A stretch of 35,152 nt of DNA from a virus: IMG/VR virus record IMGVR_UViG_3300030329_000865, positions 1 to 35,152 of that record. One strand, 5' to 3'. The position numbers and the translations under genes were made by a program. Below are positions 1 through 35,152 of the stretch, piece by piece (the first letter of the stretch is position 1; each line of letters opens with the position of its first letter). The notes below the pieces were generated by a model, which was given only the letters and a program-made list of their open reading frames with translations, did no database searches and was not told the DNA's origin.

Positions 1-100
1 CTTAGACAACTGTGTTAATTTATGATATACTGCTGAAGCGCGTATGTGCATAGTATAACAATGAGTCAAGACAAAATTAAAGGACTTTTAGATAAACTTC
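1..100. repeat. Contig-end direct repeat, left copy
   Basis: Bases 3-100 are identical to 35055-35152; with bases 1-2 included the match is 100 nt with one mismatch (T at 2, A at 35054). This is what an assembler leaves when a circular or terminally redundant genome is closed. It falls on the terminase/metallophosphoesterase divergent promoter and the start of the small terminase gene. The mismatch would turn the ATG of the minus-strand phosphoesterase gene into AAG in this copy, so the right-hand copy should be trusted. Confidence 0.95.
3..31 (+). promoter_or_regulatory. Sigma70-type promoter for the terminase operon
   Basis: TAGACA (3-8), a 17-nt spacer and TATACT (26-31) each match the sigma70 consensus at five of six positions. 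Transcription would start near 38, about 23 nt before the ATG at 61. The same sequence is repeated at 35055-35083 because the contig ends overlap. A promoter on the opposite strand lies in the same 60 bp. Confidence 0.6.
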
Positions 101-279
101 ATTCAGACGTAGCTCAAGAACTACTAGACCGAATTAACTCAGGGGAAGCTACCGCAGCAGATATAGGAATAGCTGTTAAGTTTTTAAAAGATAATTCAAT
201 TACAGTAGACATTGAAGATAGTGAGCCTGTATTGAACTTAGCTAAATCGTTACCATTTACAGAAGCTAAAGAAGCGTGA
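61..279 (+). CDS. terS: Terminase small subunit (T7 gp18-like)
   Basis: A 72-residue protein if started at ATG 61. An in-frame GTG at 46 would add five residues, but neither start has a clear Shine-Dalgarno sequence and the ATG lies just downstream of the predicted transcription start. T7-type small terminases are about 80-90 residues and form the ring that recognises concatemeric DNA and presents it to the large subunit. Helical N-terminus, then a GEATAADIGIAVKFLKDN segment and a C-terminal SLPF motif, which fit this family. The stop codon overlaps the GTG start of the large terminase (GTGA), the normal gene pair order. The call rests on size, motif pattern and position. Confidence 0.75.
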   Translation: MSQDKIKGLLDKLHSDVAQELLDRINSGEATAADIGIAVKFLKDNSITVDIEDSEPVLNLAKSLPFTEAKEA

Positions 280-1940
280 ACATTCCTGAAGAACTGAAGG
301 ACTTTCGTAACTTCGTTTATCTTGTGTGGGAACATCTTGGTTTACCTGAGCCTACACCTGTTCAATACGACATAGCTAAATACCTACAGCACGGAGAACG
401 CCGTCAGATAGTCCTTGCATATCGTGGGGTAGGTAAGTCTTATTTGACTTCAGCTTATGTAGTATGGAGTTTATTACTAAACCCTGCCCTTAATATTCTA
501 GTAGTATCGGCATCTAAGGCTAGGGCAGATGACTTTTCTACGTTTACACAGAGGCTAATTAACGAGATGCCGCTCCTTCAGCACCTCAAAGCTAGACCTG
601 ACCAAAGGGATTCTAAGATAGCGTTTGATGTAGCTCCTGCTCCTGCTGCCCACGCTCCATCTGTTAAGTCTGTTGGAATAACAGGACAGATAACAGGCTC
701 TCGTGCCGATATAATCGTGGCAGATGACGTGGAGTCTCTAGGCAATAGTGAGACTCAGGGTATGAGAGACAAACTAGCTAATTTAGTAAAGGAGTTTGAT
801 TCGGTGCTAAAGCCTGAAGGTCAGATTAAATATCTAGGCACATACCAAACAGAGATGTCCTTATATAAGGTACTTCCTGAAAGGGGTTATATACCTAGAG
901 TGTGGACAGGTAGATACCCTACCGAAAAGAAAGTACCGATATACGGCGATTCCTTAGCCCCTTTTATTCTCAAAACCATTACAGATGACCCGTCATTAGA
1001 AAACCAACCTGTAGACCCTAAGCGGTTTGACGAGGACGATTTAGTAGAACGGGAGCTGTCTTATGGTAGGTCGGGGTTTGCTTTACAGTTTATGTTAGAC
1101 CCCTCGTTGTCTGACGCAGACAGATATCCCCTTAAACTCAAGGACTTTATTGTCATGGATATAGACATAGAGAAAGCCCCTGAGAAAGTAATACATAGTT
1201 CTTCTCCTGAGAAGATATTAAAAGACCTCCCATCTGTAGGGTTTAGTGGGGATTATTTCCATATGCCACAGGCTATTGATGGGGATTGGATACCTTACAG
1301 AGGAACTGTAATGACCATTGACCCTTCAGGTAGGGGACAAGACGAAACAGGGTACTGCATTATGTCCATGCTGAATGGATATCTGTATGTCCACGAATGC
1401 TCAGGGATATCAGGCGGATATACCAAAGAAGCCTTAACTGAGATAGCAGAACTAGCTAAGAAGTACAAGGTAAAAGAAATACAGGTAGAGTCTAACTTTG
1501 GAGACGGTATGTTTAATGAACTATTAAAACCCTACCTAATGAAGATATACCCTGTAACCTTATCTGAGGTAAGACACTCCACTCAGAAGGAACGTCGGAT
1601 TATTGAGACCTTAGAACCCTTAATGAATCAGCATAAGATAATAGTATCTCCTACTCTTATTGAATCTGATTATTCTTCTACTAAACATCTACCTCCTGAG
1701 AAAGCCCCACAGTATAGATTGTTTCATCAACTCACTAGGGTTACTCAGTCAAGAGGGTCTTTAGCACATGACGATAGATTAGAAGTCTTAGCTATGGCAG
1801 CACATTATTGGGTAGAAGCCGTAGGTCAAGATGCAGATAGGCGTATGCAAGAGGATAAGGAAGGAAGATTCCAAGAGGAATTAGATAGATTCATGGAGAA
1901 TGCTATTGGATACTCTAAGCCTAGTAATACTTGGATATAA
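276..1940 (+). CDS. terL: Terminase large subunit (T7 gp19-like)
   Basis: The DNA-packaging motor ATPase and nuclease, 554 residues against 586 for T7 gp19, similar along its length. The ATPase domain has a Walker A-type AYRGVGKS (48-55), the SVKSVGITGQITGSRADI block and Walker B VADDVE (about 148-153). The nuclease domain shows IDPSGRGQDETGY (acid at 349), ESNFGDGMF (about 405-413) and AHDDRLEVLA (497-506), supplying the metal-binding acids. Translation starts at GTG 276, overlapping the stop of the small subunit. The region downstream has no gene for 1.4 kb, as expected if the packaged genome ends there. In T7 these genes follow the late structural genes on the same strand; here they are divergent from them. 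Confidence 0.97.
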   Translation: MNIPEELKDFRNFVYLVWEHLGLPEPTPVQYDIAKYLQHGERRQIVLAYRGVGKSYLTSAYVVWSLLLNPALNILVVSASKARADDFSTFTQRLINEMPLLQHLKARPDQRDSKIAFDVAPAPAAHAPSVKSVGITGQITGSRADIIVADDVESLGNSETQGMRDKLANLVKEFDSVLKPEGQIKYLGTYQTEMSLYKVLPERGYIPRVWTGRYPTEKKVPIYGDSLAPFILKTITDDPSLENQPVDPKRFDEDDLVERELSYGRSGFALQFMLDPSLSDADRYPLKLKDFIVMDIDIEKAPEKVIHSSSPEKILKDLPSVGFSGDYFHMPQAIDGDWIPYRGTVMTIDPSGRGQDETGYCIMSMLNGYLYVHECSGISGGYTKEALTEIAELAKKYKVKEIQVESNFGDGMFNELLKPYLMKIYPVTLSEVRHSTQKERRIIETLEPLMNQHKIIVSPTLIESDYSSTKHLPPEKAPQYRLFHQLTRVTQSRGSLAHDDRLEVLAMAAHYWVEAVGQDADRRMQEDKEGRFQEELDRFMENAIGYSKPSNTWI

Positions 1941-2060
1941 AATAAATACTAAATAGTACTTGAGATTTCTAATTTTCGTCGTTACTATGGGGTTCGTGGC
2001 GGCTAACAGCAGGAGTAGTTAAGTAATAATAATAGTATTATTTCCTACCTTGTCATTAAG

Positions 2061-2076
2061 AGGATAAAATTATCCT
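2061..2076 (+). other. Short inverted repeat
   Basis: AGGATA (2061-2066) and TATCCT (2071-2076) can pair as a hairpin with an AAAT loop, 120 nt after the large terminase stop. There is no T-run, so it is not a classical terminator. Function unknown. Confidence 0.35.
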
Positions 2077-2153
2077 ATTGGTGTATTGGGTGTAACATGA
2101 TTCCCCCTCTACGAGCCGAGATTATCTCCGCTCCGTTGTAGTTAGGTCAGCGT

Positions 2154-2182
2154 TCCCACAGGTTAGTCATTTTCCTGTGGGA
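2154..2182 (+). terminator. Strong hairpin after the terminase genes
   Basis: TCCCACAGG (2154-2162) pairs perfectly with CCTGTGGGA (2174-2182) around an 11-nt loop, giving a 9-bp stem. It is the most stable simple hairpin between the terminase genes and the early promoter and could stop terminase-operon transcription. No T-tract follows, so a terminator for the phage polymerase, an RNA-processing site or a packaging signal are equally possible. Confidence 0.35.
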
Positions 2183-2243
2183 GTAGAGTCCAAAAAATAC
2201 CACAAAAATGTAAGTGGGTATATATAAGGACAGCATCTTTGAT

Positions 2244-2258
2244 TACCCCCATGGGGTA
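2244..2258. other. Short G/C inverted repeat
   Basis: TACCCC (2244-2249) and GGGGTA (2253-2258) are complementary across CAT, at the left edge of the CTAG-repeat cluster. The symmetry could serve as a protein-binding site; it could also be chance. Confidence 0.3.
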
Positions 2259-2271
2259 CCCTAGGAAATCT

Positions 2272-2452
2272 TTGGGGCTCTTTGCAACATGCTAGGTGGT
2301 ACTATTTGGGACATACTAGGGGCTCTTTGGGATATCCTAGATTCTATCCGTGCCTGCCATTGTGGCATACTCTATATCCTGTTCTCGTGTTATGTCCCGA
2401 TAATATATTATCAGACGTTATAGGGTTTTACTTTGCGACATACTAGGGGGAA
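2272..2452 (+). repeat. Cluster of short imperfect repeats (TTTGnGACATACTAGGGG type)
   Basis: Related units occur at about 2280-2298 (TTTGCAACATGCTAGGTGG), 2304-2321 (TTTGGGACATACTAGGGG), 2327-2344 (TTTGGGATATCCTAGATT) and 2432-2450 (TTTGCGACATACTAGGGGG), with a weaker one near 2253. The undecamer ACATACTAGGG occurs again only at about 13669 that I could find. Orientation, GC-rich end and clustering in the gene-free region fit promoters for the phage RNA polymerase or replication/packaging iterons. No consensus promoter for this polymerase is known to me, so the role is inferred. Confidence 0.45.
2399..2412. other. Perfect AT-rich palindrome
   Basis: GATAATATATTATC is its own reverse complement over 14 bp. 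It lies between two CTAG-type repeats in the gene-free region. It could be an operator or an easily melted origin element; nothing further identifies it. Confidence 0.35.
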
Positions 2453-2690
2453 TTGATGTAGATTTAGCAGTCATAAGTCCTTATGGGGACAGTACTTACG
2501 TTTACGCGTAGAGGCTATTTTCAGCCCCTCTGAGCGGTTTTATACCCTACCCTTATAAGTACCCTCAGAAACTGTTTTGGAAGAAATTAGCATTTTACAG
2601 ATACCCTAACGGTCGTAAGTTCTTATGAGATAAAGAGTTACGAAAACTTTTAGAAATTTTGAAATATTTCCTATTTTCTTGTCAATTCGT

Positions 2691-2719
2691 TTGACATATC
2701 CACCGATATCAAAGATACT
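2691..2719 (+). promoter_or_regulatory. Sigma70-type early promoter
   Basis: A perfect TTGACA (2691-2696), a 17-nt spacer and GATACT (2714-2719, four of six) form the best host-type promoter in the early region. The predicted start near 2726 falls at the base of a long hairpin, and no ORF follows for 630 nt. The first product would be noncoding RNA, then the ribozyme-flanked gene and the ArdC gene. Confidence 0.65.
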
Positions 2720-2723
2720 ACTT

Positions 2724-3278
2724 CTGTCGGTCGGGATTCAAACCCCGACCAAACGACAGGCTCTCAAAAAGCCCGACCCACATCCAAGGGGCTAAGAGAG
2801 ACCTCAAGCAGGACATCCTGCGAGTCGCCTAGACTAGGCAACTAGGAGCTCTTTTAAAATTAGGTAGAATTTGAGTCTTGGCGAAACCCGTTGAAAGTAC
2901 TTACTTTAAAACATACAAGGGAATCCCTACATAGCTCTAGGCAAAGTTAAAAAATCTCTAGGATGTCCTAGAAGATAGCAATAGATACAGATAGAGCGGG
3001 GAAGTAAGGATAGGTAGGAGTGGAACGCTCCTTATGCAAACCTATGAGGATAAAGACGGTCGAGAACAAATAATAAGGCGCTAGAAAGATAGCGCTATCC
3101 CACTACAAGAAGAACAATAATCTAATTGAAGTCAAACCTAGGTCACCTAGAAAGTCCGAACATTTTAAATAGTACTCTTGTTGTGACGGTTTAGGGGAAG
3201 CCCTTTACGAGTGGGGAATTAAATTCGAAACAATCAAGGGAGATAGTAGGCACTAGAGTGCAAGTCTCCCTTATTGTC
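2724..3278 (+). ncRNA. Large structured noncoding RNA, 3' end set by ribozyme A
   Basis: About 555 nt without an ORF, between a sigma70-type promoter and the predicted cleavage site of hammerhead A at 3278/3279. Successive helices: 2724-2759 (6+6 bp with a CAAA bulge), nested 2761-2800 (CTCTC/GAGAG around AGCCC/GGGCT), 2808-2821 (GCAGG/CCTGC), 2827-2839 (GCCTA/TAGGC), 2894-2907 (AAAGT/ACTTT), 2957-2972 (TCTAGG/CCTAGA), 3010-3045 (ATAGGT/ACCTAT enclosing AGGAG/CTCCT), 3078-3095 (GCGCTA/TAGCGC), 3138-3150 (CTAGG/CCTAG) and 3193-3204 (AGGG/CCCT). Such dense pairing over a gene-free transcript suggests an ornate phage RNA comparable in size to the GOLLD and ROOL classes. I cannot assign it to either, and it may instead be an unusually long leader. 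Confidence 0.55.
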
Positions 3279-3316
3279 TACCAAGGTAGGCTCTTGGTAC
3301 TGATGATGATAGCCTA
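3226..3316 (+). ncRNA. Hammerhead ribozyme A (type II topology, pseudoknot at stem II)
   Basis: All invariant core elements are present in the right order. CGAAA is at 3226-3230. Stem III is ACAAT/ATTGT (3230-3234 with 3273-3277), extended by AAGGGAGA/TCTCCCTT (3236-3243 with 3265-3272) and capped by GCAC/GTGC. The cleavage triplet GTC is at 3276-3278, so cleavage is predicted between 3278 and 3279. Stem I is TACCAAG/CTTGGTA (3279-3285 with 3293-3299), and CTGATGA is at 3300-3306. Stems I and III are closed hairpins, so the open helix is stem II, the type II arrangement common in prokaryotes and phages. Stem II itself is at most two pairs. Instead TAGGCT in the stem I loop (3287-3292) pairs with AGCCTA (3311-3316). 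Confidence 0.87.
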
Positions 3317-3355
3317 ACAAACTACTAACAAACAAAAACCTAACGGAGAAATAAA

Positions 3356-3709
3356 ATGTTAAAGAAAGAAATGATTGAATTAATTTACGAATCAGAAAGA
3401 AGACTATGGAAAGAAGTATTGGAATGGGAAACTATAAAAGAATATGAGGAAGCTAAGGGAACTTGGTCAAAACACTCAGAGCATCTTTACCAAGCTTGTA
3501 ATTCAAGATGGAGCATAATGTGGAAATTAAGGAGGAAAACCGAGGGGAAGACAGAATATGATGGTGAACCATATAAGGTAGAGATGTCGGTAAAGCCTGA
3601 TGCGTGGAAGTTGGAGAAAATAAGAAGGACTACCGAGGGGAAATTAAACCTTGAGGATTCCTTCAAATGGCAAACGATAAAAGAAATAGAGGAGGAATTG
3701 AATATATAA
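3356..3709 (+). CDS. Unknown protein encoded between two hammerhead ribozymes
   Basis: A 117-residue, tryptophan-rich, highly charged and probably helical protein that I do not recognise. It has internal repetition: RRKTEGK (about 59-65) recurs as RRTTEGK (about 89-95), and WETIKEYEE (about 24-32) resembles WQTIKEIEE (about 105-113). This suggests a duplicated unit of about 30-80 residues. The start is supported by GGAG nine bases upstream (ACGGAGAAATAAAATG), a leader shared with the gene at 6646. The entire ORF lies inside the 495-nt segment that the flanking ribozymes would excise, so its message would carry 5'-hydroxyl and cyclic-phosphate ends or be circular. An early host-takeover role is possible by position only. 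Confidence 0.7.
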   Translation: MLKKEMIELIYESERRLWKEVLEWETIKEYEEAKGTWSKHSEHLYQACNSRWSIMWKLRRKTEGKTEYDGEPYKVEMSVKPDAWKLEKIRRTTEGKLNLEDSFKWQTIKEIEEELNI

Positions 3710-3719
3710 AAAGTAAACA

Positions 3720-3812
3720 CGAAACAATCAAGGAACACCAACAACCTACGATGGGTGAGGTGTTCCGATTGTCTACCAAGACAGGCTGAAACTTGGTACT
3801 GATGAGCAGCCT
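3720..3812 (+). ncRNA. Hammerhead ribozyme B (type II topology, pseudoknot at stem II)
   Basis: A second complete core in the same orientation. CGAAA is at 3720-3724. Stem III is ACAAT/ATTGT (3724-3728 with 3768-3772), extended by GGAACACC/GGTGTTCC (3732-3739 with 3759-3766). The GTC triplet is at 3771-3773, with cleavage predicted between 3773 and 3774. Stem I is TACCAAG/CTTGGTA (3774-3780 with 3792-3798), followed by CTGATGA (3799-3805). The distal stem III has a different sequence from ribozyme A yet pairs fully, which is strong evidence for the fold. Only one ordinary stem II pair is visible (G3806-C3720). AGGCTG of the stem I loop (3783-3788) pairs with CAGCCT (3807-3812). Cleavage would free the 5' end of the ArdC message. 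Confidence 0.88.
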
Positions 3813-3825
3813 ACAACTTTAAACT

Positions 3826-3846
3826 TAACCACCTGATGAGGTGTAA
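3826..3846 (+). promoter_or_regulatory. Leader hairpin shared with the gene at 5581 (copy 1)
   Basis: Twenty-one bases here are identical to 5543-5563. The core CACCTGATGAGGTG folds as a 5-bp hairpin with a GATG loop. Each copy ends about 17 nt before a start codon that lacks a nearby Shine-Dalgarno sequence, and the only purine-rich SD-like element (GAGGTG) is inside the hairpin. It may be a translation-control site, or a binding site for a phage protein or polymerase. Confidence 0.5.
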
Positions 3847-3863
3847 AAATACATACAATAACC

Positions 3864-4793
3864 ATGGCAACTAAAGCTAAGAAAAAGAAAGTAAACGCAT
3901 ACGAAAAAGTTACAAACCAAGTAATTAAAATGATAGAAAAAGGCATAGCACCTTGGCGCAAGACATGGAAGTCAAGCAAGTTTGATGTACCAACTAGCAT
4001 GGCAAGTGGTAAACCATACCAAGGATATAACTATCTATGGCTATCGGTAGCTAAAGCAGACAGCGGCTATACGTCGAACGTATGGGGTACTTGGAGAGCC
4101 ATCAAAAAGAATGGAGGGGTTATAGAATGGGAAGATTTTGCAGCCGAAAGACAGACCGTTACTTATTGGAATTGGATAGAGGTAGAAAAGAAAGATAGAA
4201 ACGGAGTCAAGAGAAAAGAAACTGTACCCTTTATACAATCTAGTGATGTAGTGAACCTAGACTGTGTGACTTTTCCTGACGGAATGCCTGATAAGTGGGA
4301 GACTACAGATGAGGAAGAGAATACAACACCACCGCTAGAAGTAGCAGAGGAAATAGTTAAGAAATATCTAGCCGATAACAAAGGACTACAGCTAAAGCAT
4401 GGAGGGGATAAGGCTTTCTATATGCCCTCTAGAGATACAATACAGATGCCCAAGAGAGAAAAATTCGAGGGAAATAGTGAGTATTATAGTACCCTATTCC
4501 ATGAGATGGGACATAGCACAGGACATAAAGATAGGCTAAGTCGTGAGGGAGTAACAGGGATAAACTTCTTCGGAAGCCACGAGTATTCCAAGGAGGAATT
4601 AGTCGCCGAGTTTACCGCTTGTTTCCTATGCTCTCATATTGGAATAGAAGATACGAGAGAGAACAGCGCAGCCTACCTGAAAGGGTGGGTATCTAAGCTA
4701 AAAGATAACCCAAAGATGCTGATACAAGCAAGCGGGAAAGCTAAGAAAGCAGCTGATTATATCCTAGGCAACAAGGAGGTGGAATCTAAGTAA
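3864..4793 (+). CDS. ArdC-like antirestriction protein with zincin metallopeptidase domain
   Basis: A 309-residue protein of the ArdC type. The N-terminal part (about 10-125; VNAYEKVTNQVIKMIEKGIA, then PWRKTW and GYNYLWL) matches the ArdC ssDNA-binding domain. The C-terminal part is a zinc metallopeptidase-like domain with HEMGH at 213-217 and the downstream glutamate in EELVAEF (about 244-250). ArdC proteins of plasmids and phages protect incoming DNA from restriction, so early expression makes sense. It is the first gene after ribozyme B and shares a leader hairpin with the gene at 5581. The start ATG has no adjacent Shine-Dalgarno motif. The MATKAKKKK N-terminus is very basic. An intrinsic terminator follows. 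Confidence 0.88.
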   Translation: MATKAKKKKVNAYEKVTNQVIKMIEKGIAPWRKTWKSSKFDVPTSMASGKPYQGYNYLWLSVAKADSGYTSNVWGTWRAIKKNGGVIEWEDFAAERQTVTYWNWIEVEKKDRNGVKRKETVPFIQSSDVVNLDCVTFPDGMPDKWETTDEEENTTPPLEVAEEIVKKYLADNKGLQLKHGGDKAFYMPSRDTIQMPKREKFEGNSEYYSTLFHEMGHSTGHKDRLSREGVTGINFFGSHEYSKEELVAEFTACFLCSHIGIEDTRENSAAYLKGWVSKLKDNPKMLIQASGKAKKAADYILGNKEVESK

Positions 4794-4809
4794 GACTTGA
4801 CAAACTAAA

Positions 4810-4837
4810 GGGGGGATACTAAGTCCCCCCAACTTTT
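4810..4837 (+). terminator. Intrinsic terminator after the ArdC gene
   Basis: GGGGGGA (4810-4816) and TCCCCCC (4824-4830) form a perfect 7-bp G/C stem with a 7-nt loop, followed by AACTTTT. It lies 17 nt after the ArdC stop and is the clearest Rho-independent terminator in the window. Confidence 0.75.
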
Positions 4838-4888
4838 AATAATAATCTAATCTCTTGGCGAGGAGTATAAATAAACTGCAACTTTATT

Positions 4889-5077
4889 ATGAATGATACA
4901 CACTTAGAATTGCTTGCTAACTTAGAATTGCTTGCTACCTTAGAAGATATAGGGATACTAGATGAAAACTCTAATTGGCGCAAAACAATGGAAGATATTA
5001 AAGGGCTCGACAAAGAGAATTTTATTGAAGACCATTTTGAAATTGTCCATGTGAAAGATAAAGAGGGGGTAGAGTAA
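4889..5077 (+). CDS. Small acidic protein
   Basis: Sixty-two residues, rich in Asp, Glu and Leu, not recognised. Residues 5-16 are two copies of the hexapeptide LELLAN/LELLAT, encoded by an 18-bp tandem duplication at 4903-4938. The only SD-like GGAG is about 25 nt upstream, so the start is less certain than most. Its TAA overlaps the next ATG (TAATG at 5075-5079), so the two acidic proteins are translationally coupled. Lying just after ArdC, both may belong to an early counter-defence set; this is inference from position and charge. Confidence 0.65.
   Translation: MNDTHLELLANLELLATLEDIGILDENSNWRKTMEDIKGLDKENFIEDHFEIVHVKDKEGVE
4903..4938 (+). repeat. 18-bp tandem duplication inside a CDS
   Basis: Two adjacent copies of CTTAGAATTGCTTGCTAA differ at one base. 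They keep the reading frame and add six residues near the N-terminus of the small acidic protein. Probably a recent slippage event. Confidence 0.85.
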
Positions 5078-5475
5078 TGAATTATTACGACATTAAAACC
5101 ACTAGCGACTATGAAGCATACGTCAAGGCTACGGCTGAGGAAATTGTAGAGGACGCTATAGATAGATTAAAGCAAGCTAGCGAAGACGAAGAAAACGCGC
5201 CACCTATAGATGTGGAGGGTATAGAGGGCTGTATTGCTTATCATGGCATAGAGCACGAACACCTAGACGGAGATGGAATAATAATCTATTACGGTGGGCA
5301 TAATATTATTATGGAGCATACCGATAATGAAGATTATTTAACAGATAACGTAGGAATATGCGAGATAAATAGTGCTACAAGTTGGGCGCAGACTAAGCAA
5401 TACTTTGCCTATTGGGCTTTTTATGGTGATGTCATGGACTATCTAGGCGAAGCTCTTACAAAGGGGGCAGAATAA
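5077..5475 (+). CDS. Very acidic 132-residue early protein; possible DNA mimic
   Basis: About 29 acidic residues against about six lysine and arginine give a strongly negative protein, charged along its length. T7 Ocr (117 residues) and ArdA are similarly acidic, early-expressed DNA mimics that block type I restriction. Here the gene sits one gene after ArdC. I see no sequence match to Ocr or ArdA, so DNA mimicry is only a hypothesis from charge, size and location. Hydrophobic segments such as GIIIYYGGHNIIM (about 67-79) and YFAYWAFYG (about 109-117) indicate a folded core. The start is fixed by TAATG overlap with the preceding gene. Confidence 0.72.
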   Translation: MNYYDIKTTSDYEAYVKATAEEIVEDAIDRLKQASEDEENAPPIDVEGIEGCIAYHGIEHEHLDGDGIIIYYGGHNIIMEHTDNEDYLTDNVGICEINSATSWAQTKQYFAYWAFYGDVMDYLGEALTKGAE

Positions 5476-5492
5476 TGAACTAGAAATAATAC

Positions 5493-5521
5493 TTGACATG
5501 TCCTGAGCATGACATTAAACT
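5493..5521 (+). promoter_or_regulatory. Candidate sigma70 promoter overlapping pseudoknot C
   Basis: A perfect TTGACA (5493-5498), a 17-nt spacer and TAAACT (5516-5521). The spacing is ideal, but the same bases form the pseudoknot at 5498-5525, and the TTAAACTGCT part is shared with a copy at 15325-15334 that has no TTGACA. The match may therefore be partly fortuitous. If real, it starts transcription near 5528 for the gene at 5581. Confidence 0.45.
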
Positions 5522-5525
5522 GCTC
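5498..5525 (+). ncRNA. H-type RNA pseudoknot, copy C
   Basis: Stem 1 is ATGTC (5498-5502) with GACAT (5511-5515). Stem 2 is GAGCA (5505-5509), inside the stem 1 loop, with TGCTC (5521-5525). The connecting loop is TAAAC. Copies at 15308 and 15356 keep the layout, the CT after stem 1 and the AAAC before stem 2, while both stems change sequence together. The architecture resembles the T4 gene 32 leader pseudoknot used for translational autoregulation. It lies between 5475 and the gene at 5581. It would be transcribed only from upstream if the overlapping promoter is real. Confidence 0.55.
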
Positions 5526-5542
5526 GTAACTTTTAAACAATC

Positions 5543-5563
5543 TAACCACCTGATGAGGTGTAA
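5543..5563 (+). promoter_or_regulatory. Leader hairpin shared with the ArdC gene (copy 2)
   Basis: Identical over 21 nt to 3826-3846, including the CACCTGATGAGGTG hairpin, and placed at the same distance from its start codon. Flanking bases (CTTTTAAAC before, AATAC after) are also alike, so a whole leader seems to be duplicated in front of two unrelated genes. Confidence 0.5.
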
Positions 5564-5580
5564 CAATACTAAACAAACAA

Positions 5581-6435
5581 ATGACTAATGCAGAAATTTT
5601 AATTAAGATTTTAAAATCTTTAATGTTCGACGGTTGGAAACTCGACAGCAATATGACTGTTACTCAAACCAAGGATGCAATCAAAAATAGTAATGGAGAA
5701 AAATCCTTACGTTTCGCTAAGGAAAATCATCATGAGATAACAGTAAACTATTGTACTGATAATACTTACCCATGTTACTTAACATCTTGGTATGTGGAAT
5801 ATTATAACCACAAGAAAAGTGATTATACTGTAACAAGATTAGTAGCTAATGCTACCAACAAACAAGTGCATTCTTTCTTAACACGTCTTGATAAAGTACA
5901 AGAGTCAAAGGCTTTGGAATATAAAATAGACCAAGAAATTAAAAAGGAAAGGGAAGAAAGGAAAGCTTTAATTGCTGAGTACATGAAGCAGAACTGTGTC
6001 GTTACTTGGAAAGATATACAGGCAAGTCAGAAAAGTTTTAAGGAAATTAAACAAGCTATCCTTGATAAGGTAAGTGAACTGAACAAAGAGTTTGCAGAGA
6101 CTGTTGATGGGGAAGTACAAAGGTACAATGACTACAAGCAAGCTGTATTCTTTACATGCGACGTGTGGTATGAATATATGAGTGATTGTTGGACTGATTG
6201 GAAGGAGTCCTATGAACACTACCTAACGAAAATGTATTGGGACACTAGAAGTATTAGACTTGTGACAGACCAAGACTTTACTGACCTAGCTAAACATATT
6301 GTTAATGTACAAGAGCAGACTGCTTCGCTTATATCTCAACTTGAAAACATGTTGAAGACAGCATTGAAAACAAGAGCAACATGGAATAAAGCAAAGCTAG
6401 AAGCTAAGAAAAAGTATCCAAGGAATAATAACTAA
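5581..6435 (+). CDS. Unknown 284-residue early protein
   Basis: I do not recognise this protein. The N-terminal third (1-100) appears mixed alpha/beta with MFDGWKLDSN and WYVEYYN segments. Residues 100-175 are strongly helical and charged, consistent with a coiled coil (DQEIKKEREERKALIAEYMK). The C-terminal part is aromatic-rich (VWYEYMSDCWTDWKESYEHY, about 197-216), ending in a lysine-rich tail. There is no signal peptide or membrane segment. It has its own leader with pseudoknot C and the duplicated hairpin, so it is probably regulated together with ArdC. An early host-interaction function is inferred from position. Confidence 0.65.
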   Translation: MTNAEILIKILKSLMFDGWKLDSNMTVTQTKDAIKNSNGEKSLRFAKENHHEITVNYCTDNTYPCYLTSWYVEYYNHKKSDYTVTRLVANATNKQVHSFLTRLDKVQESKALEYKIDQEIKKEREERKALIAEYMKQNCVVTWKDIQASQKSFKEIKQAILDKVSELNKEFAETVDGEVQRYNDYKQAVFFTCDVWYEYMSDCWTDWKESYEHYLTKMYWDTRSIRLVTDQDFTDLAKHIVNVQEQTASLISQLENMLKTALKTRATWNKAKLEAKKKYPRNNN

Positions 6436-6473
6436 TTATTATTACTACTAATCTTATGTCTTCTCCTAACGGA

Positions 6474-6516
6474 GCAAGCCACCACGAACCCCATCGTAAT
6501 GATGCGGTGGGGGTTC
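6474..6516 (+). terminator. Hairpin after the 5581 gene
   Basis: GAACCCC (6486-6492) pairs with GGGGTTC (6510-6516); a CATC/GATG helix forms inside. It lies 50 nt after the gene stop and 40 nt before the next promoter, where a terminator is expected, but the T-run comes 20 nt later. The left part (6474-6499) is a reverse-complement match (22 of 26) to 1982-2007, so it may be a shared protein or RNA site instead. Confidence 0.45.
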
Positions 6517-6557
6517 AATCAAGAATAAAACCACAAAAATTTTTTCGTCTTTATCTA

Positions 6558-6585
6558 TTGACAGGTTCTATAAATCTGTTAAGAT
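6558..6585 (+). promoter_or_regulatory. Sigma70-type promoter for the small-gene operon
   Basis: A perfect TTGACA (6558-6563), a 16-nt spacer and TAAGAT (6580-6585, five of six). The start near 6592 precedes a GAGGG/CCCTC hairpin (6600-6614) and the gene at 6646. It would drive the run of overlapping genes through the MarR-like regulator and RNA polymerase. Confidence 0.65.
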
Positions 6586-6599
6586 GAATGACACCTAAC

Positions 6600-6614
6600 G
6601 AGGGTCTCCCCCTC
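6600..6614 (+). promoter_or_regulatory. Leader hairpin GAGGG/CCCTC
   Basis: A 5-bp stem with a TCTCC loop at the expected 5' end of the transcript from the promoter at 6558. 5' hairpins stabilise messages in T7-type phages; that role is inferred. Confidence 0.35.
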
Positions 6615-6645
6615 ATAACCTAATAAAAATAAAAGGAGAAATAAA

Positions 6646-6849
6646 ATGACTAATGACATACCACCTTATCTCGCAAAGCTCATTAAAGAAGCTGCGTTTC
6701 ACAACCCACTGCCTGTCATTGATGTATTTGATACTGACAATGAAGAACTCCAAGAGGACATTGAAGAACTTGAGGAGATGCGCTTCTCTTACACAGAGAA
6801 GGCAGAGGAAATTGCTAAGAAGAATGGCATCAAGGAGGATAATGAGTAA
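6646..6849 (+). CDS. Small acidic protein
   Basis: Sixty-seven residues, not recognised. The middle is a run of acidic residues (DNEELQEDIEELEEM, about 31-45), probably an amphipathic helix. A strong site, AAAGGAGAAATAAAATG, marks the start; the same leader is found before the ribozyme-flanked ORF. Its TAA overlaps the ATG of the next gene (TAATG at 6847-6851). It is the first of four genes chained in this way. Confidence 0.7.
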   Translation: MTNDIPPYLAKLIKEAAFHNPLPVIDVFDTDNEELQEDIEELEEMRFSYTEKAEEIAKKNGIKEDNE

Positions 6850-7061
6850 TGATTGTAGAACTTACAAAAGAAAATATAACATTACTTTCTCAATGCGTAA
6901 CAGCAAGAATAGATAGCATTATGGAAAGCCTCATAGATGAGGAAGCCACAGGTAAATATACTTGCAACAGGTACGACAACGGATACTCAGAGAGAGATGT
7001 TTTAGAAGACCTTGTAAATACTGCGTCGTTATTACTAAAGATTACTAAGGAGATAAAGTAA
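6849..7061 (+). CDS. Small protein, unknown
   Basis: Seventy residues, not recognised; predicted helical with a short Cys/Tyr-containing centre (GKYTCNRYDNGYSERD). It is joined to its neighbours by TAATG overlaps at both ends, which fixes the start and implies coupled translation. Confidence 0.68.
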   Translation: MIVELTKENITLLSQCVTARIDSIMESLIDEEATGKYTCNRYDNGYSERDVLEDLVNTASLLLKITKEIK

Positions 7062-7288
7062 TGAGTAGGCTACAAAAGCTAGATGCTCAGGATTTAAAAA
7101 CAGGTGGGAGACTCTTCCACCTGTTACTCCTAGCTAAAGGAACAAGTGATGACCATACTATCATTGAAGATATGTTTACTCGTCTTGTAAATATATGTCC
7201 TGAATCAATCGAGGTTATTACAGGGCTAAGCAACGAGGAGTTTATTAACTCAATCAGAGCAACGCAACACAATGAGGATTATAACTAA
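7061..7288 (+). CDS. Small protein, unknown
   Basis: Seventy-five residues, not recognised, soluble and helical (GGRLFHLLLLAKGTSDDH, about 15-32). TAATG overlaps with both neighbours fix its ends, and a GGAG lies just upstream. Position points to early expression. Confidence 0.68.
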   Translation: MSRLQKLDAQDLKTGGRLFHLLLLAKGTSDDHTIIEDMFTRLVNICPESIEVITGLSNEEFINSIRATQHNEDYN

Positions 7289-7482
7289 TGGATAAATGCT
7301 CATGGAAAAAATGTCGGCAATGGGGAGATTACATTGCTGTTGCCGACAGGAAAGAAGGCACATACCACTTGTGTCAATCTTGTTGGGAGCGAGTAGCCAA
7401 GATAGAAAATGGTATCTCAATCCAAGAAAACTTAACACGGGTAGCAATACCTAAGAAACATAATGGAGATAACAATGAATAA
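7288..7482 (+). CDS. Small zinc-ribbon protein
   Basis: Sixty-four residues with a probable zinc site: CSWKKC (4-9) and CQSC (about 29-32), i.e. CxxxxC then CxxC about 20 residues apart. Short zinc-ribbon proteins in phages often bind nucleic acid or host RNA polymerase, but no family is recognised. The start overlaps the upstream stop (TAATG); the end overlaps the next ORF by eight bases. Confidence 0.7.
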   Translation: MDKCSWKKCRQWGDYIAVADRKEGTYHLCQSCWERVAKIENGISIQENLTRVAIPKKHNGDNNE

Positions 7483-7594
7483 TAATAACACTAATGAGAA
7501 AGAACAAAAGCCTTGGGATATTCTCGCAAAAAAAATAACTAAGATAATGAGAGAGGTTATAGAAGCACACGAAAAGGAGAAGAAAAATGAATAG
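7475..7594 (+). CDS. 39-residue charged peptide
   Basis: ATG 7475 follows TGGAGATAACA, a good ribosome site, and the frame runs to TAG at 7592-7594. It overlaps the previous gene by 8 nt and the endolysin gene by 8 nt, matching the packing of this operon. Asn-rich start (MNNNNTNEKE), then a basic/acidic helix (KKITKIMREVIEAHEKEK). No function is evident. Confidence 0.6.
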   Translation: MNNNNTNEKEQKPWDILAKKITKIMREVIEAHEKEKKNE

Positions 7595-8069
7595 CACTTA
7601 TGAAACAGATGCAAAGGTTTCTTTGCTTATAATCGCTTTACTTCTTATATCTACAGCTATAGCTGTGGTTGTGTACAAGGAGGAGCAACACAACAAACCT
7701 ACAATCGGAGACTTCTTCTTTGCGATAGCAGAGTTGGAGACTAACCATGACTCTCATGCTGTTCACGCAGGAGATGAGATTGGTATGTACGGCATCACCT
7801 TTAACTTTTGGAAGGACGCTGTAGAACATGGACACTTAATAGGTAGCCATGAAGATTGTATAGACCCTACTTATAGTGAAGCAGTAATGATTGCTTACTA
7901 TATGAGGTACGCTAGTAACTCTTTCTATAATCAAGATTGGTATAACCTAGCCCGTATCCATCATGGTGGTTGGAACGGAATGAATCGTCTACATACTCAA
8001 GAGTATGCAGAGAAAGTAATGAACATAATTAAACAGGAGGTAAATAAAAGATATGAAGCAACTCGCTAA
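7587..8069 (+). CDS. Signal-anchored endolysin, transglycosylase-like
   Basis: 160 residues. Residues about 11-30 are one hydrophobic segment (SLLIIALLLISTAIAVVVY) after a short N-terminus, consistent with a signal-anchor. The rest resembles the compact lysozyme/transglycosylase-like proteins of marine podoviruses. IAELETNHD (about 47-55) would provide the catalytic glutamate, GMYGITFNFWKDAVEHG follows, and ARIHHGGWNGMNR (about 127-139) matches the usual ARxxxGGxxG block. It would cut peptidoglycan for lysis. AAGGAG sits 8 nt before the ATG. Unlike T7 lysozyme (gp3.5, an amidase between genes 3 and 4), it precedes the RNA polymerase gene and is far from the membrane-protein cluster at 16.8-18 kb. 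Confidence 0.72.
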   Translation: MNSTYETDAKVSLLIIALLLISTAIAVVVYKEEQHNKPTIGDFFFAIAELETNHDSHAVHAGDEIGMYGITFNFWKDAVEHGHLIGSHEDCIDPTYSEAVMIAYYMRYASNSFYNQDWYNLARIHHGGWNGMNRLHTQEYAEKVMNIIKQEVNKRYEATR

Positions 8070-8376
8070 CATAATAGACACGATAAGGAACAGTACATGT
8101 TCAGACATAGAAGCACAAGGTATATCCTTACTTCTCCATGTTATGAGCCATGACCCTAATCCTTTGACGGTCAAAGAACTTCAAGACTTGGTTGGTGTAT
8201 CACACGGCTCAATCATTCGCTACTTGCGTTTGCTTGGGAGCAGTGATGACCACCCAAGAGGAGGGGAATGTTTCGGTCTTATTCGCTCAAAGTATTGTAC
8301 TGAAGACAGACGGCGTAAATTAGTTACTTTAACTAGCAAAGGTCGTAGGTTGGAACGGAAGTTATACAATGAATAA
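8053..8376 (+). CDS. MarR-like winged-helix regulator
   Basis: 107 residues. Residues about 36-60 (PLTVKELQDLVGVSHGSIIRY) form a helix-turn-helix, and RSKYCTEDRRRKLVTLTSKG (about 79-98) matches the wing of MarR proteins (EDRRxxxVxLTxKG). It lacks the long dimerisation helices of full-length MarR (about 140 residues). It overlaps the endolysin by 17 nt and the RNA polymerase gene by 8 nt, so it is co-translated with the polymerase. It may time early transcription by binding a host-type promoter such as that at 6558. The target is not known. Confidence 0.78.
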   Translation: MKQLANIIDTIRNSTCSDIEAQGISLLLHVMSHDPNPLTVKELQDLVGVSHGSIIRYLRLLGSSDDHPRGGECFGLIRSKYCTEDRRRKLVTLTSKGRRLERKLYNE

Positions 8377-10756
8377 GCAACAACAACTTGAACAGGAGGC
8401 ACTCGATAAGAGTGTCTCCCGTATCCGTAAGCAACAGCAGACTGCTATTACAAACGAAAGAGAAACAACTACAGTAACAGGAAGGATAGCATTATCAGGT
8501 GCAATACAACCATTAGCTGTAGCGATAGATGCTTGGGTAGAAGATGGGAAGGCAGGGTACAATAAGAAGTACAAGCCTTACTTTAAACTACTAAACTCAG
8601 AACTTACTGCTGTTGTCATAGCTCGGACTGTACTTGACGGTATAAGTAAAGACCGTAAGAGAACTGCACTTGCAGGTTCTATTGGTCGTGCTATACAACA
8701 AGAGTATCAACTACAAGAGTTCAAAAAGAATCATAAAAATTTGTTTGTCGTTAAACTCAAAGAGTTAGAAACCGAAACAGATTCTACAAAAGAAAGTATG
8801 ATGCTTAATGACCTACGCCGTGAAGGTATATGTAGTAAAGAGTGGAGCAAGAGAGATACTATTCATATAGGAATGGTAGCTCTTATGATGATGGAGAAAT
8901 ACACAGGTCTTATTAAACTGATAGAAGTTAAAGAAGGTAAGAACCTAGTAGGTAGAGTTACACCTAGTGCTGATATGTCAGCATGGTTGGAGGAAAGCTA
9001 CAACAAAACTTCTATGTATTCTTTTATCTATGAACCTATGGTTGTTAAGCCACGCGATTGGACTAACGCTTTTGATGGTGGTTACTTATTAACAGAGTTT
9101 CAGAACAAAGGATTGTTTGTTAATGATAAAGGTAAGCACGACAAGATACAGTACCATACAAACCCATCTTTGTTTGATGCAGTTAATCACTTACAAAGTA
9201 CAGGTTGGCGCGTCAATAAGGAAGTACTTGATAAAGCTTTAGAGTTATGGGAAAGCAACTCACAAGTAGGAGGATTACCTAACAGAGACTTCTACCCTGA
9301 GCCAAGTAAACCTTTATTGTCTGACGATAAAGTGTCTTGGGCTAGGTACTATAAGAGAGTAAACATAACAAGGCGAGCAAACAATTTAAACTTAGGACAG
9401 AGATACAGGACAAGCGACACGCTAAGAATGGCTGACAAGTTTAAAGATGAAAGTCATATCTACTTTCCATATCACTTGGACTTTAGAGGTAGAGCTTATC
9501 CTTTTGTTAAGAGTCTTAGCCCGCAAGGTGATGACTTAGCTAAGGGCTTGCTTCACTTTGCTGAAGCTAAACCTATAGTTAATAAAGAACAAGAGACATA
9601 CTTCTATGTTCATGGTGCTAACATGTTTGGGATTAAAGGTACTATTCAAGAGAGGTATGATTGGGTAGTTAAGAATCGTGAATGGTTACTCAGGACAGGT
9701 GATGACCCACGTTATTCTTTATGGGGTAGCGTATCTAAACCTTTCCAATTCTTAGCATGGGTACTTGAGTTTAAAGACTACGAACGATACGGTGTACACC
9801 ACCTGTCTCGTATACCTATTGCAATGGACGGAAGCTGTAACGGTTTACAACTTATTAGCCTACTACTTAAAGATGAAAACATGGGACGCAGTACAAACTG
9901 TACACCACAAGACGTACCCGCAGACCTTTATCAAGAAGTAGCTGATGAAGTTAAGAGAAGACTACAAGAGAATCCTGACAACACTAACCTAAAGATATTA
10001 AAGCTGAGGAACATAGACCGTAGCCTAATGAAGAAAGCTGTAATGACTGTGCCTTATGGTGCTACTTACTTCACAATCTATAACATGTTCTTGTCTTTGT
10101 TTGTAGATGAACATGCCAAAGCGTTTGCTTATAACGCAGAGTTAGGTCAGGGTCATAGGACTATGGCATCACACTCTGCTAGACTAGCTAGGGTTACTTG
10201 GGATACTATCAAAGATATAATACCTAACGCTATTAAGTTTAACAAATGGTTAAGGCAAACAATAAAACCTTTAATCGCAGATAACCAAGAAATATCATGG
10301 GTTAGTCCTATAGGTATAAGAGTGTATCAAGAGTATAAAACAGAGATAAGCAGTAGGATAACTACAGCTATCGGTACTAAGATACGAAGGAACACTCGTT
10401 ACAAAGAGGAGACTGATACTCTATCAGTAGGTAGAAATAACTATGGCATCATGCCTAACTACATACATAGCCTTGATGCTTCAGTAATGTTAATGACTAC
10501 CAACCACATGAAAGAACTAGGGGTAGGTAACCTATCAATGGTTCACGACTCCTTCGCTACTCATGCGCTTGATGCGCCTAAGTTGGCAAAGGGTTTACGA
10601 AAAATAGTTACAGAAATTTTTTCAGAAAATCTTTTGAATCTATTTGACATGGATACACTAGGTTGTTATCCTAATCTAAAAGAAAGTCGAACTCGTTTAG
10701 AGCGAGGGGCTTTAGACATAAACCAATTAACCAAGTCCTTATACTTCTTTCACTAG
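8369..10756 (+). CDS. Single-subunit DNA-directed RNA polymerase (T7 gp1-like)
   Basis: Phage RNA polymerase of 795 residues (T7: 883). Palm motif A AMDGSCNGLQ has the catalytic Asp at 487 (T7 D537). Motif B RSLMKKAVMTVPYGAT has Lys555 and Tyr563 (T7 K631 and Y639). Motif C MVHDSF has His726/Asp727 (T7 H811/D812). DFRGRAYPF is the block before motif A. The protein ends in an aromatic foot (YFFH), corresponding to the FAFA end of T7. The shortfall against T7 seems to lie in the N-terminal promoter-binding part. It transcribes the middle and late genes; its promoters are not known, but the CTAG repeats at 2272-2452 are candidates. Expression is tied to the upstream MarR-like gene by overlap. 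Confidence 0.96.
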   Translation: MNKQQQLEQEALDKSVSRIRKQQQTAITNERETTTVTGRIALSGAIQPLAVAIDAWVEDGKAGYNKKYKPYFKLLNSELTAVVIARTVLDGISKDRKRTALAGSIGRAIQQEYQLQEFKKNHKNLFVVKLKELETETDSTKESMMLNDLRREGICSKEWSKRDTIHIGMVALMMMEKYTGLIKLIEVKEGKNLVGRVTPSADMSAWLEESYNKTSMYSFIYEPMVVKPRDWTNAFDGGYLLTEFQNKGLFVNDKGKHDKIQYHTNPSLFDAVNHLQSTGWRVNKEVLDKALELWESNSQVGGLPNRDFYPEPSKPLLSDDKVSWARYYKRVNITRRANNLNLGQRYRTSDTLRMADKFKDESHIYFPYHLDFRGRAYPFVKSLSPQGDDLAKGLLHFAEAKPIVNKEQETYFYVHGANMFGIKGTIQERYDWVVKNREWLLRTGDDPRYSLWGSVSKPFQFLAWVLEFKDYERYGVHHLSRIPIAMDGSCNGLQLISLLLKDENMGRSTNCTPQDVPADLYQEVADEVKRRLQENPDNTNLKILKLRNIDRSLMKKAVMTVPYGATYFTIYNMFLSLFVDEHAKAFAYNAELGQGHRTMASHSARLARVTWDTIKDIIPNAIKFNKWLRQTIKPLIADNQEISWVSPIGIRVYQEYKTEISSRITTAIGTKIRRNTRYKEETDTLSVGRNNYGIMPNYIHSLDASVMLMTTNHMKELGVGNLSMVHDSFATHALDAPKLAKGLRKIVTEIFSENLLNLFDMDTLGCYPNLKESRTRLERGALDINQLTKSLYFFH

Positions 10757-10776
10757 AGTAGAGGCACAATCTAATA

Positions 10777-11376
10777 ATGGTATTAAAACCTAAACAAATA
10801 ACCACACCTATAGGGCAATCACATTGGTGTGCGTTAAACCCTGACAGCCCTGATACTAAGTTTGGTTCTAAGTGGTACGTTGATTTACTCGTACCTAAGA
10901 AGGACATGAAAGAATTTGTATCAAACGTGGAGTCTTATCTTGATGAGGCTCGTAACCAATTTGGTAAAGATAAGAAAGTAAATCCTTTACCTATTAAAGA
11001 ACATTTTGATGAAGACGGAAACAAGACTGACTTCTTAGTTATCAAGTGTAAGCTTGTAGCTGAAGGTCAGCGTAAAGATGGAAGTCTTTATCAGAATAAG
11101 TTAGTCCTCTTTGACTGTGATACTAAACCGTTCACACCTGAAGGTACTATAGGTATGGGAACTAAGATGAGAGTTTCTATTAACATGGTAGCCTATGATG
11201 TTCAAGGAGTAGGAGTTACATTTAAAATAAAATCAGCACAGATTATAGATGTTAATTACTACGACGGTGCATCAGCATCAGACTTTGATGCAGTTGAAGG
11301 TAACACTTCTAACGGAGATACATCAGAGGATTTTAAAGAAGAAGGAGAGGGAGGAAGTACCACCTTCGACTTCTAA
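10777..11376 (+). CDS. Single-stranded DNA-binding protein (T7 gp2.5-like)
   Basis: 199 residues (T7 gp2.5: 232). The N-terminal part, with FGSKWYVDLLVPKKD, and the IKCKLVAEGQRKDGS segment fit the gp2.5 OB-fold family. The C-terminus is acidic and ends in an aromatic-acidic tail (EEGEGGSTTFDF), the feature through which gp2.5 contacts the DNA polymerase and primase-helicase. It follows the RNA polymerase by 20 nt and precedes the resolvase, the same order as T7 genes 1, 2.5 and 3. Confidence 0.88.
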   Translation: MVLKPKQITTPIGQSHWCALNPDSPDTKFGSKWYVDLLVPKKDMKEFVSNVESYLDEARNQFGKDKKVNPLPIKEHFDEDGNKTDFLVIKCKLVAEGQRKDGSLYQNKLVLFDCDTKPFTPEGTIGMGTKMRVSINMVAYDVQGVGVTFKIKSAQIIDVNYYDGASASDFDAVEGNTSNGDTSEDFKEEGEGGSTTFDF

Positions 11377-11402
11377 TGTTTTATTCTTAATTTTATTTTT
11401 TA

Positions 11403-11903
11403 ATGTTATATCTTCAGCTTTTGCAGAACCCTGTCCCTGCTTCACGACCTCGCGTTACTCGTTGGGGAGTGTACTATGGCAAGCGTTATACGGAATACCG
11501 TATAGAAATGCACGCTACCATAGAGCAAGCGATAGGCGAAGCAAAGGCTGAGGGTATACTTCCACTAGACAGCACTATAATAGTTGCACAACTATATGAG
11601 ATAAAGAAACCAAAGACAACTAAGTTAGAGTATCCTAACCCTGACTTAGATAACCTAACTAAATCTTTATGGGACGCACTCCAATCTCATGGAGTCATAC
11701 AAGACGACAAACAAATACTCGCGTCAATAGAAACAAAAAGATGGACAACAACAATACCAATGACACACATAATAATTCAGACAGTAACTTCAAAGAACAT
11801 CAAGCATGTCCTGACTGCGGAAGCTCAGACGCTTGTGCAAAATATGATGACGGCCACACTTGGTGCTTTAGCTGTAACACCTACAGAGATGGAGAAGGAG
11901 TGA
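11403..11903 (+). CDS. RusA-like Holliday junction resolvase
   Basis: 166 residues. ASRPRVTRWGVYY (about 13-25) and PNPDLDNLTKSLWDALQSHG (about 78-97) followed by VIQDDKQI are the RusA signature. Asp81, Asp83 and Asp101/102 correspond to the metal-binding acids. RusA nucleases cut four-way DNA junctions; here it occupies the place of T7 endonuclease I (gene 3), which resolves and degrades branched DNA before packaging. The RusA core appears finished by about residue 130. The remaining 36 codons overlap the zinc-finger part of the primase gene, so 163 nt are read in two frames. No clear Shine-Dalgarno sequence precedes the ATG. Confidence 0.85.
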   Translation: MLYLQLLQNPVPASRPRVTRWGVYYGKRYTEYRIEMHATIEQAIGEAKAEGILPLDSTIIVAQLYEIKKPKTTKLEYPNPDLDNLTKSLWDALQSHGVIQDDKQILASIETKRWTTTIPMTHIIIQTVTSKNIKHVLTAEAQTLVQNMMTATLGALAVTPTEMEKE

Positions 11904-13363
11904 AGGGAGAGCAATCACTACCTACTTCTCTTATAGACTCAGAACCTAAAGCTCTCACTAAAAGAAAGATAGACCTTGATACTTGTAAGAAGTGGGGCTA
12001 CGGACTAACAACACACAACGGTTCACCTGTACAGGTAGCAACATACAGAGATAGTAAAGGCGCTCCTATTGCACAGAAGCTACGTTACCCTGATAAGAGC
12101 TTTCAAATACTAGGTAACGCTAAGAAGATGGGGTTGTATGGTGAACACCTATGGCAAGCGGGGGGTAAAAAAGTTACTGTATGTGAGGGAGAAATAGACG
12201 CTTTAAGCGTAAGTCAAATAACAGGTAACAAATGGGCAGTAGTATCCGTACCTAACGGAGCGCAAAGCGCACATAAAGCAGTAGCTCGTAGCATGGAGTG
12301 GTTATGCACTTTTGAGGAGGTTGTCTTTATGTTTGACAACGACAAAGCAGGTAGAGAAGCATCAGAAAAATGTAGTTCTATGTTACCGATTGGTAAGGCA
12401 TGGATAGCTTCTTTACCTTTAAAAGACCCTAACGAAATGTTAATGGCAGGTCGAGGTGCAGAGGTAGTGAAAGCTCAATGGTCAGCTAAACCATACAGAC
12501 CTGACGGTGTTGTACTCGGTGAGGATTTATGGGAGCAAGTATCAGAGATAGATGACTCGGAGTCTTTCCCCTATCCGTTTGCAGGTATGAATGATAAGAC
12601 TCACGGGATAAGAAAAGGTGAGCTAGTTACCTTGACTTCGGGTACAGGAATAGGTAAAAGTAGTATATGCAGAGAGATAGCATACCACCTTATTACTCAC
12701 GAAAAGAAAGTAGGATACATAGCATTGGAGGAAAGTGTTAAGCGTTCAGCTTTAGGAATCATGGGTATACATCTTAATAGTCCAATACATATACACGGTA
12801 ACGACGTGGGTATGGATAAACTACACGAAGCATTCGAGGCTACAATGGGTACAGGTAACTGTGTACTGTATGACCACTTCGGTTCTATGGATAGTGATGT
12901 ACTTATAAATAAGATAAGGTATATGGTTAAGGCTCTTGATGTAGAGTTTGTATTCTTAGACCATGTATCTATTGTCGTTTCCTCTTACATGGAGGGAGAT
13001 GAACGCAGAAGAATAGATGCTATTATGACTAATCTACGCTCTCTTACTGAGGAGCTAGGCATAGCACTTATATTAGTATCTCACTTAAAGAGACCTGAAG
13101 GTAAGGCACACGAGGAGGGAGGACAGACTAGCTTGGGACAGCTACGAGGTTCAGCTTCTATCGGTCAGCTATCAGATATGGTTATTGGATTTGAACGAGA
13201 CCAACAAGATGAGATAACTTCAAACCTAACAACTGTCCGCGTACTGAAAAATAGATTTAGTGGTGAGACAGGAGTAACATGTATGCTTCAGTATCATAAG
13301 GATACAGGCAGACTAACAGAAACAAACGCAATGGTGGAGAAGGAGAAAGCTTCTTATATTTAA
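11741..13363 (+). CDS. Primase-helicase (T7 gp4-like)
   Basis: Bifunctional replication protein, 540 residues if started at ATG 11741 (T7 gp4A: 566). The frame is open upstream to 11669, but the protein preceding 11741 does not resemble the family. It has a Cys4 zinc-binding domain (Cys23, 26, 42, 45). The TOPRIM primase has VCEGEIDALSV and MFDNDKAGREA, then KDPNEML. The RecA-like helicase has Walker A GTGIGKS at 301-307, VFLDHVS as Walker B, and LVSHLKRPEGKAHEEGG and LRGSASIGQLSD as DNA-binding and sensor segments. It unwinds DNA and makes primers for the polymerase encoded two bases downstream. Its start lies within the resolvase gene. Confidence 0.95.
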   Translation: MDNNNTNDTHNNSDSNFKEHQACPDCGSSDACAKYDDGHTWCFSCNTYRDGEGVKGEQSLPTSLIDSEPKALTKRKIDLDTCKKWGYGLTTHNGSPVQVATYRDSKGAPIAQKLRYPDKSFQILGNAKKMGLYGEHLWQAGGKKVTVCEGEIDALSVSQITGNKWAVVSVPNGAQSAHKAVARSMEWLCTFEEVVFMFDNDKAGREASEKCSSMLPIGKAWIASLPLKDPNEMLMAGRGAEVVKAQWSAKPYRPDGVVLGEDLWEQVSEIDDSESFPYPFAGMNDKTHGIRKGELVTLTSGTGIGKSSICREIAYHLITHEKKVGYIALEESVKRSALGIMGIHLNSPIHIHGNDVGMDKLHEAFEATMGTGNCVLYDHFGSMDSDVLINKIRYMVKALDVEFVFLDHVSIVVSSYMEGDERRRIDAIMTNLRSLTEELGIALILVSHLKRPEGKAHEEGGQTSLGQLRGSASIGQLSDMVIGFERDQQDEITSNLTTVRVLKNRFSGETGVTCMLQYHKDTGRLTETNAMVEKEKASYI

Positions 13364-13364
13364 C

Positions 13365-15293
13365 ATGGTTAAGTTTAGCGACACTCTTAGAGACCACTAT
13401 GTACATTACCGTCCTAACTTTAAGATGGACTTAATGTACTTTAATCAACCACGACCCGACCTAATAGAAACAATGGGAGAATTAAAACCAACTAAAAACT
13501 ATACCTTTGTCTTTGACATAGAGACAGATGGATTACTAGATACATGTACTAAGATACATTGTATATCACTAACCACACCGAACGGAGATACATCTTTGTT
13601 TGCACAAGATGATGTACCTATGGCATTACATCACATGCAGAACGCAGAGTGTCTTGTCGGTCATAACATACTAGGGTTTGATATACCTGTAATAAAGAAA
13701 CTATATCCTAAGTGGAGAACAGAAGCTAGGATAAGAGACACGCTAGTCATGTCGAGACTAGCATACCCTAACTTAATCGATAAAGATTATGCTTCGGGTA
13801 CTATACCTAAACAGTTCTATGGTTCACATTCCTTAAAGGCTTGGGGCTATAGACTTGGAGAACTAAAGGGAGACTTTAGTAATGAGGAAACAGATTGGAC
13901 TGAGTATTCCCTAGAGATGGGGGACTATTGTGTACAAGATTCTCTAGTTACTTTACGCCTTGCACATAAACTTGAAAACGAGAACCTATCTAAAAGATGT
14001 ATTGACTTGGAGCATGACTTCTTTCTATGCTTACATGACATGCAAGAGAATGGTGTAGAGTTTAATAGTGAAGATGGTGGTAAGTTGTACAGTAAACTAC
14101 TAGAAGAAAAACATAAGACTCTAGTTGAGATAGCTAAGGTGTTCCCACCTAAAGTTATAGAGACTAAAACGGTAGAGTATTATGTAGATAATGAAGGTAA
14201 TAAGTATCGCATTAAGTCTGATGCACCTTACAAAATAAGACAACAACTAACTATAGGTACATATAAAGTTAAGAACGACCCGTTCAATCCTAACAGTAGG
14301 CAACAGATAGCTGAGGCTTTCATTGAGAAGTATGATTGGAAACCACAGGAGTTCTCACCTACAGGTAAGCCACGAGTTGATGAGGATATATTAGGTGAAC
14401 TAGAATACCCTGAAGCCAAACTAATAGCTAGGTACATGATGTTATGTAAACGTATCGGACAATTAGCTGAAGGTAATAACGCATGGTTGAAGTTAGCTAA
14501 AGGTAATAGAATGCATGGTAGGATAAACCACAATGGTGCAGTCTCAGGTAGATGTACACATAACACACCTAACATGAGTCAAGTACCCGCCCTTCGCGTA
14601 GAGTACGGTGAAGAATGCAGGTCATTGTTTACTGTGCGTAAAGGATATAAGATGGTAGGAGCAGACATGAGTGGCTTAGAGCTACGTTGTCTTGCTCACT
14701 ACATGCACGAGTTTGATGATGGTGAGTACACAAATGAAATTCTTTCAGGTGATATTCATACACTCAATCAATGGGCTGTAGGACTAGAGACTAGAGACCA
14801 AGCTAAGACATTTATCTACGCCTTTATCTATGGTGCAGGTAACGCTAAGATAGGAGAGATTGTTGGAGGTGGTGATACACAAGGACGTATAATGAAAGCT
14901 AACTTTCTTAATCAAATCCCTGCACTAGATATACTAATGAAACGAGTAAAAGGTGTAGCATCTAAGCGAGGTTGGATTAAAGGTATAGATGGTAGGAGGC
15001 TACCTGTCAGGTCTGAACATTCATCACTTAACTTATTACTACAATCTACAGGTGCTATTCTTATGAAGAAAGCTACTGTATTACTAATGGAATCTATTGA
15101 CAAGGAGGAACTTGATGCTAAACTTGTACTCCATGTCCACGACGAAGTTCAGCTAGAAGCTAAGGCTGAAGATGCAGAACGAGTCGGACAGCTTGCAGTC
15201 AAAGCAATGCGACGAGCAGGTTTACACTTTAGAATGGAATGCCCCATAGATGGGGAGTTCAAAATCGGAAACACATGGGCTGAGACCCACTAA
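13365..15293 (+). CDS. Family A DNA polymerase (T7 gp5-like)
   Basis: Replicative polymerase of 642 residues (T7 gp5: 704). The N-terminal 3'-5' exonuclease has FDIETDG (Asp51, Glu53), GHNILGFDIPVI and YCVQDSLVT. Polymerase motif A is GADMSGLELR (Asp434), motif B is RDQAKTFIYAFIYGAG (Arg477, Lys481, Tyr485), and motif C is HVHDEVQ (His592, Asp593). The residue equivalent to E. coli Phe762 is Tyr485, as in T7. The thumb segment that in T7 carries the thioredoxin-binding loop is shorter here, about 50 residues before PFNPNSRQQI against about 80, so processivity may not rely on thioredoxin in the same way. The start follows the primase-helicase stop by one base. Confidence 0.96.
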   Translation: MVKFSDTLRDHYVHYRPNFKMDLMYFNQPRPDLIETMGELKPTKNYTFVFDIETDGLLDTCTKIHCISLTTPNGDTSLFAQDDVPMALHHMQNAECLVGHNILGFDIPVIKKLYPKWRTEARIRDTLVMSRLAYPNLIDKDYASGTIPKQFYGSHSLKAWGYRLGELKGDFSNEETDWTEYSLEMGDYCVQDSLVTLRLAHKLENENLSKRCIDLEHDFFLCLHDMQENGVEFNSEDGGKLYSKLLEEKHKTLVEIAKVFPPKVIETKTVEYYVDNEGNKYRIKSDAPYKIRQQLTIGTYKVKNDPFNPNSRQQIAEAFIEKYDWKPQEFSPTGKPRVDEDILGELEYPEAKLIARYMMLCKRIGQLAEGNNAWLKLAKGNRMHGRINHNGAVSGRCTHNTPNMSQVPALRVEYGEECRSLFTVRKGYKMVGADMSGLELRCLAHYMHEFDDGEYTNEILSGDIHTLNQWAVGLETRDQAKTFIYAFIYGAGNAKIGEIVGGGDTQGRIMKANFLNQIPALDILMKRVKGVASKRGWIKGIDGRRLPVRSEHSSLNLLLQSTGAILMKKATVLLMESIDKEELDAKLVLHVHDEVQLEAKAEDAERVGQLAVKAMRRAGLHFRMECPIDGEFKIGNTWAETH

Positions 15294-15307
15294 TAAAATG
15301 ACATCAT

Positions 15308-15337
15308 AGTCCTTAAGTAAGACTTTAAACTGCTTAA
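15308..15337 (+). ncRNA. H-type RNA pseudoknot, copy E
   Basis: Stem 1 is AGTC (15308-15311) with GACT (15321-15324). Stem 2 is TTAAGTA (15313-15319) with TGCTTAA (15331-15337), including one G-U pair. The loop before stem 2 ends in AAAC. Compared with copy C, stem 2 is completely different in sequence but still pairs, while the linker TTAAACTGCT is conserved. Confidence 0.55.
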
Positions 15338-15355
15338 TGTTTTTCATTTTTAACC

Positions 15356-15381
15356 CACCTGAGCATGTGAAAAAACTGCTC
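15356..15381 (+). ncRNA. H-type RNA pseudoknot, copy D
   Basis: Stem 1 is CAC (15356-15358) with GTG (15367-15369). Stem 2 is GAGCA (15361-15365) with TGCTC (15377-15381), across an A-rich loop AAAAAAC. It ends 12 nt before the ATG at 15393, so it could shield or expose that start. Stem 1 is only three pairs, making this the weakest copy. Confidence 0.5.
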
Positions 15382-15392
15382 ACTCTTTTAAA

Positions 15393-15629
15393 ATGACATC
15401 ATATAAAATACTAGACACACTAACTTGCAAACACCCTGACCCTGATTCACACCCTGATGATATGATAACTGCAAAGCTATGGAATGATGGTGAGATAGAA
15501 ATATCAGACCTAGAGAATTCAGGTATATTCATACCAATGGATTTCTTAGATGAGATATATACTGTCTTTGGCAGAGCGTTTGCTGCACATAAAGAGGACG
15601 TTAAGTTCAGGAAGAAGATAGATGGTTAA
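15393..15629 (+). CDS. Small protein, unknown, behind the pseudoknot pair
   Basis: Seventy-eight residues, not recognised; acidic, with HPDPDSHPDD near the N-terminus and an amphipathic C-terminal half. No Shine-Dalgarno sequence is visible before the ATG. The leader holds pseudoknots E and D, and the first bases of the gene are duplicated 95 bp upstream. The stop overlaps the exonuclease start by 8 nt, so the leader could also govern exonuclease synthesis. Confidence 0.65.
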   Translation: MTSYKILDTLTCKHPDPDSHPDDMITAKLWNDGEIEISDLENSGIFIPMDFLDEIYTVFGRAFAAHKEDVKFRKKIDG

Positions 15630-16368
15630 TCCCTCACTATATATAGATGCAGATACAATCTTGTATAAGTCTGCCTTTGCTTCTGAAGTAGAGACAGAGT
15701 GGGATAATGATATATGGACTTTGCACTCTGATTTAGGAGAGGCAAAGCATATATTCTCTCAAGCTATAAGGGAAATTCAAAACTCATTTGATGAAGATTT
15801 TAAATCTATCTTATGTTTTACAGGAGATACTAACTTTAGGAAGGAGTTACTCCCTGAGTACAAAGCTAATCGCAAAAAGACAAGGAAGCCTATAGTTCTT
15901 AAACCTTTAAAGGAGTGGGCTATCTTTACTTATAACTCTATGGTAGTACCACGCCTAGAAGCTGATGATATCTTAGGACTCCACGCTACGGAAGGAGTCA
16001 TGGTTTCTATCGATAAGGATTTAAAAACTGTAGCAGGTTTACATTTTAATCCTGACCGTGTAGAGAAAGGAATGTACGAAGTAACTGAAGAAGAAGCTCA
16101 CTACAACCACATGCTACAGACCCTATGCGGGGACTCGACTGATGGATATGGTGGCTGTCCAAAGGTAGGCATCAAGACTGCTGAGAAAATCCTAGATGTC
16201 CCTCAAGAGGAGATGTGGGATGCAGTAGTTAAAGCCTACAAGAAGAAAGGATTGTCAGAAAAGTACGCGACAATTCAAGCGCAAGTTGCTAGAATATTAA
16301 GAGGGAAGGAGTATAATTGGGACACATGCAAGATAAGCTTATGGAGTCCTGAAGGTGGAGAGACCTAA
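15622..16368 (+). CDS. 5'-3' exonuclease (T7 gp6-like, FEN family)
   Basis: 248 residues (T7 gp6: 300). FEN-family metal ligands are visible: YIDADTILY (Asp9), CFTGDTNFRKELLPEYKANR (about 65-84), RLEADDILG (Glu113, Asp115, Asp116), SIDKDLK (Asp131, Asp133) and GDSTDGYGGCPKVGIKTAEK, the helix-hairpin-helix segment. It would remove RNA primers and degrade host DNA to nucleotides. The gene overlaps the 78-residue gene upstream by 8 nt and the metallopeptidase downstream by 14 nt. It is the last recognisable replication gene on the plus strand. Confidence 0.93.
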   Translation: MVNPSLYIDADTILYKSAFASEVETEWDNDIWTLHSDLGEAKHIFSQAIREIQNSFDEDFKSILCFTGDTNFRKELLPEYKANRKKTRKPIVLKPLKEWAIFTYNSMVVPRLEADDILGLHATEGVMVSIDKDLKTVAGLHFNPDRVEKGMYEVTEEEAHYNHMLQTLCGDSTDGYGGCPKVGIKTAEKILDVPQEEMWDAVVKAYKKKGLSEKYATIQAQVARILRGKEYNWDTCKISLWSPEGGET

Positions 16369-16747
16369 ATCTATCCGCCTTCTCGGTGTGTCTATCCCCT
16401 TGATTGTTTCTAACTGTAAGTCCGAAGACCTTGAAGATGATGAAGAGGTCTTCGGCATGTGGGACGGCAACGAGATGGTGATACTACTTAACTCCGAATG
16501 CGGAGAGATACAAGAACGTACGACTTTACTGCATGAACTGCTTCATGCCATAGACGACTTCCTATATTTACAACTCAAGCACCGTGAGATATACAGTCTA
16601 AGCCAAACACTTTACCAAGTGCTTGCAGATAACCCACAGTTAGTTAGCTATCTGTTGGCAGGTTTCTCAAAAGAGAGGAATGGGGACGGCGATAGTGCAA
16701 GCAGCTATAAAACAAATAAGAGCTATAGATGCTACAAGGATAATTAA
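16355..16747 (+). CDS. Small HExxH metallopeptidase-like protein (ImmA/IrrE type)
   Basis: 130 residues from a GTG start overlapping the exonuclease by 14 nt. TTLLHELLHAIDD (about 56-68) is the HExxH zinc motif (His60, Glu61, His64). WDGNEMVILLNS (about 36-47) is the strand that typically precedes it in ImmA/IrrE-like domains. These proteins cleave repressors in mobile elements; here the substrate could be a host factor. The last 25 residues (GDGDSASSYKTNKSYRCYKDN) are low in complexity and overlap possible small ORFs in other frames, so the real protein may end earlier functionally. Confidence 0.7.
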   Translation: MERPKSIRLLGVSIPLIVSNCKSEDLEDDEEVFGMWDGNEMVILLNSECGEIQERTTLLHELLHAIDDFLYLQLKHREIYSLSQTLYQVLADNPQLVSYLLAGFSKERNGDGDSASSYKTNKSYRCYKDN

Positions 16748-16765
16748 TCTAGCTTTCTTTTTCAT
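16654..16765 (-). CDS. Possible tiny lipoprotein at the end of the late operon
   Basis: ATG 16765 overlaps the stop of the preceding minus-strand peptide (TAATG), the junction used throughout this operon. The frame encodes about 32 residues: MKKKARLIILVASIALICF, then IAAC as a lipobox and about nine more residues. It is antisense to the C-terminal codons of the metallopeptidase gene. A two-component spanin outer-membrane subunit can be this small, but the length gives little statistical support. Confidence 0.3.
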
Positions 16766-16790
16766 TAGTATCCTTTCCTCTTGTTACCTT
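16680..16790 (+). CDS. Possible small membrane peptide at the convergent boundary
   Basis: ATG 16680 preceded by GAGAGGA opens a frame of about 37 codons ending near 16790. It encodes MGTAIVQAAIKQIRAIDATR followed by a hydrophobic stretch ending SILSSCYL. It overlaps the end of the metallopeptidase gene in another frame and minus-strand peptides. At most one or two of these can be real. Confidence 0.25.
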
Positions 16791-16824
16791 TAGTGGTGGG
16801 TTTCTTTTTACCTTTTTTCTTCAT
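16765..16824 (-). CDS. Possible 19-residue basic peptide
   Basis: ATG 16824 lies 17 nt inside the end of the upstream two-helix membrane protein gene and gives MKKKGKKKPTTKGNKRKGY, ending in TAA that overlaps a following ATG. Very basic, with no recognised family. The junction style matches the operon, but there is no ribosome site and chance is not excluded. Confidence 0.3.
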   Translation of the reverse strand: MKKKGKKKPTTKGNKRKGY

Positions 16825-17326
16825 GGTCTAGTACGATAGTTTTATCTAGCAAATCCATAGCCATCTCTGTTGGGTCGCGTGGCTCTTCTTCCTCAACTAC
16901 GCTCTTCATAATGGCTGATAGGTTTACTATAACAATAGAAATAATAGATGCTACTACAGCCAACGCCTCTGCGTTTAAACTCTGCGTAGCGTATAGGAAT
17001 AACCCCACTAATATTGTGAGGTATAGTCCTGCGAACTGTGCGAGGTGTTTCTTTGACTTCTCCCTACCTGATTCAAGAGCTTTAATCTTCTTAATCTCCA
17101 TGTCGTGCCTGTTCTTCTCTAGTTTGATTTGACCTTTAATCTCTGCACGACGTAGTGCAATAGCCTCAGCAGTAGATGATAGTAGCTGTGCTTCCTTCGC
17201 TGCCTTATCTGTAGCATTACCATTGCCGTTTTCTTGGGGAACTTTATATGGTTCACCATTGTCTATAATCTCCACCGCTTGTTCAGGTGGAATATACTCT
17301 TTATCTTCTTTCTTCTTCTTCGGCAT
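16808..17326 (-). CDS. Two-helix membrane protein; holin candidate
   Basis: 172 residues. A charged N-terminus (MPKKKKEDKEY), then a long helical, probably coiled-coil segment (about 45-95), two membrane segments (FAGLYLTILVGLFLYAT, about 97-113; ALAVVASIISIVIVNLSAI, about 124-142) and an acidic tail. Two-TM proteins in a late cluster after gp16 are typical holins, and T7 has holin gp17.5 here. It lies last in a run of four small membrane proteins and overlaps the lipoprotein gene by 26 nt. Not recognised by family. Confidence 0.6.
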   Translation of the reverse strand: MPKKKKEDKEYIPPEQAVEIIDNGEPYKVPQENGNGNATDKAAKEAQLLSSTAEAIALRRAEIKGQIKLEKNRHDMEIKKIKALESGREKSKKHLAQFAGLYLTILVGLFLYATQSLNAEALAVVASIISIVIVNLSAIMKSVVEEEEPRDPTEMAMDLLDKTIVLDHEEKR

Positions 17327-17621
17327 TGTTCTTATATTTGTTATTATACAACATTATAACATGGTCAAGGGGTAGTCTCAGTACAGTAAACAGAGCTTTC
17401 AAGAACCCTGTTATAGGCGCTCTCATACTAGGAAACACAAAGACAAGGACTATACTAATCCATGCCCACTCCCATATATTATCTGTAGTATCCTTCATCA
17501 CCTGACCTACTGCTGTAGATGGTACTGTCGTACTCGTCGGACTAGAAACTGAAGACATGCTAGGTAAACTAGAACACCCTGATAATAGTAATAATAGTAG
17601 GTACTTTACTTTGCTAACCAT
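17301..17621 (-). CDS. Lipoprotein with an internal membrane segment; spanin candidate
   Basis: 106 residues. MVSKVKYLLLLLLSGC is a lipoprotein signal with Cys16 in the lipobox. A Ser/Thr/Pro-rich linker (17-45) follows, then a hydrophobic segment WISIVLVFVFPSMRA (about 54-68) and a basic C-terminus. Outer-membrane lipid anchor plus inner-membrane helix is the layout of unimolecular spanins such as T1 gp11. The linker between them is only about 35 residues, short for spanning the periplasm, so the assignment is tentative. GGAG precedes the ATG. It overlaps the preceding gene by 16 nt and the following one by 26 nt. Confidence 0.6.
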   Translation of the reverse strand: MVSKVKYLLLLLLSGCSSLPSMSSVSSPTSTTVPSTAVGQVMKDTTDNIWEWAWISIVLVFVFPSMRAPITGFLKALFTVLRLPLDHVIMLYNNKYKNNAEEEERR

Positions 17622-17818
17622 GCTACTCCTGCGCTAATTGCTGTGGATAGTATAGCTACTGCCCCTATCAGAGCAGAGCGAGACTGTTCAAGCTCCCTTA
17701 ATCTATCATCATGCTTCTGTATAGTCTCATTATGGGCATTAGTAATAGCTATCAATGCGTCCATCTTGCCCTCTAATCTACCTAGAGTTACATATAAATC
17801 TTTTTCTTTTTCAGTCAT
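17606..17818 (-). CDS. Coiled-coil protein with C-terminal membrane anchor (XhlA-like layout)
   Basis: Seventy residues from ATG 17818, which has GGAGG nine bases upstream; an ATG 21 nt earlier has no ribosome site. A coiled coil (about 5-48, LGRLEGKMDALIAITNAHNE) is followed by one C-terminal membrane segment (ALIGAVAILSTAISAGVAWL). The same layout is seen in XhlA-type lysis proteins and many small phage proteins, so a role in lysis is plausible. It lies between two other single-TM proteins and overlaps both. Confidence 0.62.
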   Translation of the reverse strand: MTEKEKDLYVTLGRLEGKMDALIAITNAHNETIQKHDDRLRELEQSRSALIGAVAILSTAISAGVAWLAK

Positions 17819-18035
17819 CTTTCCTCCACATAGTTTCATCTATGGTATCATCAGATAGTTTGCGACCCAATGTTTTAAGCCAACGTGAGCGTTCTCTATC
17901 CCATCTTGTTCTTTCGTTATCAAACCTTAGAGATAACTCCTCCATCTTTTTCAGTAGAAAGCGTTCTCTAATAATAGAATAAATAACCCAACAACCTAGT
18001 ACGCCGTAGTCTACAAGTGATTCAGTTATATTCAT
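17811..18035 (-). CDS. Single-TM protein with charged coiled coil; lysis-cluster member
   Basis: Seventy-four residues: a short N-terminus, one membrane segment (VLGCWVIYSII, about 12-22) and a long charged helix (about 24-58). Type III holins such as T7 gp17.5 and i-spanins share this size and order. It starts at ATG 18035 overlapping the gp16-like stop (TAATG), the position of T7 genes 17/17.5. No function can be assigned beyond membership in the lysis cluster. Confidence 0.6.
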   Translation of the reverse strand: MNITESLVDYGVLGCWVIYSIIRERFLLKKMEELSLRFDNERTRWDRERSRWLKTLGRKLSDDTIDETMWRKDD

Positions 18036-21000
18036 TAGTTTCCTTTAGATTTTTCAGGTAAGTCTAACCAATCAGGGACTTTTGATAATATTCTATGTAA
18101 ATACATAGAGTTTTGTAATGGTATTAAGTTTCTCACATGCCTCCAATCTGTTTCACTAAATTCATATTCAGAGTTAAACATAGAAGCGATTACTCCACGA
18201 CCTGCTCCTTGTACTGATTTTAATAAACCACCAACAGGAGACCCTCCCCAAACATCTGTAGCTAATCCAACAGCTCTACCGTGAGAAAACATAGGATTTA
18301 AACCACTAAAGTCTCTAGCCGTATCAATAATCATAGGCATAATAGTAGAAAACCCTGAACGATAAAAAGCACCTTTAGCTATTTCTTCTGTAGTTAAGTA
18401 TTTTTCTAGCTTTTCTTTATCTCCTCCATACCTATGATGTATGTAAGTTATGTAGGATAATGCTCCACCTAGTAAATTAGATAACCAAACAAACGCAGCT
18501 CTTTTATCTCTTTCTTGTAAAGCCGTCATTACTTGTGAATCTACGGCAGTCATAGGAAACCTCATAAACTGTGTTAATACTTGACCTAACGCTCCGTGAG
18601 CAAACTTAGGTATCTGACCTGTCATAACTTGATGAATTGTTCGGTTAGCATGGAACACTTGTGCCTTAGCATACTTAAGTACAGCATCAGTATCAGTCCA
18701 TTTGTCAAAGTTTGCAGATATTAACTTTCCGTTTTTGTCTACCTTACCATGAGTTTTAAACATCTTAAGGATTTGTTCTGTTGTTGCGTCATTCCAACCA
18801 TATTGTTTTCTACGAGTAACACTATATGATGATGTTCCTTTTATTGCATCTATGTAATTTTGTTGAGCAAAAGAAGCTGAAGTTATATTTCTAAAAGTAT
18901 CAGTAATAGGAATAGTAAGTCCTAAAACATAAGTTAAATGCTGACCCATGTTTAACTTATCTAATATTTTACCTTGATTAACTGAAGCTTCTAAAGTAGA
19001 ATCATGCAAAGCAGTTGTCTGAGACATCAACCTATTAGTTCTTACAGGTGCAAATAAATCAAGTTCATTTATAAGAGTTCCTTCTAAGGGTTTACCTGTT
19101 CTCATTAAACTAACAAACTCTTTAAAACTAGGGATTTGTTTAAAGAATGCGTTTATAGAAGTATTAGCTATAGGCATAAATGCTTCTGCAAGAGTTGCAA
19201 TACCAAAAATACCACCTATCATCATACTACTTACAGCCCTACCTGCTGTGGCTGCGACAGCTAAACCTGTCTGTGTGTCGTAGATAGGTCTACCCATTAT
19301 CATCTTTTCAGCTATTTCAAAATGTTCTTTAATATCTCCTGTTTTAACTTGAGTTTCAATTAAAGTTTTTTCTACATGAGACCACATCTCTTTAAAAGTA
19401 GAAAAAGAATTATCTGTCATACCTTTTGCAATATTAAACTCAGTACCTATTTTATGTACTTGTAATGCTCCTTGAATACTTCTAACATGATTAAATACAT
19501 TTGTAAAAGCTCCTTCTACAAATAAACTATCAATAGAAAAAGATTCCCACGCACCTACATTATCACCTTCTTTCACTTGAAGGTTTACTGTATACCCTTC
19601 ATCAAGTTCTGCACGTTTCTTTAAACTTCTGATACTACCTTTTGTTGGTGGGAAAAAATCATTTAATAGCTCAGTAATGACATCATCAGGAGCTTCAAGA
19701 GCTTCTAGTTTAGCTTTAGTTTCTGCTTTGTTATCTCCTGTGTGTAAGCCTTCGCTAGAATAATCAGCATTGAACTGACGTTGGTATAAATCTCTAGTTA
19801 ATAACTTACCTTTATATCTTTGTGCTTGAGGAGATAATTTAGGAGTAGCTCTTGCTCCTGCCGTTATAATTGCTTCTTCTATTGCTTTGTAACCATACTT
19901 ATTCATCTTATCGACAACTACAGGTAAGTCCCAATTTCTAGGTAAATAGTTAGGATTATCAAAAGCCTTATCTATATATTTACCTATTAAAGAATTTTCA
20001 GATGCTTGTAATACATTAGAAACGGCTTCAGCAACTTCAATAACTTGGGGGTCATTGCCTTTATAAATACCTCTAACTTGTTTAGCTACTAACTTATCAA
20101 ACTCTCTAAAAGCCTCAGTAAATTTACCACCAAGCTCTGCTTTAACTAAACTATGCCCGTTGTTTAATGCCCATGTTTTAAAACTACTAGACCACAAATC
20201 AGCAACAGGGTTCATTAGTTTCTTTGCTCCTTCTTCTGCTTGTGTTACAGCAACAAATTCATTTTCAATTAAATCTCTTGTAATAGGGTCTCTAAGAGGA
20301 ACTAAACTTTGGTGAGTCTTAGAAGTAAGCCAACGAACAATAGCATTATCGTGTGAAAGACCCATAACATGCAGGCTAGGCATTGCTTTACGAATACTAG
20401 CCATATCTAACTCACCTGTAGTAGCTTCTAAATTTTTTATAAATTGTTCTGAAGAAACTGTAGGCTGTAGTTCTTCAGCTTTAGGAGCTTTAGCTTTAGT
20501 CTTAACAACTTTAACATTGGGAGACTCTGCTAATCTAGGGTTAGCATCAACAACACCTTTAGTTACTAAATATTCTTTTTGTGCTATCTCTGATATTTTT
20601 TTATTGATTCTATCTACAGTATCTTTTATGCTTCTTGCAGGAGTAATACCTAACTGTTTTGCTTTTGGTCTTAATGTAGCCATTTTTTCTTCCATTGAAG
20701 CAGGTTCTACATTAGGTCTAGCTTTTTTACTAACTAACTTACGAGCTATATTGAGTTCTTCTTTAGGGATAAGTTTTTCAATATCAGAATCTACTTTACT
20801 AGGAGAAACTCTTGACGTAGGTGTTTCTACTTTAGGAACTTCAGGAGATGTTTTTGGAGTTTTAGCAGTAGGTAAACCTTTAGGAGGTACTACTGTTACT
20901 GCATCAAAGGCAGCACCTTTAGGTGTAGGACTGTTTCCAAACTCACCATTATTCCAACGGCGGTATAAGTTTTGTGAACCTATTGATAGGTTTGGTATTT

Positions 21001-21853
21001 TATTCGCAACAGCAGAAAACGCAACAGATAACAATGCACCTGTTATTGCGCCATGTAACACATGTTCTTCGTCTAATATGGGACTTTCCCAAGCTCTTAA
21101 GGACTCAACAGCACCAAAAGCACCACCACCCATCATAGCTTTTATAGCATAACTTTTATATAACTCGTTATAACCTGCCTTATTTGATTCTCTAAAGATT
21201 ACACCTAAAGCGTCTTGAGGTATTTTCCCATCAGGAAAAAGTTTTTTAGCATTTTCTAATCTTTCTAACAATGCTTTTTCTGCTGCTTCTTTTGCTTTAC
21301 TTCCTCTAGTAGCCATACCTAACGACCTAGCTACAGGACTTAATATTTTACCTGCTACTGTTAAAGAACTAAGAAAAACAGGGTCAGTTATATCTGCCAT
21401 AATTCTAGCAGTAAATCCTGCAAAACCAAAGTTAGAAATAGCTAACTCGTTCTCCATTCTTTTTTCAATATCATTTCTTATAAACTCAGCTTCTTCTAAA
21501 GAACCTGCAGTTAAGATTTCATCTTGATAGTCTGAAGGTATACCTTGAGTATAACGTGCATAACTATCAGGTGTCCATTCAAAAGAAGGGTCTATATCAA
21601 ATCTAGGTTTAGTGAAAGCTCTAACAACAGCAGACCGTAAAGTTGTTCCTTCATCTGCTTTTAACCCTACTGTTCTTGATATTAACTCAAAAGTATTATC
21701 ATCTAAAGTAGGAGATTTCTCCATCATTTCTCTAAAACTTTTTTCTTCGTATGTAGGAGAAGGTATATACGAAGCTTTTACCGACTCTTCAAAAAGAGTT
21801 GGGTCTTCACTAGCTGATTGGCTGTCTGTTAATATTTCGTCTTCTTGTGCCAT
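18035..21853 (-). CDS. Internal virion (core/ejection) protein, T7 gp16-like
   Basis: 1272 residues (T7 gp16: 1318), the largest protein of the window and last of the internal-protein series, matching gp16 by order and size. T7 gp16 enters the host envelope to form the DNA-translocation channel and has an N-terminal lytic transglycosylase domain. I do not see a transglycosylase motif in the N-terminal 200 residues here. Hydrophobic segments occur at about 215-265 and around 900 (MMIGGIFGIATLAEAFMPIA). Residues about 310-440 are Pro/Lys/Thr-rich and probably flexible. It starts one base after the gp15-like stop. Confidence 0.8.
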   Translation of the reverse strand: MAQEDEILTDSQSASEDPTLFEESVKASYIPSPTYEEKSFREMMEKSPTLDDNTFELISRTVGLKADEGTTLRSAVVRAFTKPRFDIDPSFEWTPDSYARYTQGIPSDYQDEILTAGSLEEAEFIRNDIEKRMENELAISNFGFAGFTARIMADITDPVFLSSLTVAGKILSPVARSLGMATRGSKAKEAAEKALLERLENAKKLFPDGKIPQDALGVIFRESNKAGYNELYKSYAIKAMMGGGAFGAVESLRAWESPILDEEHVLHGAITGALLSVAFSAVANKIPNLSIGSQNLYRRWNNGEFGNSPTPKGAAFDAVTVVPPKGLPTAKTPKTSPEVPKVETPTSRVSPSKVDSDIEKLIPKEELNIARKLVSKKARPNVEPASMEEKMATLRPKAKQLGITPARSIKDTVDRINKKISEIAQKEYLVTKGVVDANPRLAESPNVKVVKTKAKAPKAEELQPTVSSEQFIKNLEATTGELDMASIRKAMPSLHVMGLSHDNAIVRWLTSKTHQSLVPLRDPITRDLIENEFVAVTQAEEGAKKLMNPVADLWSSSFKTWALNNGHSLVKAELGGKFTEAFREFDKLVAKQVRGIYKGNDPQVIEVAEAVSNVLQASENSLIGKYIDKAFDNPNYLPRNWDLPVVVDKMNKYGYKAIEEAIITAGARATPKLSPQAQRYKGKLLTRDLYQRQFNADYSSEGLHTGDNKAETKAKLEALEAPDDVITELLNDFFPPTKGSIRSLKKRAELDEGYTVNLQVKEGDNVGAWESFSIDSLFVEGAFTNVFNHVRSIQGALQVHKIGTEFNIAKGMTDNSFSTFKEMWSHVEKTLIETQVKTGDIKEHFEIAEKMIMGRPIYDTQTGLAVAATAGRAVSSMMIGGIFGIATLAEAFMPIANTSINAFFKQIPSFKEFVSLMRTGKPLEGTLINELDLFAPVRTNRLMSQTTALHDSTLEASVNQGKILDKLNMGQHLTYVLGLTIPITDTFRNITSASFAQQNYIDAIKGTSSYSVTRRKQYGWNDATTEQILKMFKTHGKVDKNGKLISANFDKWTDTDAVLKYAKAQVFHANRTIHQVMTGQIPKFAHGALGQVLTQFMRFPMTAVDSQVMTALQERDKRAAFVWLSNLLGGALSYITYIHHRYGGDKEKLEKYLTTEEIAKGAFYRSGFSTIMPMIIDTARDFSGLNPMFSHGRAVGLATDVWGGSPVGGLLKSVQGAGRGVIASMFNSEYEFSETDWRHVRNLIPLQNSMYLHRILSKVPDWLDLPEKSKGN

Positions 21854-21854
21854 G

Positions 21855-24467
21855 TTATTTATCTATCGGTATGCTGTAAATATGTGCATATCTTTCTGTT
21901 TGTGTTTTAGCTCTTTGTTTAATAACTTCCTTTTTTTCATCTGTAAAAGTCTTTCCTAATAAACCCCAAAGACCATCAGCATTATAATTCCTAGCACGAA
22001 AACTACCCCACATTACAGGAGTTCCTGTGTTGGGGTTAATCATTGTGTATATAGGGTCAGTAGTAGATTCTAAATCTAAAGTAGAACCTATTGATATAGG
22101 CATATCTTCCCATTCAGTTACATTAAGAAGTTCATCTTCTAACGACATAGGCATTCTTCCTGTTTGTTCAAAAAATCTAATAGATGCTCTTTCTCTAGCT
22201 TCTTCAACACCCTTAACATTAGCCATACCTAAACCTCTTAATGCACTATAAACTTCTCTACGAAGAGCCTCATTTTGTAACTTTTGTAAATCTTCACGAG
22301 GTATCCCTACCGTTGTAGGAGCATCACTATTTAAAATTGCATAAATAGCAGTAGAGTTCCAATTATCAAAGTTAATGTTATATTTTTTAGCTAACTCAGA
22401 TAACGGTAGTTTTGGTGCTTCTTCTTCAAATATAGAGTTATATAGTTCCATATCTTTCTGTAGCTCTTTAAATGCTAATTGTTTAAGGTTATCATTTAAA
22501 GTTCTAATATTAGTTCTAACTTGGTTTGCACCTACTGTGTTACCTAAAGGAAGCCTAACAGCATGACCATCAAGTCCAATAAAACCTCGCTCTTTAATAT
22601 TGTTAATTGTTAATTCAGTAGCATCACTAGCAGTAAGCTCAGGGTGAAGGTACTGAGTTATTTGTACTTGTTGTTGTACATAACTTACAAAGTTTCTACC
22701 TAATAACTCTCCTTCTAAATCACCTTTGTTTGTCCAAAAACCAAACCCATCAAAACTATCAACAAGAGCTTCTCTTATTTCATCTTCATCTACTTCTTTT
22801 ATTTTATTAAAAGTTATTGTTCTAGGTACTCTTAATGACGCTTCAGCTACAGAGTTTCCTTCATCTATAAAAGTAGACAGTAATTCAAAAGTGTTAATAT
22901 CTTCTTGAGTTAAGTCATATCTATCAAGAGTGTTAAATTGTTCTGATTTTGCTGACTTGTATAAATCTACCATCATTCTAACTTCTCGTTCAGACATAGT
23001 TACATTCTTGGCTCTTACTTGAGCGCCTATAGACTTCATCTTAAAGCTAGTTTCTGCTAGTTTAGTAAGTGTAGGTGTGTTCGCTAACACTTGATTAAAA
23101 GCTACAGGGTCAAAAGACTCTCCTGCAAACATACCAAATAACTTACGTTCTAAACCTAAAAGAGTTGAAGCCTTAGACTGACCTAACTGTTCTGCTAAAA
23201 CTTCAGGAGAACCTCTAAACACTCCTGAAAATACAGAGTCATATCCATTGTTTACAATATTTCTATTTAATCTATTTTCTCTAACATCATTATAACCCCT
23301 TACTGCTGATTTCATCATACTTTCTTTAGTAGCTTCATCTAAATAAGGGTGTTCCATTACAGTATTTTTTAACACCATAAATTCTGCATCAGTCATATCA
23401 TCAGGAATAAAGTTTACTTGTTCCCAAATACCTAGTTTATTCTCTAAAGTTAATGCTGATTTATTTATATTAGCGTCAATAGCTTTTTTGTTTTCTTGCA
23501 AAGCTGCCTGAACATTAGCTCTACCTACAAAATTATGTTTTCCTGTTTTTAACTCATTAAGCATCATAAGAGCATACTCAGGATTCTCACCTTCCTTTAA
23601 CTCCGTTATTAGTTTATCTGTAACAGAGTCTACTGCACTATTAAAAGCATCAGTTCCGATACGAAAAGAAGCATCAAGAAAATCTTGAACATTACTTACG
23701 TTGTTCATTACTGCTTTTTCTTTTAAAGCATTTCTTCTTTCAACAATTTTAAATTGGGAGATAGTAGTAGGATTAGTTAAAGGGTCTATTATTTGTTCAG
23801 CATCTAAATCATCAACTCCTATTTCTTTAGTAGCTTCGATTAACTGAGGAACAGCCATAGTGTCTATATCAACTACTTGCTGACTTAAAGCTCCAATAGA
23901 TGACAAAACTACATCAGCTCCATCTTCTAAAAATTTAGTTTTAATTTTACCTATAGATAAACTTTGGTGTTCTGCTATTTTTTCTAAAGCATAGTTTCCC
24001 ATACCACTATTAAAAGTAGACATAGCTACGCCTTCTATTTTGTTGTCTGAAACAAACTGATTTAAGGCTTGTGAATAATATTCTTGGTAAGACTCAGGGT
24101 CATACAACAATTCTTCATTTTGAGCAGTATTTACTTTCCAATTTGCATCTGCTTCTGCTTTAAATCGAGAAGCTAAAGAAATACCTCTACCTTCTTGGAA
24201 GCCAACCATAGCAGCTTCAGTAGTTCCTCGACCTATTTTATAATCAGGGTCAGCTTCACCTAATTCTTTACCTGCTTTCTTTTGAAACTTCTCTTGTTTT
24301 TGTTGGAAGTCTATAACTTGCATAGCAGTATCACTTAGTTTACCTATACCTTCTAAAACACTAAGGTCAGGTTTAGGTAATCTTGGTTGAGAGAAAGTAT
24401 CCGTTATCTGTTGTTGAGGACGGACAGGACGAAAACCAAAGTCTCCTTCTGTTTGTTGTCTTTCAGG
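21855..24467 (-). CDS. Internal virion (core/ejection) protein, T7 gp15-like
   Basis: 871 residues (T7 gp15: 747), soluble, largely helical. The N-terminus is Gln/Arg/Pro-rich (MPERQQTEGDFGFRPVRPQQ); the body has no membrane segment or enzymatic motif I recognise. gp15 is part of the internal core and of the periplasmic ejection tube. It is flanked by gp14- and gp16-like genes in T7 order. The ATG (24470) overlaps the gp14-like stop as TAATG; the start base lies three bases beyond the coordinate I give as a conservative boundary. Identification rests on order, size and composition. Confidence 0.78.
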   Translation of the reverse strand, partial: PERQQTEGDFGFRPVRPQQQITDTFSQPRLPKPDLSVLEGIGKLSDTAMQVIDFQQKQEKFQKKAGKELGEADPDYKIGRGTTEAAMVGFQEGRGISLASRFKAEADANWKVNTAQNEELLYDPESYQEYYSQALNQFVSDNKIEGVAMSTFNSGMGNYALEKIAEHQSLSIGKIKTKFLEDGADVVLSSIGALSQQVVDIDTMAVPQLIEATKEIGVDDLDAEQIIDPLTNPTTISQFKIVERRNALKEKAVMNNVSNVQDFLDASFRIGTDAFNSAVDSVTDKLITELKEGENPEYALMMLNELKTGKHNFVGRANVQAALQENKKAIDANINKSALTLENKLGIWEQVNFIPDDMTDAEFMVLKNTVMEHPYLDEATKESMMKSAVRGYNDVRENRLNRNIVNNGYDSVFSGVFRGSPEVLAEQLGQSKASTLLGLERKLFGMFAGESFDPVAFNQVLANTPTLTKLAETSFKMKSIGAQVRAKNVTMSEREVRMMVDLYKSAKSEQFNTLDRYDLTQEDINTFELLSTFIDEGNSVAEASLRVPRTITFNKIKEVDEDEIREALVDSFDGFGFWTNKGDLEGELLGRNFVSYVQQQVQITQYLHPELTASDATELTINNIKERGFIGLDGHAVRLPLGNTVGANQVRTNIRTLNDNLKQLAFKELQKDMELYNSIFEEEAPKLPLSELAKKYNINFDNWNSTAIYAILNSDAPTTVGIPREDLQKLQNEALRREVYSALRGLGMANVKGVEEARERASIRFFEQTGRMPMSLEDELLNVTEWEDMPISIGSTLDLESTTDPIYTMINPNTGTPVMWGSFRARNYNADGLWGLLGKTFTDEKKEVIKQRAKTQTERYAHIYSIPIDK

Positions 24468-24469
24468 CA

Positions 24470-25288
24470 TTAGTAATTACCTCCGATTTGTAACGACCCG
24501 AACGGGCTATTTAAATTTAAAGCTCCTAAGTTATATGGGTCAAACCCAAAATTAAAAGGAGTAAAAGGTGTTTGTTGTATACCTAAAGAAGGTATAGGAC
24601 GTAAATCCATAGCTGTACCTAAACTCATGCCTGACAAAGCTGATGTAGGAGGTGCGCCAAATACATTCATAACTCCTATGTCTGCAGGAGCAGCTATTGG
24701 ATTAAACGGAGAAACGCTTCCTGTAGTTGCAGGTAAGGGAGTTGCAGGTTCAATACCTGATTTAAACTGTGATGATTGTATAGCACCTGATACTGCTTGA
24801 CTTAATGTATTCATAAATCTTCCTGCCGAACTAGGTTCAGGAGGTGCTTGCACTGCTTCAATACGAGATTGAGCTTGTTGCTGTATAGCTTCTCTTTGTT
24901 GAGCTGCCATTGCATCAGCCCAATCTGCTTCTTGTTTACGAACACCAATAGATTGTAAAGAATCTTTTTCAAACTGTTGTTGTAAAGCTTGAACTGATGC
25001 TCCTGCAACTCCTGCTTTACCTGCTCTTACTGTAGCAGCAGCTTTAACATTAGCAGCTTTCTTAGCTATCATAGCTATCTCTTGTCCACGAGACATTTGT
25101 TCTTGCATTTGTCTAGTAGCTGACTGTTCATACTGAGTACGCATGGCTTCTAAAGCACTTTTTTCTCCCATTTCTTCTAGGTTTTTTCTCCAACGCCACT
25201 CAGCCATAGTAGCAGCGTTCTCTGCTCCTGCTTTAAGTACACCCATAAACGCTCCTGTTACAGCAGGGGCTAATGCAGGGTTACACAT
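24470..25288 (-). CDS. Internal virion protein, T7 gp14-like
   Basis: 272 residues starting MCNPALAPAVTGAFMGVLKA at ATG 25288, which overlaps the upstream TAA (TAATG); an ATG three codons earlier is less likely. gp14 is the smallest T7 ejection protein (196 residues) and sits in the outer membrane after infection. The hydrophobic N-terminus, long Ala/Gln-rich helix (about 30-150) and Pro/Gly/Phe-rich C-terminal third fit that family. T7-like gp14 proteins often start Met-Cys. The C-terminal extension relative to T7 is about 75 residues. Confidence 0.82.
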   Translation of the reverse strand: MCNPALAPAVTGAFMGVLKAGAENAATMAEWRWRKNLEEMGEKSALEAMRTQYEQSATRQMQEQMSRGQEIAMIAKKAANVKAAATVRAGKAGVAGASVQALQQQFEKDSLQSIGVRKQEADWADAMAAQQREAIQQQAQSRIEAVQAPPEPSSAGRFMNTLSQAVSGAIQSSQFKSGIEPATPLPATTGSVSPFNPIAAPADIGVMNVFGAPPTSALSGMSLGTAMDLRPIPSLGIQQTPFTPFNFGFDPYNLGALNLNSPFGSLQIGGNY

Positions 25289-25758
25289 TAGACGCAAGCC
25301 CTCGCAAACTCATAGAACTTTTTTTGTTCAACACCATAATTTACCTCTCTTAGAGCTTTAAACCCTAACCATTTTAACCATTTAATATGTACTGTATTCC
25401 TTACATCTACATAATTAGCAAGGACATCATATTCTTTTTCTTGTTCTGCTAGTTCTTTCTTCGAGTGTTTTAAGAAGAAAGTCTTAGCCTCTTTAATTTT
25501 ATTTGTACCTAACAGCCATACCCAACCTACGTTTAAATTATCAGATTGAGCGTTTACTACTCCATAAATAGCAGCAGGGTCTCCATCAACTACAAATGTT
25601 CTTGGGTTATCAGAGTTTTTAATACCCTCATAAAGAATATGAGCTGTGTCTAAGTTCTTACCTAGTACAGCTTGTAGTTCGTTCATGTCTGCTTTTCTTA
25701 GATTGTGTGCCATTCTAATAGCATCTTCAACTTCTGAGTTACGGACTATAGGTATCAC
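25288..25758 (-). CDS. Internal protein / GNAT-fold-like, T7 gp13-like
   Basis: 156 residues from a GTG start that overlaps the gp12-like stop (GTGA). The C-terminal YDVLANYVDVRNTVHIKWLK followed by WLGF lines up with the YDTLWNYVWVGNTSHIRFLK region of T7 gp13. That region has the look of an N-acetyltransferase fold (Asn/His then a helix and LGF). In T7, gp13 is needed for virion assembly and is degraded or lost. It sits between tail tube B and gp14, as in T7. Whether it keeps acetyltransferase activity is not known. Confidence 0.85.
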   Translation of the reverse strand: MIPIVRNSEVEDAIRMAHNLRKADMNELQAVLGKNLDTAHILYEGIKNSDNPRTFVVDGDPAAIYGVVNAQSDNLNVGWVWLLGTNKIKEAKTFFLKHSKKELAEQEKEYDVLANYVDVRNTVHIKWLKWLGFKALREVNYGVEQKKFYEFARACV

Positions 25759-28700
25759 ACTCCTGCCCTCCTGCTTCTTGCGTTATAACTAGCTTCGTAT
25801 TCTGTAGATAATAATTTAACAGGAAAAGCTGAAGTAGATGTGATAGTTAATGTATAGCTATCATTCTTTGCATGTATCGGAACTCTAAAGTGTCCATCAT
25901 CTATAGGAATAGAACCTTGAGTTGTAATACCTGCCTTGTTTGAGTCGGCTGTAAATGTGTATGTATAATTGTTTCTTCCTGTGGTATTTACCGCTGCTGT
26001 AAACGTATGAGTTGCATCATAGTTTATATCTGCTGAGTGTATTTGATACCTACCTGCGCTAATCATAGAGCCAACTCCCATACGAGATTGACCTTTGATT
26101 ACAGGCTTAGCAAACTGATAAGTCATTGTGTATGCTTTACCAAACCAATAGTGGTTACTTTCAACATTACCTGTTATAAATACTTGAGCATCTGAATCTC
26201 CGTATAAAGTAGCAACAGGAGTTACTGTAGCTCCTCCTGCATCTCCTGAATGAGCTTTAGTTATTATTAAAAATGTTTCAGAAGAACTAATTGCAAAAGG
26301 TAAATCAAACCTAGTTCTATTTGAGCTTGCATCATAAGTTCCAACTACACCTGCTGCGCCACTACCATCAGCTCCATCATAAGATACTCTTGAATCTAAC
26401 AACGTAGTAAATACAGAGTTGGAGTCAGTCTTTCCACTTTCTATTTCTATTTTGTACACATAAGTGTAGCTTCCTGCTTGCATAGAACTACTTGCATATT
26501 TCCTGTATTGACAGACTAAATACAATTTATTATCTACAACATGTAGACCTATGATTTGTTTTTGGTCATCTGAGTCATCACCTATTAAATCAAAAGAGTA
26601 TTTAAACCATGCGGATTGTTCTCTTTTTCTACCCACATCTAAGTATTTATATAAGTATAAATCTTGCATAGTACCTGATGTTGGGTCAGGTAAAGCTATT
26701 AAAAGATTCTCTTGAGGCATAGACACTAGGTGTCGGACTTCATTAGGTATGTACTGAGGAACGTGGTCAGTAATATCAAACGCATCATAAGTATCTGCCT
26801 CTGCATTCTGTATTACCATCTCTTTAACTCCTGAGTAGTCTCCCCTCTTATAAGGAAAAAATACTGAAGAACCTGCAACTGTAGGTGTACAGTAAGGATT
26901 ACATTCAAAGTAAGATGACTGAGACATAGCTACAGTCTTAGGACTTAAAGCCTGTCTACCTGAACCTAATACATATTGATTTTGGTCTGAGAACAATATT
27001 AAGTTACCTTTAAACGGTACTGCGTGTCTTAGGTTTGCTACTGAGTTAGAAGAGGACGTTACATCTATAGGTGCGCTGTCTAGTAAATCTATTACTGTAG
27101 TTCTAAAAAAGTTAAAGAACTCGCCTGACTCAGATAAAATAACATTTTCTTTTGATAGAACACCTAATCTATTTTCATAAAAGAATATATCATTTAAGGT
27201 GTTGCCTATAAATGAAGGGTCAGGGTTTGTTTTAGAATTTCCTGCATCTCTCTCTGCCCACTTATAAGGTCTGTAATCCTCTACTATATTTAATGTTACA
27301 TCAGTATCATCAGAAACAGCTACAGTAATATAAGGAGATTCAAGCTGTAAAAGAGCTTCTCCATTTTCTACTGTTACATCTTCTGCAATGGTGTTTTTAG
27401 CTGAACCTATAATAATAGTATCTTTAGCTTTAATTTTTAACCCATCTTCTAAACCATCTATAGTTAAAGCCTCTACTGCCGAAGATGAACCGTCTACTGC
27501 TCCTTTTACTTTTGCAGCTATTTGTTGTTTATTAGGTATAGAAAACTCTGCTGTTACATTAGTAGGCTGTGCCTTACCATCAGCAGGTTTAAATAAAAAT
27601 GTACCGTCTGATTGCCTAATTAAAATATGTGGCATAGTAGCGGTGTCATACTCAAATTCTTCTTGAGGTGCTACTGTTTCTGACCAAGTACCTTCTCCAA
27701 AAACAGAGTCGCTTCTAGTATTAAATTTAACATAGTAATCATCTATGCTATTTTCTACATCACCTTCTATTTTTATTTCAAAATCATCTGAACACTCTAA
27801 AGGTAAATCTGTAAAGTATTGTGTTGAACCTTTAAATGCTTTGATGTAGGTATTACCTACAGAATCTTGAGCAGAAAGTTCAAAGTCTTCTCCTGCTGTA
27901 TTTAAAATATGTATAGTTGAACCTTCGTGGGTAATAGCAAAATCATCTAAAGTTGCTAAGGTTACAGTCTGTACTTTTAATTGTCCTGTACCTGCACCAC
28001 ACATGTTATCAACATCACTAGGGACATGACATATCTTTCCATCAGGTCTTTTAAGTTCTATCCAAGTGTTATCACTAGCTTTAGCTGCGATTAAATACTT
28101 ATCACCAAGAACAAACTTTTTATCTACACTAGGGGGATTAGCTGTTTGATTACCAAATATAGAATACTGAAAACCGTTTGTAGTTGAACTTCCAAAGTTT
28201 TCCCATTCAACATAATCATCTACAGCTATATCTGTAAGAACCGAAGAATCAACAACAATTCTTAATGCTCTAGCTATTCCGTTACCTTGATAGTCTAAAG
28301 TACCTGCTGTTGTGTTTATATCATTTCCATTACCAAGAGCAACTGAATTATCAGTTCTAAATGTTGGAGCTCCTCCGTTTAAATCTTCTACTAAGTCTTC
28401 TGCAATTTTATCTGTGTGTATATTAGCTGCTGCTCCTACGTCTGTACTAGCAGGAGTAGTATGAGTAAACGTAGTTCCGTTTATAGTAATACTATAATCA
28501 GTTACATACGCTCCTTGTCTAACATGAACAATACCTGCTAATTCACTAGGGCTTGTTCTTTTAGTAGACATTAAAGTTGTCTTTTCGGTATTGGTAATAA
28601 ACGTAACATCACCACCTGTAGCGAACTTAAAGGCTTTCTCAGAGTTAGTAGCTGTTAAATAAGAGATAGCATCTGTGTCATAGTAAACAGTCTTTGCTGC

Positions 28701-29003
28701 GTTAGCGTTTAAATCCCATACCGATAAAGCTCCTGTTCCTGTACCTTTAATAGTTAAAAGGTATTGTTCATCACTATCTCTGTTAATTATATGAGTGCTA
28801 GTATCTACAGTATTAGTAGCTCCTTTAAAGTCTGCTCCTAAACCATCTGTTACAAACTCTGTTGGTTGCCTTTTAATCAAACCTTCTACGGGAGAAGGAT
28901 ATGCGTTCACTTGGTCTTCGCAATGATTAGGACTTTTAAGTGCATCAGGTTGTTGTGATACACCATTCAGTAAGTTCGGTATAGATGAATTTAGTAGTGC
29001 CAT
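25755..29003 (-). CDS. Tail tubular protein B (T7 gp12-like), enlarged
   Basis: 1082 residues against 794 in T7. The N-terminus (MALLNSSIPNLLNGVSQQPD, then NAYPSPVEGLIKRQPTEFV) aligns clearly with T7 gp12. NTLNDIFFYENRLGVLS and the FNFFRTT segment are further family landmarks. gp12 forms the tail nozzle below gp11. The extra 290 residues include Thr/Asp/Gly-rich beta-type stretches around 130-480 and 870-1080. No tail-fibre gene is present, so these may contribute to host binding; that is inference. The gene overlaps its neighbours at both ends (TAATG at 29003, GTGA at 25755). Confidence 0.92.
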   Translation of the reverse strand: MALLNSSIPNLLNGVSQQPDALKSPNHCEDQVNAYPSPVEGLIKRQPTEFVTDGLGADFKGATNTVDTSTHIINRDSDEQYLLTIKGTGTGALSVWDLNANAAKTVYYDTDAISYLTATNSEKAFKFATGGDVTFITNTEKTTLMSTKRTSPSELAGIVHVRQGAYVTDYSITINGTTFTHTTPASTDVGAAANIHTDKIAEDLVEDLNGGAPTFRTDNSVALGNGNDINTTAGTLDYQGNGIARALRIVVDSSVLTDIAVDDYVEWENFGSSTTNGFQYSIFGNQTANPPSVDKKFVLGDKYLIAAKASDNTWIELKRPDGKICHVPSDVDNMCGAGTGQLKVQTVTLATLDDFAITHEGSTIHILNTAGEDFELSAQDSVGNTYIKAFKGSTQYFTDLPLECSDDFEIKIEGDVENSIDDYYVKFNTRSDSVFGEGTWSETVAPQEEFEYDTATMPHILIRQSDGTFLFKPADGKAQPTNVTAEFSIPNKQQIAAKVKGAVDGSSSAVEALTIDGLEDGLKIKAKDTIIIGSAKNTIAEDVTVENGEALLQLESPYITVAVSDDTDVTLNIVEDYRPYKWAERDAGNSKTNPDPSFIGNTLNDIFFYENRLGVLSKENVILSESGEFFNFFRTTVIDLLDSAPIDVTSSSNSVANLRHAVPFKGNLILFSDQNQYVLGSGRQALSPKTVAMSQSSYFECNPYCTPTVAGSSVFFPYKRGDYSGVKEMVIQNAEADTYDAFDITDHVPQYIPNEVRHLVSMPQENLLIALPDPTSGTMQDLYLYKYLDVGRKREQSAWFKYSFDLIGDDSDDQKQIIGLHVVDNKLYLVCQYRKYASSSMQAGSYTYVYKIEIESGKTDSNSVFTTLLDSRVSYDGADGSGAAGVVGTYDASSNRTRFDLPFAISSSETFLIITKAHSGDAGGATVTPVATLYGDSDAQVFITGNVESNHYWFGKAYTMTYQFAKPVIKGQSRMGVGSMISAGRYQIHSADINYDATHTFTAAVNTTGRNNYTYTFTADSNKAGITTQGSIPIDDGHFRVPIHAKNDSYTLTITSTSAFPVKLLSTEYEASYNARSRRAGV

Positions 29004-29623
29004 TATGTATTAACAGAGCCTCTCTTGATAACTCTAAAAGTAGATAGTGAATCGAATATAGAGTGGTCAGCAGTCTCGCCTTCCCAATCTTTTAAATCAG
29101 CTAATGCTCTTAGCTCATCTGTTTGCATAAACTTGTGGTGTAACTGTGAACCTACAACTCTATCTTGATATACCCTAGATGCTTTAATAGTAATGTAATG
29201 TTGAGCAGCGTGAGGGAGATAAATAAAATCGTAAAAATAAACCACAGTAGCTTCCACAGCATTTTCAAATTCATAAGTTTTATCTTTCTTATCATATAAT
29301 CTATACTCTCCTGAAGTATATTTAACTATTACATCTAACCCATTTTCATGTGCAGGGGCTAAGTCAATACGAGCAATGTTAGTATCTAATACAATATGCT
29401 TATCATCAGCAGGAGTAAACGTAACTTCGTACTCTGTATTAAAGTGCCAACCTTGAGCCTGTACTTCCTTGTTTACTTCATCAAGAATCTGCTTTGCCAT
29501 AACGACATCAGCAGATGACCCTGCATCTAAAATAGATTGAGTAGTAGGAGACTCACCAATAGCAGACAACATTGTGTTAATCGCTGCTAAGTGAGTACCA
29601 CGAGCAGGTAATGAAGTTGCCAT
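29003..29623 (-). CDS. Tail tubular protein A (T7 gp11-like)
   Basis: 206 residues (T7 gp11: 196). LAAINTMLSAIGESPTTQSI (about 12-31), VNKEVQAQGWHFNTEYEVTF and the C-terminal HKFMQTDELRALADLKDWEG match gp11 proteins. gp11 forms the ring joining the portal to the nozzle. Order before gp12 is as in T7. The start is one base after the upstream stop. Confidence 0.93.
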   Translation of the reverse strand: MATSLPARGTHLAAINTMLSAIGESPTTQSILDAGSSADVVMAKQILDEVNKEVQAQGWHFNTEYEVTFTPADDKHIVLDTNIARIDLAPAHENGLDVIVKYTSGEYRLYDKKDKTYEFENAVEATVVYFYDFIYLPHAAQHYITIKASRVYQDRVVGSQLHHKFMQTDELRALADLKDWEGETADHSIFDSLSTFRVIKRGSVNT

Positions 29624-29624
29624 G

Positions 29625-30026
29625 TTAGTAAGTTATGTGGATTGTAATATTGTTTGCGCCTGAGTGTTTATTCTTAACAGAAAGTGAAGGAGGCATTAAA
29701 CTTCCTCCAATTAAACCACCACCGTTTGAACTAGGTTCAACAAGATTTAAACCAACGCCTGAAAGAGAACGTGCGATTCTAGCTGTAGGGTCGGTGTCTA
29801 TATCAATCTCACCGCTTTCGTAACCTGCTATATAAAACTCTGCATCTGCTGCTGTGCTACAAGTAACATGAACAGACTTAGCACCTGCTAAATCTATAGG
29901 ATAAGTGAAAGCATTAGCGGCTACAGAAGCAAAATAATAAGTAACTGCTGACTTTATTACTGTTCCTGTAGCAGGGTCATTTCTTGTTTTGTCATAAACA
30001 AGCGTACCTTGTGAAGTTATTGCCAT
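29625..30026 (-). CDS. Small beta-rich virion protein candidate between capsid and tail genes
   Basis: 133 residues, not recognised. The sequence is rich in Val, Thr, Ser, Gly and Ile with regular hydrophobic alternation and ends in NITIHITY, typical of a small all-beta domain. A glycine-rich patch (SSNGGGLIGGS, about 98-108) is near the C-terminus. It lies between the major capsid protein and gp11, where some T7-like phages have head decoration or fibre proteins. A terminator-like hairpin precedes it, so expression may be lower than that of the capsid. No Shine-Dalgarno sequence is seen upstream. Confidence 0.7.
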   Translation of the reverse strand: MAITSQGTLVYDKTRNDPATGTVIKSAVTYYFASVAANAFTYPIDLAGAKSVHVTCSTAADAEFYIAGYESGEIDIDTDPTARIARSLSGVGLNLVEPSSNGGGLIGGSLMPPSLSVKNKHSGANNITIHITY

Positions 30027-30053
30027 AATATAAAAATTTATTTAAGGGTTAAT

Positions 30054-30077
30054 GGAGGGTATCAACGGATACCCCCC
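30054..30077 (-). terminator. Hairpin after the major capsid gene
   Basis: On the minus strand GGGGGGTATC pairs with GATACCCTCC around CGTT: ten pairs including one G-U. On the plus strand the G-U becomes an A-C mismatch, so the structure favours minus-strand RNA. It lies directly after the capsid stop, as the T-phi terminator does after T7 gene 10. The T-run is weak, so partial termination is likely. Confidence 0.6.
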
Positions 30078-30097
30078 AAGAAAAACAACGAATAAGA

Positions 30098-31138
30098 TTA
30101 TCCGTCGATTGTAAGAGCTATAGCAGCTTCAGGACGTAGGATTCCATGACCCATTGCATACTTAGCTACCATGAGCGTCGCTTGACGTTCAATTAAATAT
30201 TCAGACTCAACTGACAAATCCATCAACTTAACAGTTCCGACTGCTGATTTATGGAATACTAGACCCATTACATCATCATCATCTTCACCTGAATAGTCGT
30301 TATTGCCATCACCACTCTTACCTGTTGGGTTATCGTAGTGAGTATCTTCATGTAGAACATTGTTGGATTTGTAAATTTCAAATCCTGCAACCATAGGCGC
30401 ACGACCTGAACCAAACCCTGAACCACCAATGTCTGAGTTAGCAACAGACGTGCTAATAGCCATAGTATCTGCACCACTTCTACCACCTATTAAGTTATAG
30501 TATAGAGTTGGAGTAAGAACCACAAAGCGGTCTTGAGCAGGAACATCATTGCCATCTAAAGAAGCTGCTGCGTCGAATAACGAGTTAATCAACTTAGCTG
30601 CTGTAATAGCAGTCTGAGCTGCACCACTACCACCGATAGATATCTGACCACCGCCATTTGTTAAAGGCGCAGAAAGACCTGTAGTCAATGCACCGTTAAC
30701 CATTTGACGAATCAAATGCCTGTCAGTTTGACGTGCGAGAGCTGCTCCCATTTGACGTGTATACTCTGACCTGTAGTCATAGTGGCTTTTCGCCTCGTCA
30801 ATAGATGGAATTAACTGAGGAACAACTAGCATATCATCAATGCCGATTACTTTTTCAGCATGTCCGATAGCTGCATAGTCATATTCAGTCTTTGCTGCTG
30901 CACCATTGTTTGCGCCTGCATCATCTATTACAGATGTACCTGCTATGTGATAGTCTGCACTTGTCGTGCCAATTACAGGGAATTGAGCCGATTTCCCTTG
31001 ACTAATCGTTCTAACGGTATGTAAAGGCATCATCACGTTGAACTCGTCAAACGCTGCCAATACTTCACCTGAGAACTGTTTGAGGAATAGTGCATCTGAA
31101 GCACCTCCTGCCCGACCCATTATGTCGCCATAAGCCAT
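30098..31138 (-). CDS. Major capsid protein (T7 gp10-like)
   Basis: 346 residues (T7 gp10A: 345). The N-terminus (MAYGDIMGRAGGASDALFLK) and FSGEVLAAFDEFNVMMPLHT match the HK97-fold capsid proteins of T7-like phages, where this region is the N-arm. IGHAEKVIGIDDMLV and YTRQMGAALARQTDRHL are the spine and E-loop area. AGGAGG about 10 nt before the ATG is the strongest ribosome site of the minus-strand operon, as needed for the most abundant protein. It is preceded by a 120-bp gap, the longest in the late operon. Confidence 0.95.
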   Translation of the reverse strand: MAYGDIMGRAGGASDALFLKQFSGEVLAAFDEFNVMMPLHTVRTISQGKSAQFPVIGTTSADYHIAGTSVIDDAGANNGAAAKTEYDYAAIGHAEKVIGIDDMLVVPQLIPSIDEAKSHYDYRSEYTRQMGAALARQTDRHLIRQMVNGALTTGLSAPLTNGGGQISIGGSGAAQTAITAAKLINSLFDAAASLDGNDVPAQDRFVVLTPTLYYNLIGGRSGADTMAISTSVANSDIGGSGFGSGRAPMVAGFEIYKSNNVLHEDTHYDNPTGKSGDGNNDYSGEDDDDVMGLVFHKSAVGTVKLMDLSVESEYLIERQATLMVAKYAMGHGILRPEAAIALTIDG

Positions 31139-31261
31139 AATAAACCTCCTAGTTTATATATGTGTTAAAAAAAATTGTGAAAGAAATAGAATCTTGCTTG
31201 GGTCGTAGAGTTATCCTTCGCAAAGGGCTGAACACTTACGCTCAATTCTAGGTTTCTAACA
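31139..31261 (-). promoter_or_regulatory. Leader region of the capsid gene
   Basis: The 123 bp between scaffold and capsid genes are the only substantial gap in the late operon besides the one after the capsid. On the minus strand they contain a short CCTT/AAGG hairpin, an eight-T run, then AGGAGG before the ATG. In T7 a strong promoter (phi10) lies here. I see no convincing copy of the CTAG repeat, so a promoter is expected by position, not by motif. Confidence 0.35.
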
Positions 31262-32014
31262 TCAGAAGATGTCAGAGACCGCGAGTTTGCGTTGAACAGA
31301 CTCACGGAATGCAGGGTCAGACTGATAGCGAGGGTCTTGCATTTCACGTTTCATTTGGTCTAATGACTCGTATGCTTGAACTCCTGTGCCTGTAGTCTTA
31401 CCTTGCATAAGATTTGGTTGAGTACCATTTTCTAATTGGTATCTAGCTTGTAGACCCTTAACAGCACTCATTGTTTTGGTAGTATCCCCTGAATTAACAG
31501 CTTCATCATAAACAGCTATTTCTTCAGGAGTTAAATTATTGGAAGCCCATTCAGTCATAGCTTGGTATGACTCTTGTCCTCCTACTTCGTTGTACACAGT
31601 TTGTGTGTACTGTTGTTGCATAGCAACTTGACCTTGTATGTAAGCATTAACCATGTCTTTACTTACTCCAAGTTTTTCTAAACCTGCATAATCATCTTCA
31701 TCAAGCTGTCCGTTCTCAGCAAAGCGTTGGGAATAATAATTCATATCCTTTTCACTTAGCTCAGGAATACTTAAATCTTGTTTAGTATCTGATTTTTCAG
31801 TTTGTTTTCCACTTTGTTTGGACTCTAGCTCACTATAAGCCTTAGCCATATCTTCAGGGGATTTAAATTTCTCAGGAAGCCACTCAGGTCTATCAGACTG
31901 TGGCTGTTCTTGAGGTTGTTCTTGTGTTTGTTCTTGTGTTTGTGCAGCTTCTTGCTCAGGACTTAACGCTCCTGTTTCTTCTCCACTTACAGTTAATGAT
32001 TCAGTTACACCCAT
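31262..32014 (-). CDS. Capsid assembly scaffolding protein (T7 gp9-like)
   Basis: 250 residues (T7 gp9: 307). Acidic and Gln/Glu-rich with a QEQTQEQPQEQPQ repeat (about 29-41), then RPEWLPEKFKSPEDMAKAYS (about 43-62), a typical scaffold motif. The rest is helical, and a short basic C-terminus would contact the capsid shell. It lies between portal and capsid as in T7. Start 6 nt after the portal stop. Confidence 0.93.
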   Translation of the reverse strand: MGVTESLTVSGEETGALSPEQEAAQTQEQTQEQPQEQPQSDRPEWLPEKFKSPEDMAKAYSELESKQSGKQTEKSDTKQDLSIPELSEKDMNYYSQRFAENGQLDEDDYAGLEKLGVSKDMVNAYIQGQVAMQQQYTQTVYNEVGGQESYQAMTEWASNNLTPEEIAVYDEAVNSGDTTKTMSAVKGLQARYQLENGTQPNLMQGKTTGTGVQAYESLDQMKREMQDPRYQSDPAFRESVQRKLAVSDIF

Positions 32015-32020
32015 ATTAAA

Positions 32021-33556
32021 TTATGCACCCTCCATTTGTGCTTGTTGTTTAACTTGTTCTTGAGTAATGTTGCCCATTGCGTCTACCGCGTTAGGAGCAA
32101 CTTGGCTCGCCATCTGAGCCATTTGAGCTTGTTGCTGTTCTTGCATTATTTGCTCTTGGTCTTTAATTAAACCTTCTGTATCTAAACCTAGTGAGGCAGC
32201 TCTGCGTTTTAAATACTCATCTATATTTACATACTGTGCAAGAGCTTCTGCTCCTAGAACTTGACCTATTCCTGCAATAAAAGAATCTAATTTATTTAAA
32301 TCCTGTCCGCGTCCAAGAGCTTCTACCCCTGTAACTACAACAGGTAGTACAAACCCTTTAGGTAATGATGGTATCTTTTTAGACTTCATCATTTTAGACA
32401 TAAGGATTTTAACTAAAGGTAATTGAAACTCTTGTGATAGTACCGAGTACACACCACCAAGCTGACGTTCGATAGCTTGCGTAACAAGCCTAACTTCTTC
32501 AGCAGTTACGCGCTCTGCTCTACGAATCGCAGCTTCGGTAAGCATGAACGCATAGTTCAATCGTTCTGATATTTGATTGATAGTTTCAAAAGCTACTCGG
32601 AAATCTGCATGTTTTTGAGTCTGTAAAGTAGTTACATCTCCTGCATTGCCTTCAATAATAGCTCCGTTAGGGGCTTGAGCAATACGAGCCTTACGAGTTA
32701 CACCGTTTGGCGCAACCATAAACAACAACTTAGCTGATGCAGCCGAGCCTTCAACAATAGATTGAGTTAGTGCTTCAAGAGATTCTAAATCTCCCATGTA
32801 CTCCTCAACATACCCACGCCCGTAGTCTTCACCATCAACACGATTAAGTCTTAGAGCAAGGTAAGGGCACTTATCTTTATCAAAAGTACCATAAGAATCC
32901 TCCAAACGGATACCACCAATCTCTTGGAATACTTCAACTTTATTAGAATCTGTGTATGTTATGGAGGTATACAGGCTGACGGTATCAACGTCTGAAGGGT
33001 TTTCACCTATTAGTGCTTCTTCAGGAGCTTGGGACTTAGATATTTCTTCTTTGACAATTATACGTTCTACGTTACCCATAGGGTCTCGTTTAACAACAAA
33101 TCTATCAAGGTGAAAAACTCGGAGTCCTCCGTCATCTGTTATATGTAATAGTACGTTTCCTGATACTATTAAATGTTTGAGTGCTTCAAATGAACCTATG
33201 CGGTAGTTATTACTTTCAACTTCTCGCATAATTTCTCTTTCCATTTTTGAAAGAGAATCTTCTACCTCTCCTTTAATATCTCCTGACGCTTCTATCTCTT
33301 GCTTGGCTTTAGTGTCTAGCATAAGCCTGAAGAAAGGAGCATTAGGAGGAAGTAAAGAAATGTTTAAGGCGTTAGCTAAATTATTAACACCTCTACTTCC
33401 TACGCTTTGGAATGGAGTCTCATATCTTGTACTAGCCGAATTTCCTGATGGTGGTATTAACGTAGGTATCGTGAGCTTAGAGGCATCTCTAGCTCGTTCA
33501 AGGTACATCTCTCGTTCACCTTGCCATCTTTCGTATGTACTCTGACACTTTTCCAT
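32021..33556 (-). CDS. Portal (head-tail connector) protein (T7 gp8-like)
   Basis: 511 residues (T7 gp8: 536). YERWQGEREMYLERARDASK, the TIPTLIPP segment and QSVGSRGVNNLANALNISLL are the diagnostic N-terminal blocks. LTEAAIRRAERVTAEEVRLV (about 341-360) is the conserved crown/stem helix, and the C-terminus is Gln/Met-rich (EQIMQEQQQAQMAQMASQV), as usual. It forms the dodecameric DNA entry gate. Start overlaps the upstream stop as TAATG. Confidence 0.95.
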   Translation of the reverse strand: MEKCQSTYERWQGEREMYLERARDASKLTIPTLIPPSGNSASTRYETPFQSVGSRGVNNLANALNISLLPPNAPFFRLMLDTKAKQEIEASGDIKGEVEDSLSKMEREIMREVESNNYRIGSFEALKHLIVSGNVLLHITDDGGLRVFHLDRFVVKRDPMGNVERIIVKEEISKSQAPEEALIGENPSDVDTVSLYTSITYTDSNKVEVFQEIGGIRLEDSYGTFDKDKCPYLALRLNRVDGEDYGRGYVEEYMGDLESLEALTQSIVEGSAASAKLLFMVAPNGVTRKARIAQAPNGAIIEGNAGDVTTLQTQKHADFRVAFETINQISERLNYAFMLTEAAIRRAERVTAEEVRLVTQAIERQLGGVYSVLSQEFQLPLVKILMSKMMKSKKIPSLPKGFVLPVVVTGVEALGRGQDLNKLDSFIAGIGQVLGAEALAQYVNIDEYLKRRAASLGLDTEGLIKDQEQIMQEQQQAQMAQMASQVAPNAVDAMGNITQEQVKQQAQMEGA

Positions 33557-33747
33557 TAAGATAAATTAAGATTATTTCTTTGTATAGTTAAACCGCTAAA
33601 CCCACTACGTCTCATTTCTCCTGTTTGAGGGTTAAATCCTGCTGCTCTAGGATTACGAGGACGTATCGCCAAAGGTTCAGGAGGTGGTGGAGGAGTAGGA
33701 GCTTTTGGCATTTCAGGCGGTTTAATCGAAGGTGCGCCGAAACACAT
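33556..33747 (-). CDS. Small proline-rich virion protein (T7 gp7.3-like)
   Basis: Sixty-three residues from ATG 33747, which overlaps the stop of the upstream peptide (TAATG); an earlier in-frame ATG at 33789 lies inside that peptide's gene. Cys2 near the N-terminus, a polyproline run (KAPTPPPPPEP) and an end reading FSGLTIQRNNLNLS. T7 gp7.3 and relatives in front of the portal gene end similarly (a hydrophobic-basic block, then an Asn-containing tail). In T7 this protein helps build the tail. Similarity is weak, position strong. Confidence 0.65.
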   Translation of the reverse strand: MCFGAPSIKPPEMPKAPTPPPPPEPLAIRPRNPRAAGFNPQTGEMRRSGFSGLTIQRNNLNLS

Positions 33748-33848
33748 TAGATTACGAATACACCGACTAAAAGACCTACTACGAACCATATAATGTTTGA
33801 CGCATGTTTTGTGCCAAACTCTTTAATATAAGATGAGAATGCTGACAT
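33747..33848 (-). CDS. 33-residue single-TM peptide
   Basis: ATG 33848 lies two bases after the upstream stop and the TAA overlaps the next ATG (TAATG at 33747). The product begins MSAFSSYIKEFGTKHASN and ends in a membrane segment IIWFVVGLLVGVFVI. The exact fit between two genes strongly suggests it is translated. Function unknown; a small envelope protein expressed early in the late operon. Confidence 0.65.
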   Translation of the reverse strand: MSAFSSYIKEFGTKHASNIIWFVVGLLVGVFVI

Positions 33849-33850
33849 AG

Positions 33851-34048
33851 TTAATTGTTTAATATATTGTCGTTCTGCATATCAAAAATTTCCTGTAACA
33901 AAGTTACTACAGAACGCCGACCTGCATTAAACCATATTTCCCTTTCAGGTTCTAGTAATTCAGGACATTTATTTGGGATTAGTTTATCAAGAGCATCTAT
34001 TTGCGCTTGAGTAATTCTAGGGAAATTTTCTTTATTTACTTCAATCAT
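33851..34048 (-). CDS. Small protein, unknown
   Basis: Sixty-five residues, not recognised. Predicted helical with IPNKCPELLEPEREIWFNAG in the middle, and no signal or membrane segment. The start overlaps the stop of the phosphoesterase gene (ATGA at 34045-34048), so it is coupled to that gene. Confidence 0.65.
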   Translation of the reverse strand: MIEVNKENFPRITQAQIDALDKLIPNKCPELLEPEREIWFNAGRRSVVTLLQEIFDMQNDNILNN

Positions 34049-35055
34049 GTTAGTTTTAAAAGGTGTTCTGAGATTAGCCCTTGCTTGTTAAAGAAACACA
34101 TACGTTGTAATGCTAGTCCTCCTTGCGCTAGTTTTTCTCTAGCAAATTCATTTCCGGATTCGGGGCTACCACTTAAAAAGAAATAAACATCACGATTTAA
34201 TTCTCCTGATGCGTGTGTATGGTGGTGTCCAACGCTAAGAAATTTCCAATCTTTTATATTGTGTGTCCACCCCATAGCTTTTTTAAATATAGCGTTTACG
34301 TTAAAAGGATTGCCTCCTCCTACTTGGTCTCCGTGAACGCAGAGAATTCCATTTCCTGCTACTTGTTGTTTGACATACCAAGTCTCTGAAATATCCCAAG
34401 TCATGTTCTTTACTCCTGCTATCTCGCACATTAGCTTGGCTGTATTATAAGCTACTAAGTCCCAATTTGTTTTTCTACTGTGTCCTCCTCCCTTAAATCC
34501 TGAGCGACCATGATTGCCATGTACTGCTGCTATCTTAATTTTAGGGACAAGGGGAGATAATTTTGTAATAACGTAGGTAATTAGCTGAGGTACGGTCTTT
34601 GCTGCCTGAGTCCACAAGTCATCATCAATCTCAAACGGCTGACCTGCAAAGATAGCTTCGCCCTCTACCATATCCCCTTGAAGAACAACATGTAGAACTT
34701 TAGGTTCTTCTTTCTTTAACAAATCAGCAGCTTGGTTTGTCATCTGACGTACTCTTTTGGCAGCAATTTTAGAATCGTAGGTATCAGTTACTTTACCTAC
34801 TTGCCAATCAGATAAACACAGCCACGCCTCAGACGCTTTCTTACGCTGTTTCTTAGACTTTCTTTTAGTTTTTTGGGGTAGAACTCCGTAAATAGTAACG
34901 CCTTCTAAAGACCGCTCTACGGCTTGGTGGATTAAAGACTCAGTAGATTGTTGTTTAGCTAACTTGTTGTACGACTTCCGCACCTCAGATTTAAGTCGTT
35001 TCATTTCGACTTTCATCTCTGCTATTTCGTTTACTTGTTCGGGGGTAATACCCAT
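34045..35055 (-). CDS. Calcineurin-like metallophosphoesterase
   Basis: 336 residues from ATG 35055; upstream in-frame codons to 35121 fall in the promoter and small terminase region. The N-terminal 40 residues look like a coiled coil, and 62-73 is very basic. The phosphoesterase signature is complete: SDWQ (82-85; the usual DxH has Gln for His), GDMVEGE (127-133), GNHGRSG (180-186), HGDQ (241-244) and GHHHTH (276-281). Such enzymes cleave phosphodiesters in DNA, RNA or nucleotides; the substrate is unknown. It is the first gene of the minus-strand late operon, where T7 has no equivalent. A nuclease role in DNA processing or packaging, or in acting on RNA 2',3'-cyclic phosphates, is conceivable but unproven. 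Confidence 0.85.
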   Translation of the reverse strand: MGITPEQVNEIAEMKVEMKRLKSEVRKSYNKLAKQQSTESLIHQAVERSLEGVTIYGVLPQKTKRKSKKQRKKASEAWLCLSDWQVGKVTDTYDSKIAAKRVRQMTNQAADLLKKEEPKVLHVVLQGDMVEGEAIFAGQPFEIDDDLWTQAAKTVPQLITYVITKLSPLVPKIKIAAVHGNHGRSGFKGGGHSRKTNWDLVAYNTAKLMCEIAGVKNMTWDISETWYVKQQVAGNGILCVHGDQVGGGNPFNVNAIFKKAMGWTHNIKDWKFLSVGHHHTHASGELNRDVYFFLSGSPESGNEFAREKLAQGGLALQRMCFFNKQGLISEHLLKLT

Positions 35056-35152
35056 AGACAACTGTGTTAATTTATGATATACTGCTGAAGCGCGTATGTG
35101 CATAGTATAACAATGAGTCAAGACAAAATTAAAGGACTTTTAGATAAACTTC
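35055..35152. repeat. Contig-end direct repeat, right copy
   Basis: Identical to 3-100. Joining the ends gives one circle with the phosphoesterase (minus) and terminase (plus) genes divergent across about 60 bp. The repeat most likely reflects assembly overlap; a real terminal repeat of only 98 bp is less likely because the cut would fall inside the small terminase gene. Confidence 0.9.
35104..35112 (-). promoter_or_regulatory. Extended -10 promoter for the late minus-strand operon
   Basis: On the minus strand TGTTATACT forms an extended -10 element (TGnTATACT; plus-strand bases 35104-35112, also 52-60 in the left copy), about 50 nt before the phosphoesterase ATG. No good -35 is visible. It overlaps the region of the plus-strand terminase promoter. 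A phage-polymerase promoter would also be expected here but was not recognised. Confidence 0.4.

Follow-up and report, generated by a model that had tools for sequence, protein, structure and literature searches.

What do two hammerhead motifs in the same orientation, placed on either side of one small gene, do where the early region of a phage begins? The window, by which we mean the whole stretch of DNA analyzed (35,152 bases), has identical 98-nt sequences at its two ends and is thus an assembly with overlapping ends, probably complete, from a small T7-like phage. Annotation revealed a T7-like gene set, including RNA polymerase, primase-helicase, family A DNA polymerase, a gp2.5-like single-strand DNA-binding protein, a T7-type terminase, and a T7 gp13-like protein. 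The terminase gene stops at 1940, and the next open reading frame (ORF) of at least 60 aa begins only at 3356. Both hammerheads lie on the + strand, where this non-coding stretch ends and the early genes start.

The arrangement of paired hammerheads flanking a single gene was already described in 2011, and the window adds another member. Perreault et al. reported natural type II hammerheads with a pseudoknot, tandem copies flanking single prophage genes, and ardA as a neighbor, and proposed processing into single-gene mRNAs as a likely role (PMC3088659).

The intervening region (1941-3222) is approximately 1.3 kb without ORFs of at least 60 aa, between the terminase and the first early gene, and is probably the genome-end and early-promoter region. 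Compared to the closest relative found, contig L029 (RNA polymerase 97% identical), it shows 91% identity up to 2276 and is patchy beyond that. Long post-terminase gaps are likewise present in L055 and L070. An inverted repeat (26 nt, 88%) connects 1979-2043 in the non-coding region with an intergenic stretch at 6440-6502, and both parts match L029 (359-384 and 4888-4954).

Two type II hammerhead ribozymes

Ribozyme A (3223-3318, + strand) has the type II order GAAA, cleavage site, CUGAUGA. Its GAAA core segment (3227-3230) leads into a stem III hairpin (3230-3277) that was identified from the sequence and with RNAfold. In the proximal part of this hairpin, ACAAT (3230-3234) pairs with ATTGT (3273-3277); in the distal part, AAGGGAGA (3236-3243) pairs with TCTCCCTT (3265-3272) around an inner GCAC/GTGC hairpin. 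Local pairing probability of the stem is 0.87-0.99 in a fold of the 631-nt transcript. The hammerhead consensus places the predicted cut between GTC and T, after C3278 (3278/3279). Stem I (TACCAAG/CTTGGTA, loop GTAGGCT) occupies 3279-3299 and is followed by CTGATGA (3300-3306), an extra U3307, and a stem II of 2 bp, G-C then A-U, provided that U3307 is bulged out. Loop I (TAGGCT, 3287-3292) could form a pseudoknot with the tail (AGCCTA, 3311-3316) by complementarity, and the same interaction is present in L029.

Ribozyme B (3716-3815, + strand) is built in the same way. Its GAAA (3721-3724) and stem III hairpin extend to 3772, with ACAATC/GATTGT and GGAACACC/GGTGTTCC as helices by sequence and fold, and cleavage is predicted after C3773 (3773/3774). 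The part from 3774 to 3812 contains a stem I identical to that of A, the loop, CTGATGA (3799-3805), and a possible pseudoknot in which AGGCTG (3783-3788) is complementary to CAGCCT (3807-3812). Stem II of B is 1 bp. The two copies have long identical stretches in common.

All of the hammerhead elements that an earlier, sequence-only reading had assigned to this locus were recovered in order and in place. That reading had overlooked the 6-bp pseudoknots, U3307 in A, the stem II of only 1-2 bp, and ArdC as the next gene. Its view that sequence changes while structure is kept is correct only for the distal stem III helices; A and B do not differ in proximal stem III or in stem I. A comparison of A with B alone is therefore weak covariation, and the strong covariation comes from other phages.

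Several lines of evidence indicate that the motifs are real. Both copies carry the core CUGANGA, GAAA, and NUH in type II order; stems I and III are loop-closed with an A15.1-U16.1 pair, stem I is at least 7 bp, and proximal stem III is 5-6 bp with a distal helix in addition. The pseudoknot between loop I and the tail, which is common but not universal in type II, could form with 6 bp in each copy. Infernal cmsearch found two matches to RF02276 at these two places, with 32.3 bits for A (E 5.8e-4) and 32.5 bits for B (E 5.0e-4) when all Rfam families were searched against 3.1 kb. A single-family search of the whole record gave E-values of 1.5e-6 and 1.3e-6, respectively. Both copies miss the Rfam gathering score of 37, which is a curation cut-off and not a defining chemical feature, and for this reason a default whole-window Rfam scan was empty. 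A type II descriptor (stem I of at least 7 bp, stem III of at least 5 bp, pseudoknot of at least 5 bp) matched once in 10.5 Mb of first-order shuffled window sequence, compared to two matches within 500 nt in the window. In a set of 41 type II hammerheads from phages, several pair types were seen at each of most positions in stems I and III, where pairing of these two stems formed part of the search; stem II, which the search did not require, has G-C as its first pair in 37 of them.

The possibility that A and B are chance or decayed look-alikes draws on the sub-threshold Rfam scores, the weak stem II, and the extra U in A. It would have to account for two motifs within 500 nt, each with an E-value of approximately 5e-4, as well as for the pseudoknots and the covarying homologues, and is almost certainly wrong; a chance motif was rejected on the E-values and shuffles. 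Insertions like U3307 are present in 12 of the 55 phage hammerheads collected, and a later survey found that insertions of 1-2 nt between CUGAnGA and the neighboring stems do occur (PMC10085705), so copy A need not be dead. A type II hammerhead with a 1-bp stem II and a pseudoknot was reported to be highly active, the pseudoknot is critical for fast cleavage in type II, and 14 of 18 consensus hammerheads were active (PMC3088659). We conclude that 3223-3318 and 3716-3815 are two genuine type II hammerhead ribozymes, with self-cleavage predicted from their sequences. A further candidate, a decayed type III GAAAC in the downstream leader of A, was dropped, as its alignment was no better than shuffles (81/500).

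Compared to the type II class of Perreault et al. (RF02276), the window copies have the same core, cleavage triplet, block order, pseudoknot between loop I and the 3' tail, and very short stem II. They differ in their sub-cut-off Rfam scores, their long distal stem III hairpins, and the extra core-adjacent U in A. The clusters are also alike in their tandem copies around single small genes and in an antirestriction neighbor (ardA there, ardC in the window), whereas the earlier clusters lie in prophages and the window pair lies in the early region of a T7-like phage.

Genes following the predicted cuts

The two predicted cuts enclose exactly the 495 nt that had been calculated before, and this fragment holds the whole 117-aa ORF (3356-3709, + strand, by ORF calling), which has GGAG upstream of its start codon. 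No relative of the 117-aa protein was found in IMG/VR, INPHARED, Pfam, or PHROGs, so a gene-specific role was set aside, as these databases offered nothing to build on. Ribozyme B is followed by an ArdC-like antirestriction gene (3864-4793, + strand) that encodes an ArdcN domain and a zincin-like metallopeptidase (PF08401, 3.9e-23; PF18818, 1.4e-38; PHROG 7245, 1.6e-73). The predicted cut of A lies 77 nt ahead of the next start codon and that of B 90 nt ahead, the latter measured to the ArdC ATG, which has a weak SD. A simple SD rule skips this ATG, as it is not the first SD-supported start after B.

The sequence-only reading went further and proposed a ribozyme-ended or circular form; in the circular version, the 495-nt RNA freed by the two cuts would be closed by ligation with the 117-aa ORF inside. 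The locus does show one arrangement expected of hammerhead-bounded circular RNAs, two same-strand ribozymes bounding a unit. Joining the ends does rebuild a core from GAAA and stem III of B with stem I and CUGAUGA of A, and in the computed fold of the joined RNA the two hairpins form again, but every type II pair in tandem rebuilds such a core. Stem II of the joined A/B core would be approximately 1 bp long, and a circle would re-cleave. Circular or spliced products of such clusters were sought previously and none were detected (PMC3088659). No RNA ligase was found among the annotated window proteins, part of the protein set having been scanned. Retrozymes and viroid-like circular RNAs similarly have direct-repeat hammerheads that bound a unit-length RNA (PMC7761336), whereas the window has ordinary genes of a DNA phage and no sign of a circle, RNA replication, or copy spread. 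The circle, for which the support is geometric, is very unlikely, and it was not retained.

Hammerheads in other phages and their position

Hammerheads are also present in the early regions of more distantly related phages whose terminase or replication genes are similar. Rfam detected five in a 2.6-kb stretch of the record behind L070 (terminase 52% identical) and two in the record behind L003 (terminase 64% identical); two are present in L055 (terminase 47% identical), and the loci of L066, L083, L108, and L112/L113 contain one each. Of the cultured Autographiviridae, Rhizobium phage RHEph01 contains three and TRX32-1 contains one (Rfam, E <= 0.001 in the record), and the cultured Rhizobium phage RHEph21 contains one by descriptor. 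The podovirus record MW202801 has one just past ardC and a 65-aa ORF. Rfam hammerheads are absent from 13 other named Autographiviridae (W05-W17), so the feature is dispensable and patchy. With the ribozyme or the entire region as query, blastn against named phages gave nothing useful, and a type III pattern scan returned mostly chance matches, with real stems in a minority only. The terminators annotated beside ArdA in phage ProddE proved on inspection not to be hammerheads.

Hammerheads were found near ArdC loci in 9 of 26 cases from IMG/VR and 1 of 12 from named phages, in few lineages, and an association of the two is only suggestive. The GC-rich viral contigs L020-L026 have ArdC genes with up to three type II hammerheads each, mostly 45-60 nt ahead of small genes. 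Other viral contigs (L031-L040), several of them prophage-like, have one to three type II hammerheads, often two that are approximately 400 nt apart around a small gene.

In 55 non-redundant types II and III hammerheads from the fetched loci, which include related phages and are not all independent, the next start codon with an SD in front of it follows the cut after a median of 57 nt, and 49 of the cuts have such a start within 120 nt. For random positions on the same strand the median is 202 nt, with 34% within 120 nt, and on the opposite strand from the cut site the proportion is 16%. With spacing this tight, a function in the 5' leader is the simplest account.

In the type III hammerheads of L066, L070, L083, and L108 (and similarly L112/L113), stem II/loop II holds the SD, and GAAACAAUG, a strand of stem III, contains the start codon. 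The placement of SD and AUG inside the ribozyme suggests that cleavage may open the start codon. These contigs also speak for a model in which the ribozymes are switches as well, with ribosomes, antisense RNA, or A/B pairing deciding leader cutting and translation. In the window, stem I of A and stem I of B are able to cross-pair, and an exact 14-nt antisense match to GAAACAATCAAGGG of ribozyme A is present at 16397-16410, in a segment (16397-16413) inside a coding gene on the same strand. However, the window start codons lie at 77 and 90 nt from the cuts, outside the ribozymes, and the 14-nt match may be due to chance. We consider switching an unlikely addition to leader trimming.

Permuted hammerheads in a sister phage

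L029 has two hammerheads at the equivalent site, with predicted cuts at approximately 1870 and 2558, around one gene of 188 aa. These copies have no Rfam score and are identified by descriptor alone, two matches of that quality occurring in 13.7 Mb of shuffled sequence. Stem pairing, whose loss in homologous phages the sequence-only reading had counted as refuting, is kept through compensatory changes in L029: the first copy has stem I CGTCAG/CTGACG and pseudoknot TGAGC/GCTCA. The second copy has one mismatch in stem I. The stem III strands ATTGT/ACAAT are common to the window and L029 and are extended in L029 to TGATTGT/ACAATCA.

The order of the parts differs. The GAAACAATCA block is located 5' of the hairpin in the window (type II), whereas in L029 it is 3' of CTGATGA/hairpin (type III). 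In alignments, the hairpin of A, including its inner hairpin, resembles the first L029 copy and the segment of A from stem I to the tail resembles the second, each scoring above 500 of 500 shuffles. The parts are homologous by these alignments, and the same site therefore holds circularly permuted hammerheads in two close phages. Compared to the type III architecture of L029 (RF00008), the window copies thus share the genomic site, stem III strands, inner hairpin (first copy), and loop I/tail sequence (second copy), and differ in the position of the block and in the gene between the copies. How type II and type III hammerheads change into one another could be studied with this pair.

The enclosed and following genes of L029 differ completely from those of the window, while the flanks are alike. 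This difference, together with the long identical stretches between the window copies, speaks for a reading in which the ribozymes chiefly delimit a gene cassette that can be exchanged, having spread by recombination or as mobile RNA elements, and play no part in expression. Such a function leaves the tight start-codon spacing, the compensatory changes, and the repeated use before unrelated genes unexplained, and we consider it highly improbable.

Probable leader processing of early mRNAs

The best reading, to which we assign a probability of roughly 0.77, is that A and B, by predicted self-cleavage, each shorten the 5' leader of a single early gene and so turn one transcript into single-gene mRNAs. 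It is based on what could be computed, namely the motifs themselves, pseudoknots that could form, homologues and covariation in other phages, and the regular placement ahead of start codons; from these we infer cleavage, co-transcription, the end chemistry, and a benefit in stability or translation. The part of the sequence-only reading that proposed a processed early mRNA is well supported by Rfam, by the sister-phage homologues, and by the consistent position before start codons, while the circular form is unsupported. Precedents include a cluster around ardA that was cleaved in vivo and an early transcript of a halovirus with a mapped 5' end within 3 nt of a hammerhead cut (PMC3088659).

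In this mechanism, a transcript would start in the 1.3-kb non-coding region after the terminase and pass through A and B. Each ribozyme would fold soon after its synthesis and cut co-transcriptionally at 3278/3279 and 3773/3774. The stem III hairpin, with a 2',3'-cyclic phosphate, would form the end of the upstream RNA, and the downstream mRNA would have a 5'-OH and a stem I/pseudoknot structure at its front, 77 or 90 nt before the start codon. The predicted products are an upstream RNA, a 495-nt mRNA encoding the 117-aa protein, and an mRNA that starts 90 nt before ardC.

Several observations count against leader trimming. Both copies score under the Rfam gathering threshold, A has an extra U next to its core, the ArdC SD is weak, and the 13 named Autographiviridae manage without an Rfam hammerhead. 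In addition, an equilibrium fold of the whole RNA (3200-3830, 631 nt) pairs the identical, self-complementary stem I strands of A and B with each other over the ORF and not locally, so activity would depend on local co-transcriptional folding.

In T7, the early transcript is cut by RNase III between the early genes, which yields hairpin-ended mRNAs, and the first gene encodes the antirestriction protein Ocr. The outcome proposed for the window would be a host-factor-free counterpart of this punctuation. By analogy only, the two systems share cuts between early genes, hairpin-ended mRNAs, and antirestriction among the first genes (ArdC in the window). They differ in that the window would use a self-cleaving RNA instead of a host enzyme, with predicted 5'-OH and 2',3'-cyclic phosphate ends.

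A wider generalization is tentative, and we regard it as possible rather than probable. In scattered T7-like phages, leader hammerheads may replace host RNase III as early-operon punctuation; in some of these phages, the RBS and start codon would lie within the ribozyme and cleavage would free the start; and the type II/III order could be switched at one site by circular permutation between close relatives. If this is true, the window and L029 are a natural record of how hammerhead permutations arise. Full-text literature searches, which covered few subscription papers, found no account of a hammerhead concentration in T7-like early leaders or of one site that is type II in one phage and type III in its sister. 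A defined place in T7-like early leaders, including those of the cultured phages RHEph01, RHEph21, and TRX32-1, makes cleavage and its effect on early expression testable in an ordinary infection.

Elements around ardC

A 27-nt element, TAACCACCTGATGAGGTGTAA.AATAC, with a small hairpin is present in the window at 3826-3852 and 5543-5569, just before two genes, and also in L029 at 3964-3990. The L029 copy retains the hairpin arms and has a different loop (CACCTGCGGAGGTG). Just after ardC, a perfect GGGGGG/CCCCCC hairpin (4810-4830) has T-rich tails on both strands and is a candidate bidirectional terminator.
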